Positions 1-64,000 of a DNA stretch of 64,000 nucleotides are shown piece by piece. The stretch lies in the NCBI GenBank assembly GCA_017542245.1, contig JAFXXN010000003.1, forward strand, positions 30,643-94,642, given 5' to 3'. The first letter of the stretch is position 1. Each line of letters begins with the position of its first letter. The notes under the pieces are model-generated. The model did no database searches, was not told the origin of the DNA, and saw only the letters and a list, made by a program, of their open reading frames with translations. The position numbers and the translations under genes were made by a program. The stretch is from Lachnospiraceae bacterium. GTDB lineage: Bacteria > Bacillota > Clostridia > Lachnospirales > Lachnospiraceae.

Positions 1-155
1 CTTTCTTCATCCTCTCCGTCACTATGTTGTTCTTCAAACTTTTTTTCCAGATTTTCTTCATAAAGGCGTCTGAAATTTTCCGCCTTTTCGTTCATATCAA
101 GTTTTTTTACAGGTTCATCGTAGCTTATCGAATATGCTTTTATAACATTAGACAA
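1..155 (-). CDS. fliH: Flagellar assembly protein FliH, N-terminal fragment
   Basis: Only the first 51 codons lie in the window; the gene runs off the left edge. The frame reads MSNVIKAYSISYDEP and then a charged, probably helical stretch rich in Glu and Lys, as in FliH N-termini. FliH binds the export ATPase FliI and links it to the rotor in the flagellar type III export machine. The likely start is a TTG at 153-155 that lies inside the last codons of fliG, giving an 8-nt overlap and suggesting translational coupling. No ATG is available in this frame at this position. Assignment rests on the short N-terminal sequence and on its place directly after fliG. Confidence 0.75.
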   Translation of the reverse strand, partial: MSNVIKAYSISYDEPVKKLDMNEKAENFRRLYEENLEKKFEEQHSDGEDEE

Positions 156-1167
156 CTATATCGTCACCTCCGCCACGTGAAATAATGATCTCGCCCGAAT
201 CCTCAAGTTTTCTGATAATATTTACTATCTTCTGCTGAGCTTCTTCAACATCCTTCATACGTACGGGTCCCATATATTCCATATCTTCCTTGATCATGAC
301 CGCAAGACGCTTTGACAGGTTCCTGAATATAGCATCCTGAACCTGTTCATTTGTAGCTTTCATAGCTATAGCAAGTTCACCGTTATCAACCTCACGGAGT
401 ACTCTCTGGATGGACTTATCATCAAGCAGCAGAATATCTTCGAACACAAACATCTTCTTTCTGATCTCATCAGTGAGTTCAGGTTCTTCGATTTCAAGGG
501 TTTCAAGAATATGCTTTTCTGTAGCACGGTCAACAGAATTAAGTATCTCAACGATTGAATCAACGCCGCCGGCGATAGTATAATCCTGGTTAACAAGTGA
601 TGAAAGCTTCTTTTCAAGCACTGCCTCAACCTCCTGAATAACATCCGGTGAAGTTCTGTCCATCATAGCTATACGTTTTGCAACATCTGCCTGTTTCTCG
701 GGAGGCAGGGCACTGATGATCTGAGCTGCCTGTGCCGAAGGCAGATAGCTTAAAATGAGCGCAATGGTCTGCGGATGCTCGTCCTGTATAAAGTTAAGCA
801 GCTGAGTAGCATCTGTTTTTCTGATAAATTCGAACGGACGTACCTGCAAAGATGCCGTAAGTCTTCCGATAACCTCTGAAGCCCTTTCTGCACCGAGGGC
901 ATTATCCAAAAGCTCCTTTGCATATCCGATTCCGCCCTCAGCGATATACTGCTGTGCAAGACAAAGTTCATAAAACTCATCAAGCACATCATCTTTTACC
1001 TGTTGAGAAACACTCTTGGTATTCGCTATTTCCAAAGTAAGAGCTTCTATTTCTTCATCCTTTAAATGTTTAAAAAGCTTTGAGGCCTTCTCCGGTCCCA
1101 ATGCGATCATAAGAATCGCCGCCTTTTGAAGACCATTGTAATCAACAAGACTCGGCTTTCCTGCCAT
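148..1167 (-). CDS. fliG: Flagellar motor switch protein FliG
   Basis: The 339-residue protein has normal FliG length. FliG is the rotor protein of the flagellar C-ring: its N-terminal domain holds FliF, its middle domain contacts FliM and its C-terminal domain meets the stator. The middle-domain EHPQTIALIL motif is near residue 129, and the C-terminal torque helix (around LDDKSIQRVLREVDNGEL) keeps its alternating charged residues. The start is preceded by GGGAGG at good spacing. It lies 26 bp after fliF and overlaps fliH by 8 nt, within the flgB-flgC-fliE-fliF-fliG-fliH operon. Confidence 0.97.
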   Translation of the reverse strand: MAGKPSLVDYNGLQKAAILMIALGPEKASKLFKHLKDEEIEALTLEIANTKSVSQQVKDDVLDEFYELCLAQQYIAEGGIGYAKELLDNALGAERASEVIGRLTASLQVRPFEFIRKTDATQLLNFIQDEHPQTIALILSYLPSAQAAQIISALPPEKQADVAKRIAMMDRTSPDVIQEVEAVLEKKLSSLVNQDYTIAGGVDSIVEILNSVDRATEKHILETLEIEEPELTDEIRKKMFVFEDILLLDDKSIQRVLREVDNGELAIAMKATNEQVQDAIFRNLSKRLAVMIKEDMEYMGPVRMKDVEEAQQKIVNIIRKLEDSGEIIISRGGGDDIVV

Positions 1168-1193
1168 ATCATCCTCCCTGATGAGTTAATACT

Positions 1194-2801
1194 TTATTCC
1201 CATCCATCATCATTCAGCCAGTTTCTGAGCAACGCAGCAACGGCCTCGGCATTCTCATCTATATATTTTTCTATCATTTTTCTGGTCTCTGATTTATCAC
1301 CAAACTCAATATCCTCCAGGGACTGATTTTCTCTGGTAGTTGCAAGCAGTCTCTCAACAGAAAGCTCGGGTTCCGTTTCCACAACCTCCTGAGGCTTCAT
1401 TGCCCTGAATACTACAAACAGTAGCAGACCTACGATCAGTGCTGCAAGCAGTATCTCAAGAATAAGAGAATAGTTTAAGCCCTCTTCTACAGGTTTAGCC
1501 AGATAGAAAGGTTCTGTATACGCCGTAATCGAAATATTCTGGACAGCTATACCACTGGCATCTGAGAAAAGCTGCTTAATATCGTCGCTTACCTCCATAG
1601 GAGTTATATCCGTATGAGTATTGGCATAATTCTCAAATGTAGTATCTTCAAGCAACCCATCTGCTTCAAGCTGTTCTTCCGTTATCTGTACCGGTTTTCT
1701 TAAAGTGATAGCAAGACTTGATGTCTCATGATTGATAAAAGGCATGTTTCTTATCGTCTGGGTCACACGCTCACTCGGCTTATATTTATAAGTCTCCTCA
1801 CTGTAAGTACTGTTCCCGCTGCCCGATGTCTGATAATAATAATCAGTCTCGTCATTAGAATCGGTTCCCGGAATATCGCCCGAAACTCCGGTATTTTCAG
1901 AATTAATCTTTGTATAGGAATCATAAAGTCCCTGCTCAAGACCTTCTGCGGCAAGGTATTCAGTAAACATGATCGATGTCTTTTCCATGTTCACATCAAG
2001 ATTCGGAACAACTTCCGCATATGAATATCCATTTATGGTAGCGAGTTCAATAAGCTTATCCTTATACCATTTTTCAACCGTCTGCTGATAGGTCAAAGAG
2101 TTTTCCATCTCATATGTATCGCTGTCGGAACTCTCCCGCCCAAAAAGAAGCCTTCCGTGCTGGTCAATGACTTTTATCTTGTCGGTCGTACTGTTCCCGA
2201 TGGCATAAGCTACAGCTGTCGCAATTGTGCTCGGAGTATTCTTAATGTCAAACTTGTCATTTACCGTCAGCATGACACTTGCTCCGATCTCCCGCTGTTC
2301 CTTAAGGATAGATCTTGAATTGTCAGAAGGATAATAAATTACAGTCGCACTGTCTACCCCGTCAAACTTCGAAAGACGCACATTAAGTTCGCTTTGAATA
2401 TACAGATGTCCGTTTCGCTCTTTGTCACCGGAAGTTGTACTTAAATCCGTATTCAGCAGATCGGCAAGCGTAAATCTATTCTCTGACATGATGCTGCTGT
2501 CCGCAAGCGCCAGAACCGCTTCCTGTTTCTGCTTAGCATTAACCTCAACGGTAACATTATCCGAATTAAGCCTGTTTTCTATGGCATTCTCTGTAAGTAC
2601 GGTCATTGCAGATTTAGCCGTAGCAGTATTTTCAAATGTCAACAGCTTCTCGTACTCGGTCCTGTTTAAAATGACGATCAAAATAATTAAGGCCAATACA
2701 ACTACAGCCAACGTACTGATTATGATGGCTCGCTGTTTGACCGTATATTTTTTCCATATTTCCTGTAATTTTTTCGGTATCTGCTTCAATCTTTCAAGCA
2801 T
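1194..2801 (-). CDS. fliF: Flagellar MS-ring protein FliF
   Basis: This 535-residue membrane protein builds the MS ring, the base on which rotor and export gate assemble. An N-terminal membrane segment (about residues 25-46) is followed by the YscJ/FliF ring-building region, a polar and Ser/Tyr/Gly-rich stretch near the middle, and a second membrane segment (about 443-466). The cytoplasmic tail ends in an acidic, Trp-containing segment (NWLNDDGWE), the kind of tail that binds the FliG N-terminal domain. It follows fliE by 34 bp and precedes fliG by 26 bp. Confidence 0.96.
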   Translation of the reverse strand: MLERLKQIPKKLQEIWKKYTVKQRAIIISTLAVVVLALIILIVILNRTEYEKLLTFENTATAKSAMTVLTENAIENRLNSDNVTVEVNAKQKQEAVLALADSSIMSENRFTLADLLNTDLSTTSGDKERNGHLYIQSELNVRLSKFDGVDSATVIYYPSDNSRSILKEQREIGASVMLTVNDKFDIKNTPSTIATAVAYAIGNSTTDKIKVIDQHGRLLFGRESSDSDTYEMENSLTYQQTVEKWYKDKLIELATINGYSYAEVVPNLDVNMEKTSIMFTEYLAAEGLEQGLYDSYTKINSENTGVSGDIPGTDSNDETDYYYQTSGSGNSTYSEETYKYKPSERVTQTIRNMPFINHETSSLAITLRKPVQITEEQLEADGLLEDTTFENYANTHTDITPMEVSDDIKQLFSDASGIAVQNISITAYTEPFYLAKPVEEGLNYSLILEILLAALIVGLLLFVVFRAMKPQEVVETEPELSVERLLATTRENQSLEDIEFGDKSETRKMIEKYIDENAEAVAALLRNWLNDDGWE

Positions 2802-2835
2802 TTATCATCACCCTTTTCATAGTCTTAAACAAATT

Positions 2836-3198
2836 TTAGAACTGCATCTGCATAATTTCCCTGTATGCATCGATCACTGCATTTCTTACAGCTACGGTAT
2901 ACTGCAATGAAACATTTGCCTTCATCTGTGCAACCTGTAACTCATGAGTACTGTTAGTAACACCCATGGCATATGCAAGCTCTGCTTCTGCAGCTTCATT
3001 TGAATATCTGTTTGTCTCCGATATCATATCCATGGCCGACTGAAGCAAGGAATCAAAAGAAGCGGTTTTCCCTTTGCCCTTAAGTTCGCTCGGAGAATAA
3101 AGCTGAAATTCATCAAGCTTGTTCGCCTTTACAGGCTTTGATGTCCCGTTAAGGCTAAGTGCTTCAAGCCCGTTTATACCCAAAACCATGCTGTCCAT
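2836..3198 (-). CDS. fliE: Flagellar hook-basal body protein FliE
   Basis: The 120-residue protein ends in the typical FliE C-terminus (VSLQYTVAVRNAVIDAYREI, then MQMQF). FliE is the adaptor between the MS ring and the proximal rod and is among the first substrates of the export system. The C-terminal two thirds is helical and the first 50 residues are low complexity, as is usual. It sits between flgC and fliF in the standard order, with 43 bp to flgC. Confidence 0.95.
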   Translation of the reverse strand: MDSMVLGINGLEALSLNGTSKPVKANKLDEFQLYSPSELKGKGKTASFDSLLQSAMDMISETNRYSNEAAEAELAYAMGVTNSTHELQVAQMKANVSLQYTVAVRNAVIDAYREIMQMQF

Positions 3199-3241
3199 AT
3201 TATTCCTCCGTATTTATCACAAAACCTGTTATTTGTTATTA

Positions 3242-3694
3242 TCAGGTACCTACCTCAAGTCCTTTAAGAAGCATATTCTTTGTAGCATTAAACGCAGTTA
3301 CATTTGCCTCATATGAACGAGTGGCATCTATAAGGTTTGTCATTTCCGTAACAGTATCTACATTAGGATAAGTAACATATCCTTCTTCATCAGCATCCGG
3401 ATGTGTAGGATCATAAACCTTCTTTAATGCAGTTACGTGATCTTCGGCTATGGCAGTCACCTTGACACCGTTACCGTTGATAGCCGTATCACGTCTTGCC
3501 TGCTGCATGGCAAGCGCTGCTCCGAACGCCTCATGATTCTTCTCTGCAAAAACCACTGTTTTCCTTCGGTATACATTACCGTTCTCATCACGTGTTGTAT
3601 CAATATTTGCCAGATTCTGCGCTATAGTATCCATACGCATGGTCTGGGCAGTCATGCCGCTGGCGCTTATATTCATACCATTAAAAATAGCCAT
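3242..3694 (-). CDS. flgC: Flagellar basal-body rod protein FlgC
   Basis: This 150-residue protein is the proximal rod component FlgC. The N-terminal rod motif is clear (SASGMTAQTMRMDTIAQNLA, then NIDTT), as is the C-terminal helix NLIDATRSYEANVTAFNATK. Both ends pair as helices in the assembled rod. A strong AAGGAGG precedes the ATG. The gap to flgB is 80 bp and holds a hairpin repeat (3715-3761), which is odd inside an otherwise tightly packed operon. Confidence 0.97.
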   Translation of the reverse strand: MAIFNGMNISASGMTAQTMRMDTIAQNLANIDTTRDENGNVYRRKTVVFAEKNHEAFGAALAMQQARRDTAINGNGVKVTAIAEDHVTALKKVYDPTHPDADEEGYVTYPNVDTVTEMTNLIDATRSYEANVTAFNATKNMLLKGLEVGT

Positions 3695-3774
3695 AACCTT
3701 CCTCCTTCTAACCGGTCAATATCACCTCGAAAACGCCTTATGCGTTTCCTCGGTAACAAAACAATCGTATACTA

Positions 3775-4176
3775 TCATGACTTCGAAAGAACTGACTTAA
3801 TCCTGCTGAACTCCTGTGACATGGAATTAAGCAGGGTATAATATCTTATCTGATTCTCAGCCAGGTTTGCATTTTCCGTATTTATGTCAACATTGTTTCC
3901 GTCAAGCCTGTAGGAAAGCTCCGACTGATCGGTATATACTCTCGTTCCCAATCTGTCAAGATCGACATTTGCCACTCTCTTGTTAAGGTCGCCGCCGTCT
4001 ATACCGTCCTTCATGATCTCTCTTCTCAGATATCCTTCAAACTTAATATCTTTTCTCTTGTATCCGGGTGTACTGACATTCGCAATATTGTTAGCTATAA
4101 CCTCGTTCCGTTTCCAGCTCGCGTCTGCAGCCTTATTAAGAACATTTACATAATTAAACGCATTTGACCCAATCAT
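3775..4176 (-). CDS. flgB: Flagellar basal-body rod protein FlgB
   Basis: The proximal rod protein FlgB reads 133 residues from the chosen ATG at 4174-4176, which has GGAGG five to six bases upstream. A longer reading frame back to 4248 exists, but its extra 24 residues (Cys/Arg-rich) are unlike FlgB and lack a ribosome site. The rod signature IANNIANVSTPGYKRKDI is intact, and the C-terminus RYYTLLNSMSQEFSRIKSVL is family-typical. This is the first gene of the flagellar operon, under the promoter at 4261-4288. Confidence 0.95.
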   Translation of the reverse strand: MIGSNAFNYVNVLNKAADASWKRNEVIANNIANVSTPGYKRKDIKFEGYLRREIMKDGIDGGDLNKRVANVDLDRLGTRVYTDQSELSYRLDGNNVDINTENANLAENQIRYYTLLNSMSQEFSRIKSVLSKS

Positions 4177-4260
4177 AAAAAACCTCCAACCGCATGTGTT
4201 TTTTCTCCTCCGGCAGATTTCGTTTCCTTTCTTCAGAGCAAAAAACAACCTTAATATTTA

Positions 4261-4288
4261 ATTATAATGAATTACTGCAAAAACACAA
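4261..4288 (-). promoter_or_regulatory. Sigma-A type promoter of the flgB operon
   Basis: On the minus strand TTGTGT (4283-4288) is followed after 16 bp by TATAAT (4261-4266), about 85 bp upstream of the flgB start. The perfect -10 supports housekeeping-sigma transcription of the basal-body operon, although read-through from codY cannot be excluded. Confidence 0.6.
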
Positions 4289-4363
4289 GTAAAACTTTAT
4301 ATTTTCGCTATAAAGCACTCCAAAAAGCAACTCGATTTGGTACAATAAATCTTGTAAAAAAGC

Positions 4364-4394
4364 AAAAAAGGATTTTGCGTGCAAAATCCCTTTT
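4364..4394 (-). terminator. Intrinsic terminator after codY
   Basis: On the minus strand an AAAAGGGATTTTGC arm pairs with a GCAAAATCCTTTTTT arm around a tiny loop, running into T-rich sequence. It begins about 20 bp after the codY stop and separates codY from the flagellar operon. Confidence 0.75.
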
Positions 4395-4414
4395 AAACAA
4401 TCAATCCCTTAGAC

Positions 4415-5182
4415 TTATTTGGTTTTCTCCAGTTCCTCGAAAACAACGTCATTCAGGACCTTGATATAGGTGCCCTTCATACCTGAAGACCTTGATTCGA
4501 TAACACCGGCACTTTCAAATTTTCTGAGAGCATTGACGATAACAGATCTGGTAATACCTACACTGTCGGCTATACGGCTGGCAACAAGTATTCCTTCATT
4601 GCCGCCGAGTTCTCTGAAGATATGCTTAATAGCGTCCAATTCCGAAAACGAAAGTGTGCTGATAGCGGATCTGACAATAGCAACTTTTCTGCTCTCCTCT
4701 GCACTTTCCTCATTAACGGAACGCATCATCTCAAGACCTACTACAGTAGTTCCGTATTCACTTAAGATTATATCGTCAATATTAAACTGAGCATGTTTTC
4801 TGTACTGAAACAGTGTTCCCAGTCTCTCACCTGCGATATCGATAGGAGTTATAAGTGCAACATAAGAACTGATATCCGGAAGTTCAAATCCGAGAGTTTC
4901 CAAATTGACATTTTCTTTAGTCGAGAGAATATTTAAAAGACGCTCGTTAAGATCAACATCAATGTGGTCACCTATCTCATTCATTATCAGTTCATTGATA
5001 GGCTCAACATCCTCCTTATTAGTGATGCCCAATACCTTTCCCTTCTTGCTTATAACAAGTATATTGGCATCCAGTATATCGCTTAAAACCTGGCATATAT
5101 CGTTAAATACGACCTTATGTGAATTATTATTATGCAGAAGCTTATTGATTTTTCTCGTCTTATCAAGTAATTGAACGCTCAT
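4415..5182 (-). CDS. codY: GTP/branched-chain amino acid-sensing global repressor CodY
   Basis: This 255-residue protein is full-length CodY. The N-terminal GAF domain (about 1-155) binds branched-chain amino acids, and the C-terminal winged helix-turn-helix binds DNA; the recognition segment SRIADSVGITRSVIVNALRK and the wing SRSSGMKGTYIKVLN are intact. CodY represses nutrient-scavenging, motility and metabolic genes when GTP and branched-chain amino acids are plentiful. Here it lies just upstream of the flagellar operon, an arrangement common in Lachnospiraceae and a plausible link between nutrition and motility. Its promoter carries CodY-box-like sites, so autoregulation is likely. Confidence 0.97.
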   Translation of the reverse strand: MSVQLLDKTRKINKLLHNNNSHKVVFNDICQVLSDILDANILVISKKGKVLGITNKEDVEPINELIMNEIGDHIDVDLNERLLNILSTKENVNLETLGFELPDISSYVALITPIDIAGERLGTLFQYRKHAQFNIDDIILSEYGTTVVGLEMMRSVNEESAEESRKVAIVRSAISTLSFSELDAIKHIFRELGGNEGILVASRIADSVGITRSVIVNALRKFESAGVIESRSSGMKGTYIKVLNDVVFEELEKTK

Positions 5183-5219
5183 ATAATACCCCCGTCTAGA
5201 AGTTATAATTCCATTTATA

Positions 5220-5248
5220 AGAATATCACATATTTTTCAAAAAATCAA
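5220..5248 (-). promoter_or_regulatory. codY promoter
   Basis: On the minus strand TTGATT (5243-5248), a 17-bp spacer and TATTCT (5220-5225) form a good sigma-A promoter 38 bp before the codY start. A GGGGG ribosome site precedes the ATG. Confidence 0.65.
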
Positions 5249-5266
5249 TAGAATTTTCTAAAAATT
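5232..5266. promoter_or_regulatory. Two CodY-box-like operators in the codY promoter
   Basis: The sequence AATTTTCTAAAAATT at 5252-5266 matches the published CodY box AATTTTCWGAAAATT at 14 of 15 positions. A second site, ATTTTTCAAAAAATC at 5232-5246, matches 12 of 15 and covers the spacer and -35 region of the codY promoter. Placement over the promoter fits autorepression. Matches are counted by eye; AT-rich DNA can give weak matches by chance. Confidence 0.6.
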
Positions 5267-5333
5267 TAAACATTTTTCTGACAGGGTATCAAATTATCGA
5301 TAAACTCAATTTTTACTGATATATTCAGACTTA

Positions 5334-7313
5334 TCATTCCGGTTTCTGCCATGACATATAGTCACAGTCAGGATGATTTGCACAACCGAAAAATCTTCTT
5401 CCCTTACGGCTCTTCATGATAACTATCTCTCCGCCGCATTTAGGACATTTATACTCTGTTTTTTCAGTATACGACTTAGTATTTCTGCATTCTGGGAATC
5501 CCGGGCAGGCCAGGAATTTTCCGTGAGGTCCGTATTTAATCACCATGTGCCGTCCGCACTGCTCACATACTATATCGGTCTCTTCATCGGAAATCTTAAC
5601 CTTTTCCAGCTTTTTTTCTGCCTCATCGACAGCTGTTATGAGATCGGGATAGAAATTCCTTATTATGGATTTCCAGTCAAAGTCTCCCGTTTCCACACTG
5701 TCAAGCGTATCCTCCATAAGAGCGGTGAACTCAGTATCCACTATTTCAGGGAACGAAGTGACCATAATATCATTGACAGCTTCTCCAAGTTCAGTCGCAT
5801 AGAGGTTTTTCTTTTCTTTTAATATGTAATTTCTCGCAAGAATTGTCGTTATAGTAGGTGCATATGTACTAGGTCTTCCAATTCTTAATTCCTCAAGAGT
5901 TTTTACAAGCGAAGCTTCTGTAAAATGTGCGGGGGGCTGGGTAAAATGCTGTTCTTTATCAATTTTCCCGATAATAAATTCATCACCCTCGGAAATTTTT
6001 GAAAGATCACCGTCGTTTTCTGTCAATTTATCTTCTTCGGTAGAATAAACAGACATAAATCCGTTAAAAACAAGCCTCGAAGAAGCGCTTGTAAAAATCA
6101 GGCCGTTTGCATCAAAGGATGCCTTTATGGTTTTGTAAACAGCACTTTCCATACGGCTTGCAACAAAACGTTTCCAGATCAGCTGATAAAGTTTATACAA
6201 ATCCCTTGAAAGAGATTTCTTTATTGTATCAAGAGGAATATCTATATATGACGGTCTTATAGCCTCATGTGCATCCTGTATCTTTTTTCCGGTACCCTTG
6301 TTTACATCAGCTGTAGTCACAAACTCTTTTCCGTATGCTTCCTCTATATATTTTCTGACATTTGCATCTGCCTCTGCAGATACCCTTATGGAATCGGTAC
6401 GGAGATATGTGATCAGACCGATCGTTCCATGTCCTTCAACTTCAACACCTTCATATAAAGACTGCGCAAGCTGCATTGTTTTCTTTGTGGAAAAGTTCAG
6501 GACCTTTGAAGCTTCCTGCTGCAGAGTACTTGTAGTAAAAGGAAGCGGAGCCTTTCTGTGCTTTTCCGTCTCCTTAACCTCAACGCATTTCATCTTCTTA
6601 TTGGCCTGCGCAATATATTTATCCGTTTCGCTTTCCGAAGAAGGGACGATTTTTTTGTCCGCCGTTCCGTAAAAATGTGCCGGAATATCCTTAATTCCTG
6701 CGTTCTTTTTATCTTTCGGATTAAGCTGTGCGTCTATACTCCAGTATTCGACGGGTTTAAAATCATTTATTTCTTTCTCTCTTTCGCATATCAGACGAAG
6801 AGCTACCGATTGTACTCTTCCGGCACTCAATCCGCTTTTAATCTTCTGCCATAAAAGAGGACTTATTTTATATCCGACAATCCTGTCCAAAACACGTCTT
6901 GCCTGCTGAGCATCCACAAGTCCCATATCAATCCTTCTGGGATTCTTGATAGAATTTTTTATCGCATTTTTTGTTATTTCATTAAAAGTAATACGATCGG
7001 CTGAATTTTCATCAAGCTTCAAAAGTTTCTGAAGATGCCAGGATATAGCCTCTCCCTCACGGTCCGGGTCGGTTGCAAGATATATCTTATCCGCTTTCTT
7101 TGCAGCCTTTCTGAGCTCTGAAAGAATTTCTCCCTTACCTCTTATAGTAATGTATTTAGGTTCAAAATCGTCTTCCGGAGATACTCCCATCTGACTTTTG
7201 GGGAGGTCTCTTACATGCCCCTGTGATGCTATAACATCGTAACCTGACCCTAAAAATTTTTTAATTGTCTTCGCCTTAGCGGGCGATTCCACTATAACTA
7301 AGTTTTTAGCCAT
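5334..7313 (-). CDS. topA: DNA topoisomerase I
   Basis: This 659-residue type IA topoisomerase relaxes negatively supercoiled DNA. The Toprim domain is at the N-terminus (IVESPAKAKTIKKFLG; metal site ATDPDREGEAISWH near residue 90). The active tyrosine lies in ITYLRTDSIRVS, about residue 300. Two C-terminal four-cysteine zinc ribbons are visible: CEQCG...CPGFPEC and CPKCG...CANHPDC. Length is close to that of other Firmicute TopA. It has its own promoter and stands next to codY, as in related clostridia. Confidence 0.98.
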   Translation of the reverse strand: MAKNLVIVESPAKAKTIKKFLGSGYDVIASQGHVRDLPKSQMGVSPEDDFEPKYITIRGKGEILSELRKAAKKADKIYLATDPDREGEAISWHLQKLLKLDENSADRITFNEITKNAIKNSIKNPRRIDMGLVDAQQARRVLDRIVGYKISPLLWQKIKSGLSAGRVQSVALRLICEREKEINDFKPVEYWSIDAQLNPKDKKNAGIKDIPAHFYGTADKKIVPSSESETDKYIAQANKKMKCVEVKETEKHRKAPLPFTTSTLQQEASKVLNFSTKKTMQLAQSLYEGVEVEGHGTIGLITYLRTDSIRVSAEADANVRKYIEEAYGKEFVTTADVNKGTGKKIQDAHEAIRPSYIDIPLDTIKKSLSRDLYKLYQLIWKRFVASRMESAVYKTIKASFDANGLIFTSASSRLVFNGFMSVYSTEEDKLTENDGDLSKISEGDEFIIGKIDKEQHFTQPPAHFTEASLVKTLEELRIGRPSTYAPTITTILARNYILKEKKNLYATELGEAVNDIMVTSFPEIVDTEFTALMEDTLDSVETGDFDWKSIIRNFYPDLITAVDEAEKKLEKVKISDEETDIVCEQCGRHMVIKYGPHGKFLACPGFPECRNTKSYTEKTEYKCPKCGGEIVIMKSRKGRRFFGCANHPDCDYMSWQKPE

Positions 7314-7347
7314 TCTTCTTCCCCTTTAATTTTATCAAACGAAACAT

Positions 7348-7376
7348 AGCATATACCTTTTTTTCGATAAAATCAA
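7348..7376 (-). promoter_or_regulatory. topA promoter
   Basis: On the minus strand TTGATT (7371-7376), a 17-bp spacer and TATGCT (7348-7353), about 35 bp upstream of the topA ATG, which is preceded by AAAGGGG. Confidence 0.6.
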
Positions 7377-7393
7377 GCACTAAATAAAAAAAC

Positions 7394-10042
7394 TTATTTA
7401 TAGTTCTTTATAAAACCATAATATTTCGAGTATTCTTCAAGGTTTGATCTGTAATCCGAATAAAGGACTTTCTCGGCATAGGTAAATATTTTTTTGTAAT
7501 CCTCAACCAGTTTTTCAAAATTTTCCTGGGACTTTCCGAATTCCTGATCAGTGTCTTTTGAGCTTGCGGTGCCTTTATTTTTCTCAAATGAATGTTCTGC
7601 CAGTATCTCTGCCAGTTCCATCGGAAGCGGATTTTCCCGGCGGACTATTCGTTTTCTTTTCAGTTTTCTTACAAAGTCACAGTATCTTCCGTAGACCAGC
7701 GGAGCAAATTGTTCTTTTTTAAGATAACCTGAATATTTCATTTCCTGAAGAATCTTCTTTATAAGAAGGTAAATAATCCATACTAAAATTACAGCTGCGA
7801 TAACAATCCCCAAAGGAACAAGTACAATATTCAGATCAAAATCCGAAGGTTCCGTCACTGCCTGAGTAATATCTCCTGTGATCGAAAGCGATCCTTCTGA
7901 AGTTCCTCCAATCCCTAAATCCACATTCAGAAGTCTCGAGAAAAACCTTCCGATTCCTCCCATAGAAGCTTCGGGAGTTGCTTCAAAACTCGGAGGTGTT
8001 ACTTCATAAGGTACAAAACCTTTTCCTTCAAGATAAACCTCAACCCATGCATGTGCATAATAGTCACTTACTTCAACAGAGACAACCTTTTTCTCCTGAT
8101 TATAAGCATTGTCTTTAGAATACCATTCATCTCCTCCGACATCGAGTTTTACTCCTTCTTCAGTCAGCAATGAAGAAGGAATGCAATATCCTTCGACATA
8201 TCTTGCCGGGATACCCATATGCCTCAATATCATAACTGCTGCCGAAGCAAAATGGGAACAGTACCCTCTTTTCTGCGTCTCTAAAAAATACTGTACAAAA
8301 TCTGCATCGGTAGGTGTTTTCCCCGGTGAAAGGGAATACGGATACTTTTCCAGGAACATGCTTTCAATAGCTGCGCATGCCTTTAGCCTAAAATCATTTA
8401 CCTTTTCTGCGTCACCGGAATTAACAGCAGTCTTATAACTTCTCATATCAAGAGACAGATATTTCTGTTCCTTTAGAAATTCTTCCAGATACCTGTCAAG
8501 TTCATATGGAACTCCGGTACAAAGCTTATTTACATAATCGTTATAAGTAATCCTTGTTCTTTCACTATTATCCGAAGCCTTCTCATTTTCAGAAAAATCC
8601 TCTTCCTCTTCTGCATATTCCGCTATGTTGATCGGAACATACTCAAAATCAGCCGTATAATGAATTATCGGTTCCTTCTTGTTTCCGTCATTTTTCGGAA
8701 TCAACGGCTCTCCACCCTCACTGACATTCTCAGGAAGTGTTATATAAGGTTCCACCTTCATGCCGAAGCTCATATCTACATAGTTTATCTGCATTTTGGC
8801 CAAAGCGTTATCTTCCGACAGTATTTCCCGATAATATGTATCATCCAGATTATCAATTACTTCACTTGTAAGAATTGTAGAATCTTTCCGTCCAGTCCCG
8901 GTATCATATCCGTCAGTTGAACTATAATCCAAGTACTGTCCAAGACTTATGTACCCATGCCATGTCTGTCCGGCATACTCAACGCCCTTAAATCCGCGAA
9001 GATACACTGTTTCAAGACTGTTTGGAACATAATTGACTATCAGATCGGTTTCAAAATCGGGCCGTACAGAGGATACTCCGCCCAAAGCTCCTCTGGATAA
9101 ACCATTCAATGAATCATATCTGTTAAAGAAACCATAAAATCCATTTTGAACAAATATCTTAATACTGTCATCAAATGCGGATTTTGCACTGTTCTCAGAT
9201 GTTTCTCCAAGACCTCTGTTGTAGGTGGGAAGTGAAAAAATACACAGAAACAGGGAGAACACAAACGAAAATCCTATGGCCGTAAGTATCCCTTTATGAC
9301 TTCCGCGCGTTGTATAATATTCTTTTTTAAAGAAACGGTCTTTTATAAAATCCGGAGCATTCTTCCCCGGAATCGTCACCCTGTTAAACGAACCGCGCTG
9401 AAGAAGTCCCGTGGCGATACATCCGGTCATTGCCATCACCACAGAAAGCAAAGGGGGTTTATATCCGATATAGAACGGAATTTCAAGAATTATAAATGAA
9501 ATGGCAAAAGTCTCCGCAAAATTCATGTATCTTGAAATAGTTATGTTATACATGATCACCAAAAAGATCACTATAAAGATCAGCGCAATCGTAATGGTCA
9601 CATTTCTATTGGTATATGTTTCTTCGGATGTTCTGACCATAGACATGTTAAAATGATCGCCGTATGCTTCGCGCACCCTGTTCATTATAGCCTGGAAACC
9701 GCTGTTTGCATATAAATAGTATCTTAAAAGTTCTATAGTAAACAGTATCAGCAAAACAATATATCCGACATAAAACAAACTTCTCTTAACATACAGAAGT
9801 GAAATGAGCGTACTGGCAATAGCTACAGAGAGCAGCACTATCCCTTTATTGTAATTTAACGAAAAAGCATCGCAGAAACCTGTAAGGGTTCCTCCACAGA
9901 CCAGAAAAATGATCAGAGCTTTTGAAAGGCATAGAAACAAAGAGCTTGTTCTGCGGGTTCCATAGACCTCATCTATGGTTATACCTGTATTTTCAAGCTC
10001 GATAAGTCTTTTCTTCTCCTGTCTGGACATTCTTTTTACCAT
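7394..10042 (-). CDS. Large membrane protein with extracytoplasmic transglutaminase-like domain
   Basis: The 882-residue protein has several membrane segments in its first third, an extracytoplasmic region, a transglutaminase-like core (about 590-690), one more membrane helix (about 745-770) and a charged cytoplasmic tail. The core has the catalytic Cys in KRGYCSHFASAAVMILR and the His in YAHAWVEVYL. The third catalytic position appears as Glu (FVPYEVTPP) where many relatives have Asp. With the adjacent DUF58 protein and MoxR ATPase it forms the widespread MoxR-DUF58-transglutaminase trio, whose exact function is unsettled. The start follows the upstream stop by one base and has AGAGGA in place. 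Confidence 0.88.
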   Translation of the reverse strand: MVKRMSRQEKKRLIELENTGITIDEVYGTRRTSSLFLCLSKALIIFLVCGGTLTGFCDAFSLNYNKGIVLLSVAIASTLISLLYVKRSLFYVGYIVLLILFTIELLRYYLYANSGFQAIMNRVREAYGDHFNMSMVRTSEETYTNRNVTITIALIFIVIFLVIMYNITISRYMNFAETFAISFIILEIPFYIGYKPPLLSVVMAMTGCIATGLLQRGSFNRVTIPGKNAPDFIKDRFFKKEYYTTRGSHKGILTAIGFSFVFSLFLCIFSLPTYNRGLGETSENSAKSAFDDSIKIFVQNGFYGFFNRYDSLNGLSRGALGGVSSVRPDFETDLIVNYVPNSLETVYLRGFKGVEYAGQTWHGYISLGQYLDYSSTDGYDTGTGRKDSTILTSEVIDNLDDTYYREILSEDNALAKMQINYVDMSFGMKVEPYITLPENVSEGGEPLIPKNDGNKKEPIIHYTADFEYVPINIAEYAEEEEDFSENEKASDNSERTRITYNDYVNKLCTGVPYELDRYLEEFLKEQKYLSLDMRSYKTAVNSGDAEKVNDFRLKACAAIESMFLEKYPYSLSPGKTPTDADFVQYFLETQKRGYCSHFASAAVMILRHMGIPARYVEGYCIPSSLLTEEGVKLDVGGDEWYSKDNAYNQEKKVVSVEVSDYYAHAWVEVYLEGKGFVPYEVTPPSFEATPEASMGGIGRFFSRLLNVDLGIGGTSEGSLSITGDITQAVTEPSDFDLNIVLVPLGIVIAAVILVWIIYLLIKKILQEMKYSGYLKKEQFAPLVYGRYCDFVRKLKRKRIVRRENPLPMELAEILAEHSFEKNKGTASSKDTDQEFGKSQENFEKLVEDYKKIFTYAEKVLYSDYRSNLEEYSKYYGFIKNYK

Positions 10043-10043
10043 A

Positions 10044-11075
10044 TTATCCTCTTATTTCCAGATTATCCTCGAACAGTCTGACCTTATCGCCGTATACCGT
10101 AAGTACCAGCGAAGATTTCTGATGTGAAGCATAATATGCTTCCCTTGCGCTTTCACTCTTCTCATAAAGCGGCAAAAAATATAAATTCCGATAACATTCA
10201 AAAAGTGTTTCTTCATTATCTATCATAAAATAATCAAAGGAGCATATCTTATCGTTATACAGGCAAATCTCAAATCTTTCACCTGCTTTGGCAAGCTCTC
10301 TTGAAACAGCATCCAATGTCTTTACCGTCTCGCCTATAAGCGTTTTTTCCAGTTCCGGTACGATAACCAGCGACATTACGGAAGTACGTTCCATTTCCTT
10401 AACTGCCAGTTCTTCCATTTTTGCACTGAGCTTCCAATGTATCCGCGCAAGTCTGTCACCGGGGCGGTATTCCCTTATTTCCTTGATATCTGAAGAAAGA
10501 TTTCCTTTAAGATCCGGTTCTGAGTACTCATCATACCCCTCAGAATAAGGTGTTTCAGGAACCTGCATACTCTCGGAATCTGAAGGAAAAACAGGTACCT
10601 GTACTGCAAATTCAGCCGGAAATCTGTAACTTACCATACCGAGAAAACCGGTAATTTCAAGTTTCTCCCCCTCAAAAACAACCATACCTATTTTTGAGGT
10701 TGCCACATCCATATTTACTCTGTCTTTTCTTTTGGGGAACATGTTAAAATTCATAAATCTTTTTCCGTTATTTTCAAAAAAACGGTTTGAAAGAATAAAT
10801 CTTAATGAACATTTTAAAAACGGAAAATATGTGGGATTGTCATATTCCAAATAAAAAACGATATTATTACCTTTATCGGCAGATCCAACATTGGTTCCGC
10901 CCGTAACCTTCACTTTCTTTACATTTATCATGAATAAAGGAATAAGTCCTGCCGGAAGAATGACATAAGGAAAAAGCAGAAACACAAGATAGTTCTGCTT
11001 GAAAACCAATATAAAAAATATGATCACAAAAAATATCAAAATATATTTTATAATAGACCAAATATGTATCTTCAT
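10044..11075 (-). CDS. DUF58 domain protein
   Basis: The 343-residue protein has two N-terminal membrane helices and then a DUF58 domain with its hallmark REYRPGDRLARIHWKLSAK (around residues 195-215). DUF58 proteins have a von Willebrand A-like fold and occur as partners of MoxR AAA ATPases. The gene lies between the MoxR and transglutaminase genes, with a 28-bp gap upstream and a one-base gap downstream, consistent with joint translation. Known association of the three families is established; the specific target is not known. Confidence 0.9.
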   Translation of the reverse strand: MKIHIWSIIKYILIFFVIIFFILVFKQNYLVFLLFPYVILPAGLIPLFMINVKKVKVTGGTNVGSADKGNNIVFYLEYDNPTYFPFLKCSLRFILSNRFFENNGKRFMNFNMFPKRKDRVNMDVATSKIGMVVFEGEKLEITGFLGMVSYRFPAEFAVQVPVFPSDSESMQVPETPYSEGYDEYSEPDLKGNLSSDIKEIREYRPGDRLARIHWKLSAKMEELAVKEMERTSVMSLVIVPELEKTLIGETVKTLDAVSRELAKAGERFEICLYNDKICSFDYFMIDNEETLFECYRNLYFLPLYEKSESAREAYYASHQKSSLVLTVYGDKVRLFEDNLEIRG

Positions 11076-11103
11076 TCAAAACTCCGAAATTTCAACGCTG
11101 TTA

Positions 11104-12027
11104 TCACCCCGGAAGCCTTACAGACCCAAATGAATTTGACAAAGCCATTTCAGGAGAGTATCCGGTAGCTTTTGCCTTTGTAGACAATACAACCCTGTGA
11201 TTAGCAATACTATAATAAACAGCTTTGATATCTTCAGGAACTACATAATTTCTGTCCGAAATAAAAGCATAAGCCTTTGCCATTTTAAGAAGAGCTATGC
11301 TTGCACGCGGACTAAGTCCAAGTGAATAAAGATCATTGTTTCTGGTAACCTCTGTCAGCTGTACTATATAGTTCAAAAGCGGATCTGCAACACTGACAGC
11401 TTCCACACGTTCCTGAAGTTCAAGAATTTCATCCTTTTTAAGACAAGGGTTCAAGCTCTCAACTATTTCATGAGAGTCTCCTCTAAGTATATCTATAGCA
11501 CTTTCATGATCCGGGTATCCCATGGTAAGCCTTATCATAAATCTGTCCAGCTGTGATTCCGGAAGTTTCTGAGTTCCGGAAGCTCCTATAGGGTTCTGGG
11601 TAGCAATTACAAAAAACGGTTTCGGAAGGTTATGGGTAACGCCGTCAACAGTACATTTCTGTTCTTCCATAACCTCTAAAAGTGCAGACTGTGTTTTCGG
11701 TGAAGTACGGTTAATCTCGTCTGCAAGAAACAGATTTGTAAATACCGCTCCCTCTCTGAACATAAACTCCCCCGTATTCTTGTCATACATTGTAAATCCG
11801 GCAAGATCTGAAGGAAGAACATCAGGCGTAAACTGAATCCTCTTATAATCAAGTGACAGAACTTTTGCCAGCGCCGTAACCAGTGTCGTCTTTCCTACAC
11901 CGGGTATATCCTCCAGAAGAACATGTCCTTTTGCCAGTATTGCACACAATACCATATCTATAACTTCATCCTTGCCGTGAATAACAAGTTTTATAGATCC
12001 CTTTACCCTGTCAATAAGTTCTGACAT
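11104..12027 (-). CDS. MoxR-family AAA+ ATPase
   Basis: The 307-residue protein carries Walker A LLEDIPGVGKTTL near residue 40 and Walker B FLADEINRTSPKTQSALLE near residue 100, plus ATQNPIGASGTQKLPESQLD (sensor I region) typical of MoxR. MoxR ATPases act as chaperones that mature or activate partner proteins. The start chosen is the ATG at 12025-12027 (MSELIDRV), which has GGAGG six bases before it; a start seven codons further upstream lacks a good site. It is encoded with DUF58 and transglutaminase partners. Confidence 0.93.
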   Translation of the reverse strand: MSELIDRVKGSIKLVIHGKDEVIDMVLCAILAKGHVLLEDIPGVGKTTLVTALAKVLSLDYKRIQFTPDVLPSDLAGFTMYDKNTGEFMFREGAVFTNLFLADEINRTSPKTQSALLEVMEEQKCTVDGVTHNLPKPFFVIATQNPIGASGTQKLPESQLDRFMIRLTMGYPDHESAIDILRGDSHEIVESLNPCLKKDEILELQERVEAVSVADPLLNYIVQLTEVTRNNDLYSLGLSPRASIALLKMAKAYAFISDRNYVVPEDIKAVYYSIANHRVVLSTKAKATGYSPEMALSNSFGSVRLPG

Positions 12028-12055
12028 TTTAACCTCCGTATAATACATTCATATA

Positions 12056-12697
12056 TCAAAAAATATCCTTCTTATCTCTATCGAAAATAAGTCTTCCTGT
12101 AAGAATCCCGACAGTATGCAAAAACTCTTTGGCCATTGTTAATATATCGCTCGGCTCCGTATATTTTTCATAATCGGCAGAATCTATTCTTTTAACATAT
12201 CCCTCTTTGACCGGATAACCTTCAAGAAGTTTTTCTATACCAGGAATATCGTATTTATAAAACGGTTTTTCAAGTTTAACTCCCGCCATTTCTATAACTT
12301 TAGCGGTAAAATCCATACAGTTATGGGCTTTATAAATCCTTAGTCCATGTAAAATCGGAGTCGTCAGCATAGCAAAAAGATTAAATATCTGCTCACTGTC
12401 GTTCTCACATTCAGAAATAAACTGTTCAATCTCCCGATATTGTTCTTCTGTTACCGGAAGGGCAAATATCTTGGCATAAAACTTTTGATATTCTTCAAAA
12501 GCATAATAATCCCGATACTCTCTCATAAATCCGGCCTTAAAGGGATGATGGTGCTGTTTACGGGAATAGGATACAAATTCTGTCAAAGATTTATCCATAC
12601 TGACAGCTATATGTTCATATCTGTACCCGGTAAACTTTTTGAGTATCTTACCGAGTCCCGTATATGATTCTATGAGAACGATATATACATATTTCAT
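12056..12697 (-). CDS. Putative permuted NlpC/P60-like (papain-fold) hydrolase
   Basis: The 213-residue protein has an early His in YEHIAVSMDKSLTEFVSY and a later Cys in KAHNCMDFTAKVIEM (about residue 126). This His-then-Cys order is that of circularly permuted papain-like enzymes of the YiiX/YebB sort, which act on peptides, amides or lipid-linked substrates. No signal peptide is obvious. It lies 11 bp after the radical SAM gene and 28 bp before moxR, with a good AAGGAG site. The family call is by motif order only and the substrate is unknown. Confidence 0.6.
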   Translation of the reverse strand: MKYVYIVLIESYTGLGKILKKFTGYRYEHIAVSMDKSLTEFVSYSRKQHHHPFKAGFMREYRDYYAFEEYQKFYAKIFALPVTEEQYREIEQFISECENDSEQIFNLFAMLTTPILHGLRIYKAHNCMDFTAKVIEMAGVKLEKPFYKYDIPGIEKLLEGYPVKEGYVKRIDSADYEKYTEPSDILTMAKEFLHTVGILTGRLIFDRDKKDIF

Positions 12698-12708
12698 AAA
12701 TACTCTCC

Positions 12709-14091
12709 TTATCCGCCAAACCTGAATAGATTCTTTACAAATGACATGATAAACGCTTTGTAATCCATAAAATCATATATTCCCTGTCTCTTTGCCCGAA
12801 GAAACAGCTTTATCAGTAACAGATGATAATAAAAATAATATTTCTTAACGCTCAGATGGGTAGGCTTAGCAACAACATGCAGGTAATCCCATTCCGAAGG
12901 ATCTTCCGTTACCAGTCTGTCCCTGTACTCCTCAAAATTTTCCAGACACATTTCAGGAGTATATATAGAAACAGCCACGTGTTTTAACTTAAAGTGCTTT
13001 ATCCACCGATACAGATTCTTAAAATCTTTCTTCTTAAAATCAAGGTCTGTTATAAACATACCCATCATATGAATCCCACTGTCATGAAGTATCTTGATTG
13101 CACGGCCGTTAGTGTTTACGCCGCTGCGTTTATTGGTATCCGAAAGTCTCCTGTTTTCAATATATTCCAGCCCTGTAAGAATATAATAAAATCCTATTTC
13201 CGCAAGTTCTTTAATAATATCCGGATGTTTTACTATAAAATCAGCACGTCCGAAACATACAAATTTCTTCCTGATATTCTTTGCTTTTATCAGAGAAACA
13301 AACTTTTCAAGCCTTTCCGTTCCTACAAGAAAATCATCATCAATTATATAAATATTCTCACAGTCTATTGATTCAATCTCATCAACTACATCTGCAATAT
13401 CCCTTGAAGTATATTTGCCGCAGTTCAGCCTGTTACGATAGCAGAACGAGCACGAATAGGGACAGCAAAATGCTGTTCTTATAATCGCACATGGGCGAAG
13501 TTCAAGATAACAGTATCTTGCTCCGTATTTATAAAAATTTGAGCGATCGGCTCTAGGCATTTTTTTTATATCAAAAGGAAGAGATGGTGAAACCTTTCCG
13601 TGCCAGTATTCTTCTCCGTTTATGGTCTCCGGATTGCTGCCGTTGCCGGGAATATAGCCCGGAACACTGCTCCCCCAGCTATCAGTATTTCCTTCTATAA
13701 TATCATACACCGCCTTGGGATCAAAAGTAGTAACAACATAATCCACATCATCTGTAAAAAACCTGTGCGGGCAGCACTGGGCGTGAATTCCACCGACTAT
13801 TGTAACCACTTCTTTCACGGAACTTTTATTTCCGGATTTACATACCCCGCAGTATTCTTTAATAAAATTTTCCTGCCTGGTTCTTCCGCAAAAATATACA
13901 TAATCCGGATTTTCTCTTCTGAATATCCCCCAAAAGTTCTTATCCATCTGTCCGTCCCAGATTACAGTTTCTATCCCCTTATCTAAAAGATATGCCGAAA
14001 GACATTCAAGCTCATAAGGTTCATCATCAATTATACCGGCATAATCATACTTTGATCTTGATGTTTCCGGATTTGCAAGTAAAATCTTCAT
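12709..14091 (-). CDS. B12-binding-domain radical SAM protein
   Basis: The 460-residue protein starts like cobalamin-binding radical SAM enzymes (MKILLANPETSRSKYD, then a Rossmann-like region to about 150). The 4Fe-4S motif is CxxxCxxC within CCPYSCSFCYRNR near residue 210. Such enzymes perform methylations or other radical modifications of natural products, lipids or peptides. It is the first gene of the MoxR-DUF58-transglutaminase operon, which is unusual company. No precursor peptide gene is evident. The AAGGGG site and the promoter at 14183-14211 support the start. Confidence 0.85.
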   Translation of the reverse strand: MKILLANPETSRSKYDYAGIIDDEPYELECLSAYLLDKGIETVIWDGQMDKNFWGIFRRENPDYVYFCGRTRQENFIKEYCGVCKSGNKSSVKEVVTIVGGIHAQCCPHRFFTDDVDYVVTTFDPKAVYDIIEGNTDSWGSSVPGYIPGNGSNPETINGEEYWHGKVSPSLPFDIKKMPRADRSNFYKYGARYCYLELRPCAIIRTAFCCPYSCSFCYRNRLNCGKYTSRDIADVVDEIESIDCENIYIIDDDFLVGTERLEKFVSLIKAKNIRKKFVCFGRADFIVKHPDIIKELAEIGFYYILTGLEYIENRRLSDTNKRSGVNTNGRAIKILHDSGIHMMGMFITDLDFKKKDFKNLYRWIKHFKLKHVAVSIYTPEMCLENFEEYRDRLVTEDPSEWDYLHVVAKPTHLSVKKYYFYYHLLLIKLFLRAKRQGIYDFMDYKAFIMSFVKNLFRFGG

Positions 14092-14182
14092 ATTCTTTTA
14101 TCCCCTTAATGCGATAGCATAGTGCTATAAACCTAAAGGACTTTTATATATCCCCTTCTCCAAATGCTTTATCTCTTTAGAG

Positions 14183-14211
14183 ACTATACCACATTCTGCA
14201 GTTTTTGTCAA
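14183..14211 (-). promoter_or_regulatory. Consensus sigma-A promoter for the radical SAM-MoxR operon
   Basis: On the minus strand a perfect TTGACA (14206-14211), a 17-bp spacer and TATAGT (14183-14188). Transcription should start near 14176, leaving an 85-nt leader that includes a small hairpin (ATAGCA-CTA-TGCTAT) before the ribosome site. Confidence 0.8.
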
Positions 14212-14233
14212 AAAAAGAGGCAGAATAGTAACT

Positions 14234-14300
14234 ACGCCCGAAACGAAGAACTCCCCCACCTTACTACACTAAGAGGTGGGGGATATCTTCAATTATGTTA
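14234..14300 (-). repeat. Hairpin repeat R3, intact copy, 3' of pnp
   Basis: CCCCCACCT (14252-14260) pairs perfectly with AGGTGGGGG (14274-14282). The flanks read GAAACGAAGA on one side and GATATCTTC on the other. It abuts the pnp stop codon, so it could end or protect the pnp transcript. A second copy, split by the IS element, is at 56666-56697 plus 58427-58463. Confidence 0.7.
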
Positions 14301-14302
14301 TA

Positions 14303-16387
14303 TCATTTTACGTCTTTAATCGAGAAGCTGATTCTTCCCATCTTGTCCTTGCCAAGGCACACACACTTAACCTTGTCGCCTAAGGTCAGGACATCTTCTA
14401 CATGGTTGATTCTCTCCTTAGCGATCTTGGAGATGTGTACCATGCCTTCCTTGCCGGGTGCAAACTCAATAAATGCACCGAATTCCTTTATAGAAACTAC
14501 TTTACCTTCGTAGATCTTGCCCTCTTCGAATTCCTCAACTATGATATTGATGAGGCGGATAGCTTCCTGCATCTGAGCGGGATCAGTACCGCATACCGAT
14601 ACAACACCGTCATCGGTAATATCAATCTTAACACCTGTAGCATCGATGATCGCATTGATTGTCTTACCGCGCTGTCCGACAACATCACCGATCTTCTGAG
14701 GATCGATCTGGATCTGAACAATCTTAGGAGCGTAAGGACTAACCTCAGGACGAGGCTCAGCAATAGCTTTCTTCATGCAGTTGTCCATAATGAAGAGCCT
14801 TGCTTCACGGCAGCGAGCGATAGCACCCTCTACAATAGGACGGGTAAGTCCGTGGATCTTGATATCCATCTGGATGGCAGTGATACCTTCTGTAGTACCT
14901 GTTACCTTGAAGTCCATATCTCCGAAGAAGTCCTCTAAGCCCTGGATATCGGTAAGGAGTACGAAATCATCATCTGTCTCGCCTGTAACCAGACCGCAGC
15001 TGATACCTGCTACCATACGCTTGATAGGAACACCTGCTGCCATAAGTGACATACATGATGCACAGGTAGAAGCCATGGATGTTGATCCGTTTGACTCAAA
15101 TGTCTCCGATACGCAGCGTATTGCGTAAGGGAATTCTTCCTCGCTGGGAAGTACGGGGATAAGTGCACGCTCTGCAAGTGCTCCGTGACCGATTTCACGA
15201 CGTCCGGGACCACGGCTTACCTTGGTCTCGCCTACTGAGTATGCAGGGAAATTATAATGATGCATATAACGCTTGCTTACTTCGTTCTCATCAAGACCGT
15301 CAAGCTTCTGCATTTCTGAAAGAGGTGCAAGTGTACATACATCACAGATCTGTGTCTGTCCACGGGTGAACATTGATGAACCGTGTACTCTGGGGATGAT
15401 GTCAACTTCAGCTGCCAAAGGTCTTATCTGAGTGATCTCACGGCCGTCAGGACGCTTGTGATCCTTTAAGATCATCTTTCTAACGGTCTTCTTCTCATAC
15501 TGGTAAATAGCCTCGCCAAGGATTGCAAGCCACTCCTCGTTGTCTGCAAAAGCTTCTGTTAACTTATCTGTGATAGCTGAGATATTTGCCTCACGCTTCT
15601 GCTTTTCGTCTGTAAATACTGCCTCTTCCATTTCCTCGGGAGGAACGATCTGCTTGATGGCATCGAAGAGTTCTGTGGGGATAGCACAGCTGGTATACTC
15701 ATGCTTGGGCTTTCCTACTTCTCTTACAATGTCGTTAATAAATGCGATGATGGTCTGGTTTACATTATGTGCCTTGTAGATGGCCTCGATCATCTTCTCC
15801 TCAGGGATCTCGTTAGCACCTGCTTCGATCATGATAACCTTTTCTGCTGTTGAAGCAACTGTAAGGTTAAGGTCGCCGCTCTTCCACTGCTCCTGTGAAG
15901 GGTTGATGATAAATTCGCCGTCGATCATGCCTACCTGAGTCATAGCACAGGGGCCGTCGAAGGGGATATCGGAAATAGCGGTTGCGATAGCTGAACCAAG
16001 CATACCTACAAGCTCGGGACGGCAAGCGGGATCAACTGCCATTACCATGTTGTTAAGGGTTACGTCGTTACGATAGTCCTTAGGGAATAAAGGTCTCATA
16101 GGACGGTCGATAACACGTGATGTAAGGATTGCGTTCTCACTGGGCTTTCCTTCACGCTTTGTGAAGCCGCCGGGGATCTTTCCTACTGCGTAGAGCTTCT
16201 CCTCGAATTCAACGCTCAAGGGGAAGAAATCGATACCGTCTCTGGGCTTCTCTGATGCCGTAGCTGTAGAAAGAACCGTGGTATCACCGTAACGCATAAA
16301 TGCAGCGCCGTTTGCCTGGGCTGCTACTCTGCCGACATCAACACTGAGTGTACGTCCGGCGAGTTCCATTGAAAATGTCTTGTACAT
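14303..16387 (-). CDS. pnp: Polyribonucleotide nucleotidyltransferase (PNPase)
   Basis: The 694-residue protein has full PNPase architecture: two RNase PH domains (first about 1-220, second about 310-540, with the conserved RPDGREITQIRPL and GHGALAERALIPVLP), a KH domain (about 550-615, VVGQRGKTINAIIDATGVKI) and an S1 domain (about 620-690, GKVVSIKEFGAFIEFAPGKEG). It degrades RNA 3' to 5' using phosphate. A GGAGG site precedes the start. The usual upstream neighbour rpsO is not next to it; instead there is a strongly folded RNA-like sequence. Its codon choice is more biased than in neighbouring genes, as expected for a highly expressed gene. Confidence 0.98.
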   Translation of the reverse strand: MYKTFSMELAGRTLSVDVGRVAAQANGAAFMRYGDTTVLSTATASEKPRDGIDFFPLSVEFEEKLYAVGKIPGGFTKREGKPSENAILTSRVIDRPMRPLFPKDYRNDVTLNNMVMAVDPACRPELVGMLGSAIATAISDIPFDGPCAMTQVGMIDGEFIINPSQEQWKSGDLNLTVASTAEKVIMIEAGANEIPEEKMIEAIYKAHNVNQTIIAFINDIVREVGKPKHEYTSCAIPTELFDAIKQIVPPEEMEEAVFTDEKQKREANISAITDKLTEAFADNEEWLAILGEAIYQYEKKTVRKMILKDHKRPDGREITQIRPLAAEVDIIPRVHGSSMFTRGQTQICDVCTLAPLSEMQKLDGLDENEVSKRYMHHYNFPAYSVGETKVSRGPGRREIGHGALAERALIPVLPSEEEFPYAIRCVSETFESNGSTSMASTCASCMSLMAAGVPIKRMVAGISCGLVTGETDDDFVLLTDIQGLEDFFGDMDFKVTGTTEGITAIQMDIKIHGLTRPIVEGAIARCREARLFIMDNCMKKAIAEPRPEVSPYAPKIVQIQIDPQKIGDVVGQRGKTINAIIDATGVKIDITDDGVVSVCGTDPAQMQEAIRLINIIVEEFEEGKIYEGKVVSIKEFGAFIEFAPGKEGMVHISKIAKERINHVEDVLTLGDKVKCVCLGKDKMGRISFSIKDVK

Positions 16388-16486
16388 TTCGTACCTCCGT
16401 TTTTTATAGCCTTATCTGTTTTTCGACCCGCGTTATATTAAACTGCTATCATCAAAAACAGTCCTAAGGCAGTTGATAGTTTCCGG

Positions 16487-16660
16487 GGGGCTCCGAAACA
16501 ACTGAAGGAAACTCTCGATACCAACTTTCATACAATGCGCCATATATTTCCATAAGATAACACCTCAGCAGTCGCTGCGCAACAGCTTCTCTCCAAGAAG
16601 AAGCCTTAGCTTCATCTGTAACACCCAGAATTCCCTTCAGTAGTCTCGGATAAAGCCCCA
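16487..16660 (-). ncRNA. Candidate structured RNA (174 nt) upstream of pnp
   Basis: On the minus strand the ends pair in three stacked helices: GGGGCT with AGCCCC (16654-16659 / 16487-16492), CCGAGAC with GTTTCGG (16643-16649 / 16493-16499, one G-U), and a 15-bp helix (16627-16641 / 16501-16515, only G-U exceptions). Inside are hairpins GAAGC-TAAG-GCTTC and AGC-T-GTTGC-GCA-GCGAC-T-GCT. An extended -10 promoter (TGCTATAAT) sits where transcription would begin at the first helix. It may be a free small RNA of 6S-like shape, or a pnp leader that RNase III and PNPase act on. I could not match it to a family by eye. Confidence 0.55.
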
Positions 16661-16669
16661 CAAATTTAT

Positions 16670-16677
16670 ATTATAGC
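16670..16677 (-). promoter_or_regulatory. Extended -10 promoter for the structured RNA / pnp
   Basis: The minus strand reads TGCTATAAT with TATAAT at 16670-16675. The -35 region at about 16693-16698 is weak (TAGCAT), compatible with an extended -10 promoter. Start would fall at about 16660-16664. Confidence 0.55.
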
Positions 16678-16766
16678 ACAGTGTAGAAAGAAATGCTATA
16701 CTTTTTTTATTTTTATTTTCGTCAGCTCTTATCCGATCTCCTTTTTTTTAGCAAAAAGTTAAAAAA

Positions 16767-16830
16767 TTCCATTTTATCCCTTCCATTTCGAGAAAAAATG
16801 AAAAAACCACTTCCATTTTTTCTTGAAATG
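16767..16830. repeat. 17-bp inverted repeat and TTCCATTT direct repeats upstream of degV
   Basis: CATTTCGAGAAAAAATG (16784-16800) and CATTTTTTCTTGAAATG (16814-16830) are inverted copies with one mismatch. TTCCATTT also occurs three times in direct orientation (about 16767, 16781, 16811). The block lies just upstream of a TATAAT (about 16834-16839), so it may be an operator; AT-richness limits confidence. Confidence 0.45.
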
Positions 16831-16950
16831 AATTATAATGTATTTGATTGAGCATCTTTCATAATCATCCTAAACATGTTCGATCAAAATAAGATAAAAA
16901 TGAAGTAAAATGTCTTACGAATGATGTTTTACAGAATTTGGAGAGAAAAT

Positions 16951-17832
16951 ATGGAGCAAGATTATCTTATCGCCACGGCATCAACCTGTGACCTTACAAA
17001 CGAGTATCTGTCAGAACATGATATCCCTTTTATAAAGTATTCTTATACAATAGGTGAAAGAGTATATTATGATGACTGCAGTGAAACTACACGTCAGGAT
17101 GTATATACTCAAATGAGAAGCGGGGCACTTCTTAATACTGCTGCGATCAATACATATACTTATCTGGATTTCTTCGACGGACTCGTAAAAAAGAACAAAA
17201 AAAATATCATCTTTCTTGATATGTCCATGGTTCTATCAGCATCACATAAATTTGCCGAAGAGGCTATTGAAGAACTCAAGTGTACATACCCCGATGTAAA
17301 GATTGTCTATGTTGATACTTGTTGTGTATCGGGCGGACTCGGTATGCTGGTTATGAATGTGGTTAAAAATTTCGAAGCCGGTATGAGTTTTGAGGATAAT
17401 TTAAACTGGATTGAAGCAAATAAACTTAAAATTGCACACAGATTCACGGTTGACGATCTAAACTATTTAAAACGCGGAGGACGTGTTTCCAACGGTGCAG
17501 CTCTTGTCGGATCTCTTCTTAACATAAAGCCTGTACTGTATGTCCCCGATGACGGTTCTCTGATGGTATCATCAAAAGTCAGAGGTCGTAAGAAGGCACT
17601 GAATACCATTATAGATTCTATTAAAGCAGAGATCGGTAATCCCGACGGAAAAGAATTTCTTTTCAATCATGCCGATTGTCTCGAAGATGCCGAATATGTC
17701 AGAGATAAGCTTTTAGAAGCATTTCCTTCGATAGGAAAGATAACCATCCAAGGCCTTGGTGTTGTTATCGGAGCTCATTGTGGTCCCGGTCTTTTAGCTG
17801 TTTTCTATATGACAGACGAAAGAAATCCATAA
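16951..17832 (+). CDS. DegV family fatty-acid-binding protein
   Basis: The 293-residue protein starts with MEQDYLIATASTCDL and keeps the DegV pattern: TAAINTYTYLDFFDGL, then ILDMS-type strand and DTCCVSGGLGMLV, and a second domain with RFTVDDLNYLKRGGRVSNG. DegV proteins bind fatty acids and in some Firmicutes act as FakB, presenting fatty acid to the kinase FakA; whether this copy does so is not known. The ATG at 16951 has GGAGAG six bases upstream and is preferred to one ten codons earlier. It stands alone on the plus strand, ended by the terminator at 17857. Confidence 0.9.
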   Translation: MEQDYLIATASTCDLTNEYLSEHDIPFIKYSYTIGERVYYDDCSETTRQDVYTQMRSGALLNTAAINTYTYLDFFDGLVKKNKKNIIFLDMSMVLSASHKFAEEAIEELKCTYPDVKIVYVDTCCVSGGLGMLVMNVVKNFEAGMSFEDNLNWIEANKLKIAHRFTVDDLNYLKRGGRVSNGAALVGSLLNIKPVLYVPDDGSLMVSSKVRGRKKALNTIIDSIKAEIGNPDGKEFLFNHADCLEDAEYVRDKLLEAFPSIGKITIQGLGVVIGAHCGPGLLAVFYMTDERNP

Positions 17833-17856
17833 TATTTTGAAGACAATATGAACAAT

Positions 17857-17886
17857 AAAACGGGCAGGTAAAATCTGCCCGTTTTT
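17857..17886 (+). terminator. Intrinsic terminator after degV
   Basis: AAAACGGGCAG pairs with CTGCCCGTTTTT around a short loop, 25 bp after the stop. The stem is GC-rich and followed by Ts on both strands. Confidence 0.85.
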
Positions 17887-17934
17887 CTACTACAAGGAAA
17901 CGGCTGAAAAATGAAAAATAAAAAATGAAATATA

Positions 17935-17978
17935 AAAAAAGCACAATGATCAGATTATTATTGAACATTGTGCTTTTT
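17935..17978 (-). terminator. Terminator for the minus-strand lipoprotein gene
   Basis: AAAAAAGCACAATG and CATTGTGCTTTTTC pair across a 17-nt loop. It lies directly 3' of the gene ending at 17991 and can act in both directions. Confidence 0.7.
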
Positions 17979-17990
17979 CTTTCCATCATT

Positions 17991-18671
17991 TTACTTTATA
18001 ATTTCATATTCCTTATCTTGGATCAGGTTTACTATCTCATAGTTTTCTACTTCGGTCAGTATCTGTTCGTAAGTTTCCCACCAGTTTAGATATGCGGCAG
18101 ATACTGAGAAAAACAGTGATGTACGGTTCTTTTCACTGAGCCTGGGATATGCTTCAAGTGCTGCGTCATATGCGGTTTCATCATCAAAGAAATAGTAAAT
18201 CAAAGGACTTGCCTTCCATGCATCCAGCTTTCCTTCCTCCGTAAAACCTGTCAGGACATAATACTGTCTCGCCTTGCCACAATCCTTCCAGCCGAAACCC
18301 ATACCGGTACCTGTATACTTCAATACGATGCGTTCATTCTCTGTAGTTTTTCCGACCACATCTGCTTCGGCTATCAGTTCCCCCGGATCCTCTTCAGTCC
18401 CGTTTCTTCTCTCGGGTCTTTCCTGATCAGAACTGTCCTCATCTTTTGAACCGGTGGATGAATCGTTTGAAGAATCTTTGTTTGTGTCGGAAGTATCTGA
18501 CTTCTCATCTGTTTTATTCTCTGTATTATCCTGTGCTTTACCATTATCATCATTCTTCACGGTATTGTCCTCGGAAGAACCTGATGATGTACCGCTATCT
18601 TTCCCGCATGAGGAAAGGCAGAACACTAAAGTCAGTGCAAGGATTAAAAATACTGATATCTTTTTTCTCAT
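17991..18671 (-). CDS. Predicted lipoprotein with Ser/Asp-rich linker and RPER motif
   Basis: The 226-residue protein has a lipoprotein signal with lipobox LSSC (Cys22), a low-complexity Ser/Asp/Asn/Lys linker to about residue 85, a short QERPERRNGTEEDPGE segment and a C-terminal domain of about 125 residues with several aromatic residues (YYVLTGFTEEGKLDAWK). I do not recognise the family. It shares lipobox, linker type and RPER motif with the lipoprotein at 22480-23751, suggesting common descent. It is the last of five exported-protein genes and lies 74 bp after the previous one. Confidence 0.7.
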   Translation of the reverse strand: MRKKISVFLILALTLVFCLSSCGKDSGTSSGSSEDNTVKNDDNGKAQDNTENKTDEKSDTSDTNKDSSNDSSTGSKDEDSSDQERPERRNGTEEDPGELIAEADVVGKTTENERIVLKYTGTGMGFGWKDCGKARQYYVLTGFTEEGKLDAWKASPLIYYFFDDETAYDAALEAYPRLSEKNRTSLFFSVSAAYLNWWETYEQILTEVENYEIVNLIQDKEYEIIK

Positions 18672-18745
18672 GTCAATCTCCGTTTCTCAGCCTTTTACCG
18701 ACCGCGCAAATAGTAATAATATGTTAGAATCGTCCCTTTATCACA

Positions 18746-19807
18746 TTATCTCTCGATAAAGATGGTATAGAATTTGCCGCCGTTTGAAGCTTTCATGTAG
18801 TCAAGTTCTTCTCTGGTAAGTACCAGCGAATATGCTGAAATATCCCTGTCATTCACCCATGACATATCAAAGACTCCCTTATTCTTAAAGATGCTGTCTT
18901 CTTCAGTATAAGCTTTTTCACCGTCCTTAAGTCTTGAATAGTAGAAATATTTCATCTCTTCTTCTGAACCTACATATATCAAACGTTCCGTATTATTTTG
19001 GAATATAAATGTATTTTCATCAATCTGCAGATGTTCAAATATTTCATAATTAACCCGGTTACCGGTAGATTCATCAAAAGTCTCCGAGTACATAGCAACA
19101 CCATTGCTGTCAGGATAATAGTAGCAGTCTATTACATATGAGCCTGGATGCGAATTCCAGTCATCATCAAGATAACTGCCGTCAAAAGAAGCCCTGAAGT
19201 GACCTGCTTCAATTATTTCAACCTTTGCATTCTTACCTTCGCTAAACATCCCTACCATGGTCTGAAGTGTAGAACTCATTGTTGCCTGATCCTGATTTGT
19301 ATCAAAACTTGAAACATACGCCTTTGTAATCGAGTTAAACGGGGTGAAGAATCCAAGCGAAACAGTTTTCATATCTTCTGTTACATAGGTGGTCCCTTCT
19401 TTTACACGCTTGTTATATTCTTCAACATATTTTTGAGCTGCACGATCAAACAAATCTATAAGCTTATCCGAACGTTTATTGACTCCGCTGTATGATAGTG
19501 ATTCTAAACTCTCCCAACCTGCCAAAAGGAACTCATAATCCCCTTTTGACGTATCAACAAATTTGCCAATATCATCATATTCCGGATCATTTTCCTTTAT
19601 AAAGTTTAAATATGCATCCCATTTATCAATATCTGCTTTAGAAAACGATCCGTCAGCATTTTTCCCGGGTACCGAAGGGACCTCGGGTGCATTTTCGCCG
19701 TAAATTGTCTTTAAGACATCTTTTGAACCCGCAGCATATGCAAATGTTCCGGAAGCCAGCGAAATGATCAGGCACAAACCTATAGCAGAAAAAATATATT
19801 TTCTCAT
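18746..19807 (-). CDS. Secreted protein of unknown function (353 aa)
   Basis: A Sec signal peptide (MRKYIFSAIGLCLIISLASG, cleavage likely after AYA near residue 26) precedes a soluble mainly extracellular domain. The N-terminal part contains FSKADIDKWDAYLNFIKEND, which resembles a segment near the start of the next gene upstream (TPAEVDEYILEYLKKNN). The C-terminal half looks beta-rich (HFRASFDGSYLDDDWNSHPG). No enzymatic motif is seen and I do not recognise a family. It lies 18 bp after the upstream gene, with GGGAG before the start. Confidence 0.65.
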   Translation of the reverse strand: MRKYIFSAIGLCLIISLASGTFAYAAGSKDVLKTIYGENAPEVPSVPGKNADGSFSKADIDKWDAYLNFIKENDPEYDDIGKFVDTSKGDYEFLLAGWESLESLSYSGVNKRSDKLIDLFDRAAQKYVEEYNKRVKEGTTYVTEDMKTVSLGFFTPFNSITKAYVSSFDTNQDQATMSSTLQTMVGMFSEGKNAKVEIIEAGHFRASFDGSYLDDDWNSHPGSYVIDCYYYPDSNGVAMYSETFDESTGNRVNYEIFEHLQIDENTFIFQNNTERLIYVGSEEEMKYFYYSRLKDGEKAYTEEDSIFKNKGVFDMSWVNDRDISAYSLVLTREELDYMKASNGGKFYTIFIER

Positions 19808-19825
19808 ATCCTGTATCTCCCTTCA

Positions 19826-21298
19826 TCATCTAAAGTTAACATATATCGGGATATTTCCCGGATCCAACGGTGCCCAAATATTTCTGTCCCAGAAAGTAAC
19901 AACATCCTTTGTCCCGTCATCGACAGTGGTCGGTCCAAATATCGGTCCGACTGCAAATTCCGCATTTCCCTTATCCTGAACTATTGTAAGACTCTCATTG
20001 TCTTTACTCTCAACATGATAAGCCGCATCTACGATTACATACCCGACTACATCATCGGGATTGCTTCCGTCTCCGTTTAAGAATCCTGTAGCAGTGCTTA
20101 TTGTACAAGCTTTATCTGACTTTATGGCTTTAGTATCTTCAAATTCATCAAGATTTAATTCAGCTACAACTCTTTCCGTAGTTGCCACAGACATTCCGAA
20201 CGGAAGAAGATCTGCTACTATATGGAGCTTCAGATCAGTACAGCACAAATACCTTTCATCATCTATCATACCACTCTGATCACAGTTATAAATCTTATCT
20301 CCGTTTATATACATACTGTCGCAATTGTAATACCAGTTTTCTTTAAAAGGACCGATCTTTCTGTTCCATATAAGGTTTGAAAAGCCCACAAGAAATCCAG
20401 ATACTTTTATTGATGCCGATCCCTCGTAAATACCTGACGGATTTCCGATACCTCTGAAATCACTGTATGTCCTTGCAAGATTTATCGATACAGTCCAGCC
20501 TTGAGTATTGTCTTTAACCCCCATAAAAGTATAACTTCTCAATATTGTTTTATTTATGGTAAGAGCCCAGCCGCCGGTTGGAAACTGATCTGCAAGATAT
20601 TCATTTAGTTCGTCATAAAACCTGTCCAAAGTTCTTATGGCATTTACTCCGTCAATCCTTACCTTCCAACGGTCAAGATCATTAAGATAACCCTCGTACG
20701 CTGTTTCGGCAAGACTTTCGGCATATGTTATTGCTTGATAAACCGTAATATTTTCTTTTTCTGAATTTTCAAGAACATCTGTGATCAGAAACTCTGCAGC
20801 CTCGTAAGGATCGTCAAATCTTTTTAGCGATTCTTTCCACTGTTCCTTGTCCTTAAACCTCCAGTATCCTTTCATCATCTTCTCTCCCGCATCTACCAGA
20901 ACCGAAGAATAAAGACTGTCTCCTACTACACCATCAATTCTTTCTAATACCGAGTCAATACCCTCATCATCGGAATAATCCAGATTAAGATAAGCATCAT
21001 AAGCTTTTTGGCATGCAATAACCTCTTCAAGCTTAAGATTATTTTTCTTTAAATATTCCAGAATGTATTCGTCAACTTCTGCCGGAGTAAGCTTCCCTTT
21101 CCATTTTAGAGAGCCTTTAAATTTCATTCCCCCTATATCTGCATACGCCGGAAGTCCTTTTTTCTTGGACCTTACATGTATCCTCTCATAATCTATTCCT
21201 TCAAGTTTCCCTTCTTGGGCTGCGGATGAATTGCTCCATGTAAATGCAAACACAAGGAGAAGAGCCGCAAGAAAAGTAATACTAATTTTCTTTATCAT
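19826..21298 (-). CDS. Secreted protein of unknown function (490 aa)
   Basis: A signal peptide (MIKKISITFLAALLLVFAFT) is followed by an alpha-rich region to about residue 230 and a probably beta-rich C-terminal half. The start at 21296-21298 has GAGG upstream; a GTG four codons earlier is less likely. No catalytic motif stands out. The spacing of 24 bp to the upstream lipoprotein gene and 18 bp to the next gene points to one operon. Its N-terminal DEYILEYLKKNNLKLEE region resembles the neighbouring secreted protein, so the two may be partners or paralogues. Confidence 0.65.
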   Translation of the reverse strand: MIKKISITFLAALLLVFAFTWSNSSAAQEGKLEGIDYERIHVRSKKKGLPAYADIGGMKFKGSLKWKGKLTPAEVDEYILEYLKKNNLKLEEVIACQKAYDAYLNLDYSDDEGIDSVLERIDGVVGDSLYSSVLVDAGEKMMKGYWRFKDKEQWKESLKRFDDPYEAAEFLITDVLENSEKENITVYQAITYAESLAETAYEGYLNDLDRWKVRIDGVNAIRTLDRFYDELNEYLADQFPTGGWALTINKTILRSYTFMGVKDNTQGWTVSINLARTYSDFRGIGNPSGIYEGSASIKVSGFLVGFSNLIWNRKIGPFKENWYYNCDSMYINGDKIYNCDQSGMIDDERYLCCTDLKLHIVADLLPFGMSVATTERVVAELNLDEFEDTKAIKSDKACTISTATGFLNGDGSNPDDVVGYVIVDAAYHVESKDNESLTIVQDKGNAEFAVGPIFGPTTVDDGTKDVVTFWDRNIWAPLDPGNIPIYVNFR

Positions 21299-21322
21299 AA
21301 TCACCCTCACCTTTCTGCCGCA

Positions 21323-22429
21323 TCAAACAGCTGTTTCCATTTTTTTAAGCATATCGCTGTAATGTTCGGAAACTCCGGCTTTTTTTGCTTTTTCAAGATA
21401 ATCCTTTGCTTTAGCAGTATCTTTCGTTCCGTATGCTATTACCGAAGCAAACAGATTTATATCTCCGTTCATATCATCAAGCAGAAGCCCGTTATTTACA
21501 TAAAATGCAGCTTTCTCAACATCGCCTGCCGCCAGATTCACATATGCTGCAAAGCTATAAGAATCAGTAACAAAAGGCGCTGTCAGAACAACCTTTTCCA
21601 CAGTTTCCGATGCTCCCCCGAAATTTTCCTGTTCAATATACCACATAGTTGCCAGCATATGATATTCACTGCTGAATCCGTTCTTTGAACGTTTTCCCTT
21701 TACAGGAACATTTTTACATAATTCATAGAGTTTATTTTCATATTGAACAAGCATATCATATATGGTTTTCAGTTCATCCGCACTAAGCCCTTTAAGCATC
21801 TCTGTATCAGGAACCATTGTCTTCGACAACGGGTTTTCTGCGCCGTATTCTTTAAGCGTATCAGCCTGACCTTTATCTGTCTTTTCGACAGATATTGCTT
21901 CCATATAATAGGGTACGGGAGTAGTCAGACTGATCCCATATATCTCGTCCCAGTTGCATATCAGACCATCTGACGATACTGTAACTCCTTTTTCTGAAAG
22001 GAGCAGTCCTACTGCATATCTTAACGAAGATACCGACCCTTCGGCAAATGTAAAACCGTAAACTGCCGGAATCATTGCACCGATTTTTAAATAGTCTACA
22101 CCTGTCTTATACATTTTATTGACTTCAGCATCAAAACCTTCAAAGCCCTTTCCCAGATCAAGGACATTACTCTTAAGGGTATCTATGGTATTGACAAAAT
22201 CATCCGATGATACTTCTGTCAAAGCCTTGCCTCCAAAAAGATCATACTTTTCAGTATTATTGGAATCGGAACCGTCCTGTTTAACGGAATCGTTAACTGA
22301 ACTATTCTGATTTCCGTCTGCTTCAGTCCCCTGATCAGGGGTTTTATCTGTATTTTCTTTTTTCAAGCATGCAGTAAAGAGCAGCAATGATAATAAAATC
22401 AGTAAAATCGCGAATACTCTTTTCTTCAA
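21323..22429 (-). CDS. Predicted lipoprotein with TPR-like C-terminal region
   Basis: The likely start is a TTG at 22427-22429, which has GGGAGG seven bases upstream; an ATG six codons earlier overlaps that site. The protein (368 aa) has lipobox FTAC (Cys21), an Asn/Asp/Ser-rich linker and then an alpha-helical domain. The last 110 residues look like tetratricopeptide repeats (FAAYVNLAAGDVEKAAFYVN, then AKAKDYLEKAKKAG). TPRs mediate protein contacts, so it may be the scaffold of this exported-protein set. The function is unknown. Confidence 0.65.
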   Translation of the reverse strand: MKKRVFAILLILLSLLLFTACLKKENTDKTPDQGTEADGNQNSSVNDSVKQDGSDSNNTEKYDLFGGKALTEVSSDDFVNTIDTLKSNVLDLGKGFEGFDAEVNKMYKTGVDYLKIGAMIPAVYGFTFAEGSVSSLRYAVGLLLSEKGVTVSSDGLICNWDEIYGISLTTPVPYYMEAISVEKTDKGQADTLKEYGAENPLSKTMVPDTEMLKGLSADELKTIYDMLVQYENKLYELCKNVPVKGKRSKNGFSSEYHMLATMWYIEQENFGGASETVEKVVLTAPFVTDSYSFAAYVNLAAGDVEKAAFYVNNGLLLDDMNGDINLFASVIAYGTKDTAKAKDYLEKAKKAGVSEHYSDMLKKMETAV

Positions 22430-22479
22430 TTCGGCACCTCCCATCATAACAGGATCTTTATCTCCCTTTATGATTTTTA

Positions 22480-23751
22480 TTATCCTTTATAGTTTCCAAG
22501 ACCTTCCGGATTTGCATCGTATTTAACTACCTTGAACAGTTCCTTCTCCTCATCATTCTCTTTTTCAACGATTTTAAACATTACACCTGTTGAAGGATCG
22601 TATGCAAATAAGTGCTTTGTCCAGAGCGAATCGTCCTCACAAACAGCACACTCTACTCCGGCTATGTTCTCTGTTCCTGTCTTCACAAGAGATGTCGATA
22701 TAGAAAATCTCCAGTTTGCTCCGCCAAAAGTCTTACCTTCGTTAAAGTCAAGTGACATCTGTCCCCAGGCAGAAAGACTTCCGTTATCACCCATTCCTTC
22801 AATATCGTACCAGTTACTGAGCAGATTTTCCATATCACTTGCTGAAATAGAACTATCTTTACTGAATTTCGTCCCATCATATGAACCTGCAGAATATTTA
22901 TCGTAACCGCCATCAGAATTTGCTATATAGGCATATGCCCAACCGCTATCAGACGAATCCTTGTATTTCATTCCCTGGATATAGTTCCCGTCTTTACGGC
23001 CCAATGTCTCAAAAGCGTAGTCAAATTCTATCTCGATAAGGAAATTCTCCGGTAAAATGTCAAGTGCACTTTTTGCAGGTATAATATCAGGCATGCTAGC
23101 TTCCTGCTGCTTTATATATTCCTGGCTGTAGCACTCAGGTGCATGTGTCATCCAGATAGTCATTGAAATACTGTCCGAACTGCCATCCGAATCACAATAT
23201 ACGATGATTCCAAGCTTCTTACTTCCCGCACGTTTGAAATATGTTTCGCCTAAAAGCGCGCTGTCTCTCTGGAAACCGTATCCGTCTATAAGCTGTTTAT
23301 CCAAAGATGCAAGCAGATCGGCTTTCTTTGTCTTTGCCCCCATCACTTCCCATTGATCGCCGTATATACTCCACTCAGTATACGGCTCATATTTTACCGA
23401 ATCAAAATCACAAAGACTTATCTCATCAGGTCCACCGATTTCGGAAAGGTATGCCGCAATTTTCTTTTCCATTGAATTTCTGTTCATTCCTTCATTTCTT
23501 TCCGGTCTGTCCTGTGTGCCGCCGTTATCTCCGCTATCCGAAGTACTTGTTCCCGATTGGCTATCGTCTTTTTTTGACGAATCCGAGCCGTTTGACCCGC
23601 TATCATTTGAAGATGAATTGCCGCTCTGATTTCCCCCGGAATTTGATGTATTATTACCGCTTCCCGATGAAGAATCTTTCTCTCCCGAACCACATGCAGT
23701 AAGTGCAAATGCCAAAATCACTACCACAATAATGTTTAAATACTTTCTCAT
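22480..23751 (-). CDS. Predicted lipoprotein with RPER motif (423 aa)
   Basis: Lipobox LTAC (Cys20) is followed by a Ser/Gly/Asn/Asp-rich linker of about 55 residues and TQDRPERNEGMNRN, the same motif type as in the lipoprotein at 17991. The remainder has an N-terminal domain (about 95-215) and a C-terminal beta-rich part that may bind a ligand (GANWRFSISTSLVKTGTENI). I do not recognise the family. It is the first gene of the five-gene exported cluster; a GGAGG precedes the start and the leader has a small GC hairpin. Confidence 0.65.
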   Translation of the reverse strand: MRKYLNIIVVVILAFALTACGSGEKDSSSGSGNNTSNSGGNQSGNSSSNDSGSNGSDSSKKDDSQSGTSTSDSGDNGGTQDRPERNEGMNRNSMEKKIAAYLSEIGGPDEISLCDFDSVKYEPYTEWSIYGDQWEVMGAKTKKADLLASLDKQLIDGYGFQRDSALLGETYFKRAGSKKLGIIVYCDSDGSSDSISMTIWMTHAPECYSQEYIKQQEASMPDIIPAKSALDILPENFLIEIEFDYAFETLGRKDGNYIQGMKYKDSSDSGWAYAYIANSDGGYDKYSAGSYDGTKFSKDSSISASDMENLLSNWYDIEGMGDNGSLSAWGQMSLDFNEGKTFGGANWRFSISTSLVKTGTENIAGVECAVCEDDSLWTKHLFAYDPSTGVMFKIVEKENDEEKELFKVVKYDANPEGLGNYKG

Positions 23752-23845
23752 AGTCCTACCTCCGTTTTCAAAAATTTTTACTGCCGTTTCTGCGCTACGG
23801 CTATAAATTACTAATTATAAATTATACTTAAAGGCAATAAAAAAT

Positions 23846-23878
23846 AAATAGGACCCGGTAAAAATCCAAGTCCTATTT
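23846..23878 (-). terminator. Intrinsic terminator after the beta-helix/LuxR gene
   Basis: AAATAGGAC and GTCCTATTT form the stem, followed on the minus strand by ATTTTTTATT. It separates the buk operon from the exported-protein cluster. Confidence 0.7.
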
Positions 23879-23944
23879 TAGTCCTATAATACCCTATAGT
23901 TCTATGTCCGTGCCTATATAGTTTTTTCTCATCAAGAAATGTCA

Positions 23945-25825
23945 TCACCCCTGGCAGGCATCCACCATTTTAAGAAGTCCTTCCTTATTCTTTACACCAA
24001 GTTTTGAAAAAATATTAGATATATGGTTCTTAACAGTTGACTCCGATATGAACAACGCTTCACTTATCTGGGTACGAGTCTTTCCGGAAACATATTCCCG
24101 CAGAACCTCAGTCTCACGCTCTGTAAGCGATCTTTCCCTGGCAAGTTCTTCAATTTTTCTTTCGGTAAGTTCTTTTGCTTCATCCTTATCTGCATCAGCT
24201 TGCTCTAAGGTCATTTGATCATTTTCTTCCTCAGTACCGATATCTTTAGGTTCAATAATCTGCTCCGATTTATTAAAGGACAACTGTCCGTATATCCCAA
24301 TATTTTCTCTTTCTCTCCTGTTTTTTACTGAACGGACGACAAAGAAAACGATTCCGGCAAGTACAACTGCACATACCGCACAAAGTATAATTACCGCATT
24401 CTGCCTGTCTGTATCCGATCCTTTTTTCTCCTTTTCAAGATCCGGTATCTCATTAATCCCCGGATATAATCCAGGATTCTTTCCAAAATAATAGCCGTTT
24501 GCTACTCCGTCTAATACTTCCTTCGGGATAATCGAGCCTTTTCTTTCCGAATTTATTACATTATAGTTCTCGTCATCTTTAAGGTTTCTTGTAACCTTAG
24601 AATCTATTATCCTACAGGCAATAAAATCTATCTTTCCATTCCTTCCTTCCTTTGAATCAGCGTTTTCCAGCATAATCGGATGAAAAATAAGATGCTCTTC
24701 ATCCTCGGAAGTATTGTTTTCCAATGTACAGAAACTTAACTCCACAATACCGGTCGGAACTCCAATCCCTATCTGGTCAGCAGGGCCTACCCATACAGCC
24801 CCTTCTTCCTTTGCCTTGTTTCCGGAAATCAAACAATTTGTAATATATATAGGAAAACTTTCATCACTGTATAATGCCATTCCACCGCCAAAATCATCCG
24901 CGGTATTATTCAATACTTTACAGTTGTCCATTGTAAGCTTTGAGGCTGTAACCAATATGCCACCTCCACAAGGAGCACTGTTTCCTTCTATCAGACAATT
25001 CTTTATAACAGCATCCGATTTAGCTAATGAAATTCCGCCTCCACCGGTTTTAAAGCTATTCTTTTCTTTAAAGCTTACCCTGATATTATTCTTTACAACA
25101 ACATTATCAAGCTTCCCGTTTATACCTCCGAGCATTACAATACCGGTATAAGCATAATTTCCGCTAAAGGAACAATCTGTCATTTCCAACAGTGTATTTT
25201 TTCCATTACACCAAAATACGCCTTTTTCGCATATATTTCCGGTAAATGTACAAGCTTTCAGGCTCACATTTGCTCTGGTACCAATATCTTCATTTCCATC
25301 GGTATATTGCAGATATATCCCCGCACCATACTTTGTACAATAGTTCTTCACGGTACAGTTCTGAACAGCAAGTTGAACAAAACCTTTTACAAAAAGACAT
25401 CCTTTATCGGTCCTGTCACCGTGAAAAGCATCAAATGATGCCGCTTCCTCCGGTCTTCCCTCCGGGCAGGTATAACATCCGTCAAAAATAATATTCTCAA
25501 ACGAAACCGTGATAAGTTCACTCTCTACCTCTGATCCTTCCACATGAAAAATACCTTTTTTCAAGATTGAACCATCCGGTTTTCCTATAAATTTTACGCT
25601 CTGTTTAATTTCAAGGTAGATATCTTTTTCATCAAACTCGATATCTCCCACATATATTACGTCTTTTTTATTTGCCAGAGCATTTGCAAGCTCCATTCTG
25701 GATGTAATATATGTTTCATTGTCACCCTGTGAAGCGGCTATGATTCCGTCGGGTGGAATTATAAACAGCGTCACAAGCAATAGTACTGTAAATACTAAAA
25801 CTATGAACGACAACTTTTTATTCAT
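23945..25825 (-). CDS. Transmembrane regulator: extracellular beta-helix plus cytoplasmic LuxR helix-turn-helix
   Basis: The 626-residue protein begins with a signal anchor or signal peptide (MNKKLSFIVLVFTVLLLVTL). An extracytoplasmic right-handed beta-helix-like region (about 90-400) shows repeated short strands and Asn ladders (ENIIFDG, VQNCTVKNYC, LKACTFTGN, IKNCLIEGNSAPCGGGILV, ITNCLISGNKA). A single membrane helix (about 475-497) leads to an acidic linker and a C-terminal LuxR/GerE helix-turn-helix (about 563-626: SLTERETEVLREYVSGKTR, SESTVKNHISNIFSKLGV). It appears to be a one-component membrane-bound transcription factor that could sense a surface polysaccharide. Its ATG overlaps the pta stop by four bases, so it is translated with pta. 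The DNA target and ligand are unknown. Confidence 0.8.
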   Translation of the reverse strand: MNKKLSFIVLVFTVLLLVTLFIIPPDGIIAASQGDNETYITSRMELANALANKKDVIYVGDIEFDEKDIYLEIKQSVKFIGKPDGSILKKGIFHVEGSEVESELITVSFENIIFDGCYTCPEGRPEEAASFDAFHGDRTDKGCLFVKGFVQLAVQNCTVKNYCTKYGAGIYLQYTDGNEDIGTRANVSLKACTFTGNICEKGVFWCNGKNTLLEMTDCSFSGNYAYTGIVMLGGINGKLDNVVVKNNIRVSFKEKNSFKTGGGGISLAKSDAVIKNCLIEGNSAPCGGGILVTASKLTMDNCKVLNNTADDFGGGMALYSDESFPIYITNCLISGNKAKEEGAVWVGPADQIGIGVPTGIVELSFCTLENNTSEDEEHLIFHPIMLENADSKEGRNGKIDFIACRIIDSKVTRNLKDDENYNVINSERKGSIIPKEVLDGVANGYYFGKNPGLYPGINEIPDLEKEKKGSDTDRQNAVIILCAVCAVVLAGIVFFVVRSVKNRRERENIGIYGQLSFNKSEQIIEPKDIGTEEENDQMTLEQADADKDEAKELTERKIEELARERSLTERETEVLREYVSGKTRTQISEALFISESTVKNHISNIFSKLGVKNKEGLLKMVDACQG

Positions 25826-26823
25826 TTAGCCCCCTGAGCCTGAACAGCAGTAAATGCAACAGTATTAATAATATCCTCTACAGAACATCCTCGTGATAGA
25901 TCATTACACGGTTTAGCAAGTCCCTGAAGAACTGCGAAGCACTCTGCACCACCGATACGCTGAGTTATTTTATATCCGATATTACCTGCCTGAAGATCAG
26001 GGAATATAAGTACATTAGCATAGCCTGCAACAGGGCTTCCCTTCGCCTTTGATGCTCCGATCTCCGGTACAAGTGCTGCATCAAACTGCATCTCTCCGTC
26101 AAGGCACAGATCCGGTGCCAGTTCATGGGCAATACGTACTGCCTCCTGAACCTTTGAAACCAATTCATGCTTAGCGCTTCCCTTAGTTGAAAATGATAAA
26201 AATGCCACCTTAGGTTCTTCGATACCACAGAGAGTCTTCGCCGTATCCGCTGCCGAAACACCTATCTGAGCCAGTTCCTCTGCCGTGGGATTAGGCATTA
26301 CAACACAATCAGCGTAAACCAAAAGTCCGTTATGACCCAGCTTTTTATTCGGGCAGTCCATGAGAAAACTTGATGAAACCACCTTGATCCCGGGCTTTGT
26401 CTTTATAAGCTGCAATGCAGGACGAAGCATATCCCCGGTTGTATGAACGGCACCGGAAACAAGACCGTCTGCATCCCCCATCTTAACCATCATAATACCA
26501 TAATACATAACATCCTGAACAAGCTTTTCTGCATCCTCTTCAGTTACACCCTTGGTTTTTCGAAGCTCATAAAGCTCTTTTGCATAATCCTTCGCCTTAG
26601 GACTGTCAATCGGATCAATGATTGTAATCCCAGAAAGATCAACATTTTTCTTAGCTGCTTCCTCTGCTATTTTTGCAGAATTTCCCAAGAGGACAGGATT
26701 TGCAAGTCCGTCCGTCTTTATGGTATAAGCTGCCTGTATTGTACGAGGCTCATCACCTTCGGGAAGAACAATTGTTTTTACATCTGCCCTTGCTTTTTTT
26801 CTGATATCATCGACCATACTCAT
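25822..26823 (-). CDS. pta: Phosphate acetyltransferase (phosphotransacylase)
   Basis: The 333-residue protein matches compact Pta enzymes: IVLPEGDEPRTIQAAY near the start, DGLVSGAVHTTGDMLRPALQ, then PNPTAEELAQIGVSAADTAK and GSPVAGYANVLIFPDLQAGN. It interconverts acetyl-CoA and acetyl phosphate. It resembles Pta more than phosphotransbutyrylase, yet it sits directly after a butyrate kinase, so it may work on more than acetyl groups. The ATG at 26821-26823 is chosen because GGGGG lies upstream. The buk stop TAG overlaps this ribosome site, and the 3' end overlaps the LuxR-type gene. Confidence 0.92.
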   Translation of the reverse strand: MSMVDDIRKKARADVKTIVLPEGDEPRTIQAAYTIKTDGLANPVLLGNSAKIAEEAAKKNVDLSGITIIDPIDSPKAKDYAKELYELRKTKGVTEEDAEKLVQDVMYYGIMMVKMGDADGLVSGAVHTTGDMLRPALQLIKTKPGIKVVSSSFLMDCPNKKLGHNGLLVYADCVVMPNPTAEELAQIGVSAADTAKTLCGIEEPKVAFLSFSTKGSAKHELVSKVQEAVRIAHELAPDLCLDGEMQFDAALVPEIGASKAKGSPVAGYANVLIFPDLQAGNIGYKITQRIGGAECFAVLQGLAKPCNDLSRGCSVEDIINTVAFTAVQAQGAK

Positions 26824-26835
26824 AATACGCACCCC

Positions 26836-27951
26836 CTAATCTAAAAAATCAAATCCGTTCCATACATTCTTGCCGGAATATTTTAAAGCCTTTACCTCTC
26901 CCCTTAAAACTTTCAGAGTAGCATATGCCAAAGCTTCCTGTTCCATCTCACCGGGATAAACACTTATAGGTGCTATAAATCCGCAGCGTTTTTCTATTCC
27001 TTCCTTAATATCATCAAATCTCATCAGTCCTCCGGTAAGAAGTATTCCGTCAACTTTTCCGCAAAGAACTGTACTCATTTCTCCGATCATCTTGCATATC
27101 TGATATATCATCGTATTCCACACAAGACTTGCCTTTTTATCTCCTTCTTCCACAAGTCTGTGTATCTCATCGGAATCAGCCGTTCCAAAAAGACTTACAA
27201 ATCCTCCTGCCCTTGAGCAGAGCAGTTTAGCTTCTTTTATGGAATGCTGCTCAACATATTCGAGCATTGAAAGCACCGGAACACTTCCTATACGTGTAGG
27301 AGTATATGCTCCCTCACCGTCGGCTCCCATATTTCCGTCAACCATTTTTCCGTGATCATGAGCACTGACAGTTATCCCGCCATCAATATGTGCAACTATA
27401 AAGTTACAATCCTCATATTTTTTTCCAAGCTTTTCAGCGTGTGCTTCGGCAACAGCCTTCTGATTAAGTACATGGCTGTGAGATACCCTGTATACGCCCT
27501 TAATTCCGGTAAGCCTTGCGTAATCACAGTATTCGTCAACATTTGTAGGATTAAGCGTATATGCATTTCTTCCAAACTCGTTTGCGAACTTCCATGCAAG
27601 CATTACACCTAATTTGGCAGGATGTTCACTTCCTCCAACTGCTGCCACGGTATCGTCAAAAAGCTTCTCATCTATCTTTGTAACTCCTCCGGGCTGAGTA
27701 CATGCACTTCCTCCGCGTCCAACAAAAACATCGATTTCCGAAGGATCATATCCTTCCTCCTTCAGCATATCAAGAATAACCCCATATCTAAACGGCATCT
27801 GATCATTAACATGCGGATATTTCAATAATTCCGGAGCATCATGAAACAGACTCTTTTCAAACAGAGATGTTTCGTTCTCAAAAAGACTCACCTTCGTTGA
27901 AGTAGAGCCCGGATTAATTATCAAAAGTTTATATTTTTTTTCAGTGTTCAT
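26836..27951 (-). CDS. buk: Butyrate kinase
   Basis: This 371-residue acyl kinase has the butyrate kinase N-terminal signature LLIINPGSTSTKVSLFENE, VGRGG and the ASKHA phosphate motifs (VAHIDGGITVSAHDHGKMVD, then ILLTGGLMRFDD). It makes ATP and butyrate (or a branched acid) from the acyl phosphate. The start at 27949-27951 has GGAGG five bases upstream; a longer frame to 28008 would begin inside the promoter region. It is the first gene of buk-pta-LuxR and has a consensus promoter. Confidence 0.93.
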   Translation of the reverse strand: MNTEKKYKLLIINPGSTSTKVSLFENETSLFEKSLFHDAPELLKYPHVNDQMPFRYGVILDMLKEEGYDPSEIDVFVGRGGSACTQPGGVTKIDEKLFDDTVAAVGGSEHPAKLGVMLAWKFANEFGRNAYTLNPTNVDEYCDYARLTGIKGVYRVSHSHVLNQKAVAEAHAEKLGKKYEDCNFIVAHIDGGITVSAHDHGKMVDGNMGADGEGAYTPTRIGSVPVLSMLEYVEQHSIKEAKLLCSRAGGFVSLFGTADSDEIHRLVEEGDKKASLVWNTMIYQICKMIGEMSTVLCGKVDGILLTGGLMRFDDIKEGIEKRCGFIAPISVYPGEMEQEALAYATLKVLRGEVKALKYSGKNVWNGFDFLD

Positions 27952-27982
27952 TTTTTCCTCCGGTATTCTGCAGGGTATATTT

Positions 27983-27998
27983 ATATCCATATGGATAT
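27983..27998. promoter_or_regulatory. 16-bp perfect palindrome downstream of the buk transcription start
   Basis: ATATCCATATGGATAT is a perfect dyad, located about 10-26 bases after the expected start of transcription. Such a position suits a repressor operator. The LuxR-type protein of the same operon is one candidate binder; this is inference. Confidence 0.5.
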
Positions 27999-28014
27999 TC
28001 CCACACAATTTGTA

Positions 28015-28043
28015 AATATAACATTATTGAACTTTCTTGTCAA
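28015..28043 (-). promoter_or_regulatory. Consensus promoter of the buk-pta operon
   Basis: On the minus strand a perfect TTGACA (28038-28043), a 17-bp spacer and TATATT (28015-28020). Confidence 0.8.
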
Positions 28044-28070
28044 TCGAATTGTTTAGACATGTGCCCACAA

Positions 28071-28090
28071 TTTGCTTATCGCACAAAAAA
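28071..28090 (-). repeat. R2 motif TTTTTTGTGCGATAAGC after a terminator
   Basis: The minus strand reads TTTTTTGTGCGATAAGCAAA directly after the terminator of the gene ending at 28103. The same motif occurs at 54762-54782, 61868-61880 and 61990-62010. Confidence 0.6.
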
Positions 28091-28112
28091 GGTGCCATAT
28101 CGCTATGACACC
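28085..28112 (-). terminator. Intrinsic terminator of the U32-like gene
   Basis: GGTGTCAT (28105-28112) pairs with ATGGCACC (28091-28098), followed by six Ts on the minus strand. The stem includes the last codons and stop of the gene. Confidence 0.75.
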
Positions 28113-29023
28113 AAAATCTTTTTAACTTCTTCCCTATATTTTTCTTTTACGAGATAGTACAGATAAGATTCAAGCACCATGTCCTGCGGCAATCCGCGTC
28201 CGACAATCTTAAAATTCCTATAACCTCTATCTATATATGCCGGAAGCAGCTCATTGCTTATGAAATGAGGACGTTTCATAGCTTCCGCAAATGACGGTCT
28301 GGTCATTTTGTTGGTACATTCATATCTTGTATCTTTATCAAATGTAAGCTGCATTAAAGCCTCATCGGCATAATGATCCTTACGCTTCGGACAATACGGG
28401 TAACATATCTCATCTACCAGTATCTCTATCCTGTCTGCATACGGTTCAAGAGATTTAAGGACTTCTTCATCGCAGTTAAGATCATAGTCAAGAACAACAA
28501 GAAGATAATCTCCCGAGAGTTCTTTTTTTACTGCTTCAATATCTGTAAGCCGTTTTGTGGTAGAAGATATAAAAGCAAATCCCGAATCATCCCCCTTGGG
28601 AACAGTGCCAGTATTACCGGAAGTTTCTTTCGATACTGATTTATAAGTATCTCTTAAATAATCTTCAAGCACCTGCCTGTTAACAAGTACCTGGTTCCTA
28701 CCGTTATCAGCCAGTTTCATGATCAGATTGCAGTAGGTATCATTCAAATGCTTCTCTTCAATAAGAGAATTTGTCCAAGTGAACCTGACAGGTACATTCA
28801 TACTGTTATATGTCTCCAGCACACGGCTTATATCCCTGTTTGACATGACCCCGAAAACAGCTCTCCCACCATTCCATATGGCTCCGGGAAACGTGCCGTA
28901 GACACTGCCGATATCATATCCATCATAAAACATCTCGGGATTTTTTCTTAAAAGACCGATAAGCCTGGTATTCATTTTATAGAAATAACAAAACCCCGGA
29001 AGATGCCAGTAAATCTTTTTCAT
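28103..29023 (-). CDS. Hypothetical protein, peptidase U32-like barrel (uncertain)
   Basis: The 306-residue soluble protein has no signal peptide. It has a strand-helix alternation suggesting a beta/alpha barrel, a CYPYCPKRKDHY segment (two Cys and a His, about residue 208) and a C-terminal YRNFKIVGRGLPQDMVLES, which recalls the end of U32-family barrels. I do not recognise a characterised family. It is monocistronic or paired with the CAP-domain gene 52 bp upstream on the same strand. An AGAGG site precedes the ATG. Confidence 0.5.
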   Translation of the reverse strand: MKKIYWHLPGFCYFYKMNTRLIGLLRKNPEMFYDGYDIGSVYGTFPGAIWNGGRAVFGVMSNRDISRVLETYNSMNVPVRFTWTNSLIEEKHLNDTYCNLIMKLADNGRNQVLVNRQVLEDYLRDTYKSVSKETSGNTGTVPKGDDSGFAFISSTTKRLTDIEAVKKELSGDYLLVVLDYDLNCDEEVLKSLEPYADRIEILVDEICYPYCPKRKDHYADEALMQLTFDKDTRYECTNKMTRPSFAEAMKRPHFISNELLPAYIDRGYRNFKIVGRGLPQDMVLESYLYYLVKEKYREEVKKILVS

Positions 29024-29075
29024 TTGGAATTCCTCTGTTATCTTTAACCTTTAAAAAACTTTTTCTGTACAATTG

Positions 29076-30044
29076 TCAGCTAACGGTTACCGAACATGTA
29101 GCCGTAAAGTCACTTCCGACTTTTGCTGTAATAGTTGCTGCTCCTGCTTTCTTTCCTTTTACCTTGCCTTTGCTTGATACGGTAACCTTGCTCTTGTCAG
29201 AAGAACTCCATTTAACCTTTCCGTATGCAGTTCCGACAATATACTCTCCTGAAAGCCAGGAATCCTCATTAACATATTTCATCTTCAGCGAAAGCTTCTT
29301 AGTCTTACCTTTTTTGACTGTTGCATCTCCCAAAGAAACCGTAAGCTTGCTGTTAGGGATTTCTATAACCTGATAATAAACACCGGTTACACCTACAAAG
29401 TCTTCCTTAAGTCCCGTATATGATGAAAACTCTCCTGAGATACATATATAACTTTCTCCGCTGAGAACAAATGCACCAAGCCCTACATACTTATTGTTCG
29501 GATTAATCATGCTGGTATAATGACCGGTTACTGCTCCTGCTGTCTGAGCAACCCAGTCGTCTTTTTCACCATACCACTGGTTTACTCCGTTAACCATATT
29601 ACCATTATAGTTCCATGCAAGAACTTCTCCCCAGCTCTGAGTTCCGTTGTACTTAACAGTAAAGCAGCTCTTTCCGTTAGGACGGGTATGTTCCCAGTAA
29701 ATATCTGCTTCAGCTGCTCTTGTCTGAGCGATCATCTCAAGATCCGATGCCCATTTAATAGGAACATAGTCACTTTCTTTAAGAGGCTGGTTAGTAGCAG
29801 GATTTCTTACGCCTTCCTTACATGCTTCAAGCCTGATCTCATTTATCCTGTCTAAGGCAGCCTGTCTCTCATCTGTCTTAAAAATGCCTTTAAACAAGAC
29901 AAAGGTATTCCCTGAAGAAGGAGCGGATTCCGAGGTCTTTCGTGTCTTAGCCCACGATGACTGCGAAGGTGCTAATGCAATAATAATCCCTGCCACCATC
30001 AAAACTGCTGCGAAACTTAAAACATTCTTTAAATATTTCTTCAT
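29076..30044 (-). CDS. Secreted CAP-domain protein with C-terminal Ig-like (BIG2) domain
   Basis: A signal peptide (MKKYLKNVLSFAAVLMVAGI, with further hydrophobic residues) is followed by a CAP/SCP domain (about 58-210) with RINEIRLEAC, RAAEADIYWEHTRPNGKSC and the family motif GHYTSMINPNNKYVGLGAF. The C-terminal 90 residues are a bacterial Ig-like 2 domain (KVKWSSSDKSKVTVSSKGKV). CAP proteins in bacteria are secreted or surface-held, often of unknown role. An AAGGAG site precedes the start. The gene is divergent from the glycosidase-like gene at 30270. Confidence 0.88.
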   Translation of the reverse strand: MKKYLKNVLSFAAVLMVAGIIIALAPSQSSWAKTRKTSESAPSSGNTFVLFKGIFKTDERQAALDRINEIRLEACKEGVRNPATNQPLKESDYVPIKWASDLEMIAQTRAAEADIYWEHTRPNGKSCFTVKYNGTQSWGEVLAWNYNGNMVNGVNQWYGEKDDWVAQTAGAVTGHYTSMINPNNKYVGLGAFVLSGESYICISGEFSSYTGLKEDFVGVTGVYYQVIEIPNSKLTVSLGDATVKKGKTKKLSLKMKYVNEDSWLSGEYIVGTAYGKVKWSSSDKSKVTVSSKGKVKGKKAGAATITAKVGSDFTATCSVTVS

Positions 30045-30269
30045 AGCCTTACTCCTTTTGCCATACCGGCGTCAAATACAAGTATTCCCATCATTTTTGC
30101 TTATACAATAATAGCACATTATATACCTAATTACAATACATTCCTCAGAACATTTTGTATTATAGATGTAAAAAGTTGTAAAGCATTCCTCATCCTCTTT
30201 TATTTTTTATTTTTACGTTATATAATAAAATTGATGCGAAACATAAAAAATGTTAAGGAGAAGGGAAAA

Positions 30270-31973
30270 ATGAAAGAAGGGTACAAGAATTTTACTACAG
30301 CCGTTTATTGTACGGTAAGTGATGTTAATAACATCAAGGATTTTGATGCTTTTGACAAAGTGTTCAGTCACATTTCGGATCCGGTCCACGTGGACAAGGT
30401 ATATCTTGAATACTACAGAAGCAATGAGTTCTGTTCCAAAGAACATATGCTTTCAGTTAAAGATTTCTTTAATAAAAAGGGGATTAAAACTTCCGGCGGT
30501 ATTACTACCAGCGGTGGGCAAGGTGAAGGCTTCGCCTCACTCTGCTACTGCAATAAAGATGATATCGAAAAAATAAGAAAAGCCACAGAGCTGTGCGCCG
30601 AAACTTTTGATGAACTTATACTTGACGATTTCTATTTTACAAACTGCCGCTGCGAGAAATGTATAGAAGCGAAAGGCAGCAAAAGCTGGACCGAATTCAG
30701 GCTTGAGCAGAAACTTGAGTTTACAAAAGAAATCATTATGAAAACCGCCAAAAGCATAAATCCGGATATGAACGTTATCATAAAATATCCGCAGTGGTTT
30801 GAATACTATAATGAAACCGGTTATGACCCTGTAAATGAGCCCAAATATTTCGATTCCATCTATACCGGTACCGAAACCAGAAATCCCGACTATTCCCAGC
30901 AGCATCTTCCAAAATACTTAAGCTATTTCGTAATGCGTTATCTTGAAGCCGCCGCTCCCGGCAGGAATTTAGGCGGTTGGTTTGATCCTTTTGACTGCAC
31001 TTATAATCTTACATCATATCTTGAGCAGGGATATCTTACTTTATTCGGTAAAGCAAAGGAAGTTACTCTTTTCTGCCTGGGTGCATTAAGGCAGCAGGGT
31101 CCATGGAGACTCATGGCACCGGCTGTAGGCGAAATGTTTAAAGAATGTGACGAATACCTCGATAAACTCGGGAATCCCACAGGTGCTGCCGCATACCGTC
31201 CCGGAAGGGCAAGAGGAGAAAACGATCTCCATTCCTATCTCGGAATGTGCGGTATTCCTCTCGAACCATGTTTTGAATATCCTTCCGGATCAAAGACCGT
31301 ATTTTTAAGTGAAGGAGCTGCAGCAGATAAAGATATAATTTCAAAAATGCATAATACTATGCTTAACGGCGGCGATTGCATTGTTACGAGTGGATTTGTC
31401 AAGAAAATAGGGGACGCTTTCGGACAATTTGTCAATGTAAAAGTCACCGACAGAAGAGCTATCATCAAAGAATACGCCGGTACACAGAATAACGGTATAA
31501 ATCTTACGGGTTCCGTACCCGGAAAAGAACCAGTTATCATCCCTCAGATTGATTATTGCACCAATGATATCTGGGAGCTTGCCGGAGGTTATGCTACTGC
31601 CAATAACTTCCCTATCGTTCTTCGTGCAACTTATGGTAAAGGGCATATCTGTATAATTACCATTCCGGATAATTATGGTGATTTGTATAATTATCCCGAT
31701 GTAGTATTAAACGTAATAAGAGGATTGTTTACAAAAGATCTGCCTGTAAAGCTGCTGTCTAACTCTCAGATTCAGTTCTTTGCTTATGATAACAATACTT
31801 TTATTCTTCGTTCCGATCTTCCGTATACTGAAACCGTTACTTTGGAATTTTCAGAGAATGTTACAAAAGTTACGGAACTAAAGTACGGAAGAGAATTTAA
31901 ACTTGACAGTAACAGAAAAATTTCAGTTCCTATGATGTCCGGAACCAATTTCCTTTTCAAGATTGAACTTTAA
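30270..31973 (+). CDS. TIM-barrel glycoside hydrolase-like protein
   Basis: The 567-residue cytoplasmic protein has no signal peptide. Its N-terminal 330 residues look like a TIM barrel (VDKVYLEYYRSNEFC; ELILDDFYFTNCRCEKC near residue 125; MNVIIKYPQWFEYY; GGWFDPFDCTYN), and the following part resembles the glutamine-amidotransferase-like and beta domains seen in some glycoside hydrolases. Paired acidic residues in ILDDF could be catalytic. I cannot assign a CAZy family. The ATG at 30270 has AAGGAG upstream and is preferred to one at 30231. Confidence 0.55.
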   Translation: MKEGYKNFTTAVYCTVSDVNNIKDFDAFDKVFSHISDPVHVDKVYLEYYRSNEFCSKEHMLSVKDFFNKKGIKTSGGITTSGGQGEGFASLCYCNKDDIEKIRKATELCAETFDELILDDFYFTNCRCEKCIEAKGSKSWTEFRLEQKLEFTKEIIMKTAKSINPDMNVIIKYPQWFEYYNETGYDPVNEPKYFDSIYTGTETRNPDYSQQHLPKYLSYFVMRYLEAAAPGRNLGGWFDPFDCTYNLTSYLEQGYLTLFGKAKEVTLFCLGALRQQGPWRLMAPAVGEMFKECDEYLDKLGNPTGAAAYRPGRARGENDLHSYLGMCGIPLEPCFEYPSGSKTVFLSEGAAADKDIISKMHNTMLNGGDCIVTSGFVKKIGDAFGQFVNVKVTDRRAIIKEYAGTQNNGINLTGSVPGKEPVIIPQIDYCTNDIWELAGGYATANNFPIVLRATYGKGHICIITIPDNYGDLYNYPDVVLNVIRGLFTKDLPVKLLSNSQIQFFAYDNNTFILRSDLPYTETVTLEFSENVTKVTELKYGREFKLDSNRKISVPMMSGTNFLFKIEL

Positions 31974-31986
31974 TTTACTTAATCCC

Positions 31987-32039
31987 AAAAAACGCTCATA
32001 GCCTTTTCCACCTAAGGACAAGGCTATGAGCGTTTTTTT
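31987..32039. terminator. Bidirectional terminator between convergent genes
   Basis: AAAACGCTCATAGCCTT pairs with AAGGCTATGAGCGTTTT around a short loop, flanked by A- and T-tracts. It serves the plus-strand gene ending at 31973 and probably the minus-strand gene ending at 32111. Confidence 0.85.
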
Positions 32040-32062
32040 CATATTAATTTTTTTACGAATTA

Positions 32063-32107
32063 TGTCAATAATACCTTGAAAACACCTTTAGCATTTCTTC
32101 GGTAACA
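32063..32107 (-). repeat. R1 hairpin repeat, copy 2
   Basis: The minus strand reads TGTTACCGAAGAAATGC, then TAAAGGTGTTTTCAAGGTA and TTATTGACA. It is a degenerate copy of the repeat between flgB and flgC and directly follows the leucine-rich-repeat gene. Confidence 0.55.
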
Positions 32108-32110
32108 TAA

Positions 32111-34018
32111 TTATTCTGTAAATAGCGGCAATCCGGTCTCACTGTCTACTATGATATAAAGCCTCTCCTCTGAACCTGTGCTGAATACAACTTCTTCTGA
32201 TGTGCCATCTTCAAAGGAAAGTTTTGCGCGGAGTATACTTGTATTTTTATATCCGCTTTCAAAACTTAAATCAGATATAGAACCGTCACGGCAGTAAAAG
32301 CCGTCGGTCATAACAACCTGCTTTCCTTCCTCGTAAACATTCTTATCTGCATAAAAGGTATTTTCAGACATCTGCCTGTCGTTTATGTAAACATAGAGTT
32401 TGTTGTCTTCAAATTTCAGCTTTACATCAGCAAATGCACCGTTCCCGGAAAAATCACCATTACTGAGCGCCATCGTCCAATAATACGGCTGATCTTTTTC
32501 TAAACCATCCTGATTTTTATGAATATCGGAATTACTGTATTTAGAACTCTTCTGTTCCCATTCTGACCGTAAATCCGTTGCCAAAGAAGGTTTATCGACT
32601 GAACATCCTTCCGGAAAACTCGGTTTATCCTCATCTGTTCTGTAATAATCGGCAACGTTTCCGGTAAACTTTGCACTCTTTAAAGAACTGCATCCTCCAA
32701 ATGCATTTTTCCCGATACTGCACAGGCTTTTTCCGAATGTGACAGAAGTTATCTCTTCGCACTTATAAAATGCCCTCACGCCGATACTGTAAACACTGTC
32801 AGGAATTATAATATCTCCTTTAATGCCTTTACATCCCGAAAAAGCATCCTGATTTATATTTTTAAGTGTATCCGTAAACTCTGAAAGACCTGTAAACCCT
32901 TCACATCCGTTAAAAGAAGACTTTCCTATGGATGTAAGCGATTTTGGTAAATTCAATGTGCCGGTAAAGGCAGTATACGAAAATGCATCGTCTCCAATAA
33001 TCTTAACTGTATCAGGTATTACCAGGATTCCGGTCATATTACTGCACCCGCTGAATGTCTTCTGACACACTGCTTTCAGTTCTGAAGGAAGTTTCAGCCC
33101 TGTAAATCCCTTATCCCCGTAAAATGCATTTTCGCCGATATATTCAACACTGTCGGGTATTACCAGATCCCCGGTAAGATTACTGCAATAGTCAAATGCA
33201 TAATCATCTATGCATTTAAGACCCTCCGGAAGGATCAACTGTCCGTCTGACCCACAGTCCCTGAAAGCCATTCCGCATATATGAGTAACTCCCGGGAATA
33301 TCTCTATATCACCCTTAAAGGATTTGCATTGATTAAAACAGCTGGAAGGTATAGAAGTTAATCCTTTCGACAGCTTTAATTTCCCATCAAATCCACACTC
33401 GGCAAACGCATATGCCCCGATAGATTTTACTGAATCGGGTATAATAAGGTCTCCCGTAAGCTTTTTTCCTCCACAAAATGCAGATTTTCCTATACTTTCA
33501 ATACCATCCGGAAGTTCGAGGCTTCCTTTTAAGCCCTCCATTTCCGAAAATGTTTCTTCGCCTATATTTTTTAATGAGCGTGAAAGTTTTATCCCCGAAA
33601 AACCTTTACATCGTATAAAAGCATAATTTCCGACCTTTTCTACTGAATCCGGCAGCCTAAGTTCTCCGGTAAGCCCTTCACAGCCATAAAATGCAAATTC
33701 ACCGATTTCACGAAGGCTCTCCGGAAGGATCAGTTCTCCGGTAAGTGCACCGTTAGAATAGAATGCTTCTGCTGCAATAGATGTGATACCGTCTGATAAT
33801 ACAAGTTCCTTTATCGGATAATCACTCCACATAAAGCGGTTTTCAGTAACCATTTCCCCGCTTCCTGTTATCGTAAGTATCTTTTTAGAACTGTCATACT
33901 CCCACTGCATGTTTTCACCGCAGCTTCCCGACTTTGGCAGATTCTTCTCTTTCCCTTTACAGCCAAATAAACCAAACATTACCACAACCCCCAACAAAAT
34001 AAACAGCCTTTTCTTCAT
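32111..34018 (-). CDS. BspA-type leucine-rich-repeat surface lipoprotein
   Basis: The 635-residue protein has lipobox GLFGC (Cys20), a short N-terminal domain, then about 15 tandem LRR_5 repeats (about 90-460) of the form GELILPESLREIGEFAFYGC. A C-terminal domain of about 150 residues looks beta-rich and may be a ligand or lectin-type module. BspA-type proteins act at the cell surface in adhesion or scaffolding. It lies 51 bp after the ABC substrate-binding gene on the same strand, so it may be the last gene of that operon. Repeat-rich DNA makes length variation likely between strains. Confidence 0.88.
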   Translation of the reverse strand: MKKRLFILLGVVVMFGLFGCKGKEKNLPKSGSCGENMQWEYDSSKKILTITGSGEMVTENRFMWSDYPIKELVLSDGITSIAAEAFYSNGALTGELILPESLREIGEFAFYGCEGLTGELRLPDSVEKVGNYAFIRCKGFSGIKLSRSLKNIGEETFSEMEGLKGSLELPDGIESIGKSAFCGGKKLTGDLIIPDSVKSIGAYAFAECGFDGKLKLSKGLTSIPSSCFNQCKSFKGDIEIFPGVTHICGMAFRDCGSDGQLILPEGLKCIDDYAFDYCSNLTGDLVIPDSVEYIGENAFYGDKGFTGLKLPSELKAVCQKTFSGCSNMTGILVIPDTVKIIGDDAFSYTAFTGTLNLPKSLTSIGKSSFNGCEGFTGLSEFTDTLKNINQDAFSGCKGIKGDIIIPDSVYSIGVRAFYKCEEITSVTFGKSLCSIGKNAFGGCSSLKSAKFTGNVADYYRTDEDKPSFPEGCSVDKPSLATDLRSEWEQKSSKYSNSDIHKNQDGLEKDQPYYWTMALSNGDFSGNGAFADVKLKFEDNKLYVYINDRQMSENTFYADKNVYEEGKQVVMTDGFYCRDGSISDLSFESGYKNTSILRAKLSFEDGTSEEVVFSTGSEERLYIIVDSETGLPLFTE

Positions 34019-34069
34019 TCTAACGGAACCTTTCCTATAACAAATGCCATTAGTCTATTTTGTTATATT

Positions 34070-35395
34070 TTAATTCATCAGGCTTGCACTGTCAAGTTGT
34101 CCGTATCCTCCGAAGCTGGATGGAGCTGCGTAAATCTCGTTTGAAAGTTCTTTTCCTAAGAAAAGTTTTGTAACTTCGTCTGTTTTGGCTTTTATATCGA
34201 TATCGGAAAAAGCATCCGGATAAACAGTTTTTGCTATGAACCAGCAGTTGATAAGTGCTATTTCATAGTTCGTATAGTATGCATTGTAAGCCATTTCAAG
34301 ATAAACCTTGCCTTCTCTAAAGGCCTTACAATCATTAAACAGTGCAGGATTTTCTACCAGAAGAGGCTTAATATTCTTAATTGCAGCTGCATCCATGATG
34401 ATAATGTCCATATCTTCACCGAGTGAAACGAATTTCTCCTCCTCGATAGCCTGAATACCATCTTTTTCAAGATCATTAACAACATTTTTTACATTTGCAA
34501 TATTGAACTGTATATAATTCTGAGCTGTCATCAGATGATTTGTAGTTCCCCAGTTTCCAAGACCGCAGATATAGACTCCGGGCTTATCTTCATCAGCAAT
34601 ACCCGATGTTCTGTTATTTATCTCTTCACGTTCCTTGGCTATAAAGTTTACAAGCTGTTCTGCTTTAGCTTCATTTTTAAATATCGTTCCGAGAAGTTCC
34701 ATAGAAGCCGCAAATGACGGATCAAAAACTCCTCCGGGACCTGCTTTTAGAGTTATTACCGGAACTCCGAGCTGTTCCTGTAAAGCATCTTCTTTCTCAA
34801 CATCTTCATATTCCGAAATAACTATATCCGGATTACAGGATAAGATTTTCTCTGCTTCCGCTGCCTGTGCATTCGGACCGCCGACACCACATGAGGGAAG
34901 CTTACTGAAAGAATCCCCGTATGCGATAACATAAGGACGGGCTACAGAGTCAAACATCTTTGGTCTCTCGGCAAGCGCAGTATTATCAATATCTTCCACT
35001 CCGCAAAGAAGCTCAACGCTTCCGATGTAGGTATACATTCTCAGAGCTCCCGCTCCTATACAAACAATTTTTGTGTAGCTTCCGGGAGTAACCTCAACTT
35101 CTCTTCCGATCATATCGGTAACAGTTATCTTTGAAACAGGTGCCTCTGTAATCTCAGGTTCTGTCTCGGGTTCAGGTTCTGCTTCCGCATCGGTAACCTG
35201 CGGAGTGTCTGTAGCTTCAGGTGTTCCAGGAACTTCGGTAATACCATCTGCTTTTGCAGATTCTGTCGTCACAGGAGCTTCTGTTACGGTTGCCGTAGGA
35301 TCGGTATTATTTTCCTTCTCTTTGCTGCTGCATGCACAAAGCCCCATGATAAGCATCAGGGATAACATAAATGCAAGTAATCTTTTTGTTTTCAT
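34070..35395 (-). CDS. ABC transporter substrate-binding lipoprotein (iron/B12/nickel-type)
   Basis: The 441-residue protein has lipobox LCAC (Cys22), a Thr/Pro/Glu-rich linker (about 26-88) and a class III solute-binding fold (VTDMIGREVEVTPGSYTKIVCIG near residue 92; SCNPDIVISEYEDVEKEDAL; KVYLEMAYNAYYTNYEIALI). This family binds siderophores, haem, cobalamin or metals. It is encoded with a FecCD permease and ATPase directly downstream of larE-larB-larC and DUF3842. I infer nickel or a nickel chelate as a candidate substrate, but sequence alone cannot tell it from ferric siderophore or B12. Confidence 0.88.
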   Translation of the reverse strand: MKTKRLLAFMLSLMLIMGLCACSSKEKENNTDPTATVTEAPVTTESAKADGITEVPGTPEATDTPQVTDAEAEPEPETEPEITEAPVSKITVTDMIGREVEVTPGSYTKIVCIGAGALRMYTYIGSVELLCGVEDIDNTALAERPKMFDSVARPYVIAYGDSFSKLPSCGVGGPNAQAAEAEKILSCNPDIVISEYEDVEKEDALQEQLGVPVITLKAGPGGVFDPSFAASMELLGTIFKNEAKAEQLVNFIAKEREEINNRTSGIADEDKPGVYICGLGNWGTTNHLMTAQNYIQFNIANVKNVVNDLEKDGIQAIEEEKFVSLGEDMDIIIMDAAAIKNIKPLLVENPALFNDCKAFREGKVYLEMAYNAYYTNYEIALINCWFIAKTVYPDAFSDIDIKAKTDEVTKLFLGKELSNEIYAAPSSFGGYGQLDSASLMN

Positions 35396-35431
35396 TTTTC
35401 CTCCTTAATCGATCCGGTCACGCCGGAAATA

Positions 35432-36187
35432 TCAGCAATTGATCACGAATGTTTTCCCATCATGTTCTATGATATCCACATTCACATCAAAAACTTCCTT
35501 TATAACTTCCTTTGAAACTATCTCTTTTCCTCCCGAATATAAGAGTTTTCCCTTCTTCAGAAAGAAAAATTTTTCTCCTATTGACAGTGCCTGATTAATG
35601 TCATGGAGTGAAGTAAGTATACCTATCCCTTTTTCCTTAGCAGCTCTTCCTGCCTCTTTTAGTATGAGCTGCTCATTTGCTATATCGAGATTCCCGGTAG
35701 GTTCATCAAATACCAACAGCTCCGGTTCCTGTACAAGTGCCCTTGCTATTGCTGTCTTTTGTCTTTCACCTCCCGAAAGCTCTTCCACATTTCTTGCTGC
35801 AAGCCCTTCCATGCCCATTTCCCTTAACACGGCCATTGTCTTTTCTTCGTCCTCTTTTCCGGATCTCAATCCGAAATACGGCATACGTCCCATAAGTACA
35901 GTATCAAATACACTTAACGAACCAAACTCAACGTTCTGAGGAACATAACCTATATATCTTGCCCTTTCCTGTCTGCTGCTTTCCTGAAGATTTTTCCCAT
36001 TAAAGGTTATACTTCCATCAGATGGTTTCACAAACCCCAGTATATTCTTAAACAACGTTGTCTTTCCTGAACCGTTTCTCCCAAGGATTACTCCTATCTC
36101 GCCTTTATTTAAACAGAAGCTTACGTTGTCAAGCACAAGGGGAGCACGTTTAAAATATTTAAAACTTAATCCTTTAATCTCAAGCAT
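35432..36187 (-). CDS. FecE/BtuD-type ABC transporter ATP-binding protein
   Basis: The 251-residue ATPase has Walker A LGRNGSGKTTLFKNILG, signature VEELSGGERQKTAIARALVQ and Walker B ELLVFDEPTGNLDIA, with the H-loop TSLHDINQALS. It powers import through the FecCD permease encoded just upstream and takes substrate from the lipoprotein encoded just downstream. Spacing is about 40 bp on each side, with AAAGGGGAG before the start. Confidence 0.95.
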   Translation of the reverse strand: MLEIKGLSFKYFKRAPLVLDNVSFCLNKGEIGVILGRNGSGKTTLFKNILGFVKPSDGSITFNGKNLQESSRQERARYIGYVPQNVEFGSLSVFDTVLMGRMPYFGLRSGKEDEEKTMAVLREMGMEGLAARNVEELSGGERQKTAIARALVQEPELLVFDEPTGNLDIANEQLILKEAGRAAKEKGIGILTSLHDINQALSIGEKFFFLKKGKLLYSGGKEIVSKEVIKEVFDVNVDIIEHDGKTFVINC

Positions 36188-36228
36188 TTTTCTCCCCTTT
36201 CTAGATTTTTATCATTCTGTCAATTTTG

Positions 36229-37296
36229 CTATCTTGTACTTTGCCTTCTTCCAAAAAGTATTATCATAAGAAAGAAAGGGGCTCCAAGCAGCGATGTAAC
36301 CGCCCCGACCGGCAATGCCGATCCGTTTCCCATACTTCTTGACAGGGTATCAGATATCAAAAGCAGTATACTGCCTGCAAAAACTGAAGCCGGTATTGAA
36401 AACCTGTGATCCTGTCCAAGGATCTTTTTTACTACATGCGGACATATAATCCCAACAAAACCAATGATTCCAAGATACGAAACGCATACAGCCGTTATTA
36501 TCGATGCAAAAAGCATCGATGTAAATCTCAGGACTTTTACGTTAACGCCCAAACTTGAAGCTGCTGCGTCACCTGAAAGAAGTGCATTATATCTCCAGCT
36601 CATCAAAATAAAGAATATTATTCCGATAACCACTGCCACAGCCATTATCAGATCTGTCTTATATGTAGCTCTTCCCAGATCGCCGAAGGTCCAGATAACC
36701 GCTGCCGAAAGACCTACATCAGTTGCATAGAACTGAAGAATAGTAGTCGCTGCTGTCCAAATCGAACCTATAGCAATGCCTGCAAGCACCACCACGCCCG
36801 GTCTGAAAGATCTGAAATGACACAGCCCGAGAACCAGGAAGATCGACAGTGTAGAAAAAATAAATGCCATAAAAGACGTGGCGTACGGATTTGCTCCGGT
36901 AGTGTAGCTGGTAAGATTGTTGCCCGTCGAAAGAAATCCGCCCGCAAATGCGATTATTGACAGATTTGCCCCAAATACCGCGGCATTAGACACGCCAAGT
37001 GTTGCCGGTGATGCCATAGAATTGTTCAGATTTGTCTGCATTATAAGTCCCGAAACCGATAGCCCGGCCCCTGCAATTATTGCGGCAAGTACTCTCGGAA
37101 TACGTATATTTCTGATAATTCTTACTGCAGCAGAACTTCCTTTTCCAAAAAGAGCATCAATACATTCCTTAAGAGACATGTTTGAAGATCCCACAAAAAG
37201 GCATACAAATCCTAAGACTATAACAAGTATTAAAAGAACCGTTACAGCCACAAGCTTTTTCCTTTTTGTTTTTAATAAAACACTTCTGTCTCCCAT
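36229..37296 (-). CDS. FecCD-family ABC transporter permease
   Basis: This hydrophobic protein (355 residues from the chosen ATG) shows the FecCD pattern: RNIRIPRVLAAIIAGAGLSVSG, LGVSNAAVFGANLS, then RYNALLSGDAAASSLGVNVK and the cytoplasmic GFVGIICPHVVKKILG. About ten membrane helices are expected. The frame is open further to 37356, but that part overlaps a strong hairpin (37315-37346). The selected ATG lacks a clear ribosome site, so the start is uncertain. The import substrate is inferred from context with the lar genes. Confidence 0.9.
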   Translation of the reverse strand: MGDRSVLLKTKRKKLVAVTVLLILVIVLGFVCLFVGSSNMSLKECIDALFGKGSSAAVRIIRNIRIPRVLAAIIAGAGLSVSGLIMQTNLNNSMASPATLGVSNAAVFGANLSIIAFAGGFLSTGNNLTSYTTGANPYATSFMAFIFSTLSIFLVLGLCHFRSFRPGVVVLAGIAIGSIWTAATTILQFYATDVGLSAAVIWTFGDLGRATYKTDLIMAVAVVIGIIFFILMSWRYNALLSGDAAASSLGVNVKVLRFTSMLFASIITAVCVSYLGIIGFVGIICPHVVKKILGQDHRFSIPASVFAGSILLLISDTLSRSMGNGSALPVGAVTSLLGAPFFLMIILFGRRQSTR

Positions 37297-37314
37297 ATTT
37301 TTCAGAAAATAAAA

Positions 37315-37346
37315 GGCATACCCTCCCATTCTTGGGATGGTATACC
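37315..37346 (-). promoter_or_regulatory. 14-bp hairpin with T-rich tail at the 5' end of the permease gene
   Basis: GGTATACCATCCCA pairs with TGGGAGGGTATGCC (one mismatch, one G-U), loop AGAA, followed on the minus strand by TTTTATTTTC. It looks like an attenuator, or a site that hides GGGAGGG. It lies between DUF3842 and the ABC genes. Confidence 0.5.
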
Positions 37347-37375
37347 TTCTTGGCATACTGTATGATAGTTACTAT

Positions 37376-37440
37376 AAAAAACTCATATTGTTCAGGTGCT
37401 TCTGCACCTTTTATTCGGCTTCAGCCGACATTTGCAATAT
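37376..37440 (-). terminator. Multi-hairpin structure 3' of the DUF3842 gene
   Basis: On the minus strand ATATTG pairs with CAATAT around two hairpins, TCGGC-TGAA-GCCGA and AGGTGC-AGAA-GCACCT, giving a three-way junction, then six Ts. It starts 14 bp after the DUF3842 stop. It may be a terminator or an RNA element controlling the importer genes that follow. Confidence 0.55.
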
Positions 37441-37453
37441 TTTTACATATTTT

Positions 37454-37867
37454 TTATTCATTGTCAAGTATAGTCTTCAGATGTTCCACGGCTTCATCAA
37501 CCATTTTTCCTATACCATTCTCATTTATTCCCACGATATAATTATCACAGTTGTTAAACGGAACAAGTATCCTTTTTGCATCCGCTTGTGCCACGGCACA
37601 GGCCATCCCCGGTGTTATTTCTCCCAGCATGGCATCCGCAATGACTATCCCGACAGGACCCATGATTACATCGGCATGCCGGGATGCTACTCTGACGGCA
37701 TTTTCACCCGTAGCTGCCTCATCTGCGCCTGCTTTGAGCATTGCCGATGTTGCCATAGTATTTGTACCTACAGCCATAATGTACACTTCCGGGTAATTTT
37801 TTTTCACCAAACTTACTATCTGTTTTCCAAGACCTCCGCCCTGAGCATCCATAACAAGTATTTTCAC
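37454..37867 (-). CDS. DUF3842 family protein
   Basis: The 137-residue protein reads KILVMDAQGGGLGKQIVSLV at its start, a nucleotide-binding-like Gly-rich turn, then VYIMAVGTNTMATSAMLKAG, ADVIMGPVGIVIADAMLGEI and a C-terminal NNCDNYIVG. I recognise it as DUF3842; no function is established. The GTG at 37865-37867 is chosen because AGCAGGA lies eight bases upstream and it gives the usual family start; ATGs nine and more codons earlier are possible. Its location between larC and an ABC importer suggests a role in Ni-pincer or metal handling (inference). Confidence 0.75.
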   Translation of the reverse strand: MKILVMDAQGGGLGKQIVSLVKKNYPEVYIMAVGTNTMATSAMLKAGADEAATGENAVRVASRHADVIMGPVGIVIADAMLGEITPGMACAVAQADAKRILVPFNNCDNYIVGINENGIGKMVDEAVEHLKTILDNE

Positions 37868-37914
37868 CGTTTTCATCCTGCTAAATGCCTTCTCTTTCTC
37901 CATATAAACAAATT

Positions 37915-37960
37915 CGTCAATGTCACCTCAAAAAACACCTTCAGCACTTCCACTGCAGCC
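37915..37960 (-). repeat. R1 hairpin repeat, copy 3 (degenerate)
   Basis: The minus strand reads GGAAGTGCTGAAGGTGTTTT, then TTGAGGTGACATTGACGAA. It lies in the gap between larC and DUF3842. Confidence 0.5.
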
Positions 37961-37999
37961 AAATAATGCTCCGAATCTTCAACGTTGAAATATTTCAGA

Positions 38000-39310
38000 T
38001 TATCTCATCTTTATATCAGAAATACTGATATTCCTTTCTTTTGCAATTCCTGCCAGATCGTCATATTCAAATTTTTTATGTACCGTTCCGTACCCTGATG
38101 ATATTTTACATCTGACCGGTCCGTATTCTGTATTTACCGTCTCTATTTTCCTGTCAAGTATATATCTGTTCTTCCTGCTTTCTCTGATTCCGATAGTAGT
38201 AGTATATTTAAATACTGCCTTAACGATTTCCTCTTTTTCCGTTCCCGCACATATGATATTTATCAGAACTCCGGGACGATTCTTCTTCATACCGCATGCT
38301 ACAGTAAATACATCCCTTGCTCCGGCTTCAAAGAGCCTTTCCGTTGCAAATCCGATTTCTTCTCCCGTCATATCATCTACATTACAGGACAGCTCAAATA
38401 TCTCATCTCCGTAAGATTCTGTCTCCCCCAACATTACTCTCACACAGTTTGCTGCTTCAAAGTCTTTCTTTCCCATACCGTAACCTATGTTTATAATTTT
38501 CATCATCGGCATCGGTCCGAATCCGGAAGCAAAATTTTTCAATAATGCCGCTCCTGTCGGAGTACAGAGTTCTCCTTTGATGCTGCCTCCATATATAGGA
38601 ATATCTTTCAGTATATATGCTGTCGCAGGTGCCGGAACGGGAAGGATACCGTGTGCACATCTAACCTGACCTGAACCAACATGAATCGGTGAAACTGTTA
38701 TTTCATCCACTGAAAGACATTCCAGCAGATAACATACTGCAGCTATATCGGCAATGGCATCTTTATTTCCCACTTCATGGAAATGTATTTCACTTACAGG
38801 CATACCATGTGCAGCACTTTCCGCTTCAGCAATAAGTCCGTAAACTTTAAGTATATCGTTTTTTACCTTTTCAGATACGTTAAGATGATCTTTTACGATA
38901 TGTTCTATATCGTGCATAGAAGTATGGTGATGGTGGTGCTCGTGATGGTGATCATGATCATGTTCGTGGTTGTTATCATGTCTATGATCGTGATCATGGT
39001 CATGGTCGTGATCATGATCATGCTCATGGTGGTGGTCATGTTCGTGTTCATGATCATGGTTGTGCTCATGGTGGTATTCATGTTCATGAACATCAGAGAT
39101 TTCCTCCTCTTCCCCATTGACCAAAACCCGCATATGAGTTCCGATAATCCCGCATTTTACAGATTTTTCATTCTCATACACCACATCCGGAACACCTAAA
39201 GCATTAAGTTTCTTAACCATGGTTTCTCTGTCGGGAAATAATTCCAGAAGTGCTGCCGTAAGCATATCTCCTGCTGCCCCCATACTGCAATCGATATATA
39301 GTTTCTTCAT
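38000..39310 (-). CDS. larC: Nickel insertion protein LarC with long His-rich segment
   Basis: The 436-residue protein (DUF111 family) starts with KKLYIDCSMGAAGDMLTAAL. LarC inserts nickel into the thiolated pyridinium nucleotide to finish the NPN pincer cofactor. It has SEIHFHEVGNKDAIADI, LPVPAPATAYIL, GELCTPTGAALL and C-terminal SCNVDDMTGEEIGFATERLF and IGIRESRKNRYIL. Residues about 75-129 form a His/Asp/Glu run with over 30 histidines, likely a nickel store. Unlike the split Lactobacillus larC, one frame encodes the whole protein. The ATG at 39308-39310 has GGAGA upstream and follows the larB stop by one base. Confidence 0.95.
   Translation of the reverse strand: MKKLYIDCSMGAAGDMLTAALLELFPDRETMVKKLNALGVPDVVYENEKSVKCGIIGTHMRVLVNGEEEEISDVHEHEYHHEHNHDHEHEHDHHHEHDHDHDHDHDHDHRHDNNHEHDHDHHHEHHHHHTSMHDIEHIVKDHLNVSEKVKNDILKVYGLIAEAESAAHGMPVSEIHFHEVGNKDAIADIAAVCYLLECLSVDEITVSPIHVGSGQVRCAHGILPVPAPATAYILKDIPIYGGSIKGELCTPTGAALLKNFASGFGPMPMMKIINIGYGMGKKDFEAANCVRVMLGETESYGDEIFELSCNVDDMTGEEIGFATERLFEAGARDVFTVACGMKKNRPGVLINIICAGTEKEEIVKAVFKYTTTIGIRESRKNRYILDRKIETVNTEYGPVRCKISSGYGTVHKKFEYDDLAGIAKERNISISDIKMR
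38924..39088. repeat. Low-complexity DNA encoding the LarC His-rich run
   Basis: About 165 bp made mainly of CAT/ATG/GTC-type triplet repeats such as CATGATCATG. It codes for alternating His, Asp and Glu. It is prone to slippage, so its length may vary. Confidence 0.85.
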
Positions 39311-39311
39311 A

Positions 39312-40070
39312 TTATTTTTCTCCATTCCCCATATGATTTATCATATGAGCAAGATACCCTGCCCCAAAACCGTTATCAATATTTACTACCGACACTCCGC
39401 TTGCACATGAATTAAGCATTGAAAGAAGTGCCGAAAGCCCGTTAAAACTCGCTCCGTATCCTATACTTGTCGGTACTGCTATTACAGGACAATCCGCAAG
39501 TCCCCCTATCACACTGGCCAGTGCTCCTTCCATACCGGCAATTGCAATTATCACACTTGCGCTCATTATCACATCTAATCTTGAAAGCAGCCTGTGAATT
39601 CCAGCAACTCCAACATCATAAAGCCTTTCCACCTCATTGCCAAAGGCTTCCGCCGTTATGGCTGCCTCTTCTGCAACAGGGATATCGCTTGTTCCTCCGG
39701 TAGCAACAACTATCTTACCGATTCCTGTAGGAATTGGAATTTTTCCAATGATACCTACGCGTGCTTCATCGTAATACCGAAACGTAATATCCTTTTCAAG
39801 TTCTAAAACTTTCTCTTTTGACAGTCTGGTGATCAAAATAGTTTCCTGTCCGTTTCTTTGCATCGTACTGACTATTCCGCGTATCTGTTCCGGAGTCTTT
39901 CCTGACCCGAATATCACTTCTGCCACACCTTGTCTTAAGGCTCTGTGAGTATCAACTTTTGCATACCCTATGTCTTCAAAAGGTTTTGTCTTAAGTTTAA
40001 GCAATACCTCTTCTACCGTTAACTCACCACGAGATAAGGCCTCAAGCATTTGTCTTGTATCATTCTCCAT
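39312..40070 (-). CDS. larB: Pyridinium-3,5-biscarboxylic acid mononucleotide synthase LarB
   Basis: The 252-residue protein is a full-length LarB, which carboxylates and hydrolyses nicotinic acid adenine dinucleotide to the biscarboxylic mononucleotide. It has an N-terminal part containing KVDTHRALRQGVAEVIFGSG and the PurE-like domain with VVATGGTSDIPVAEEAAITA, GMEGALASVIGGL and VIAVPTSIGYGASFNGLSAL. AAGGTAGG precedes the start. It is 6 bp after larE and 1 bp before larC. Confidence 0.96.
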   Translation of the reverse strand: MENDTRQMLEALSRGELTVEEVLLKLKTKPFEDIGYAKVDTHRALRQGVAEVIFGSGKTPEQIRGIVSTMQRNGQETILITRLSKEKVLELEKDITFRYYDEARVGIIGKIPIPTGIGKIVVATGGTSDIPVAEEAAITAEAFGNEVERLYDVGVAGIHRLLSRLDVIMSASVIIAIAGMEGALASVIGGLADCPVIAVPTSIGYGASFNGLSALLSMLNSCASGVSVVNIDNGFGAGYLAHMINHMGNGEK

Positions 40071-40076
40071 TTTTAC

Positions 40077-40820
40077 CTACCTTGTCTTAAGACTCAACGA
40101 TACAGTTTTAAAAAGTCCCTTTAATTCCTCATATATTACATTTCTTTCTTCGGCCAGTTTCATCCACTGATCATCGACTACTTCAATCCTGGCATGTCCG
40201 TTCACAGTCCTAACCCTGAAATCCATATATCCCTTAGAAAACAAATAATCCTCGGCCTTTTCGATGTTCTTAAGTTTCTCCCGGTTTATCGGTTCATTTG
40301 GCGGTATTCTTGTGGCAAGACATGCATAGGCCGGTTTATTCCACGTAAAAAGTCCGGCCTCTTGGGAAAGTTTTCTTATTTCCGGCTTTGTAAGTCCGCA
40401 TTCCCTTAATGGAGAGCGTACTTCAAGCTCACTCAAAGCTTTCATTCCAGGTCGGTCATCCGCATCATCAGAAGCATTTGTACCGTCGAGCAAAACCGTG
40501 AATCCGTCTTCAGCTGCTCTTGTCCTTATCTCCGAAAAAATAAGCTTTTTACAAAAATAACAACGGTCCACAGGATTTTGAGCTACCCTGCTGTCAGCAA
40601 GAACCTCCTTTTCTATAACTCTCATTTCTATACCAAGGCTTTCTGCCAGTTTTTTTGCATCGGCGAACTCAAATTCCGGCTGAAATTCTGTTTTCACATA
40701 GTATGCTTTGCATTTTAAAGCATATTTCTTCGCAGCATACAGCAGAAAAGCTGAATCAACGCCTCCTGAAAAAGCTATTGCTACAGAAGGATTAATCTCA
40801 AAAAACTCTTTTAATATCAT
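40077..40820 (-). CDS. larE: ATP-dependent sulfur transferase LarE, three-cysteine type
   Basis: The 247-residue PP-loop protein has SGGVDS at 18-23 (pyrophosphatase loop). LarE adenylates the pyridinium carboxylates and adds sulfur. Cysteines at 87 and 90 (CYFC) and 167 (YACLATRIP) match the three-Cys form, thought to bind a 4Fe-4S cluster and recycle sulfur, rather than the one-Cys sacrificial Lactobacillus form. The segments LDGTNASDDADDRPGMKAL and RSPLRECGLTKPEIR are typical. It is 19 bp after the methyltransferase and starts larE-larB-larC. Confidence 0.95.
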   Translation of the reverse strand: MILKEFFEINPSVAIAFSGGVDSAFLLYAAKKYALKCKAYYVKTEFQPEFEFADAKKLAESLGIEMRVIEKEVLADSRVAQNPVDRCYFCKKLIFSEIRTRAAEDGFTVLLDGTNASDDADDRPGMKALSELEVRSPLRECGLTKPEIRKLSQEAGLFTWNKPAYACLATRIPPNEPINREKLKNIEKAEDYLFSKGYMDFRVRTVNGHARIEVVDDQWMKLAEERNVIYEELKGLFKTVSLSLKTR

Positions 40821-40839
40821 AGTTTGTCACCACATGGGA

Positions 40840-41454
40840 TTATCTTCCCATTCCTACCACCTGATACATATTTTCATCAGAAATAATCTTTGTAACGGTA
40901 AGTCTTTCTGCCATGATCCCCGCTAACTCTTCAGCACTCATAAGTCCGTTTGAAACATGTAATGCTGAACCCTGATGATGTGCATTTATCTTTTCCCGGC
41001 TCATACCGTGAGCGACAGTCAAAATTCCTTCCGGCTTAAGCTTTTGTGTTAATCCGTCTATCAATCTTACAGGATCAGGAAAATGAGGGAATGCATTATA
41101 TATCACTATACAGTCAAATAAACAGCCGAAATCATAATTCTCGACATCCCCACATATAAAAGAAATGACTGTATTTTCCTTTTCGCAGAGAACAGATGAT
41201 GCCGTAAATTTAGATTTTGCTATTTCCACCATCTTTGGAGATATATCAATTGCAGTAATACTTTTGACTTTTCTTCTGCAATAATCCGGTATCAGTACAC
41301 CTGTACCGCATGCAACATCTAAAATATCTTTTTCAGCTTTAACACCGGCATTGTCCAGAATACAGTTGATTACCTCTTCATTTCTGATCATATTGGCATC
41401 CCAGCCCGGTGCCAGACGATCAAAAAAATCTATCACTTCATTTGTATCTATCAT
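40840..41454 (-). CDS. Class I SAM-dependent methyltransferase
   Basis: The 204-residue protein has motif I ILDVACGTGVLIPDY near residue 43, an acidic loop (AIDISPKMVEIAKSKF) and motif IV region FDCIVIYNAFPHFPDPVRLI. Its position directly before larE suggests it belongs to the same transcription unit. Substrate is unknown. It resembles small-molecule methyltransferases more than RNA or protein enzymes. No ribosome site is at ideal distance (AAAGGAG is 13 bases away). Confidence 0.8.
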   Translation of the reverse strand: MIDTNEVIDFFDRLAPGWDANMIRNEEVINCILDNAGVKAEKDILDVACGTGVLIPDYCRRKVKSITAIDISPKMVEIAKSKFTASSVLCEKENTVISFICGDVENYDFGCLFDCIVIYNAFPHFPDPVRLIDGLTQKLKPEGILTVAHGMSREKINAHHQGSALHVSNGLMSAEELAGIMAERLTVTKIISDENMYQVVGMGR

Positions 41455-41485
41455 GTATATTTTATGCTCCTTTCTCTCTGTCCCG

Positions 41486-42853
41486 TTAAATCTTCTTTGC
41501 TATCTCTGTACTTTTATTCTTTCCGCCAGAATGTTTCAAAAAAGCATAAAATCCAAAGCAGAGCAATATCTGGACAATAGTGGAACAAGGAGTTGCCAGT
41601 CCTATATGAAACAATGAAACAGGTTCCCAGTTACACATTATAAGGCTGACAGGAATACGTACCGCAAAGGCTCCGATAAGGCCCTGTACCATGACAAAAG
41701 TAGTATTTCCTCGTCCATTGTAAAATCCTATGAAACAGAAAAGGAAGCATGTAAAAAGACAATCAATTGCATATGCCTGTAAATATTCTGCCCCGGCCAT
41801 GATTACATCACTATCTTTTGCAAACAGTCCCGTTAAAAGATCTCCCTTAAAGAACGCCAAAACAAACATTGTCACACCGAAAATAAACGATACCGCAATA
41901 GAACTTTTAAGTGCTTTAAGCGCCCTGTCCATTTTTCCTGCACCGATATTCTGAGCTACAAAAGCTGAAATTGACTGCATGAACGAGGCCGGAACAAGCA
42001 TAATAAACCCACATACCTTCTGAGCCAGCCCCACTCCTGCGGAAGCATTGACTCCCAAGGTATTAACTATCGCCTGAAGTACCAGGAACGATATTCCTAC
42101 CAGAAAATCCTGAAGCGCTATCGGAAAACCAAGCTTTAATACCATTCCTATTATTTCTTTGTCAAATCTGATCATTTTCATAGAGAAAACGAATGAGAAC
42201 TGCTTCTTTCTGATTATGATCAATGAGAACAAAACACTTAGAAGCTGTGCTGAAACAGTCGCTATAGCGGCTCCCATAGCTCCAAGTTTAAATACAGCTA
42301 TCAGTAAAAGGTCTCCCGCAATATTGAAACCGCAGGCAATTGCAACCGTCATAAGCGGAGTTTTGGAATCCCCCATACTCCTGAATATCGCTCCTATCAG
42401 GTTATATGAAACTATGGCAAGCATTCCTGCTCCACATATTCTTATATAGTCTATCGTCTGCGAGAAAGCATCTTCAGGAGCTTTCATGATTGTGGCAATT
42501 CCTTCGGCGAATATCGGAATAAGCACCGATAATGCAACTCCTATCAATGCAAAAAGGGCTATACTTGCACCTATAATGGCTCCACCCTTCTTAGCATTAC
42601 CCATTCCTATCTGCTGACCAAAATAAATAGTAGTGCCCATGGCCAGGCTTATTATCAGATTCCCCAGGGTAAGCATAATCTGTGATCCCGTAGAAACAGC
42701 GGAAACATCTTCGGGTGTTGCAAATTGTCCTACCACAAAGAGGTCTACCGCTCCGTACATTGCCTGTAAAAACATTGCAAACATAACAGGAAGGGCAAAC
42801 TTCATCAGTGGTCCTAATATTTTTCCTTCAGTAAAATTTTTTTCTGTATTCAT
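41486..42853 (-). CDS. MATE family efflux transporter
   Basis: The 455-residue protein has two six-helix halves of MATE type: ILGPLMKFALPVMFAMFLQA, AVDLFVVGQFATPEDVSAVS and GMGNAKKGGAIIGASIALF, then GFPIALQDFLVGISFLVLQ. It exports organic cations or drugs using a sodium or proton gradient. It lies 31 bp upstream of the methyltransferase, so it may be cotranscribed with lar genes; a functional link is not evident. It has AAGGG before the start. Confidence 0.93.
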   Translation of the reverse strand: MNTEKNFTEGKILGPLMKFALPVMFAMFLQAMYGAVDLFVVGQFATPEDVSAVSTGSQIMLTLGNLIISLAMGTTIYFGQQIGMGNAKKGGAIIGASIALFALIGVALSVLIPIFAEGIATIMKAPEDAFSQTIDYIRICGAGMLAIVSYNLIGAIFRSMGDSKTPLMTVAIACGFNIAGDLLLIAVFKLGAMGAAIATVSAQLLSVLFSLIIIRKKQFSFVFSMKMIRFDKEIIGMVLKLGFPIALQDFLVGISFLVLQAIVNTLGVNASAGVGLAQKVCGFIMLVPASFMQSISAFVAQNIGAGKMDRALKALKSSIAVSFIFGVTMFVLAFFKGDLLTGLFAKDSDVIMAGAEYLQAYAIDCLFTCFLFCFIGFYNGRGNTTFVMVQGLIGAFAVRIPVSLIMCNWEPVSLFHIGLATPCSTIVQILLCFGFYAFLKHSGGKNKSTEIAKKI

Positions 42854-42923
42854 TTTTTCCCTTAAGTATAATGTTATTGTATTTTAGCAAAAAATATACT
42901 CTTTTACAATCGATTTTTAAATA

Positions 42924-43811
42924 TCAGGAAATATTGCCAAGATAATACAGCACTTCTTTTTGTATACGGTTCCAAACATGCTTTTTATCTCCGCTCCAGA
43001 GCGGTGCTACAAGGATTTTTTTATCTCCGTCTCCCGTAAGCCGGTGTATCACGACATTATCAGGGATAATACTCACACACTCTTTAAGGATATGTATATA
43101 TTCATCTTCTGAAAGTACTTTTATTTTCCCTTCCAGATATTCTTTTTCAAGATCCGTTCCTTTCAGAACATGCAGCAGTTGAAGCTTAATGCCGTTTACA
43201 CCACTATCGCAGACATATCTCACGGTTTCTTTCATTTCTTTTTCGTTTTCCCCCGGAAGACCCAGGATTACATGTGTTATCACTTCGATACCACGTTTTT
43301 TCAGTTCGCTTACAGCTCGGTCATACACATCAAGTGAATATCCACGTCTTATATAATCTGCGGTATCAGGATGTATTGTCTGCAGTCCAAATTCAACCCA
43401 TACAGGTTTGATACTGTTATATTCTTCCAGAATATCAAGCACGAAAGGCTGCAGACAGTCCGGCCGGGTCGCTACGGACAAAGCAACTATGTCCGGGTGA
43501 CGGATTGCTTCGGTATACAGCCGTCTTAATGTTTCCCTATCTCCGTATGTATTTGTATATGCCTGAAAATAGGCAATAAATTTTCCGTCAGTTATTTTGG
43601 AAACCAGTTTCTTTTTTCCCTCATTGATCTGTTCGTTAATAGATTGCTTCACATCTCCGGCGAATTCTCCGCTGCCTCCCTCAGAACAAAATATACAGCC
43701 GCGAGTATCTATTTTCCCATCTCTGTTTGGACAGGTAAAACCGGCATTCAGAGCAATTTTATAAACCTTACAGCCAAATCTGTTTTTCAGATAATCATTA
43801 AGCAATATCAT
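42924..43811 (-). CDS. TIGR01212 family radical SAM protein (YhcC-like)
   Basis: The 295-residue protein has NAGFTCPNRDGKIDTRGCIFC, with cysteines spaced as in the YhcC/TIGR01212 family (Cys about 26, 38 and 41), and later SVATRPDCLQPFVLDILEEY and GLQTIHPDTADYIRRGYSL. The chemistry is unknown, although the group has been linked to tRNA modification. It starts divergently from the GGDEF gene with GGAG upstream and ends 70 bp before the MATE gene. Confidence 0.88.
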   Translation of the reverse strand: MILLNDYLKNRFGCKVYKIALNAGFTCPNRDGKIDTRGCIFCSEGGSGEFAGDVKQSINEQINEGKKKLVSKITDGKFIAYFQAYTNTYGDRETLRRLYTEAIRHPDIVALSVATRPDCLQPFVLDILEEYNSIKPVWVEFGLQTIHPDTADYIRRGYSLDVYDRAVSELKKRGIEVITHVILGLPGENEKEMKETVRYVCDSGVNGIKLQLLHVLKGTDLEKEYLEGKIKVLSEDEYIHILKECVSIIPDNVVIHRLTGDGDKKILVAPLWSGDKKHVWNRIQKEVLYYLGNIS

Positions 43812-43889
43812 TTTTATTTACTCCGCTCTATAATTCAAGGTGATTTATTTCTTTTGGATATAGCAAAAAGTATATATAACCCGTTCAGA

Positions 43890-43918
43890 TTGATTTTTTT
43901 ATAAATATGTGTTAAAAT
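43890..43918 (+). promoter_or_regulatory. Promoter of the GGDEF gene
   Basis: TTGATT (43890-43895), a 17-bp spacer and TAAAAT (43913-43918), about 40 bp before the start. Confidence 0.6.
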
Positions 43919-43956
43919 AAATTTTATTGATAAAATATTAAAAAGGACCGGATCAA

Positions 43957-45333
43957 ATGATAAAACGAGGCATTTCACTGCGAAAGTTAAATATTATCAT
44001 GCTGATATCTGCCGCTCTTATTTCTATCGGTTTGTTTCTTGCCATGAACCGAACGAGCAGTATTTATGCAGAAACCCATACGATCACACAAAATCTTATA
44101 GAATGGCAGCGGAGTTCCTATGACCTCCAGACCGCATCCGATTATCTGACTGAACAAATGAGAAATTTTGTCGCTACGGGCGACAGAGTTTACCTGGATA
44201 ATTATTTTTATGAGGCAAAGGTTGCAAAGCGACGCGATAAAGCCCTGGAATTACTTGAAAAGACTCACAGTAAGACTACTGCATTCCGTGACCTTAATGC
44301 AGCCATGCAGGAATCTTTAAGTCTTATGGAAAAGGAGTATTATGCCGCACGTCTCACCATCCTGGCTTATGGGTATGATGTAACAGAATATCCGGAAGAA
44401 ATACAAAACGTAAAACTGATAAAACCGGATACTGAGCTGACTCCCAAACAAATGAAAGAAATGGCTATAATGCTGATGATCGGTGACGAATACAACAGTC
44501 GTAAAGATGTCATTTCATCCCATATGAACAGCTGCATTAAAGACCTTGATGAGGAAATGCATAACGAACAGCTTAAAAATACCGATACACTTGATAAGCA
44601 GGTCTTTATAGAACATCTTTTAACAATACTTCTTATAGCCGTTTTGCTGATCATAGTCATTCTTACATCAAGGCTTATAATAATTCCGTTAAATCACTCG
44701 GTAGAACTTATAAGAGAAGAACAGGATATACCTATCAAAGGTGCATATGAAATCCGCTTTCTTGCAAAGACTTATAATCTTATGCACCACACCAACCTCC
44801 AAAATAAAGAAAAACTGACCTATGAAGCTACACATGACAAACTTACAGGTCTGTACAACAGAAGAGGATATGATTTTCTCATGAATAATATAGACCTTGA
44901 AACTTCTGCCCTGCTGCTCTTCGATCTTGATAAATTTAAATCCATAAACGATACTTACGGACATGATGTAGGAGACAGAATATTAGTTAAAACAGCAGAT
45001 GCTATTTTCGGAAGTTTCAGAGCTCAGGACTATATCTGCAGGATCGGCGGCGATGAAATGGCTGTCATCATGGTCCACAGTGATTCTTCTCTTGCCCCTC
45101 TTTTAGAAAAAAAGATTGCTAAGATAAATACAATTTTAAGTAACAAAACCGACGATGATCCGACCATTTCCATAAGCGTTGGAGTAGCTTTCGGAGAAAA
45201 AGGCATTACCGCCGAAACTCTTTTCAAACGTGCAGACACAAGCCTTTACAAAGTTAAAGGCCATGGAAAAAAAGGCATATATTTTTATAAACCTGAAAGA
45301 AAGAAAAAAAGCGGTAAATCTGCAAACAATTAA
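43957..45333 (+). CDS. Membrane diguanylate cyclase-like GGDEF protein
   Basis: The 458-residue protein has a membrane helix at about 14-30, an extracytoplasmic helical sensor domain of four-helix or CHASE3 type (EQMRNFVATGDRVYLDNYFY), a second membrane helix at about 220-240, a short linker and a C-terminal GGDEF domain (LTYEATHDKLTGLYNRRGYD; LFDLDKFKSINDTYGHDVGD). The active-site motif is RIGGDEMAVI, i.e. GGDEM in place of GGDEF. It would make c-di-GMP if active. It is convergent to the cyclase-family gene with only 22 bp between. Confidence 0.9.
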   Translation: MIKRGISLRKLNIIMLISAALISIGLFLAMNRTSSIYAETHTITQNLIEWQRSSYDLQTASDYLTEQMRNFVATGDRVYLDNYFYEAKVAKRRDKALELLEKTHSKTTAFRDLNAAMQESLSLMEKEYYAARLTILAYGYDVTEYPEEIQNVKLIKPDTELTPKQMKEMAIMLMIGDEYNSRKDVISSHMNSCIKDLDEEMHNEQLKNTDTLDKQVFIEHLLTILLIAVLLIIVILTSRLIIIPLNHSVELIREEQDIPIKGAYEIRFLAKTYNLMHHTNLQNKEKLTYEATHDKLTGLYNRRGYDFLMNNIDLETSALLLFDLDKFKSINDTYGHDVGDRILVKTADAIFGSFRAQDYICRIGGDEMAVIMVHSDSSLAPLLEKKIAKINTILSNKTDDDPTISISVGVAFGEKGITAETLFKRADTSLYKVKGHGKKGIYFYKPERKKKSGKSANN

Positions 45334-45355
45334 CAATAAATATTTTAGTAAAGTT

Positions 45356-45949
45356 TTATACCGTCATCAGGACAGCTCTGCAGGGAGCACCGTCAGATCC
45401 TGAAAGATTAAGTGGCGCAGCATTAAGTATGTATGCGCCTTCTTCTATATTCTTCAGCCTTATACCCTCAAGCAAAACTATTTCTGCACCGAGCATTATC
45501 AAATGTACCTCTTTCGGAGCGTCCTCAGGTCCTACAGTCTGAGATTCATTTCCGAACAGCTTGATACCATTTTGGACAAACACTTTTGCTGCCTCGGCTG
45601 TCATGGTCGCATTTCCTTTTACCAGTATCCTTTCTGCTGCCCGGATATCGGTTTTTCTTGCTTTTTCCAATATTATCTTAGCGTCTTCGGCACTTATATT
45701 TCCTTCATGCCCGGCAACATAAGCATATCCGACAAACTTGTCTAAAGCTACTTCGTCTATTGTTTTTCCATCATCATAAAAATGATACGGTGCGTCAACA
45801 TGTGTCCCGTTATGTGCGCACATATTAAATGCTGTAAGATTGCACATTGCACCATCACTTATCTTAAGAATTGTTTTCTTTTCCGGACTGGGATCTCCCG
45901 GAAATACCTTGCAGCCAAAAACTTCCTGTGAGATATCAAAAACTTTCAT
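45356..45949 (-). CDS. Cyclase-family metal hydrolase (kynurenine formamidase-like)
   Basis: The 198-residue protein has HNGTHVDAPYHFYDDGKTID, the metal-binding signature of the cyclase/KynB family, plus VLLEGIRLKNIEEGAYIL and a C-terminal DGAPCRAVLM. Members hydrolyse formamides, lactams or esters. The ATG at 45947-45949 is favoured by GGAAG upstream over one four codons earlier. It overlaps the preceding alpha/beta hydrolase gene by 14 bp, indicating joint translation. No tryptophan catabolic gene lies beside it. Confidence 0.85.
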   Translation of the reverse strand: MKVFDISQEVFGCKVFPGDPSPEKKTILKISDGAMCNLTAFNMCAHNGTHVDAPYHFYDDGKTIDEVALDKFVGYAYVAGHEGNISAEDAKIILEKARKTDIRAAERILVKGNATMTAEAAKVFVQNGIKLFGNESQTVGPEDAPKEVHLIMLGAEIVLLEGIRLKNIEEGAYILNAAPLNLSGSDGAPCRAVLMTV

Positions 45950-46760
45950 AGTATCTTCCATCCTTTTCTGTCTGATTTAAAAATCTTTCAGTCTCCCCCG
46001 TTAGTTCTTCAACTAAGTCGGTATCAATGTCATGACCGCAGTTGGAATAAATAACAAGCTTGCAATGCGGCAGGCATTTCGCAGTTCTCATCATCAGTTC
46101 CGGTGTACTTATAGGATCGTCAATCCCACCCAGTATCAGAGTGGGAGTCTTTATCGTCTTTAAGCTGTCACAAAGATTTTCTTCTGTTTTTAACCGCATG
46201 AGAGGTCTTCCGTAATCAATCTTTTTCTCCCTTGGATCAGCATCCGGTAATCGGCTCAGCCACTCCTCCCGTTCTTTACGTCTTGCTTCTCTTGCCGGGT
46301 CGTTATCTATAGGCGGATTAAACGGAGGCGGTGAAGAGATGAGTCCCTGCATCATCATCTGTCTGTATGACATAGCTCCTGCTGCCAGACTATGCGGTCC
46401 GGGAACTACAGCTACAAAAGCTTTTACCCTATCAGGATGACGAAGAACAAGATGCCAGCCTACTCCTGCTCCATGGGATGCTCCCATATAGAAAAATCTG
46501 TCAACTTTCAGGAAATCCGCAAGACAGACAACATCATCTGCAAATCTATCATACCAGGCATCCCCATAATCTTCAGTAACATATGATGACGGGGCAAAAC
46601 CGCGAAGTGTCAGACAGTAAACATGGTATCCCCTTCGGGAAAGTTCCTGCTGCATTCCTTTAGGATAAAATCCAACCTGTGCGGATATTACGATTTTTTC
46701 GCCTTCACCATACTCTTCATAAAACAGTTTTTTATCATCTTCGGTAACTATAAATCCCAT
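45936..46760 (-). CDS. Alpha/beta hydrolase
   Basis: The 274-residue protein has the nucleophile elbow MGASHGAGVGWHLV (Ser near residue 94), a later acid in LGGIDDPISTPEL and a His in NCGHDIDTDLVEEL, so the triad appears complete. A cap region rich in Pro and Met (SSPPPFNPPIDND) lies between. The substrate is unknown. The ATG at 46758-46760 has GGGAG upstream and is preferred to one five codons earlier. It overlaps the cyclase-family gene. Confidence 0.85.
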   Translation of the reverse strand: MGFIVTEDDKKLFYEEYGEGEKIVISAQVGFYPKGMQQELSRRGYHVYCLTLRGFAPSSYVTEDYGDAWYDRFADDVVCLADFLKVDRFFYMGASHGAGVGWHLVLRHPDRVKAFVAVVPGPHSLAAGAMSYRQMMMQGLISSPPPFNPPIDNDPAREARRKEREEWLSRLPDADPREKKIDYGRPLMRLKTEENLCDSLKTIKTPTLILGGIDDPISTPELMMRTAKCLPHCKLVIYSNCGHDIDTDLVEELTGETERFLNQTEKDGRYYESF

Positions 46761-46807
46761 AAGGTTTTCTCCCACATAAATATCTTTTCCCTGATAAATT
46801 CTAAAGA

Positions 46808-47893
46808 TTAAAAACTTACTGTAATCCTGTTTATAAAATCTCCGTCTGAAATTTTTTCATACTTTAAAGATTTTGTTATCCCTTTTATAAGTTTCAGCGA
46901 GATTTCATCCCCGTTCTTTAATACATTCTGTTCACTCCCGCTGTACTCTGTAATCATCAAAGCGGAATTATCAAGAGCAGAATACTCTATGGTTATATGA
47001 ACTTTTGGGTCCGAAACTGATGGAATTACAATTTCGTGTACAAGCTCTTCAAACACAAGTCTCATATGCTCCATCAGTTTAAAAGGGATCTGATTCTTTA
47101 TCGCATATTGATCAACATTAGCCGACATACTGATAAAGTCATAGTCCTTGTCTTCGATGTCCATTTCCAAAACTTTAAGTCTTTTCACAAAACGCCTGGT
47201 ATTCTCTTTCTTCGGATTATCAAATATTTGGTCAGGCGTCCCGTCCTCATATATACCGCCTTCATCCATGAAAAAAACTCTGTTGCATACGGCTCTTGCG
47301 AAACTCATCTCATGTGTAACGATCATGAGGGTTTTTCCGGTCTGAGCCAGCTCTCTTATAACAGACTGAACTTCACCGACCATTGTAGGATCAAGAGCTG
47401 AGGTCGGTTCGTCAAAAAGAATAACTTTTGGATCCATCGCCAGCGTCCTGGCAATTGCTATACGCTGTTTCTGGCCACCCGAAAGCTCATCAGGATAGTT
47501 CAGGGCTTTATCAGAGAGACCTACCATCCTTAAAAGCCTGATACTCTCATCGTAGGCCTCCCGTTTGCTTTTTTTAAGGATATCCATAGGCGCCAGCATA
47601 ATATTTTCAATAACAGTCAGATGCCCAAACAGATTAAAGGACTGAAAAACCATCCCCATTTTTCTTCTGATCCTGTTTATATCACATCCCGGATCCGTAA
47701 TCTCATCATCATCAATAAAAATATGTCCGGATGTAGGCTTTTCTAAAAGATTTATACATCTTAAAAGTGTGCTTTTCCCGGTTCCCGAGGGTCCTATGAC
47801 CGAAATAACATCGCCGTCATTTATCGTGACACTAACATCCTTCAGGGGAGTCGTATTAGGATATACTTTTTTTAAATGCTCTATCTTAATCAT
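46808..47893 (-). CDS. Polar amino acid ABC transporter ATPase with C-terminal GHKL-like extension
   Basis: The first 245 residues are a GlnQ-type ATPase: Walker A IGPSGTGKSTLLRCINLLE, signature DELSGGQKQRIAIARTLAMD, Walker B VILFDEPTSALDP and H-loop MIVTHEMSFARAVC. Residues about 250-361 are an extra domain with KLMEHMRLVFEELVHEIVIP, ending in KLIKGITKSLKYEKISDGDF; this resembles a degenerate RsbW/GHKL ATPase domain. The ATP is likely used for amino acid import; the tail may be a regulatory input. It overlaps the permease gene by 8 bp. Confidence 0.9.
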   Translation of the reverse strand: MIKIEHLKKVYPNTTPLKDVSVTINDGDVISVIGPSGTGKSTLLRCINLLEKPTSGHIFIDDDEITDPGCDINRIRRKMGMVFQSFNLFGHLTVIENIMLAPMDILKKSKREAYDESIRLLRMVGLSDKALNYPDELSGGQKQRIAIARTLAMDPKVILFDEPTSALDPTMVGEVQSVIRELAQTGKTLMIVTHEMSFARAVCNRVFFMDEGGIYEDGTPDQIFDNPKKENTRRFVKRLKVLEMDIEDKDYDFISMSANVDQYAIKNQIPFKLMEHMRLVFEELVHEIVIPSVSDPKVHITIEYSALDNSALMITEYSGSEQNVLKNGDEISLKLIKGITKSLKYEKISDGDFINRITVSF

Positions 47894-49463
47894 CAGTCTT
47901 TACCCCTTTTAGAATTGATTCACGTTTACGTCTTTTCGGATTAATATTTATCTCTAATTTACTGACTGCAAATCCTATAAGTATTTCGATCACAAAATAA
48001 ATGACCGTAATAGCTATTAGGGGAAAAAACGCCTCATAAGTACGGCTTCTTACGATATCTCCCATCTTAGTCAGATCTTGAACGGCAACATAACCTACAA
48101 CAGCCGTAGCTTTAATAAGTCCGACTATCTCAGCCTTGTAAGATGGCATAACTATCGGAAGTGTCTGCGGTAATATAATTCGGAAAAATGTCCTTGTATT
48201 TGAGTAACCCAAAGCATAAGCTGCCTCATACTGTCCCTTATCTATAGCACCTACTCCTGTCTTAAGCATACCTAACACCGCCGAGCCAAAAGTAAGGGTA
48301 AAAGCTATAATCGCAATAATTTTCCCGTTTATAGCGACAGAAGCAAAAATTATGTAATACAAGACCATCAAGAGAACCACTAGCGGCATGCCCTGAACAA
48401 TCCAGGTACAAAAACGCGAAATACCGTTTGTCACCCTGTTTCCGTTCCTGCAGGCCATGAACACCGAAAATCCCAATATAGTACCGAAAATAATAGACAG
48501 TATCGTGATAAGAAGCGTTGTAAGAATACCTTCAACAAACAATTTCCAACGATCTTCCTTAACAAATGTCTTATAAAAACTGTCTGCTATGCGTTCAAAG
48601 AAAGATGCCTCATTTTTCTCCTTTTTCAGTACAGCCAGCTTTGTTCCGGCAACGTAATAAGGGTCTGAAAAATTTACACTTTCCTTTCGCTCTTCAGTAA
48701 TGCTTAAACTCGCTATCGAAAAATCTGCTTTTCCGCTCTGAATATAAGGTATTAAAGCATCAAAATCCATGTTAATGATTTTCAACCCATATCCCTTAGA
48801 ATTACAGAATTCTATCGCTATAGCAACTTCAAGCCCGACTATTTTATCTCCCCTAAAATATGTAAACGGAGGATTCGCTCCTTCTGTAGCCATAATAAGC
48901 TGCCCATTCTCTGCAGGGAAAGACTCGTAATCCCGGAGCTGTTTATCATTTTCGGAACCTTCAACCCAGATTTTGGTTAATTCTTCCAGTTTTCCGTCTT
49001 TTTTATATTGTTCTAGCCACTCATTAAACTCTTTCCTTAAACTGTCTCCTTTTTCCGTCTTGGCAAAAATTGCACCCAGATCAAATTCCACAATGTTTTC
49101 AGGCAGGACAAAAAGAGCCGGATTCTCATTTGCCATAAGTTTCAGAACAGGTTCATCCCCTGCAAAGGCCTCAATCTTATTTGCCTGCAAGGCGGCTATC
49201 AAATCGGAAGTTGCGGTAAAATAGCAGATTTCTGCATTCGGAAGAGCAGCTAAAACCTGTACATCAAAAGTTGTTCCTGTCTGTACTCCGATTTTTTTAC
49301 CTTCGAGCTCATATATCGAACTGTAGTTTGCTTCTGTCTGCACCGAAGATTCATTTTTTTCTTCCTCGGATGCATTTACCGTATAATTGCCCAGATATAA
49401 GGATAATGTAAATATCAAGATTATAAAAAATAATGTTGCAAAATATTTAGTATGTTTTTTCAT
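47886..49463 (-). CDS. Amino acid ABC transporter: solute-binding domain fused to permease
   Basis: The 525-residue protein has a signal anchor, then solute-binding sequence, then a BPD_transp_1 permease (about 305-510; FVEGILTTLLITILSIIFGT, QYEAAYALGYSNTRTFFRII). The binding part is in unusual order: residues about 52-165 look like the second lobe (LEGKKIGVQTGTTFDVQVLA ... LEELTKIWVEG), and about 185-285 like the first lobe (LIMATEGANPPFTYFRGDKI ... FSDPYYVAGTKLAVLKK). This is either a circular permutation or the remains of a tandem pair. It imports polar amino acids with the downstream ATPase. Confidence 0.88.
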   Translation of the reverse strand: MKKHTKYFATLFFIILIFTLSLYLGNYTVNASEEEKNESSVQTEANYSSIYELEGKKIGVQTGTTFDVQVLAALPNAEICYFTATSDLIAALQANKIEAFAGDEPVLKLMANENPALFVLPENIVEFDLGAIFAKTEKGDSLRKEFNEWLEQYKKDGKLEELTKIWVEGSENDKQLRDYESFPAENGQLIMATEGANPPFTYFRGDKIVGLEVAIAIEFCNSKGYGLKIINMDFDALIPYIQSGKADFSIASLSITEERKESVNFSDPYYVAGTKLAVLKKEKNEASFFERIADSFYKTFVKEDRWKLFVEGILTTLLITILSIIFGTILGFSVFMACRNGNRVTNGISRFCTWIVQGMPLVVLLMVLYYIIFASVAINGKIIAIIAFTLTFGSAVLGMLKTGVGAIDKGQYEAAYALGYSNTRTFFRIILPQTLPIVMPSYKAEIVGLIKATAVVGYVAVQDLTKMGDIVRSRTYEAFFPLIAITVIYFVIEILIGFAVSKLEININPKRRKRESILKGVKTDD

Positions 49464-49547
49464 TCATAGTCCCTCTATCAGACTTATACAGATTATAAGT
49501 TATTACGGAGTTTCTGCCACCCAAAACAGCCTTTGGTCTTTTTCTTC

Positions 49548-52500
49548 TTAGCTGAGACTCTTATAAACAACTATCTCAACATTGTTCCTCAGTATTTTAA
49601 CCTTTACTTCATCCGCAACGTTTACGATAATCGATTTTTCCAATTCATCCCAAGCGTTCATTGCCTCTGCACTGTCCTGTTTATTTTTCTTTACTTCTCT
49701 TTTATACTGTTCCAAAGACCACTCGGAAACGCTTTCTGCATTTTCACTTGAAAACATTGATTCTGCTATTAAATATCTAAGTCTGCTCATAAAGCCCTTT
49801 GAAGGTACTTCAGTCTTTCCTGATGAAGCCAAAGCAAATTTCGTTTTCATTTCATCACTTAAGACTAATTCTGATTTCAGGTACAGTTCGTAATCTCTGC
49901 CCTCTGTTTCAAGCCAGTATTCTGCTTCCACGTTTCCGGCTATACTTCTGACCATTCCCATTAATTCCTCTGAAAGGAGCCTTAAGTGAAGCATCTGCTT
50001 AGGAGACAGACCGCTCTCCTCAGCCAGCCTCTCGGTCATATCAAGAGCTGAGTCCATACCTGCTCCGTTACCCTGAACCTTTACCACAGTCGATTTTACA
50101 CGTTCGGCCTTTTCCCTAGTAATGTCCGAAGTATTTTCTACTCCAAAGAATCGAATATTGGTAATAGCACATTGATCGCCTGTAAGCGAAATATAAATGT
50201 TTTTTATATCACTGTTAACAGTTGTAACATTTCTGATAAGTATACCGAAATTTTCCGTAACGGTAATAACATTCCTGCCTTCTCTCTTAAAACTTACTGT
50301 AACATCATAACCCTTTTTATTATATTCTTTCCATGCATCCCAATCTTCAAAATCATCATTTTTTGTAATCGTCAGCTTATTTTCGGCAAATCCACCGGTC
50401 TCCCAATTTTCTCCGTCAAGCCTTATAAGCGCAAATTCTCTGTAATTCTCTCCATTTACAAGTCCGTCATCCGAATTGAAAATAACCAAATACGGGCAAT
50501 GCCATACCAATCGTGAAGTCGGAAGGCTCATCGTATGGAATTTGACCGTTATTTCCTTTTCGATAGGTATACCCGCAGTAGCAGCTGTTCGGTAATTATT
50601 TACCTGAATGTTCGGTACATCGCCCTCATCACCGTTTATATAACTTATTTCTTCAGCAATCCTCTCAATATAATTATCTTCTACAAACTCTTCAGCTTTA
50701 TCTATCGTAACATCTGAAATGGTACAATATTCTCCTGTAAGTCCCAAATAGCAGTATCTTGTACTGTCAGGAAGGGCAACCGTTATCTCTATGGTCTGCT
50801 TCTGGCTCATTATCCTAATCAGAACATGGTCTTCAACCTTGACACCTTCTAATATATACTCAACCTCATTATTTTTTAACCTGTCTCCGGCATTTGCCAC
50901 TTCCGAAAGAAGTTTCTTACCGATCTTATTTTCTTTATGTTCAACCTTAACCTTTCTGGCAGATGCAAGAACAGTGGTACCGTCAAATCTGACCTCACCG
51001 TATTCGCAGTATACCATATCCTTCTTCATTTTTTCATCCGTGTACACACGTCCGTCCAGTGAATCAAATAAAACTATAGAAGGAATGTATTTGTCGGGAT
51101 CATTTGTCTTCTGAGGTGCACTTTTCAGCTGTATAGTCGTAATATTCTTAAGCATAACTATACCTTCTGATATTTCACTTCTGTACTCATCGCAGATGAG
51201 TTCATTCTTTCCTGAAAGTTCCTTTACCTCTTCCTTCTCCTGCATCTCATATTCAGCATCAAGGTCGATCAAATGGATCATCATCTTAGCAAAATCAGGA
51301 TCAAACTGAGTTCCCGAACCCTTTACAAATTCCTCTCTTATCTTCTGTTGAGGTATAGGATCCCTGTAACTTCTCCTGGATGACATTGCATCATATGCGT
51401 CCGCAACGGCAACTATCCGTGCTATCTCAGGTATATCCTTGCCCTTTAACTTTTCAGGATAACCTCTTCCGTCAAATCTTTCATGATGATAATTTGCCCC
51501 TATACTTAAATATTGGAACTCGCTTATGCCCGAAAGTATCTGCCGGCCTATTACAGGATGCTGCCTTATCTGTTCATACTCTTCTTCATTCAGTTTTCCG
51601 GTCTTATTAATTATCTCATCCTTGATTCCAATTTTTCCTACATCATGAAGTAATGCAGCATAATAAACCTCATTAACTTCTTTTTCACTTTTCCCGCACA
51701 TTATGGCTATTTTTCTGGAATATTCAGCCACCCTTGAAGAATGTCCGTGTGTATACTTATCTTTAGCATCTATTGCATTAACAAGAGCCGTCGCAGTCTG
51801 TTCAAACAGTCGCTTTGTACTCTTTTGCTGATCTTTTAAATACTCTATCTCTATCTTATTTGCACGGCCAACTGTCTCATTCATATCCATCAGTGCAAAA
51901 ACATAAAGAAGTATTGTCAATCCTACCAGCGAAATGTTTGTAAGGGAAAGTCCGTAAGCAAAAAGCTGTACCAGTGATGCAACCAATGGTACAAATGCAA
52001 AAAGGAATAACGAAATAAATATTTTTTTAGAAAGTCTTTTTCTGTTCTTAACAATCACTAAAAGCTGTAAGACCAAAATCAGCATTGGGAAAATATAGCT
52101 TATAATATATGCCGAAGATCTTTGATAATGATTTGATTCATCAAATGTATAATATATACCGGTAAACTGTGATATGATCAGCAGTAACTCACCAAGAATA
52201 AACAGGTAATTTATAAGTTTTAGTATTCCGGGGGTGTTTTTCAGATCTCCTTCATTGGTAAAAAGATCATTTAAATACAGATTAAATGCAAAAAGGAGGA
52301 ATAATGTCATAAAAAATACTATGAAATTACTGATCCTGACCATATAATACCCGGCCGAACTGACATCCCCGCGGTAAATGTATGCAAATCTGTCAAATGC
52401 AAGCAGGATCATAGCACTTACCTCTATCACGATAAGATATGTCTTCCTGCTTTTAGACAGAGTTTTATTAACAAGCACGAAGCAGGCTATACTGCCGCAT

Positions 52501-52556
52501 ATGCTTGAAAGGGCCAGCATGATATTCAGTTGTGATTCCTGCAACAAACCGTACAT
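49548..52556 (-). CDS. Large membrane HD-GYP phosphodiesterase with C-terminal sensory domains
   Basis: The 1002-residue protein has about seven N-terminal membrane helices (to about 230), a coiled-coil linker and an HD-GYP domain (about 250-420) with AALLHDVGKIGIKDEIINK, NYHHERFDGRGYPEKLKGKD and VADAYDAMSSRRSYRDPIPQ, so the metal-binding residues are intact. It likely cleaves c-di-GMP. About 450 further residues include two related beta-rich modules (YCYLGLTGEYCTISDVTI and IYISLTGDQCAITNIRF) and a GHKL-like tail (QMLHLRLLSEELMGMVRSI). A GGGAG precedes the start. It follows the chemoreceptor by 35 bp. Confidence 0.88.
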   Translation of the reverse strand: MYGLLQESQLNIMLALSSICGSIACFVLVNKTLSKSRKTYLIVIEVSAMILLAFDRFAYIYRGDVSSAGYYMVRISNFIVFFMTLFLLFAFNLYLNDLFTNEGDLKNTPGILKLINYLFILGELLLIISQFTGIYYTFDESNHYQRSSAYIISYIFPMLILVLQLLVIVKNRKRLSKKIFISLFLFAFVPLVASLVQLFAYGLSLTNISLVGLTILLYVFALMDMNETVGRANKIEIEYLKDQQKSTKRLFEQTATALVNAIDAKDKYTHGHSSRVAEYSRKIAIMCGKSEKEVNEVYYAALLHDVGKIGIKDEIINKTGKLNEEEYEQIRQHPVIGRQILSGISEFQYLSIGANYHHERFDGRGYPEKLKGKDIPEIARIVAVADAYDAMSSRRSYRDPIPQQKIREEFVKGSGTQFDPDFAKMMIHLIDLDAEYEMQEKEEVKELSGKNELICDEYRSEISEGIVMLKNITTIQLKSAPQKTNDPDKYIPSIVLFDSLDGRVYTDEKMKKDMVYCEYGEVRFDGTTVLASARKVKVEHKENKIGKKLLSEVANAGDRLKNNEVEYILEGVKVEDHVLIRIMSQKQTIEITVALPDSTRYCYLGLTGEYCTISDVTIDKAEEFVEDNYIERIAEEISYINGDEGDVPNIQVNNYRTAATAGIPIEKEITVKFHTMSLPTSRLVWHCPYLVIFNSDDGLVNGENYREFALIRLDGENWETGGFAENKLTITKNDDFEDWDAWKEYNKKGYDVTVSFKREGRNVITVTENFGILIRNVTTVNSDIKNIYISLTGDQCAITNIRFFGVENTSDITREKAERVKSTVVKVQGNGAGMDSALDMTERLAEESGLSPKQMLHLRLLSEELMGMVRSIAGNVEAEYWLETEGRDYELYLKSELVLSDEMKTKFALASSGKTEVPSKGFMSRLRYLIAESMFSSENAESVSEWSLEQYKREVKKNKQDSAEAMNAWDELEKSIIVNVADEVKVKILRNNVEIVVYKSLS

Positions 52557-52591
52557 AATACTCCCAAAATTACATGAACATTTTATTTACG

Positions 52592-54604
52592 TTACAGATT
52601 GTACTTAGACAGATCAGCCTTTATACTGTCAGAATACTTATTCAGATTCTCCGAAATATTAGTTATGCTGCCGGTTTCAGACATGATCCTATTACTCTCT
52701 GAAACAATTTTATCACTCAGGTCAAGTATTTCATTTATTCTTGATACCTGTTCTTTGGTAGATGCGGCATTTGCATTTGCAACATTATTAATCTTTGATA
52801 TACCGCCGGTAATCTCAATAATTCCTTCCGTAGCCTTAATAAGGTCTGAATATATACTGTCGAATGAATTGTTTGTGCTTTCAACTCCATGCAAGCATTC
52901 ATTCATATCCTGCATACACTTATCTGCTTTTGCATTTACATCCGTAATATTTCCTGTTATCTCTTTAACAAGCTCTCTGATGTGTTCCGTAGCTTCTGAA
53001 GACTGTTTTGCCAGATTTCCGACCTCTGTAGCCACTATAGCAAAACCGCGTCCCTGTTCTCCTGCTCTTGCAGCCTCAATAGACGCATTAAGTGAAAGAA
53101 GGTTTGTCTGTTCGGAAATATTGTTAATAGTTTCTGTAATACCTGTTATTTCTTCTACCGATTTTGCTGCAGCGCGTATAATTTCTGCAAGTTCATTCAT
53201 GGTTGCATTTAATGTGTTAACATTTTTGGTCATGCTCACCATCTCATCTTTACCGTTCTTGGATGACTTCATCGTCTCCACACAGAGGCTCTTGACATCT
53301 TCTGCATTTTGTGCCAGGGATTTTGATGTTTCCGCGAGTTCACCCGCAGCGTTATCAATCTCATCGATCTTTATATTCATGGCTGAAAGCGTCGAATTAA
53401 GCTTATTTATAGATTCACCCTGCTTTTTATTGGAAGAAAACAGGCTGTTTGAAATATTATAACACTCACCGGCACTGGTATTCATGTCATTTGAAATATT
53501 CGCCAGTCCCAGTAACATCTCCCTTGTATTATCTATATAGCCGTTGAGGCTCTCTCCCAAAGTTGTTATCTCATTATTGCCTTCGGGACGAATGCTTACT
53601 TTAAAATTGCCCTTACTAATATCTGTAATACCCTTCGTAACCTTAGATACCGGATTAAGGAATCTGGTTATGATCACAAATAAAAGTATAGCCAAAACAG
53701 CTAACAGCATTAACGCAATACCTGAGGTAGAAATAATAGTGTTTCTCACACTGCTGCTGACATGTGAATAAGGCACCGCACTTACTACAACCCATGTGGT
53801 CTTAGGTATATCAGTAGCAACATACATCATTTTTCCTGCAGGAGAAGATGTTGTCATAACTTTTTCAGCTTCGATAGAATTAGTAGTATCCATAGAATCA
53901 AATACTTTATTCAATCCCATAAGAATACCGTCAGCGCTTTCTCCAAGCTTCTGTCCCACTGAATCAGGGTTTGAGCTGACCAGAACATCCTTAGTATCTT
54001 TATTAATGAAGTAATATACTGCGTCCCCCGAACTTGACTTAAAATCCGATATTCTTGCAGCAACTTTGTCAAACACAACATCACTGCTCAAAACCTTTTT
54101 ATCTCCAATTTTAACCGAACAGGCAAGACAGGTCTTCCCCGTTGCTGCATCTACATAAGGTTCAGAAGTATTAAGTTCTCCATTTTTCTCAAGGGCTCCC
54201 GTATACCAGCCTCTTTCAAGGAAAACAAAACCGGGATCAGGTGTCCATCCCGATCCGTCAAGAAATACTCCGGTATTTCCGTCCCCGATATAGATGTCCT
54301 GAGAATCCGGATCCTCTTCTGTAAGTTTAAGCAACATAGAAAGAGTTTCTTCGTCTGACATTTCAGGAATGTTCTGGTAAACCTCCGCTGTCCTGCGGAC
54401 TCTCTCCTCTATACCGCTCCACCAACTGTATATTTCATTTGCATACGATATCGATTCTCTGGCAAGAATCTGTTCCGTAAGCCGTTTGATCTTCATCGTC
54501 TGTATTACTACATTTAAGATAGTTATTATGATAATTATCACTGTTACAAAAGCAATAATCTGAGTAAGCAAAACCTTTTTTAAGGACTTCCTTTTTCTGT
54601 TCAT
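52592..54604 (-). CDS. Methyl-accepting chemotaxis protein
   Basis: The 670-residue receptor has a membrane helix at about 15-40, a large extracytoplasmic dCache-type sensor (about 45-300; [19 protein letters not shown]), a second membrane helix (about 308-330), a HAMP domain and a signalling coiled coil. The hairpin tip is [20 protein letters not shown], followed by [19 protein letters not shown]. It would control flagellar rotation through CheA/CheW, which are not in this window. Start could be 54607 or 54604; GGGTAGGG lies upstream. It is the first of a same-strand run ending with the cyclase gene. Confidence 0.94.
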
Positions 54605-54705
54605 CATACGCCCTACCCCATACACATATTTTTTTCTATTTTACTCTAAATATCATTTTTTTTCAAGAAAAACATTGCATTATGCAAGGATTTGTTGTCA
54701 ATTTT

Positions 54706-54745
54706 AGTCAATGTCACCTCAAACACGCTTTCAGCGTTTGCAAGC
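54706..54745 (-). repeat. R1 hairpin repeat, copy 4, joined to R2
   Basis: The minus strand reads GCAAACGCTGAAAGCGTGTT, then TGAGGTGACATTGACT. AAACGC and GCGTGTTT form the stem. It is next to an R2 copy, so the two repeat families meet here. Confidence 0.6.
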
Positions 54746-54761
54746 AAGCTTCCATTGTTGG

Positions 54762-54782
54762 CATTCGCTTATCGCACAAAAA
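54762..54782 (-). repeat. R2 motif after the trpB terminator
   Basis: The minus strand reads TTTTTGTGCGATAAGCGAAT, immediately 3' of the trpB terminator stem. Confidence 0.6.
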
Positions 54783-54810
54783 CAGGACTGCCATTTTTAA
54801 AAGGCAGTCC
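54778..54810 (-). terminator. Intrinsic terminator after trpB2
   Basis: GGACTGCC (minus strand, 54803-54810) pairs with GGCAGTCC (54785-54792) and is followed by TGTTTTTG. It begins about 25 bp after the stop. Confidence 0.8.
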
Positions 54811-54835
54811 CATAATATAAAACTTATCAAGTTTA

Positions 54836-56212
54836 TTATTCCTCAATCTTCGGAAGCTTAGCTACGGATGCTGCAATCTCTTCATCGGTAGGAATGTAGT
54901 CACCCATCTCGCCGTCATTGTACTTCTGGTAAGCAACCAGATCAAAGTAACCTGTACCTGTAAGACCGAATACGATGGTCTTCTCCTCGCCGGTCTCTTT
55001 GCACTTTAATGCCTCATCAATAGCTACGCGGATAGCGTGTGAGCTCTCGGGAGCAGGAAGGATACCTTCAATCCTTGCAAACTGTTCGGCAGCCTCAAAT
55101 ACAGAGGTCTGTTCTACGCTTGTAGCCTCCATAAATCCATCATGGTAAAGCTGTGAAAGGGTTGTGCTCATGCCATGGAATCTAAGTCCGCCTGCATGGT
55201 TAGCTGAAGGAATGAAGCTGCTTCCAAGTGTATACATCTTAGCTAAAGGACAGATCATACCCGTATCACAGAAATCATATGCAAATGTACCACGAGTGAA
55301 GCTCGGGCATGAAGCAGGCTCAACAGCGATAATTCTGTAATCAGCCTCACCTCTAAGCTTCTCACCCATGAAAGGAGCGATAAGTCCGCCAAGGTTAGAT
55401 CCGCCGCCGGCACAGCCGATGATGATATCAGGTTTAATGCCATACTTGTCAAGAGCTGTCTTTGCTTCAAGGCCGATAACCGACTGATGAAGAAGTACCT
55501 GATTAAGTACAGAACCCAATACATATCTGTATCCGGGATTCTTAACAGCTACTTCAACTGCCTCTGAGATTGCACAGCCAAGTGAACCGGTGGTTCCGGG
55601 ATGCTCAGCCAGTATCTTCTTTCCTACATCTGTTGTCTCAGAAGGTGAAGGAACTACGCTTGCACCGTATGTTCTCATAACTTCGCGTCTGAAAGGCTTC
55701 TGCTCGTAAGAAACCTTAACCATAAATACCTTGCAGTCAAGTCCTAAATATGCGCAAGCCATTGAAAGAGCTGTACCCCACTGACCTGCACCGGTCTCGG
55801 TGGTAACACCCTTTAAGCCCTGCTTCTTTGCATAATAAGCCTGAGCTATGGCTGAATTAAGCTTATGGCTGCCGCTGGTATTATTTCCTTCGAATTTGTA
55901 ATAAATCTTAGCAGGTGTCTGGAGCTTCTCCTCTAAGCAGTAAGCACGTACTAAAGGTGAAGGTCTGTACATCTTATAAAAGTTTCTGATCTCATCCGGA
56001 ATCTCAATGAAAGGAGTGGTATCATCAAGCTCCTGCTTTACAAGCTCCTCACAGAAAATGGGAGTAAGCTCCTCAGCGCTCAAAGGCTTATGTGTTCCCG
56101 GATTCATAAGAGGTGCGGGCTTATTCTTCATATCTGCTCTCAAATTGTACCAAGCCTTGGGCATCTCGTCTTCTGTTAAATAAATTTTGTAAGGTACTTC
56201 TGTTTTTGACAT
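54836..56212 (-). CDS. trpB: Tryptophan synthase beta chain-like protein TrpB2
   Basis: The 458-residue PLP enzyme belongs to the longer TrpB2 type. The PLP lysine is in NNTSGSHKLNSAIAQAYYAK, and the cofactor phosphate loop is IIGCAGGGSNLGGLIAPF. Also seen are RPSPLVRAYCLEEKL and GAGQWGTALSMACAYLG. TrpB2 joins indole and serine to make tryptophan and can act without TrpA; no trpA is nearby. A tryptophan-type T-box leader precedes it, showing control by charged tRNA-Trp. AGGAGG lies upstream. It is a single-gene unit, with its own terminator. Confidence 0.94.
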   Translation of the reverse strand: MSKTEVPYKIYLTEDEMPKAWYNLRADMKNKPAPLMNPGTHKPLSAEELTPIFCEELVKQELDDTTPFIEIPDEIRNFYKMYRPSPLVRAYCLEEKLQTPAKIYYKFEGNNTSGSHKLNSAIAQAYYAKKQGLKGVTTETGAGQWGTALSMACAYLGLDCKVFMVKVSYEQKPFRREVMRTYGASVVPSPSETTDVGKKILAEHPGTTGSLGCAISEAVEVAVKNPGYRYVLGSVLNQVLLHQSVIGLEAKTALDKYGIKPDIIIGCAGGGSNLGGLIAPFMGEKLRGEADYRIIAVEPASCPSFTRGTFAYDFCDTGMICPLAKMYTLGSSFIPSANHAGGLRFHGMSTTLSQLYHDGFMEATSVEQTSVFEAAEQFARIEGILPAPESSHAIRVAIDEALKCKETGEEKTIVFGLTGTGYFDLVAYQKYNDGEMGDYIPTDEEIAASVAKLPKIEE

Positions 56213-56243
56213 TTTCTTGTCCTCCTGTAAATAGATTGATGTG

Positions 56244-56548
56244 ACAACGGGACTTTCCCAAAAAAGAAAGTCCCAACAGTAAGTTACTGCTGGGACAGGT
56301 AAATCATATTAACCTGCGGTGCCACCCGGCTTGGTGTAAATACACCCACTCACTCATACACCGGTACGAAAACATACCATCATATGATGACTCATTCACG
56401 CAGAGTCTACTGCGTCTCCCATACTCCAAGTTGCCCTGTTTCCGTTCGCCCTCCGAAGACCATTCATAATCGTTATTCTTACCGCAATCCCACCATCTGC
56501 GGCTCTCTGAAAAGCACTCACGAAAACTACTTTTCTTCTTCAACGGTT
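56244..56548 (-). promoter_or_regulatory. Tryptophan T-box riboswitch upstream of trpB2
   Basis: The minus strand contains the T-box sequence GGGTGGCACCGCAGG (56313-56327) and a stem I region with AGAGAGCCGCAGATGGTGGG. The specifier loop appears to read GAATGGTC, giving UGG (Trp). A terminator (56259-56296) pairs GTCCCAGCAGTAA with TTACTGTTGGGAC, followed by a T-rich run. Uncharged tRNA-Trp should favour the antiterminator and so expression. The specifier is read by eye but agrees with the gene. Confidence 0.92.
56259..56296 (-). terminator. T-box terminator hairpin
   Basis: The stem GTCCCAGCAGTAA / TTACTGTTGGGAC (56270-56296) runs into TTTCTTTTTT. The T-box bulge sequence upstream can pair with its 5' part as antiterminator. 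Confidence 0.85.
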
Positions 56549-56554
56549 TAAATC

Positions 56555-56583
56555 ATTAAAACATATTTTTAATTATTTGTCAA
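56555..56583 (-). promoter_or_regulatory. Promoter of the T-box-trpB2 unit
   Basis: On the minus strand a perfect TTGACA (56578-56583), a 17-bp spacer and TTTAAT (56555-56560). Confidence 0.75.
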
Positions 56584-56596
56584 CAGATTTTTTTAT

Positions 56597-56625
56597 AACA
56601 CCTTCTGCGTTTTCTCGATAACAAA
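56597..56625 (-). repeat. R1 hairpin repeat, copy 5
   Basis: The minus strand reads TTTGTTATCGAGAAAACGCA, then GAAGGTGTT. A short hairpin GATGC-GAA-GCATC adjoins it on the far side (about 56627-56640). Confidence 0.55.
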
Positions 56626-56643
56626 CCGATGCTTCGCATCTCA

Positions 56644-56673
56644 TTTCAGTCGGGGCTTGAACCCCGCCTGAAA
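56644..56673. repeat. GC-rich hairpin beside the split R3 repeat
   Basis: TTTCAGTCGGGG pairs with CCCCGCCTGAAA (one mismatch) around CTTGAA-like loop bases. It lies just outside the left end of the IS element and merges into the left half of R3. Confidence 0.6.
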
Positions 56674-56697
56674 CGAAGATATTCCCCACATTCTCTA
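56666..56697 (-). repeat. R3 hairpin repeat, left half, interrupted by the IS element
   Basis: The sequence CGCCTGAAACGAAGATATTC and following CCCAC matches the copy 3' of pnp (CGCCCGAAACGAAGAA, CCCCCAC). Its pairing partner GTGGGGGATATCTT lies beyond the IS at 58437-58452. Confidence 0.7.
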
Positions 56698-56756
56698 TGA
56701 TATGATACCCTCAAGTAGGACACTGAAATACAAAAATACTACTTGGGGGTATTTCT

Positions 56757-57452
56757 ATGTCCAGAAAAAGTAAGTTTGATCCAGTATTAAAAGTAAAACT
56801 GGTAGAACGATATTTGCGAAATGAAATAGGAATGAATGAGGCCACTCGAATGGCTGGTTTAGCAAGCAGAAAGTCATTTGGAGCTTGGGTAAGGATTTAC
56901 CGTAATGAGGGTCCTTATGGGCTATTGAATCAAAAACACAATAAAAGCTATTCATCAGAACTTATGTTGGCGGCTGTTACTGCTTATCTGAGTGGAGAAG
57001 GATCGTTAAGAGAAATTGCAGAACGTTTTAAAATTCGTTCAGAAAAACTGCTCAGGTCCTGGATAAAGGTGTATAATACTCATGGAGATATTAAATCTCG
57101 CGGAAGCGGAGGAGGTAGCTACATGAGGAAAGCCAGACAAACAACACCTGAAGAACGTATTGCAATCGTACAGGACTGTCTTGCCAATAACAAGAACTAT
57201 GGAGCAATGGCACTGAAGTATAACTGTTCTTATCAGCAGGTACGCAACTGGGTATTAAGCTATGAGAATATGGGGGCAGCAGGCCTAGAAGATCGGCGCG
57301 GACGACGTACCGGTTCACAACCCGCCAGAACTCCGGAGGAAGAACTTCGGGATAAGATTGCTGAACTGGAGCGAAGAAACCGTGATCTTCAGATGGAGAA
57401 TGATCTGTTAAAAAAAGTCAGGGAGTTAGAGATGAAGGATCGCTATCTCTGA
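56757..57452 (+). CDS. IS3-family transposase OrfA
   Basis: The 231-residue basic protein has three helix-turn-helix-like units (about 5-50, 62-105 and 130-175; e.g. GMNEATRMAGLASRKSFGAW and GSLREIAERFKIRSEKLLRS) and a C-terminal coiled coil or leucine zipper (ELRDKIAELERRNRDLQMEN). It is longer than typical IS3 OrfA of about 100 residues, and resembles the IS150-type arrangement with repeated DNA-binding units. GGGGG lies seven bases upstream. The frame continues past the slippery A-run, and a -1 shift there joins it to OrfB. Confidence 0.92.
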   Translation: MSRKSKFDPVLKVKLVERYLRNEIGMNEATRMAGLASRKSFGAWVRIYRNEGPYGLLNQKHNKSYSSELMLAAVTAYLSGEGSLREIAERFKIRSEKLLRSWIKVYNTHGDIKSRGSGGGSYMRKARQTTPEERIAIVQDCLANNKNYGAMALKYNCSYQQVRNWVLSYENMGAAGLEDRRGRRTGSQPARTPEEELRDKIAELERRNRDLQMENDLLKKVRELEMKDRYL

Positions 57453-58345
57453 CTCGGCATCTGTATAAATATCAGGCGATCAAAGAACTATCAGGGGAAA
57501 AGCATTACCCTGTACAATGCCTTTGCGAGCACCTGCATTTATCACGGGGAGCTTATTACCGTTGGCTGAAAAATCCTGTCAGCTACAGCGAAAAGCGAAA
57601 TAAGGAGATTGCAGAAAAGGTTAGGTCTATTCATGAAGACCATCCGGATATGGGATATCGCAGGATTAGAGATGAATTGGACAGACACCACGATATTGAT
57701 GTTAATGATAAACGAATACTGCGGATTTGCCGTAAAGAACATATCCAGTCTACGATCAAATGGAAGCCCAAGAGCTGTACCAGGAGTAGCAATGATCCGT
57801 CGCATATCGCAAAGAATTATCTGAATCGAGATTTTCATGCTGATGCTCCAAACGAAAAATGGCTTACCGATGTGACAGAATTCAAGTATTACATCGGAAT
57901 CGAGGTTCACAAGGTATATCTAAGTGCCATTCTGGATCTTTATGACCGCAGAATTGTATCCTACATGATTGGAGATCACAATGATAATCCGTTGGTTATG
58001 AACACCTTTGACGCTGCTGTGGCAATTGAGCCGGATTCTCATCCTCTGTTTCATAGTGACAGAGGATTTCAATATACAAGTAAGCAGTTCTGCACGAAGT
58101 TAAAGAAACACCACATGAAACAGAGCATGTCCCGAGTTGCCCACTGCATTGACAATGGGCCAATGGAGGGCTTCTGGGGCATCCTAAAGCGCGAGATGTA
58201 CTATGGCAGACGTTTTACTTCCCGGAAAGCCCTGGTCTCCGCTGTAGAAAACTACATCGTTTACTATAACACAGGTCGGATTCAGAGGAATCTGAACGTG
58301 ATGACACCGTCCGAGTATCATAAACAGTACTATTTGGTGGCATAA
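57404..58345 (+). CDS. IS3-family transposase OrfB (DDE integrase), made by frameshift
   Basis: The open frame runs from 57404; no good ATG precedes the conserved part, so it is probably made as an OrfAB fusion by -1 frameshift. The integrase core has the first Asp in EKWLTDVTEFKYY, the second in LFHSDRGFQYTSKQF and the Glu in NGPMEGFWGILKREMYYG, so the DDE triad is complete. The upstream HTH_21-like part reads HEDHPDMGYRRIRDELDRH. It catalyses copy-paste transposition. No stop codon interrupts it. Confidence 0.92.
   Translation, partial: SVKKSQGVRDEGSLSLTRHLYKYQAIKELSGEKHYPVQCLCEHLHLSRGAYYRWLKNPVSYSEKRNKEIAEKVRSIHEDHPDMGYRRIRDELDRHHDIDVNDKRILRICRKEHIQSTIKWKPKSCTRSSNDPSHIAKNYLNRDFHADAPNEKWLTDVTEFKYYIGIEVHKVYLSAILDLYDRRIVSYMIGDHNDNPLVMNTFDAAVAIEPDSHPLFHSDRGFQYTSKQFCTKLKKHHMKQSMSRVAHCIDNGPMEGFWGILKREMYYGRRFTSRKALVSAVENYIVYYNTGRIQRNLNVMTPSEYHKQYYLVA
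57408..57460 (+). promoter_or_regulatory. Programmed -1 frameshift site of the transposase
   Basis: The zero-frame codons TTA AAA AAA G include seven As (57410-57416), a classic A-type slippery site. Downstream AGAGAT pairs with ATCTCT across GAAGGATCGCT, with GTCAG/CTGAC able to extend it, forming the kind of stimulatory stem seen in IS3 elements. The -1 frame then leads straight into OrfB. Confidence 0.8.
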
Positions 58346-58348
58346 TAA

Positions 58349-58391
58349 TACCGCCGGCTGCATATACAACTGGCGGTACGAAAATTTTTTT
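58349..58391 (+). terminator. Terminator inside the right end of the IS
   Basis: TACCGCC and GGCGGTA form the stem (58349-58378), followed by ACGAAAATTTTTTT. Confidence 0.65.
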
Positions 58392-58426
58392 AATTTTTCA
58401 CTGTCCTCTTGACGGGTAGCATACCA

Positions 58427-58463
58427 CTTCACTAAGAGGTGGGGGATATCTTTAGTTTTGTTA
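58427..58463 (-). repeat. R3 hairpin repeat, right half
   Basis: CACTAAGAGGTGGGGGATAT, then CTTTAGTTTTGTTA, matches CACTAAGAGGTGGGGGATAT, CTTCAATTATGTTA of the copy at 14234-14300. It lies just 3' of the symporter gene. Confidence 0.7.
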
Positions 58464-58484
58464 GATTATATCTTAGTTTTTAAA

Positions 58485-60026
58485 TCAATCAGATGAAAGC
58501 TGTTTTGACTTCTTTACTGTAATGTTTACATTGTAACACTCAAAAATGTTTTCTACACGATTCTTATCTTTCTGAGAATTCTTTGTTACAAGTGAAACAA
58601 TAGGTACCACGATAAGTCCTGCGATCATTGCCAAAGCACCGGCAACAATGGGTGAAAGAGATTCGATGAACAGACTAGCTACAGTAATGCCGACACCTGT
58701 TAAGAAACTTGCCCAAACCGCAGGCTTGGTAACCTTCTTCCAGTAAAGGCCGTAAAGGAAAGGTGCTAAGAAGGCTCCTGCAAGTGCTCCCCAGGAAATA
58801 CCCATGAGCTGTGCAATAGCTGTAGGAGGATCAAGTGCTATGATAACAGAAATAGCTACAAAGAATACTATCATCAGTCTCATAACAAGCATCTGTTTCT
58901 TCTGATCCATATTTTTTATAAAATTATCTTTTATAAGATCAAGAGTAAGTGTTGAACTTGAAGTAAGAACAAGTGCCGAAAGAGTTGACATTGAAGCAGA
59001 AAGAACCAGCACTACTACCACACCGATAAGGATGGGTGTTAACGAATCTGAAAGCATTTGAGGTATTATACCATCATACTCCATCTTTCCTGCAGCATTT
59101 GTAAAATCCTCTGCCGTTCCGAAAAGTCTTCCGAAACCGCCCATAAAATATGAACCGCCGCCGATAACGATAGCAAAGAAAGTAGAAACTATTGTTCCGG
59201 TCTTAATTGCCTTTTCATCCTTTATAGCATAGAATTTCTGTACCATCTGAGGAAGTCCCCATGTTCCGAGTGATGTAAGGATAACAACACTCAAAAGTCC
59301 GGAAGGATCGGGTCCGAAGAAGGATGCGAAAACACCCGGCTGATTAGCCATTCCTGCATCCGGAGCAACATTTGATAATTTTACAAGAGCATCGTTAAAA
59401 CCACCCTGATTTAAAAGTACACTAGCTATAACGGCGATGATACCGACCAGCATTATCATTCCCTGGATAAAGTCGTTCATACTTGACGCCATATATCCGC
59501 CGAGGATTACATAAACACCTGTAAGAACCGCCATACCTATTACAACTGCAGCATAAGGGATATCAAAAGCCAGTGCAAACAGTTTTGAAAGTCCGTTATA
59601 AACGGAAGCGGTATAAGGAATAAGGAAAACAAATGCAATAGCCGATGCAGCAATCTTTAAAGCCTTACTGTCATATCTCTTTCCGAAGAAATCAGGCATG
59701 GTAGATGAAGAAAGGTGGTTCGTCATAACCCTTGTTCTTCTTCCTAAGATTACCCATGCTAGCATGGAGCCTATAAGTGCATTTCCGATACCTATCCATG
59801 TGGATGCCACACCGAATTTCCAGCCGAACTGTCCTGCATAACCGACAAAGATAACGGCTGAAAAGTATGATGTTCCGAAAGAAAATGCAGCCATCCAGGG
59901 ACCTATTTTTCTTCCTCCAAGAACGAAGTCATTTACACCGGTGACTTTTTTCTTTGCTCTCACGCCAACAAGGATCATAACTGCAAAAAATACAACAAGA
60001 ATAATGATTTTTACTGCCATATCCAT
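58485..60026 (-). CDS. Sodium:solute symporter (SSS family)
   Basis: The 513-residue protein has about 13 membrane helices and the SSS N-terminal signature NDFVLGGRKIGPWMAAFSFG, with GGYMASSMNDFIQGMIMLVG and SASMSTLSALVLTSSSTLTL (sodium-site serines). It imports an amino acid, proline, pantothenate or similar solute with sodium; the substrate is not clear. The ATG at 60024-60026 has AAGGAAGG upstream; a TTG eight codons earlier is less likely. Its promoter and an inverted repeat lie upstream. Confidence 0.92.
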   Translation of the reverse strand: MDMAVKIIILVVFFAVMILVGVRAKKKVTGVNDFVLGGRKIGPWMAAFSFGTSYFSAVIFVGYAGQFGWKFGVASTWIGIGNALIGSMLAWVILGRRTRVMTNHLSSSTMPDFFGKRYDSKALKIAASAIAFVFLIPYTASVYNGLSKLFALAFDIPYAAVVIGMAVLTGVYVILGGYMASSMNDFIQGMIMLVGIIAVIASVLLNQGGFNDALVKLSNVAPDAGMANQPGVFASFFGPDPSGLLSVVILTSLGTWGLPQMVQKFYAIKDEKAIKTGTIVSTFFAIVIGGGSYFMGGFGRLFGTAEDFTNAAGKMEYDGIIPQMLSDSLTPILIGVVVVLVLSASMSTLSALVLTSSSTLTLDLIKDNFIKNMDQKKQMLVMRLMIVFFVAISVIIALDPPTAIAQLMGISWGALAGAFLAPFLYGLYWKKVTKPAVWASFLTGVGITVASLFIESLSPIVAGALAMIAGLIVVPIVSLVTKNSQKDKNRVENIFECYNVNITVKKSKQLSSD

Positions 60027-60105
60027 GATGAAATACCTTCCTTTTATCAATAATGTTACATTCTGCTATCATAATATATTAAATTATGACAGCTTGGCTT
60101 TATTG

Positions 60106-60128
60106 CTTTAAAGCGTTGTGCTTTAAAG
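60106..60128. promoter_or_regulatory. Inverted repeat next to the symporter transcription start
   Basis: CTTTAAAGC and GCTTTAAAG are perfect inverted copies separated by five bases, about 4-26 bases after the predicted start. It could be an operator or a leader hairpin. Confidence 0.5.
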
Positions 60129-60138
60129 TGATAAAGTG

Positions 60139-60167
60139 ATATTATCATCATTTCTTTCTTTTGTCAA
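60139..60167 (-). promoter_or_regulatory. Consensus promoter of the symporter gene
   Basis: On the minus strand a perfect TTGACA (60162-60167), a 17-bp spacer and TAATAT (60139-60144). Confidence 0.75.
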
Positions 60168-60187
60168 CCTTTTTTTCTAAAACAATT

Positions 60188-60226
60188 AAAAAAACCTGCC
60201 GTTTATCCAAAAGAATATACGGCAGG
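60188..60226 (-). terminator. Intrinsic terminator after malQ
   Basis: CCTGCCGT pairs with ACGGCAGG and is followed by seven Ts on the minus strand. Confidence 0.85.
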
Positions 60227-60252
60227 ATGTTAAAAATAATATGTATTTAGTA

Positions 60253-61740
60253 TTAGTAAATATGTCTCTCGTACATCCAGTTGCAGCGGGCAAGTTTCTC
60301 AGCAATTTTAGGGCTTGCCTGGCCTTTTTGAAGCCTCCACTTCCAGTTCTCTCCAAATGTCGACGGAGCATTAAGCCTTGCCTCGGAACCCAGATCCAGA
60401 ATATCCTGCATCGGAATTACCGCAAGCTTCGAAACGCTTCTTAAAGCTGCACGGATAAAGATCCATGAAATTTCCTCTTCTTTTATTTCACCACACCCTA
60501 GATACTCTCCGATATATTTTTTATCCTCTTGCCCTAAACTCTTAAACCATCCCCTTGTCGTATCGTTATCGTGAGTTCCTGTATAAACAACACTGTTTTC
60601 AATATGTTTATGAGGAAGGTAAATGCTTGGCGTATGAGGATCAAAAGCAAACTGAAGAACTTTCATCCCCGGGAATCCCGAATCCTTAAGAAGTTTCATT
60701 ACCGAAGGCGTAAGGAATCCCAGATCTTCCGCGATTATATCCTTTTCTCCAAGTTTCTTCTTAATGGTATTGAACAGTTCGATTCCGGGACCTTTCTTCC
60801 ACTTACCGTTCTCTGCAGTCTTGTCTTTTGCCGGAATGCTGTAATATTCATCAAATCCTCGGAAATGATCAACTCTTATAACATCATAGAGCTCATAACA
60901 ATGACTTATTCTTGACAGCCACCAGCTAAAGCCTGACTCCTTATGAACTTTCCAGTTATATAACGGATTGCCCCAAAGCTGACCCGTAGCAGCGAAAGCA
61001 TCGGGAGGACATCCCGCAACCGATTTAGGTTTACAGTTCTTGTCAAATTCAAATAAATTAGTGTTTCCCCATGCATCAGAACTGTCAAGTGCAACATAAA
61101 TAGGAATATCGCCTATGATTTTTATTCCGTTATCATTTGCATATTTCTTCAGTTTAGTCCACTGTTCCATGAACTTAAACTGGTTAAACTTATAAAAGTC
61201 TATCTCTTCCGCAAATTTTTCTTTGTATTTTTTAAGAGCTTCAGGAGTCCTTGTCCTGATATCCTTATCCCAGGAAATCCAGCATTCTCCGTTCTTAGAA
61301 TTCTTTATGGAAACAAAGAGAGCATAGTCTTCAAGCCAGTAAGCATTTTTCTCACAAAATTCCTGATATTTCTTCAGCTTTTTATGCTTGCTCCTCTTAT
61401 ATGCCTTTTTAAGCAGAGGAAGCCTTGTATTATATATTGCTCCATAATCTATATATTTAGGATCTTTTCCGCAATCTGCTGCCTTACACTCTTCTTCGGT
61501 CAGCAAACCTTCTTCTGTCAAAGTCTCCAGATCGATAAAATAAGGATTGCCGGCAAATGTTGAAATACTCTGATAAGGAGAATCGCCGTAACCTGTAGGT
61601 CCCAACGGAAGAATCTGCCAGTAATCAACTCCGGCTGCCTTAAGCCAGTCAACAAAATCATATGCTTCCTTCGAAAAACCGCCAATTCCGTACTTTGTAG
61701 GCAGGCTCGCTATCGGAAGCAGCACACCTGTAGCTCTCAT
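60253..61740 (-). CDS. malQ: 4-alpha-glucanotransferase (amylomaltase, GH77)
   Basis: The 495-residue protein has normal GH77 length and motifs: GVLLPIASLPTKYGIGGF at the start, LPLGPTGYGDSPYQSISTFA, the nucleophile region IRVDHFRGFDEYY, the acid/base region IIAEDLGFLTPSV and YTGTHDNDTTRGW. It transfers glucan units in maltodextrin or glycogen metabolism. The ATG at 61738-61740 has GGGAGG ten bases upstream. It is alone between terminators. Confidence 0.97.
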   Translation of the reverse strand: MRATGVLLPIASLPTKYGIGGFSKEAYDFVDWLKAAGVDYWQILPLGPTGYGDSPYQSISTFAGNPYFIDLETLTEEGLLTEEECKAADCGKDPKYIDYGAIYNTRLPLLKKAYKRSKHKKLKKYQEFCEKNAYWLEDYALFVSIKNSKNGECWISWDKDIRTRTPEALKKYKEKFAEEIDFYKFNQFKFMEQWTKLKKYANDNGIKIIGDIPIYVALDSSDAWGNTNLFEFDKNCKPKSVAGCPPDAFAATGQLWGNPLYNWKVHKESGFSWWLSRISHCYELYDVIRVDHFRGFDEYYSIPAKDKTAENGKWKKGPGIELFNTIKKKLGEKDIIAEDLGFLTPSVMKLLKDSGFPGMKVLQFAFDPHTPSIYLPHKHIENSVVYTGTHDNDTTRGWFKSLGQEDKKYIGEYLGCGEIKEEEISWIFIRAALRSVSKLAVIPMQDILDLGSEARLNAPSTFGENWKWRLQKGQASPKIAEKLARCNWMYERHIY

Positions 61741-61799
61741 ATGTATTATACCTCCCAATACATTTAATTATACTATATTTTCCCCAATATGTATACAAT

Positions 61800-62003
61800 T
61801 TTTTTCGAGCGGGCAGACTCCTACTCAATCCGGCCGGTCATTTCGAAAGCAGGCTTGCACTTATGACATTCGCTTATCGCAATCGAGTAGGCTGACTCCT
61901 ACTCGATTCGATTGGTCATCTCGAAAGCATTGCTTTCTCGATGACCGTTCACTCAGCCCTCAGTTTGCAAGTAAACTTGCACTGAGGGCGTTCGCTTATC
62001 GCA
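61800..62003 (-). repeat. Cluster of nested hairpins with two R2 motifs between malQ and the Bax-inhibitor gene
   Basis: On the minus strand three perfect or near-perfect hairpins follow one another: GCCCTCAGT...ACTGAGGGC (about 61957-61990), GGTCATC...GATGACC (about 61914-61946) and CGAGTAGG-AGTCAG-CCTACTCG (about 61883-61904). R2 (GCGATAAGCGAA) occurs at 61868-61880 and 61990-62003. A degraded copy of the GAGTAGGAGTC unit is at about 61808-61830. No gene is seen in this stretch. Confidence 0.7.
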
Positions 62004-62035
62004 CAAAAAAACCGGCCCCCTTGCGGGCAGCCGGT
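62004..62035 (-). terminator. Intrinsic terminator of the Bax-inhibitor-family gene
   Basis: On the minus strand ACCGGCTGCCC-GCAA-GGGGGCCGGT is followed by seven Ts and then GTGCGATAAGCGAA (R2). Confidence 0.85.
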
Positions 62036-62048
62036 AAATAATTCATTA

Positions 62049-62906
62049 TTATCTTCTCTTTCCGAAAAGTCTTAAAAGATATAAGAAAAGATTTATGAAA
62101 TCAAGATAAAGCTCAAATGCTCCGCGTAATGCAAGAGCGGTAGTATTGGTGCTGTCAGCACAAGCTGTATGATCTTTAATCTTCTGTGTATCATAAGCTG
62201 TAAGGCCTACAAATACAGCAACACCGATGAAAGATGTAAGATAATCCAATCCCTCACTCTTAAGGAAAATATTCACTACACCAACAAGTATAAGTCCGAT
62301 AAGACCCATGATACAGATGCTGCCTACAGAAGAAAGATCCTTCTTGCTTACAAGACCGTAAAATGCGGTAACTCCGAACATAACTGCGGTAATAATAAAT
62401 ACCTTAGTAACTGAAGTATCTACATAGCCCATACAAACGATACCGATAGTAGCACCATTTATAAACGAATATATCGTCATAAGACTGGCTGAAAGCACTA
62501 CATTATTTTTCTTTAGTGCAATGTTTGAAATAATAACTACTGCTATTTCAGCTACTAAAAGAATAATCAGATTCGCCGGGTTCTGTATAAACCATTCAAG
62601 CAATACATCGGAAGCCACCATTGCACCTATTGCGGTAATTCCCAGTGCTGCAAGCATAAAGATAAAGGACTGAGCCACAACTTTCTGCTGCATAACCTCC
62701 AGCGCCTCACCGAATGCTCCCTGTATGCCGCCTGTAGTTCCTCCGGCCCTATAAGTACCGTTCATTCCGTTACCATTGTTGTTATATCCGTTAAAATCCT
62801 GCTGGTAAGCAAAACGGGCATCATTCTGAGCCTGAGACATCTGCTGCTCTAAATTAGCGTTACCGCCGAGCTTCTCAAAATCACGATAATTATTGTTGTT
62901 ATCCAT
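62049..62906 (-). CDS. Bax inhibitor-1 family (YccA-like) membrane protein
   Basis: The 285-residue protein has a hydrophilic Asn/Gly/Gln-rich N-terminus (about 1-70) and seven membrane helices. It ends with ALALRGAFELYLDFINLFLY, then LLRLFGKRR, the hallmark end of the family; TAYDTQKIKDH is also typical. Family members are proton- or calcium-leak channels or regulators of membrane proteases. The start at 62904-62906 has AGGA eight bases upstream; longer forms would begin inside the promoter -10 box. Confidence 0.9.
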   Translation of the reverse strand: MDNNNNYRDFEKLGGNANLEQQMSQAQNDARFAYQQDFNGYNNNGNGMNGTYRAGGTTGGIQGAFGEALEVMQQKVVAQSFIFMLAALGITAIGAMVASDVLLEWFIQNPANLIILLVAEIAVVIISNIALKKNNVVLSASLMTIYSFINGATIGIVCMGYVDTSVTKVFIITAVMFGVTAFYGLVSKKDLSSVGSICIMGLIGLILVGVVNIFLKSEGLDYLTSFIGVAVFVGLTAYDTQKIKDHTACADSTNTTALALRGAFELYLDFINLFLYLLRLFGKRR

Positions 62907-62970
62907 AATCATTTTCCTTTCTGTGCTGCTGTCCATACATAAAACAACACTAATCTTTTGTACAATTTCC

Positions 62971-62999
62971 ATTATACAAAAAGTTTATTGAAAATGCAA
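62971..62999 (-). promoter_or_regulatory. Promoter of the Bax-inhibitor-family gene
   Basis: On the minus strand TTGCAT (62994-62999), a 17-bp spacer and a perfect TATAAT (62971-62976). Confidence 0.65.
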
Positions 63000-63021
63000 T
63001 GAACCATCTTTATACTTTTTC

Positions 63022-63990
63022 TCAAGCCTTGCCATCAGATCCAAGAACGTTCTTGATCTTATGAGCAACCATTTCCTTAACAGCCTGACGAGCGGGCTTT
63101 AAGTACTGACGAGGATCGAAGTGTGAAGGATTCTCAGCGAAATACTTTCTGATAGTACCTGTCATAGCAAGACGGATATCGGAATCGATATTGATCTTAC
63201 ATACAGCAAGCTGAGCTGCCTTACGTAACTGCTCCTCCGGGATACCTACTGCATCGGGCATGCTTCCGCCGTACTGGTTAACCATCTTAACGAATTCCTG
63301 AGGAACTGAAGATGAACCATGAAGAACGATAGGGAAGCCGGGAAGTCTCTTGATGCACTCCTCAAGTACGTCGAAACGAAGGGGAGGGGGAACAAGTACG
63401 CCGTCAGCATTTCTTGTACACTGAGCAGCTGTGAACTTGTATGCACCATGAGATGTACCGATAGCGATAGCAAGTGAATCACATCCTGTCTTAGAAACGA
63501 AATCCTCAACTTCCTCAGGACGTGTATAGCTCTCGTGACCAGCCTCAACTACTACTTCATCCTCGATACCTGCTAAAGTACCAAGTTCTGCCTCAACTAC
63601 TACACCATGAGCATGAGCGTACTCAACTACCTGCTTGGTTAATGCAACGTTCTCCTCATATGGCTTAGAAGAAGCATCGATCATAACTGATGTAAATCCA
63701 CCATCGATACAGCTCTTGCAAAGCTCAAATGTATCACCATGATCAAGGTGAAGAGCGATCGGGATATCAGGATTCTCAGCTACAGCTGCTTCTACAAGTT
63801 TAACAAGATAAGTATGGTTAGCGTATGCACGCGCACCCTTTGAAACCTGAAGGATAACCGGGCTCTTTAACTCGCCGGCTGCCTCTGTAATACCCTGGAC
63901 AATCTCCATGTTGTTTACGTTGAAAGCACCAATAGCATATCCGCCATTATAAGCCTTCTTGAACATTTCGGTCGTTGTAACTAATGCCAT
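63022..63990 (-). CDS. fba: Class II fructose-bisphosphate aldolase
   Basis: The 322-residue zinc aldolase has IALHLDHGDTFELCKSCID (zinc ligand His), VVVEAELGTLAGIEDEV, AIAIGTSHGAYKF and VLHGSSSVPQEFV (phosphate-binding loop). It splits fructose 1,6-bisphosphate to the two triose phosphates in glycolysis. The codon use is strongly biased, as for a highly expressed gene. The start ATG is at 63988-63990, so the upstream region is outside the window. Confidence 0.97.
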   Translation of the reverse strand: MALVTTTEMFKKAYNGGYAIGAFNVNNMEIVQGITEAAGELKSPVILQVSKGARAYANHTYLVKLVEAAVAENPDIPIALHLDHGDTFELCKSCIDGGFTSVMIDASSKPYEENVALTKQVVEYAHAHGVVVEAELGTLAGIEDEVVVEAGHESYTRPEEVEDFVSKTGCDSLAIAIGTSHGAYKFTAAQCTRNADGVLVPPPLRFDVLEECIKRLPGFPIVLHGSSSVPQEFVKMVNQYGGSMPDAVGIPEEQLRKAAQLAVCKINIDSDIRLAMTGTIRKYFAENPSHFDPRQYLKPARQAVKEMVAHKIKNVLGSDGKA

Positions 63991-64000
63991 AAAATAAACC

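Follow-up and report, generated by a model that had tools for sequence, protein, structure and literature searches.

A predicted single-pass membrane receptor joining a beta-helix ectodomain to a LuxR-type DNA-binding domain, and a candidate operator that accompanies it in two genera of Lachnospiraceae

Can a single protein of a Lachnospiraceae bacterium sense outside the cell and switch genes inside it directly, and if it can, which genes would it switch? The question is raised by a gene (23945..25825, minus strand, ATG start, 626 amino acids) in a stretch of 64,000 nucleotides, the whole of which we analysed and call the window. The first-pass annotation had read one open reading frame here as an extracellular beta-helix joined to a LuxR-type helix-turn-helix, and family matches over cut-off agree with that prediction: Pfam Beta_helix covers residues 184-337 (E 5e-12, 46.2 bits versus a cut-off of 25.9), and Pfam GerE covers residues 566-620 (23966..24130, minus strand; E 7e-19, 67.6 bits versus 23.5). 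We compared the protein with 11 full-length orthologues, five from other species of its genus (G004, G006, G007, G017 and G020) and six from a second Lachnospiraceae genus (G096, G399, G419, G420, G421 and G422), which with its own sequence makes a set of 12. GerE was matched in all 12 and Beta_helix in eight, own included (Pfam, E<=0.01). In every member a hydropathy scan found an N-terminal hydrophobic segment as well as a strong one near residues 478-496 with basic residues behind it; three of the 12 rows have a second, overlapping peak for one segment. The strong segment is the one membrane helix that had been placed between the two parts (24338..24394, minus strand). The N-terminal segment had been called a signal anchor; a cleaved signal peptide fits it better (about residues 1-32, 25730..25825, minus strand; hydropathy peak at residues 5-23), because an A-x-A-like motif ends the segment in most orthologues.

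Residues 38-458 (24452..25714, minus strand) would form the extracellular domain, for which the family match predicts a right-handed parallel beta-helix. It is 419-421 residues long in 12/12 orthologues. One plausible solved relative, Rhombotarget A (9cdu), is a weak match (E 0.0023, 66 of 421 positions), and this likeness of the repeat region implies no DNA-binding part. Against solved structures, the helix-turn-helix profile matched 7x1k best and GerE (1fse) second, at E 4e-15. Among the 10 families matched by any of the 12 orthologues (Pfam, E<=0.01) there was no pectate lyase or GH28 family, and the same scan gave the receptor protein no match to a polysaccharide lyase or glycosidase family. 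A receiver or kinase domain likewise had no Pfam match at E<=0.01 in any of the 12, so the receptor lacks the N-terminal receiver domain by which a NarL/FixJ-type response regulator is recognised in Pfam. DNA-binding domain and membrane region stand in one chain in all 12 (the former by Pfam, the membrane region by hydropathy only). Our best reading is that the protein is a single-pass transmembrane one-component regulator, with an observed domain order and a predicted topology; the domain order and the missing receiver and kinase matches support the earlier proposal of a membrane-bound regulator of this kind.

Two genes fused by a sequencing error could give the same appearance. We exclude such an artefact because the same full-length order recurs in 11 orthologues from two Lachnospiraceae genera (five other species of the genus and 6/6 genomes of the second), and a search for the order in other genomes, which the first-pass annotation had suggested, thus found it kept in 12/12 orthologues. 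The distribution of the receptor is narrow. The receptor query matched 21/24 genomes of the genus, most through the GerE domain only, and the full-length protein is present in 6/24, own included. In a family-wide draw it was found in 3/397 genomes at E<=1e-10, namely its own and two of the second genus. A widespread ectodomain was considered and rejected on these 3/397 genomes and on 1/392, own only, at E<=1e-12 in a sample of the order that evidently included none of the other receptor carriers. The next-best helix-turn-helix domains in a draw of 150 family genomes scored about half the bits (66 versus 131-137). All compared genomes are draft assemblies, and the window's own is listed as 8.6% contaminated. 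Three relatives are Lachnospiraceae metagenome assemblies, of which one comes from goat omasum and two bear RUG names, which we take to denote rumen genomes.

Conservation is uneven along the protein. Among the 12 orthologues, mean pairwise identity is 57-66% across sub-regions of the ectodomain and 57-68% when the helix-turn-helix is included, and both the membrane helix (about 23%, hydrophobic throughout) and the linker behind it (about 18%) drift. For ectodomain and helix-turn-helix, dN is well below dS in 6/7 pairs, where dS is unsaturated; it is saturated throughout in the own/G006 pair and for the helix-turn-helix in the G419/G422 pair. Ectodomain dN/dS is about 0.08-0.15 among the six pairs with unsaturated sites, and the linker is more relaxed. 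Since the ectodomain tree splits by genus (support 82/84), inheritance of the receptor looks mainly vertical.

Which DNA, then, would the helix-turn-helix bind? Control of the neighbouring exported genes had been proposed, with the region before 23751 as a place to look, and a conserved operator-like element in that region makes such control probable. The element (23847..23887, minus strand) is new in this analysis, and we regard it as a candidate receptor operator. Its 41-bp consensus is ATAGGACT-AAA-ATAGGACTT-N(11-12)-RGTCCTATT, drawn from an alignment of 14 sequences, 12 from the receptor loci and two further copies. The direct half-site R1 (23887-23880 in the window) reads ATAGGACT, or AGGGGACT in three genomes of the second genus, and is more changed in G421 and G020b. 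The second half-site, R2, reads ATAGGACTT and starts 11 bp on from R1 (12 in G421); about 20 bp beyond it stands the inverted R2', RGTCCTATT, and R2 and R2' together form an inverted repeat (23877-23847). A -10 box, TATAAT (23821..23826, minus strand), follows the inverted repeat after 20 nt. Across the alignment the box lies 20-21 nt after the element and has 5 or 6 of 6 matches in 12/14 copies; it is poor in G006 and G017 (4 and 3 of 6). The centre of the inverted repeat is 35-36.5 nt before the -10 box, which corresponds to about -47 to -48 for a standard start; the repeat reaches the -35 region with its end, and the hexamers there are weak in most copies.

In 12/12 loci the element precedes a lipoprotein gene close to the receptor, across two lipoprotein families, LpA (eight loci) and LpB (four), and behind upstream contexts of several kinds. 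The window holds one occurrence of its 19-base core with up to three mismatches, versus 0.03 expected. A 17-base core with at most one mismatch is found in 6/6 receptor-bearing genomes of the genus, once in each and at the receptor locus, versus 1/18 receptor-less genomes, the exception being G014, a genome 66% complete; a reversed control pattern matched 2/24. This co-occurrence across the 24 genomes has a one-sided Fisher p of 5e-5, uncorrected for kinship. In the second genus, five of six genomes have the core within one mismatch (control 0/6), and the sixth, G421, has a variant with more changes. With a profile built from the 14 elements and scored on up to 150 candidates per genome, eight sites in the genus exceeded 50 bits and no other exceeded 31; because the strong sites are all training sequences, only the absence elsewhere is informative.

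Specificity lies in the direct half-site plus R2. The inverted repeat taken alone is unspecific: it matches 13/397 family genomes, 10 of them outside the two receptor genera, its reversed control matches more of the 397 (about 50), and within the genus, too, more genomes match the control than match the pattern. Nine of the 10 sites outside lack a GGAC within 14 bp upstream, whichever strand is read; the tenth, in G254, carries one 13 bp upstream. It is also conceivable that the element serves a different DNA-binding protein, for instance a soluble response regulator of the GerE type, and that receptor and target merely travel together. The own genome does encode further GerE-domain proteins (nine matches, seven over cut-off, the receptor among them), yet GerE-type proteins are matched in 15/18 receptor-less genomes while 17/18 are without the element, and we judge this account quite improbable.

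Several further sequences resemble parts of the element. Another TAGGACT copy, GGAGGTAGGACTATG (23744-23758, minus strand), overlaps the ribosome-binding region and start of LpB, and some orthologues have weaker versions of it. An extra half-site, TTTAGGAC or TTTAGGACT, lies between element and -10 box in G004, G007 and G020 (L035 9102-9131, L036 2409-2438 and L037 6090-6119). The own genome has a second inverted repeat of 30 bits without a direct half-site (L092, L120; G000:C61:10035-10090), which precedes a 75-aa gene resembling a ribbon-helix-helix protein. In four loci of the second genus (L041, L042, L050 and L051) the element overlaps the end of an upstream open frame with the common C-terminus TYAAKK....

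The putative target in the window is an operon of five genes on the minus strand. Five exported proteins had been described as adjoining the receptor, and N-termini read from the sequence agree. The first gene is LpB (22480..23751; lipobox LTAC), and gaps of 32, 12, 18 and 74 nt separate it and the four that follow: a lipoprotein with weak TPR similarity (21323..22447), an exported protein with a GIDY motif (19826..21310; no Pfam match over cut-off), another exported protein (18746..19807; no Pfam match) and a lipoprotein that is probably the last (17991..18671; lipobox LSSC). A terminator-like hairpin follows (17857..17885, minus strand), one of 12 found in the region versus 8.6 (sd 3.5) in shuffles. 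LpB lies behind the receptor in 4/12 loci (own, G006, G017 and G004), and LpA lies ahead of it in 8/12 (G007, G020 and the six of the second genus). An exported-protein gene separates LpA from the receptor in G007 (L036 3539-4636, which matches DUF6273) and in G020 (L037 7220-8311); the LpA frame of G020 is broken near its start. We rejected the idea that LpA and LpB are one family, as their profiles share only the signal peptide and a low-complexity linker.

Other neighbours at the receptor loci were compared with window genes only, and a few of them were scanned. They include a CitMHS/ArsB-type transporter adjoining the receptor in G017, an ABC transporter after it in G007 and a HAD hydrolase before LpA in G096. 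Family 5 glycosidase genes lie 5-8 kb from the receptor in G017 (L034 2791-3822) and G006 (L033 16336-17376), and a frame similar to a family 5 glycosidase occurs in G004. The window itself encodes two further surface proteins on the minus strand, a lipoprotein with BspA-type leucine-rich repeats (32111-34018) and an exported protein with a CAP domain and Big_2 (29076-30044).

On its other side the receptor gene adjoins pta (25822..26832, minus strand; PTA_PTB E 4e-124) and, beyond it, the butyrate kinase gene (26836..28008, minus strand). As the first-pass annotation had noted, the receptor start and the pta stop overlap; they share 4 bp (ATGA), and this overlap had been taken to tie the regulator to butyrate and acetate metabolism. 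The tie does not hold up: pta is the upstream neighbour in this genome only, and neither pta nor buk stands beside the receptor at any of the 11 other loci, for which reason we rejected the receptor as a metabolic operon partner. The core of the element, moreover, occurs nowhere else in the window, and a regulator serving butyrate or acetate metabolism seems to us barely credible. The palindrome at 27983 that had been put forward as a target fares no better, since it contains no TAGGACT half-site and the single element core of the window lies elsewhere; it is a 16-bp sequence in the buk leader, ATATCCATATGGATAT (27983-27998), unrelated to the candidate operator. A sigma-70-like match (28043-28015) stands in front of buk, promoter-like matches in this region of the window being no more frequent than in shuffles. 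The receptor of the window would be carried on the transcript of buk and pta, whose only part would be to supply it.

A complete second copy of the element precedes another operon in G020 and G014. It begins with a homologue of the 21323..22447 lipoprotein gene (26% identity over 204 aa, E 6e-9) and continues with a GIDY-type protein and then a lipoprotein; the likeness of the latter to 17991..18671 probably comes mostly from low complexity. Related target genes are thus found with the element at an unlinked site as well. Strong homologues of the first gene of the second operon occur in 7/24 genomes of the genus (own, G004, G006, G017, G020, G014 and G010). G010 serves as a natural control: genus-wide genome searches found neither receptor nor element in it, and at its syntenic locus (L152) the whole block of receptor, element and LpB is absent while the downstream exported operon is kept. 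That locus starts with a 433-aa lipoprotein, also present in G017 and G004. The persistence of these downstream genes in G010, which has no element, means that they can be expressed otherwise. A weak element in G017 (L129, G017:C78:5915-5984; 20 bits, E 0.002), a direct repeat with no inverted arm, precedes an exported protein and is a possible extra target. The best reading of these sites is a very small regulon of exported proteins.

We considered whether the element acts in RNA, as an intrinsic terminator or attenuator at the border of two transcription units, with the receptor binding elsewhere. A stable hairpin was predicted in 6/6 folded elements (z -3.7 to -5.9), that of G096 folding best in a different pairing that uses R1. 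The inner, non-conserved positions of the arms also pair, with 33/48 Watson-Crick matches versus 20.2 (sd 2.6) for shuffled arms among 12 distinct sequences, uncorrected for kinship. Such compensatory changes go beyond what a plain DNA operator requires; mutation that perfects palindromes without selection could also yield arm pairing of this sort. The element in the window has a T-rich tail and a terminator score, several other copies have T-rich tails (including G419 and G422 of the second genus), and in the loci checked an open frame running the same way ends shortly before the element, G399 having no more than a stretch of 99 codons there. Against a role in RNA only, a terminator could do without an identical sequence behind unrelated upstream genes in two genera, without the third half-site 11 bp upstream and without a constant distance to a -10 box. 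Four of the six second-genus copies (G096, G399, G420 and G421) have no T-tract after the stem, and the element tracks the receptor across genomes. We therefore consider an RNA element with the receptor acting elsewhere unlikely. A terminator role as such, in addition to or instead of that of an operator, is likely, at least in the window, because the inverted repeat folds as a hairpin and its inner changes are compensatory.

The explanation that we favour, and think probable, is that a single-pass receptor binds the element through its helix-turn-helix and most likely activates the nearby lipoprotein promoter, within a very small regulon. The beta-helix outside the cell would bind an extracellular ligand, for which a sugar polymer is a guess, and the signal would cross the membrane by the single helix and reach the GerE-type helix-turn-helix at the inner face by way of a variable linker. 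There, perhaps as a dimer, the domain would bind three TAGGACT half-sites immediately before the -35 region of the lipoprotein promoter: a direct pair 11 bp apart and, about 20 bp beyond it, an inverted one. With these spacings the three half-sites lie roughly on one helix face. The position of the element fits an activator, because the half-sites share a helix face and the inverted repeat ends at a weak -35 region; repression is possible. The receptor would control the lipoprotein operon close to its gene, joined in at least one receptor-bearing genome by the second operon of related exported proteins. A separate receptor promoter, TTGAAA-17-TATAAT, appears to stand behind a terminator-like stem in G096, G399, G420 and G421, which makes a steady supply of receptor with switched expression of the lipoprotein plausible.

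As a variant of this explanation, the ligand could trigger cleavage of the receptor, releasing a soluble fragment of linker and helix-turn-helix that moves to promoters. The long, fast-changing linker would suit such regulated proteolysis, which would also serve the second target at its unlinked place, but in 12/12 loci a target lies near the receptor gene, as would suit a regulator held in the membrane. We give the cleavage variant a small but real chance.

How does the proposed membrane-held receptor compare with known systems? ToxR and CadC carry an N-terminal winged helix. The receptor differs from regulators of the ToxR, TcpP and CadC type in having its LuxR/GerE domain at the C-terminus and an N-terminal beta-helix outside. 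Transmembrane one-component regulators are widespread and numerous, and most are single-pass, according to the available part of one study; those of the ToxR, TcpP and CadC type resemble the receptor in joining a DNA-binding domain and a membrane region in one chain and in sensing outside the cell (PMC10269533). LuxR and GerE occur 0 times in that part of its main text. The nearest functional analogue would be SusR of Bacteroides, which, as described in the available part of its report, likewise has a sensor outside and a DNA-binding domain inside and activates genes for exported proteins (PMC3878776). The two differ in their DNA-binding domains, that of SusR having no significant similarity to known ones and that of the receptor being GerE, and in their sites: the sites predicted for SusR-like regulators are direct repeats spaced 67 or 77 bp, and the element, with half-sites at 11 and about 20 bp, has no direct repeat at such a spacing (PMC3878776).

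The DNA-binding domain itself resembles GerE of Bacillus sporulation (1fse), which is LuxR-type like the receptor (recognition region SEKTVRNHIS versus SESTVKNHIS) and, unlike it, is a 74-residue chain without a sensor domain. GerE sites carry a TRGG core; a GerE site consensus was not found in the literature searched. Among the next-best helix-turn-helix domains of the family draw we inspected two Lachnospiraceae proteins, L056 (314 aa) and L064 (486 aa). Both have a C-terminal LuxR domain on a membrane protein, as the receptor does, but they have many hydrophobic segments and no large ectodomain. A literature search for multi-pass LuxR membrane proteins gave nothing, and none of the literature searched described a beta-helix as the sensor of a LuxR-type regulator. 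The novelty is in the combination and the linked operator, the parts being known.

A bolder synthesis, which we offer tentatively and as rather unlikely in its entirety, is a Gram-positive counterpart of the SusR principle: the beta-helix receptor would read an extracellular polymer of the rumen and act without a relay on a nearly private promoter next to its own gene, and the element would be both an operator in DNA and, in RNA, a terminator hairpin that seals this promoter from read-through. More simply, one protein of a rumen bacterium appears to do both tasks, sensing outside the cell and directly switching genes inside it. To our knowledge, the site or the regulon is known for few membrane-bound one-component regulators. 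Here the sensor lies together with its candidate operator and target genes in a compact unit, and one genus offers natural pairs with and without it, so that how a membrane-held regulator finds its promoter becomes directly testable.
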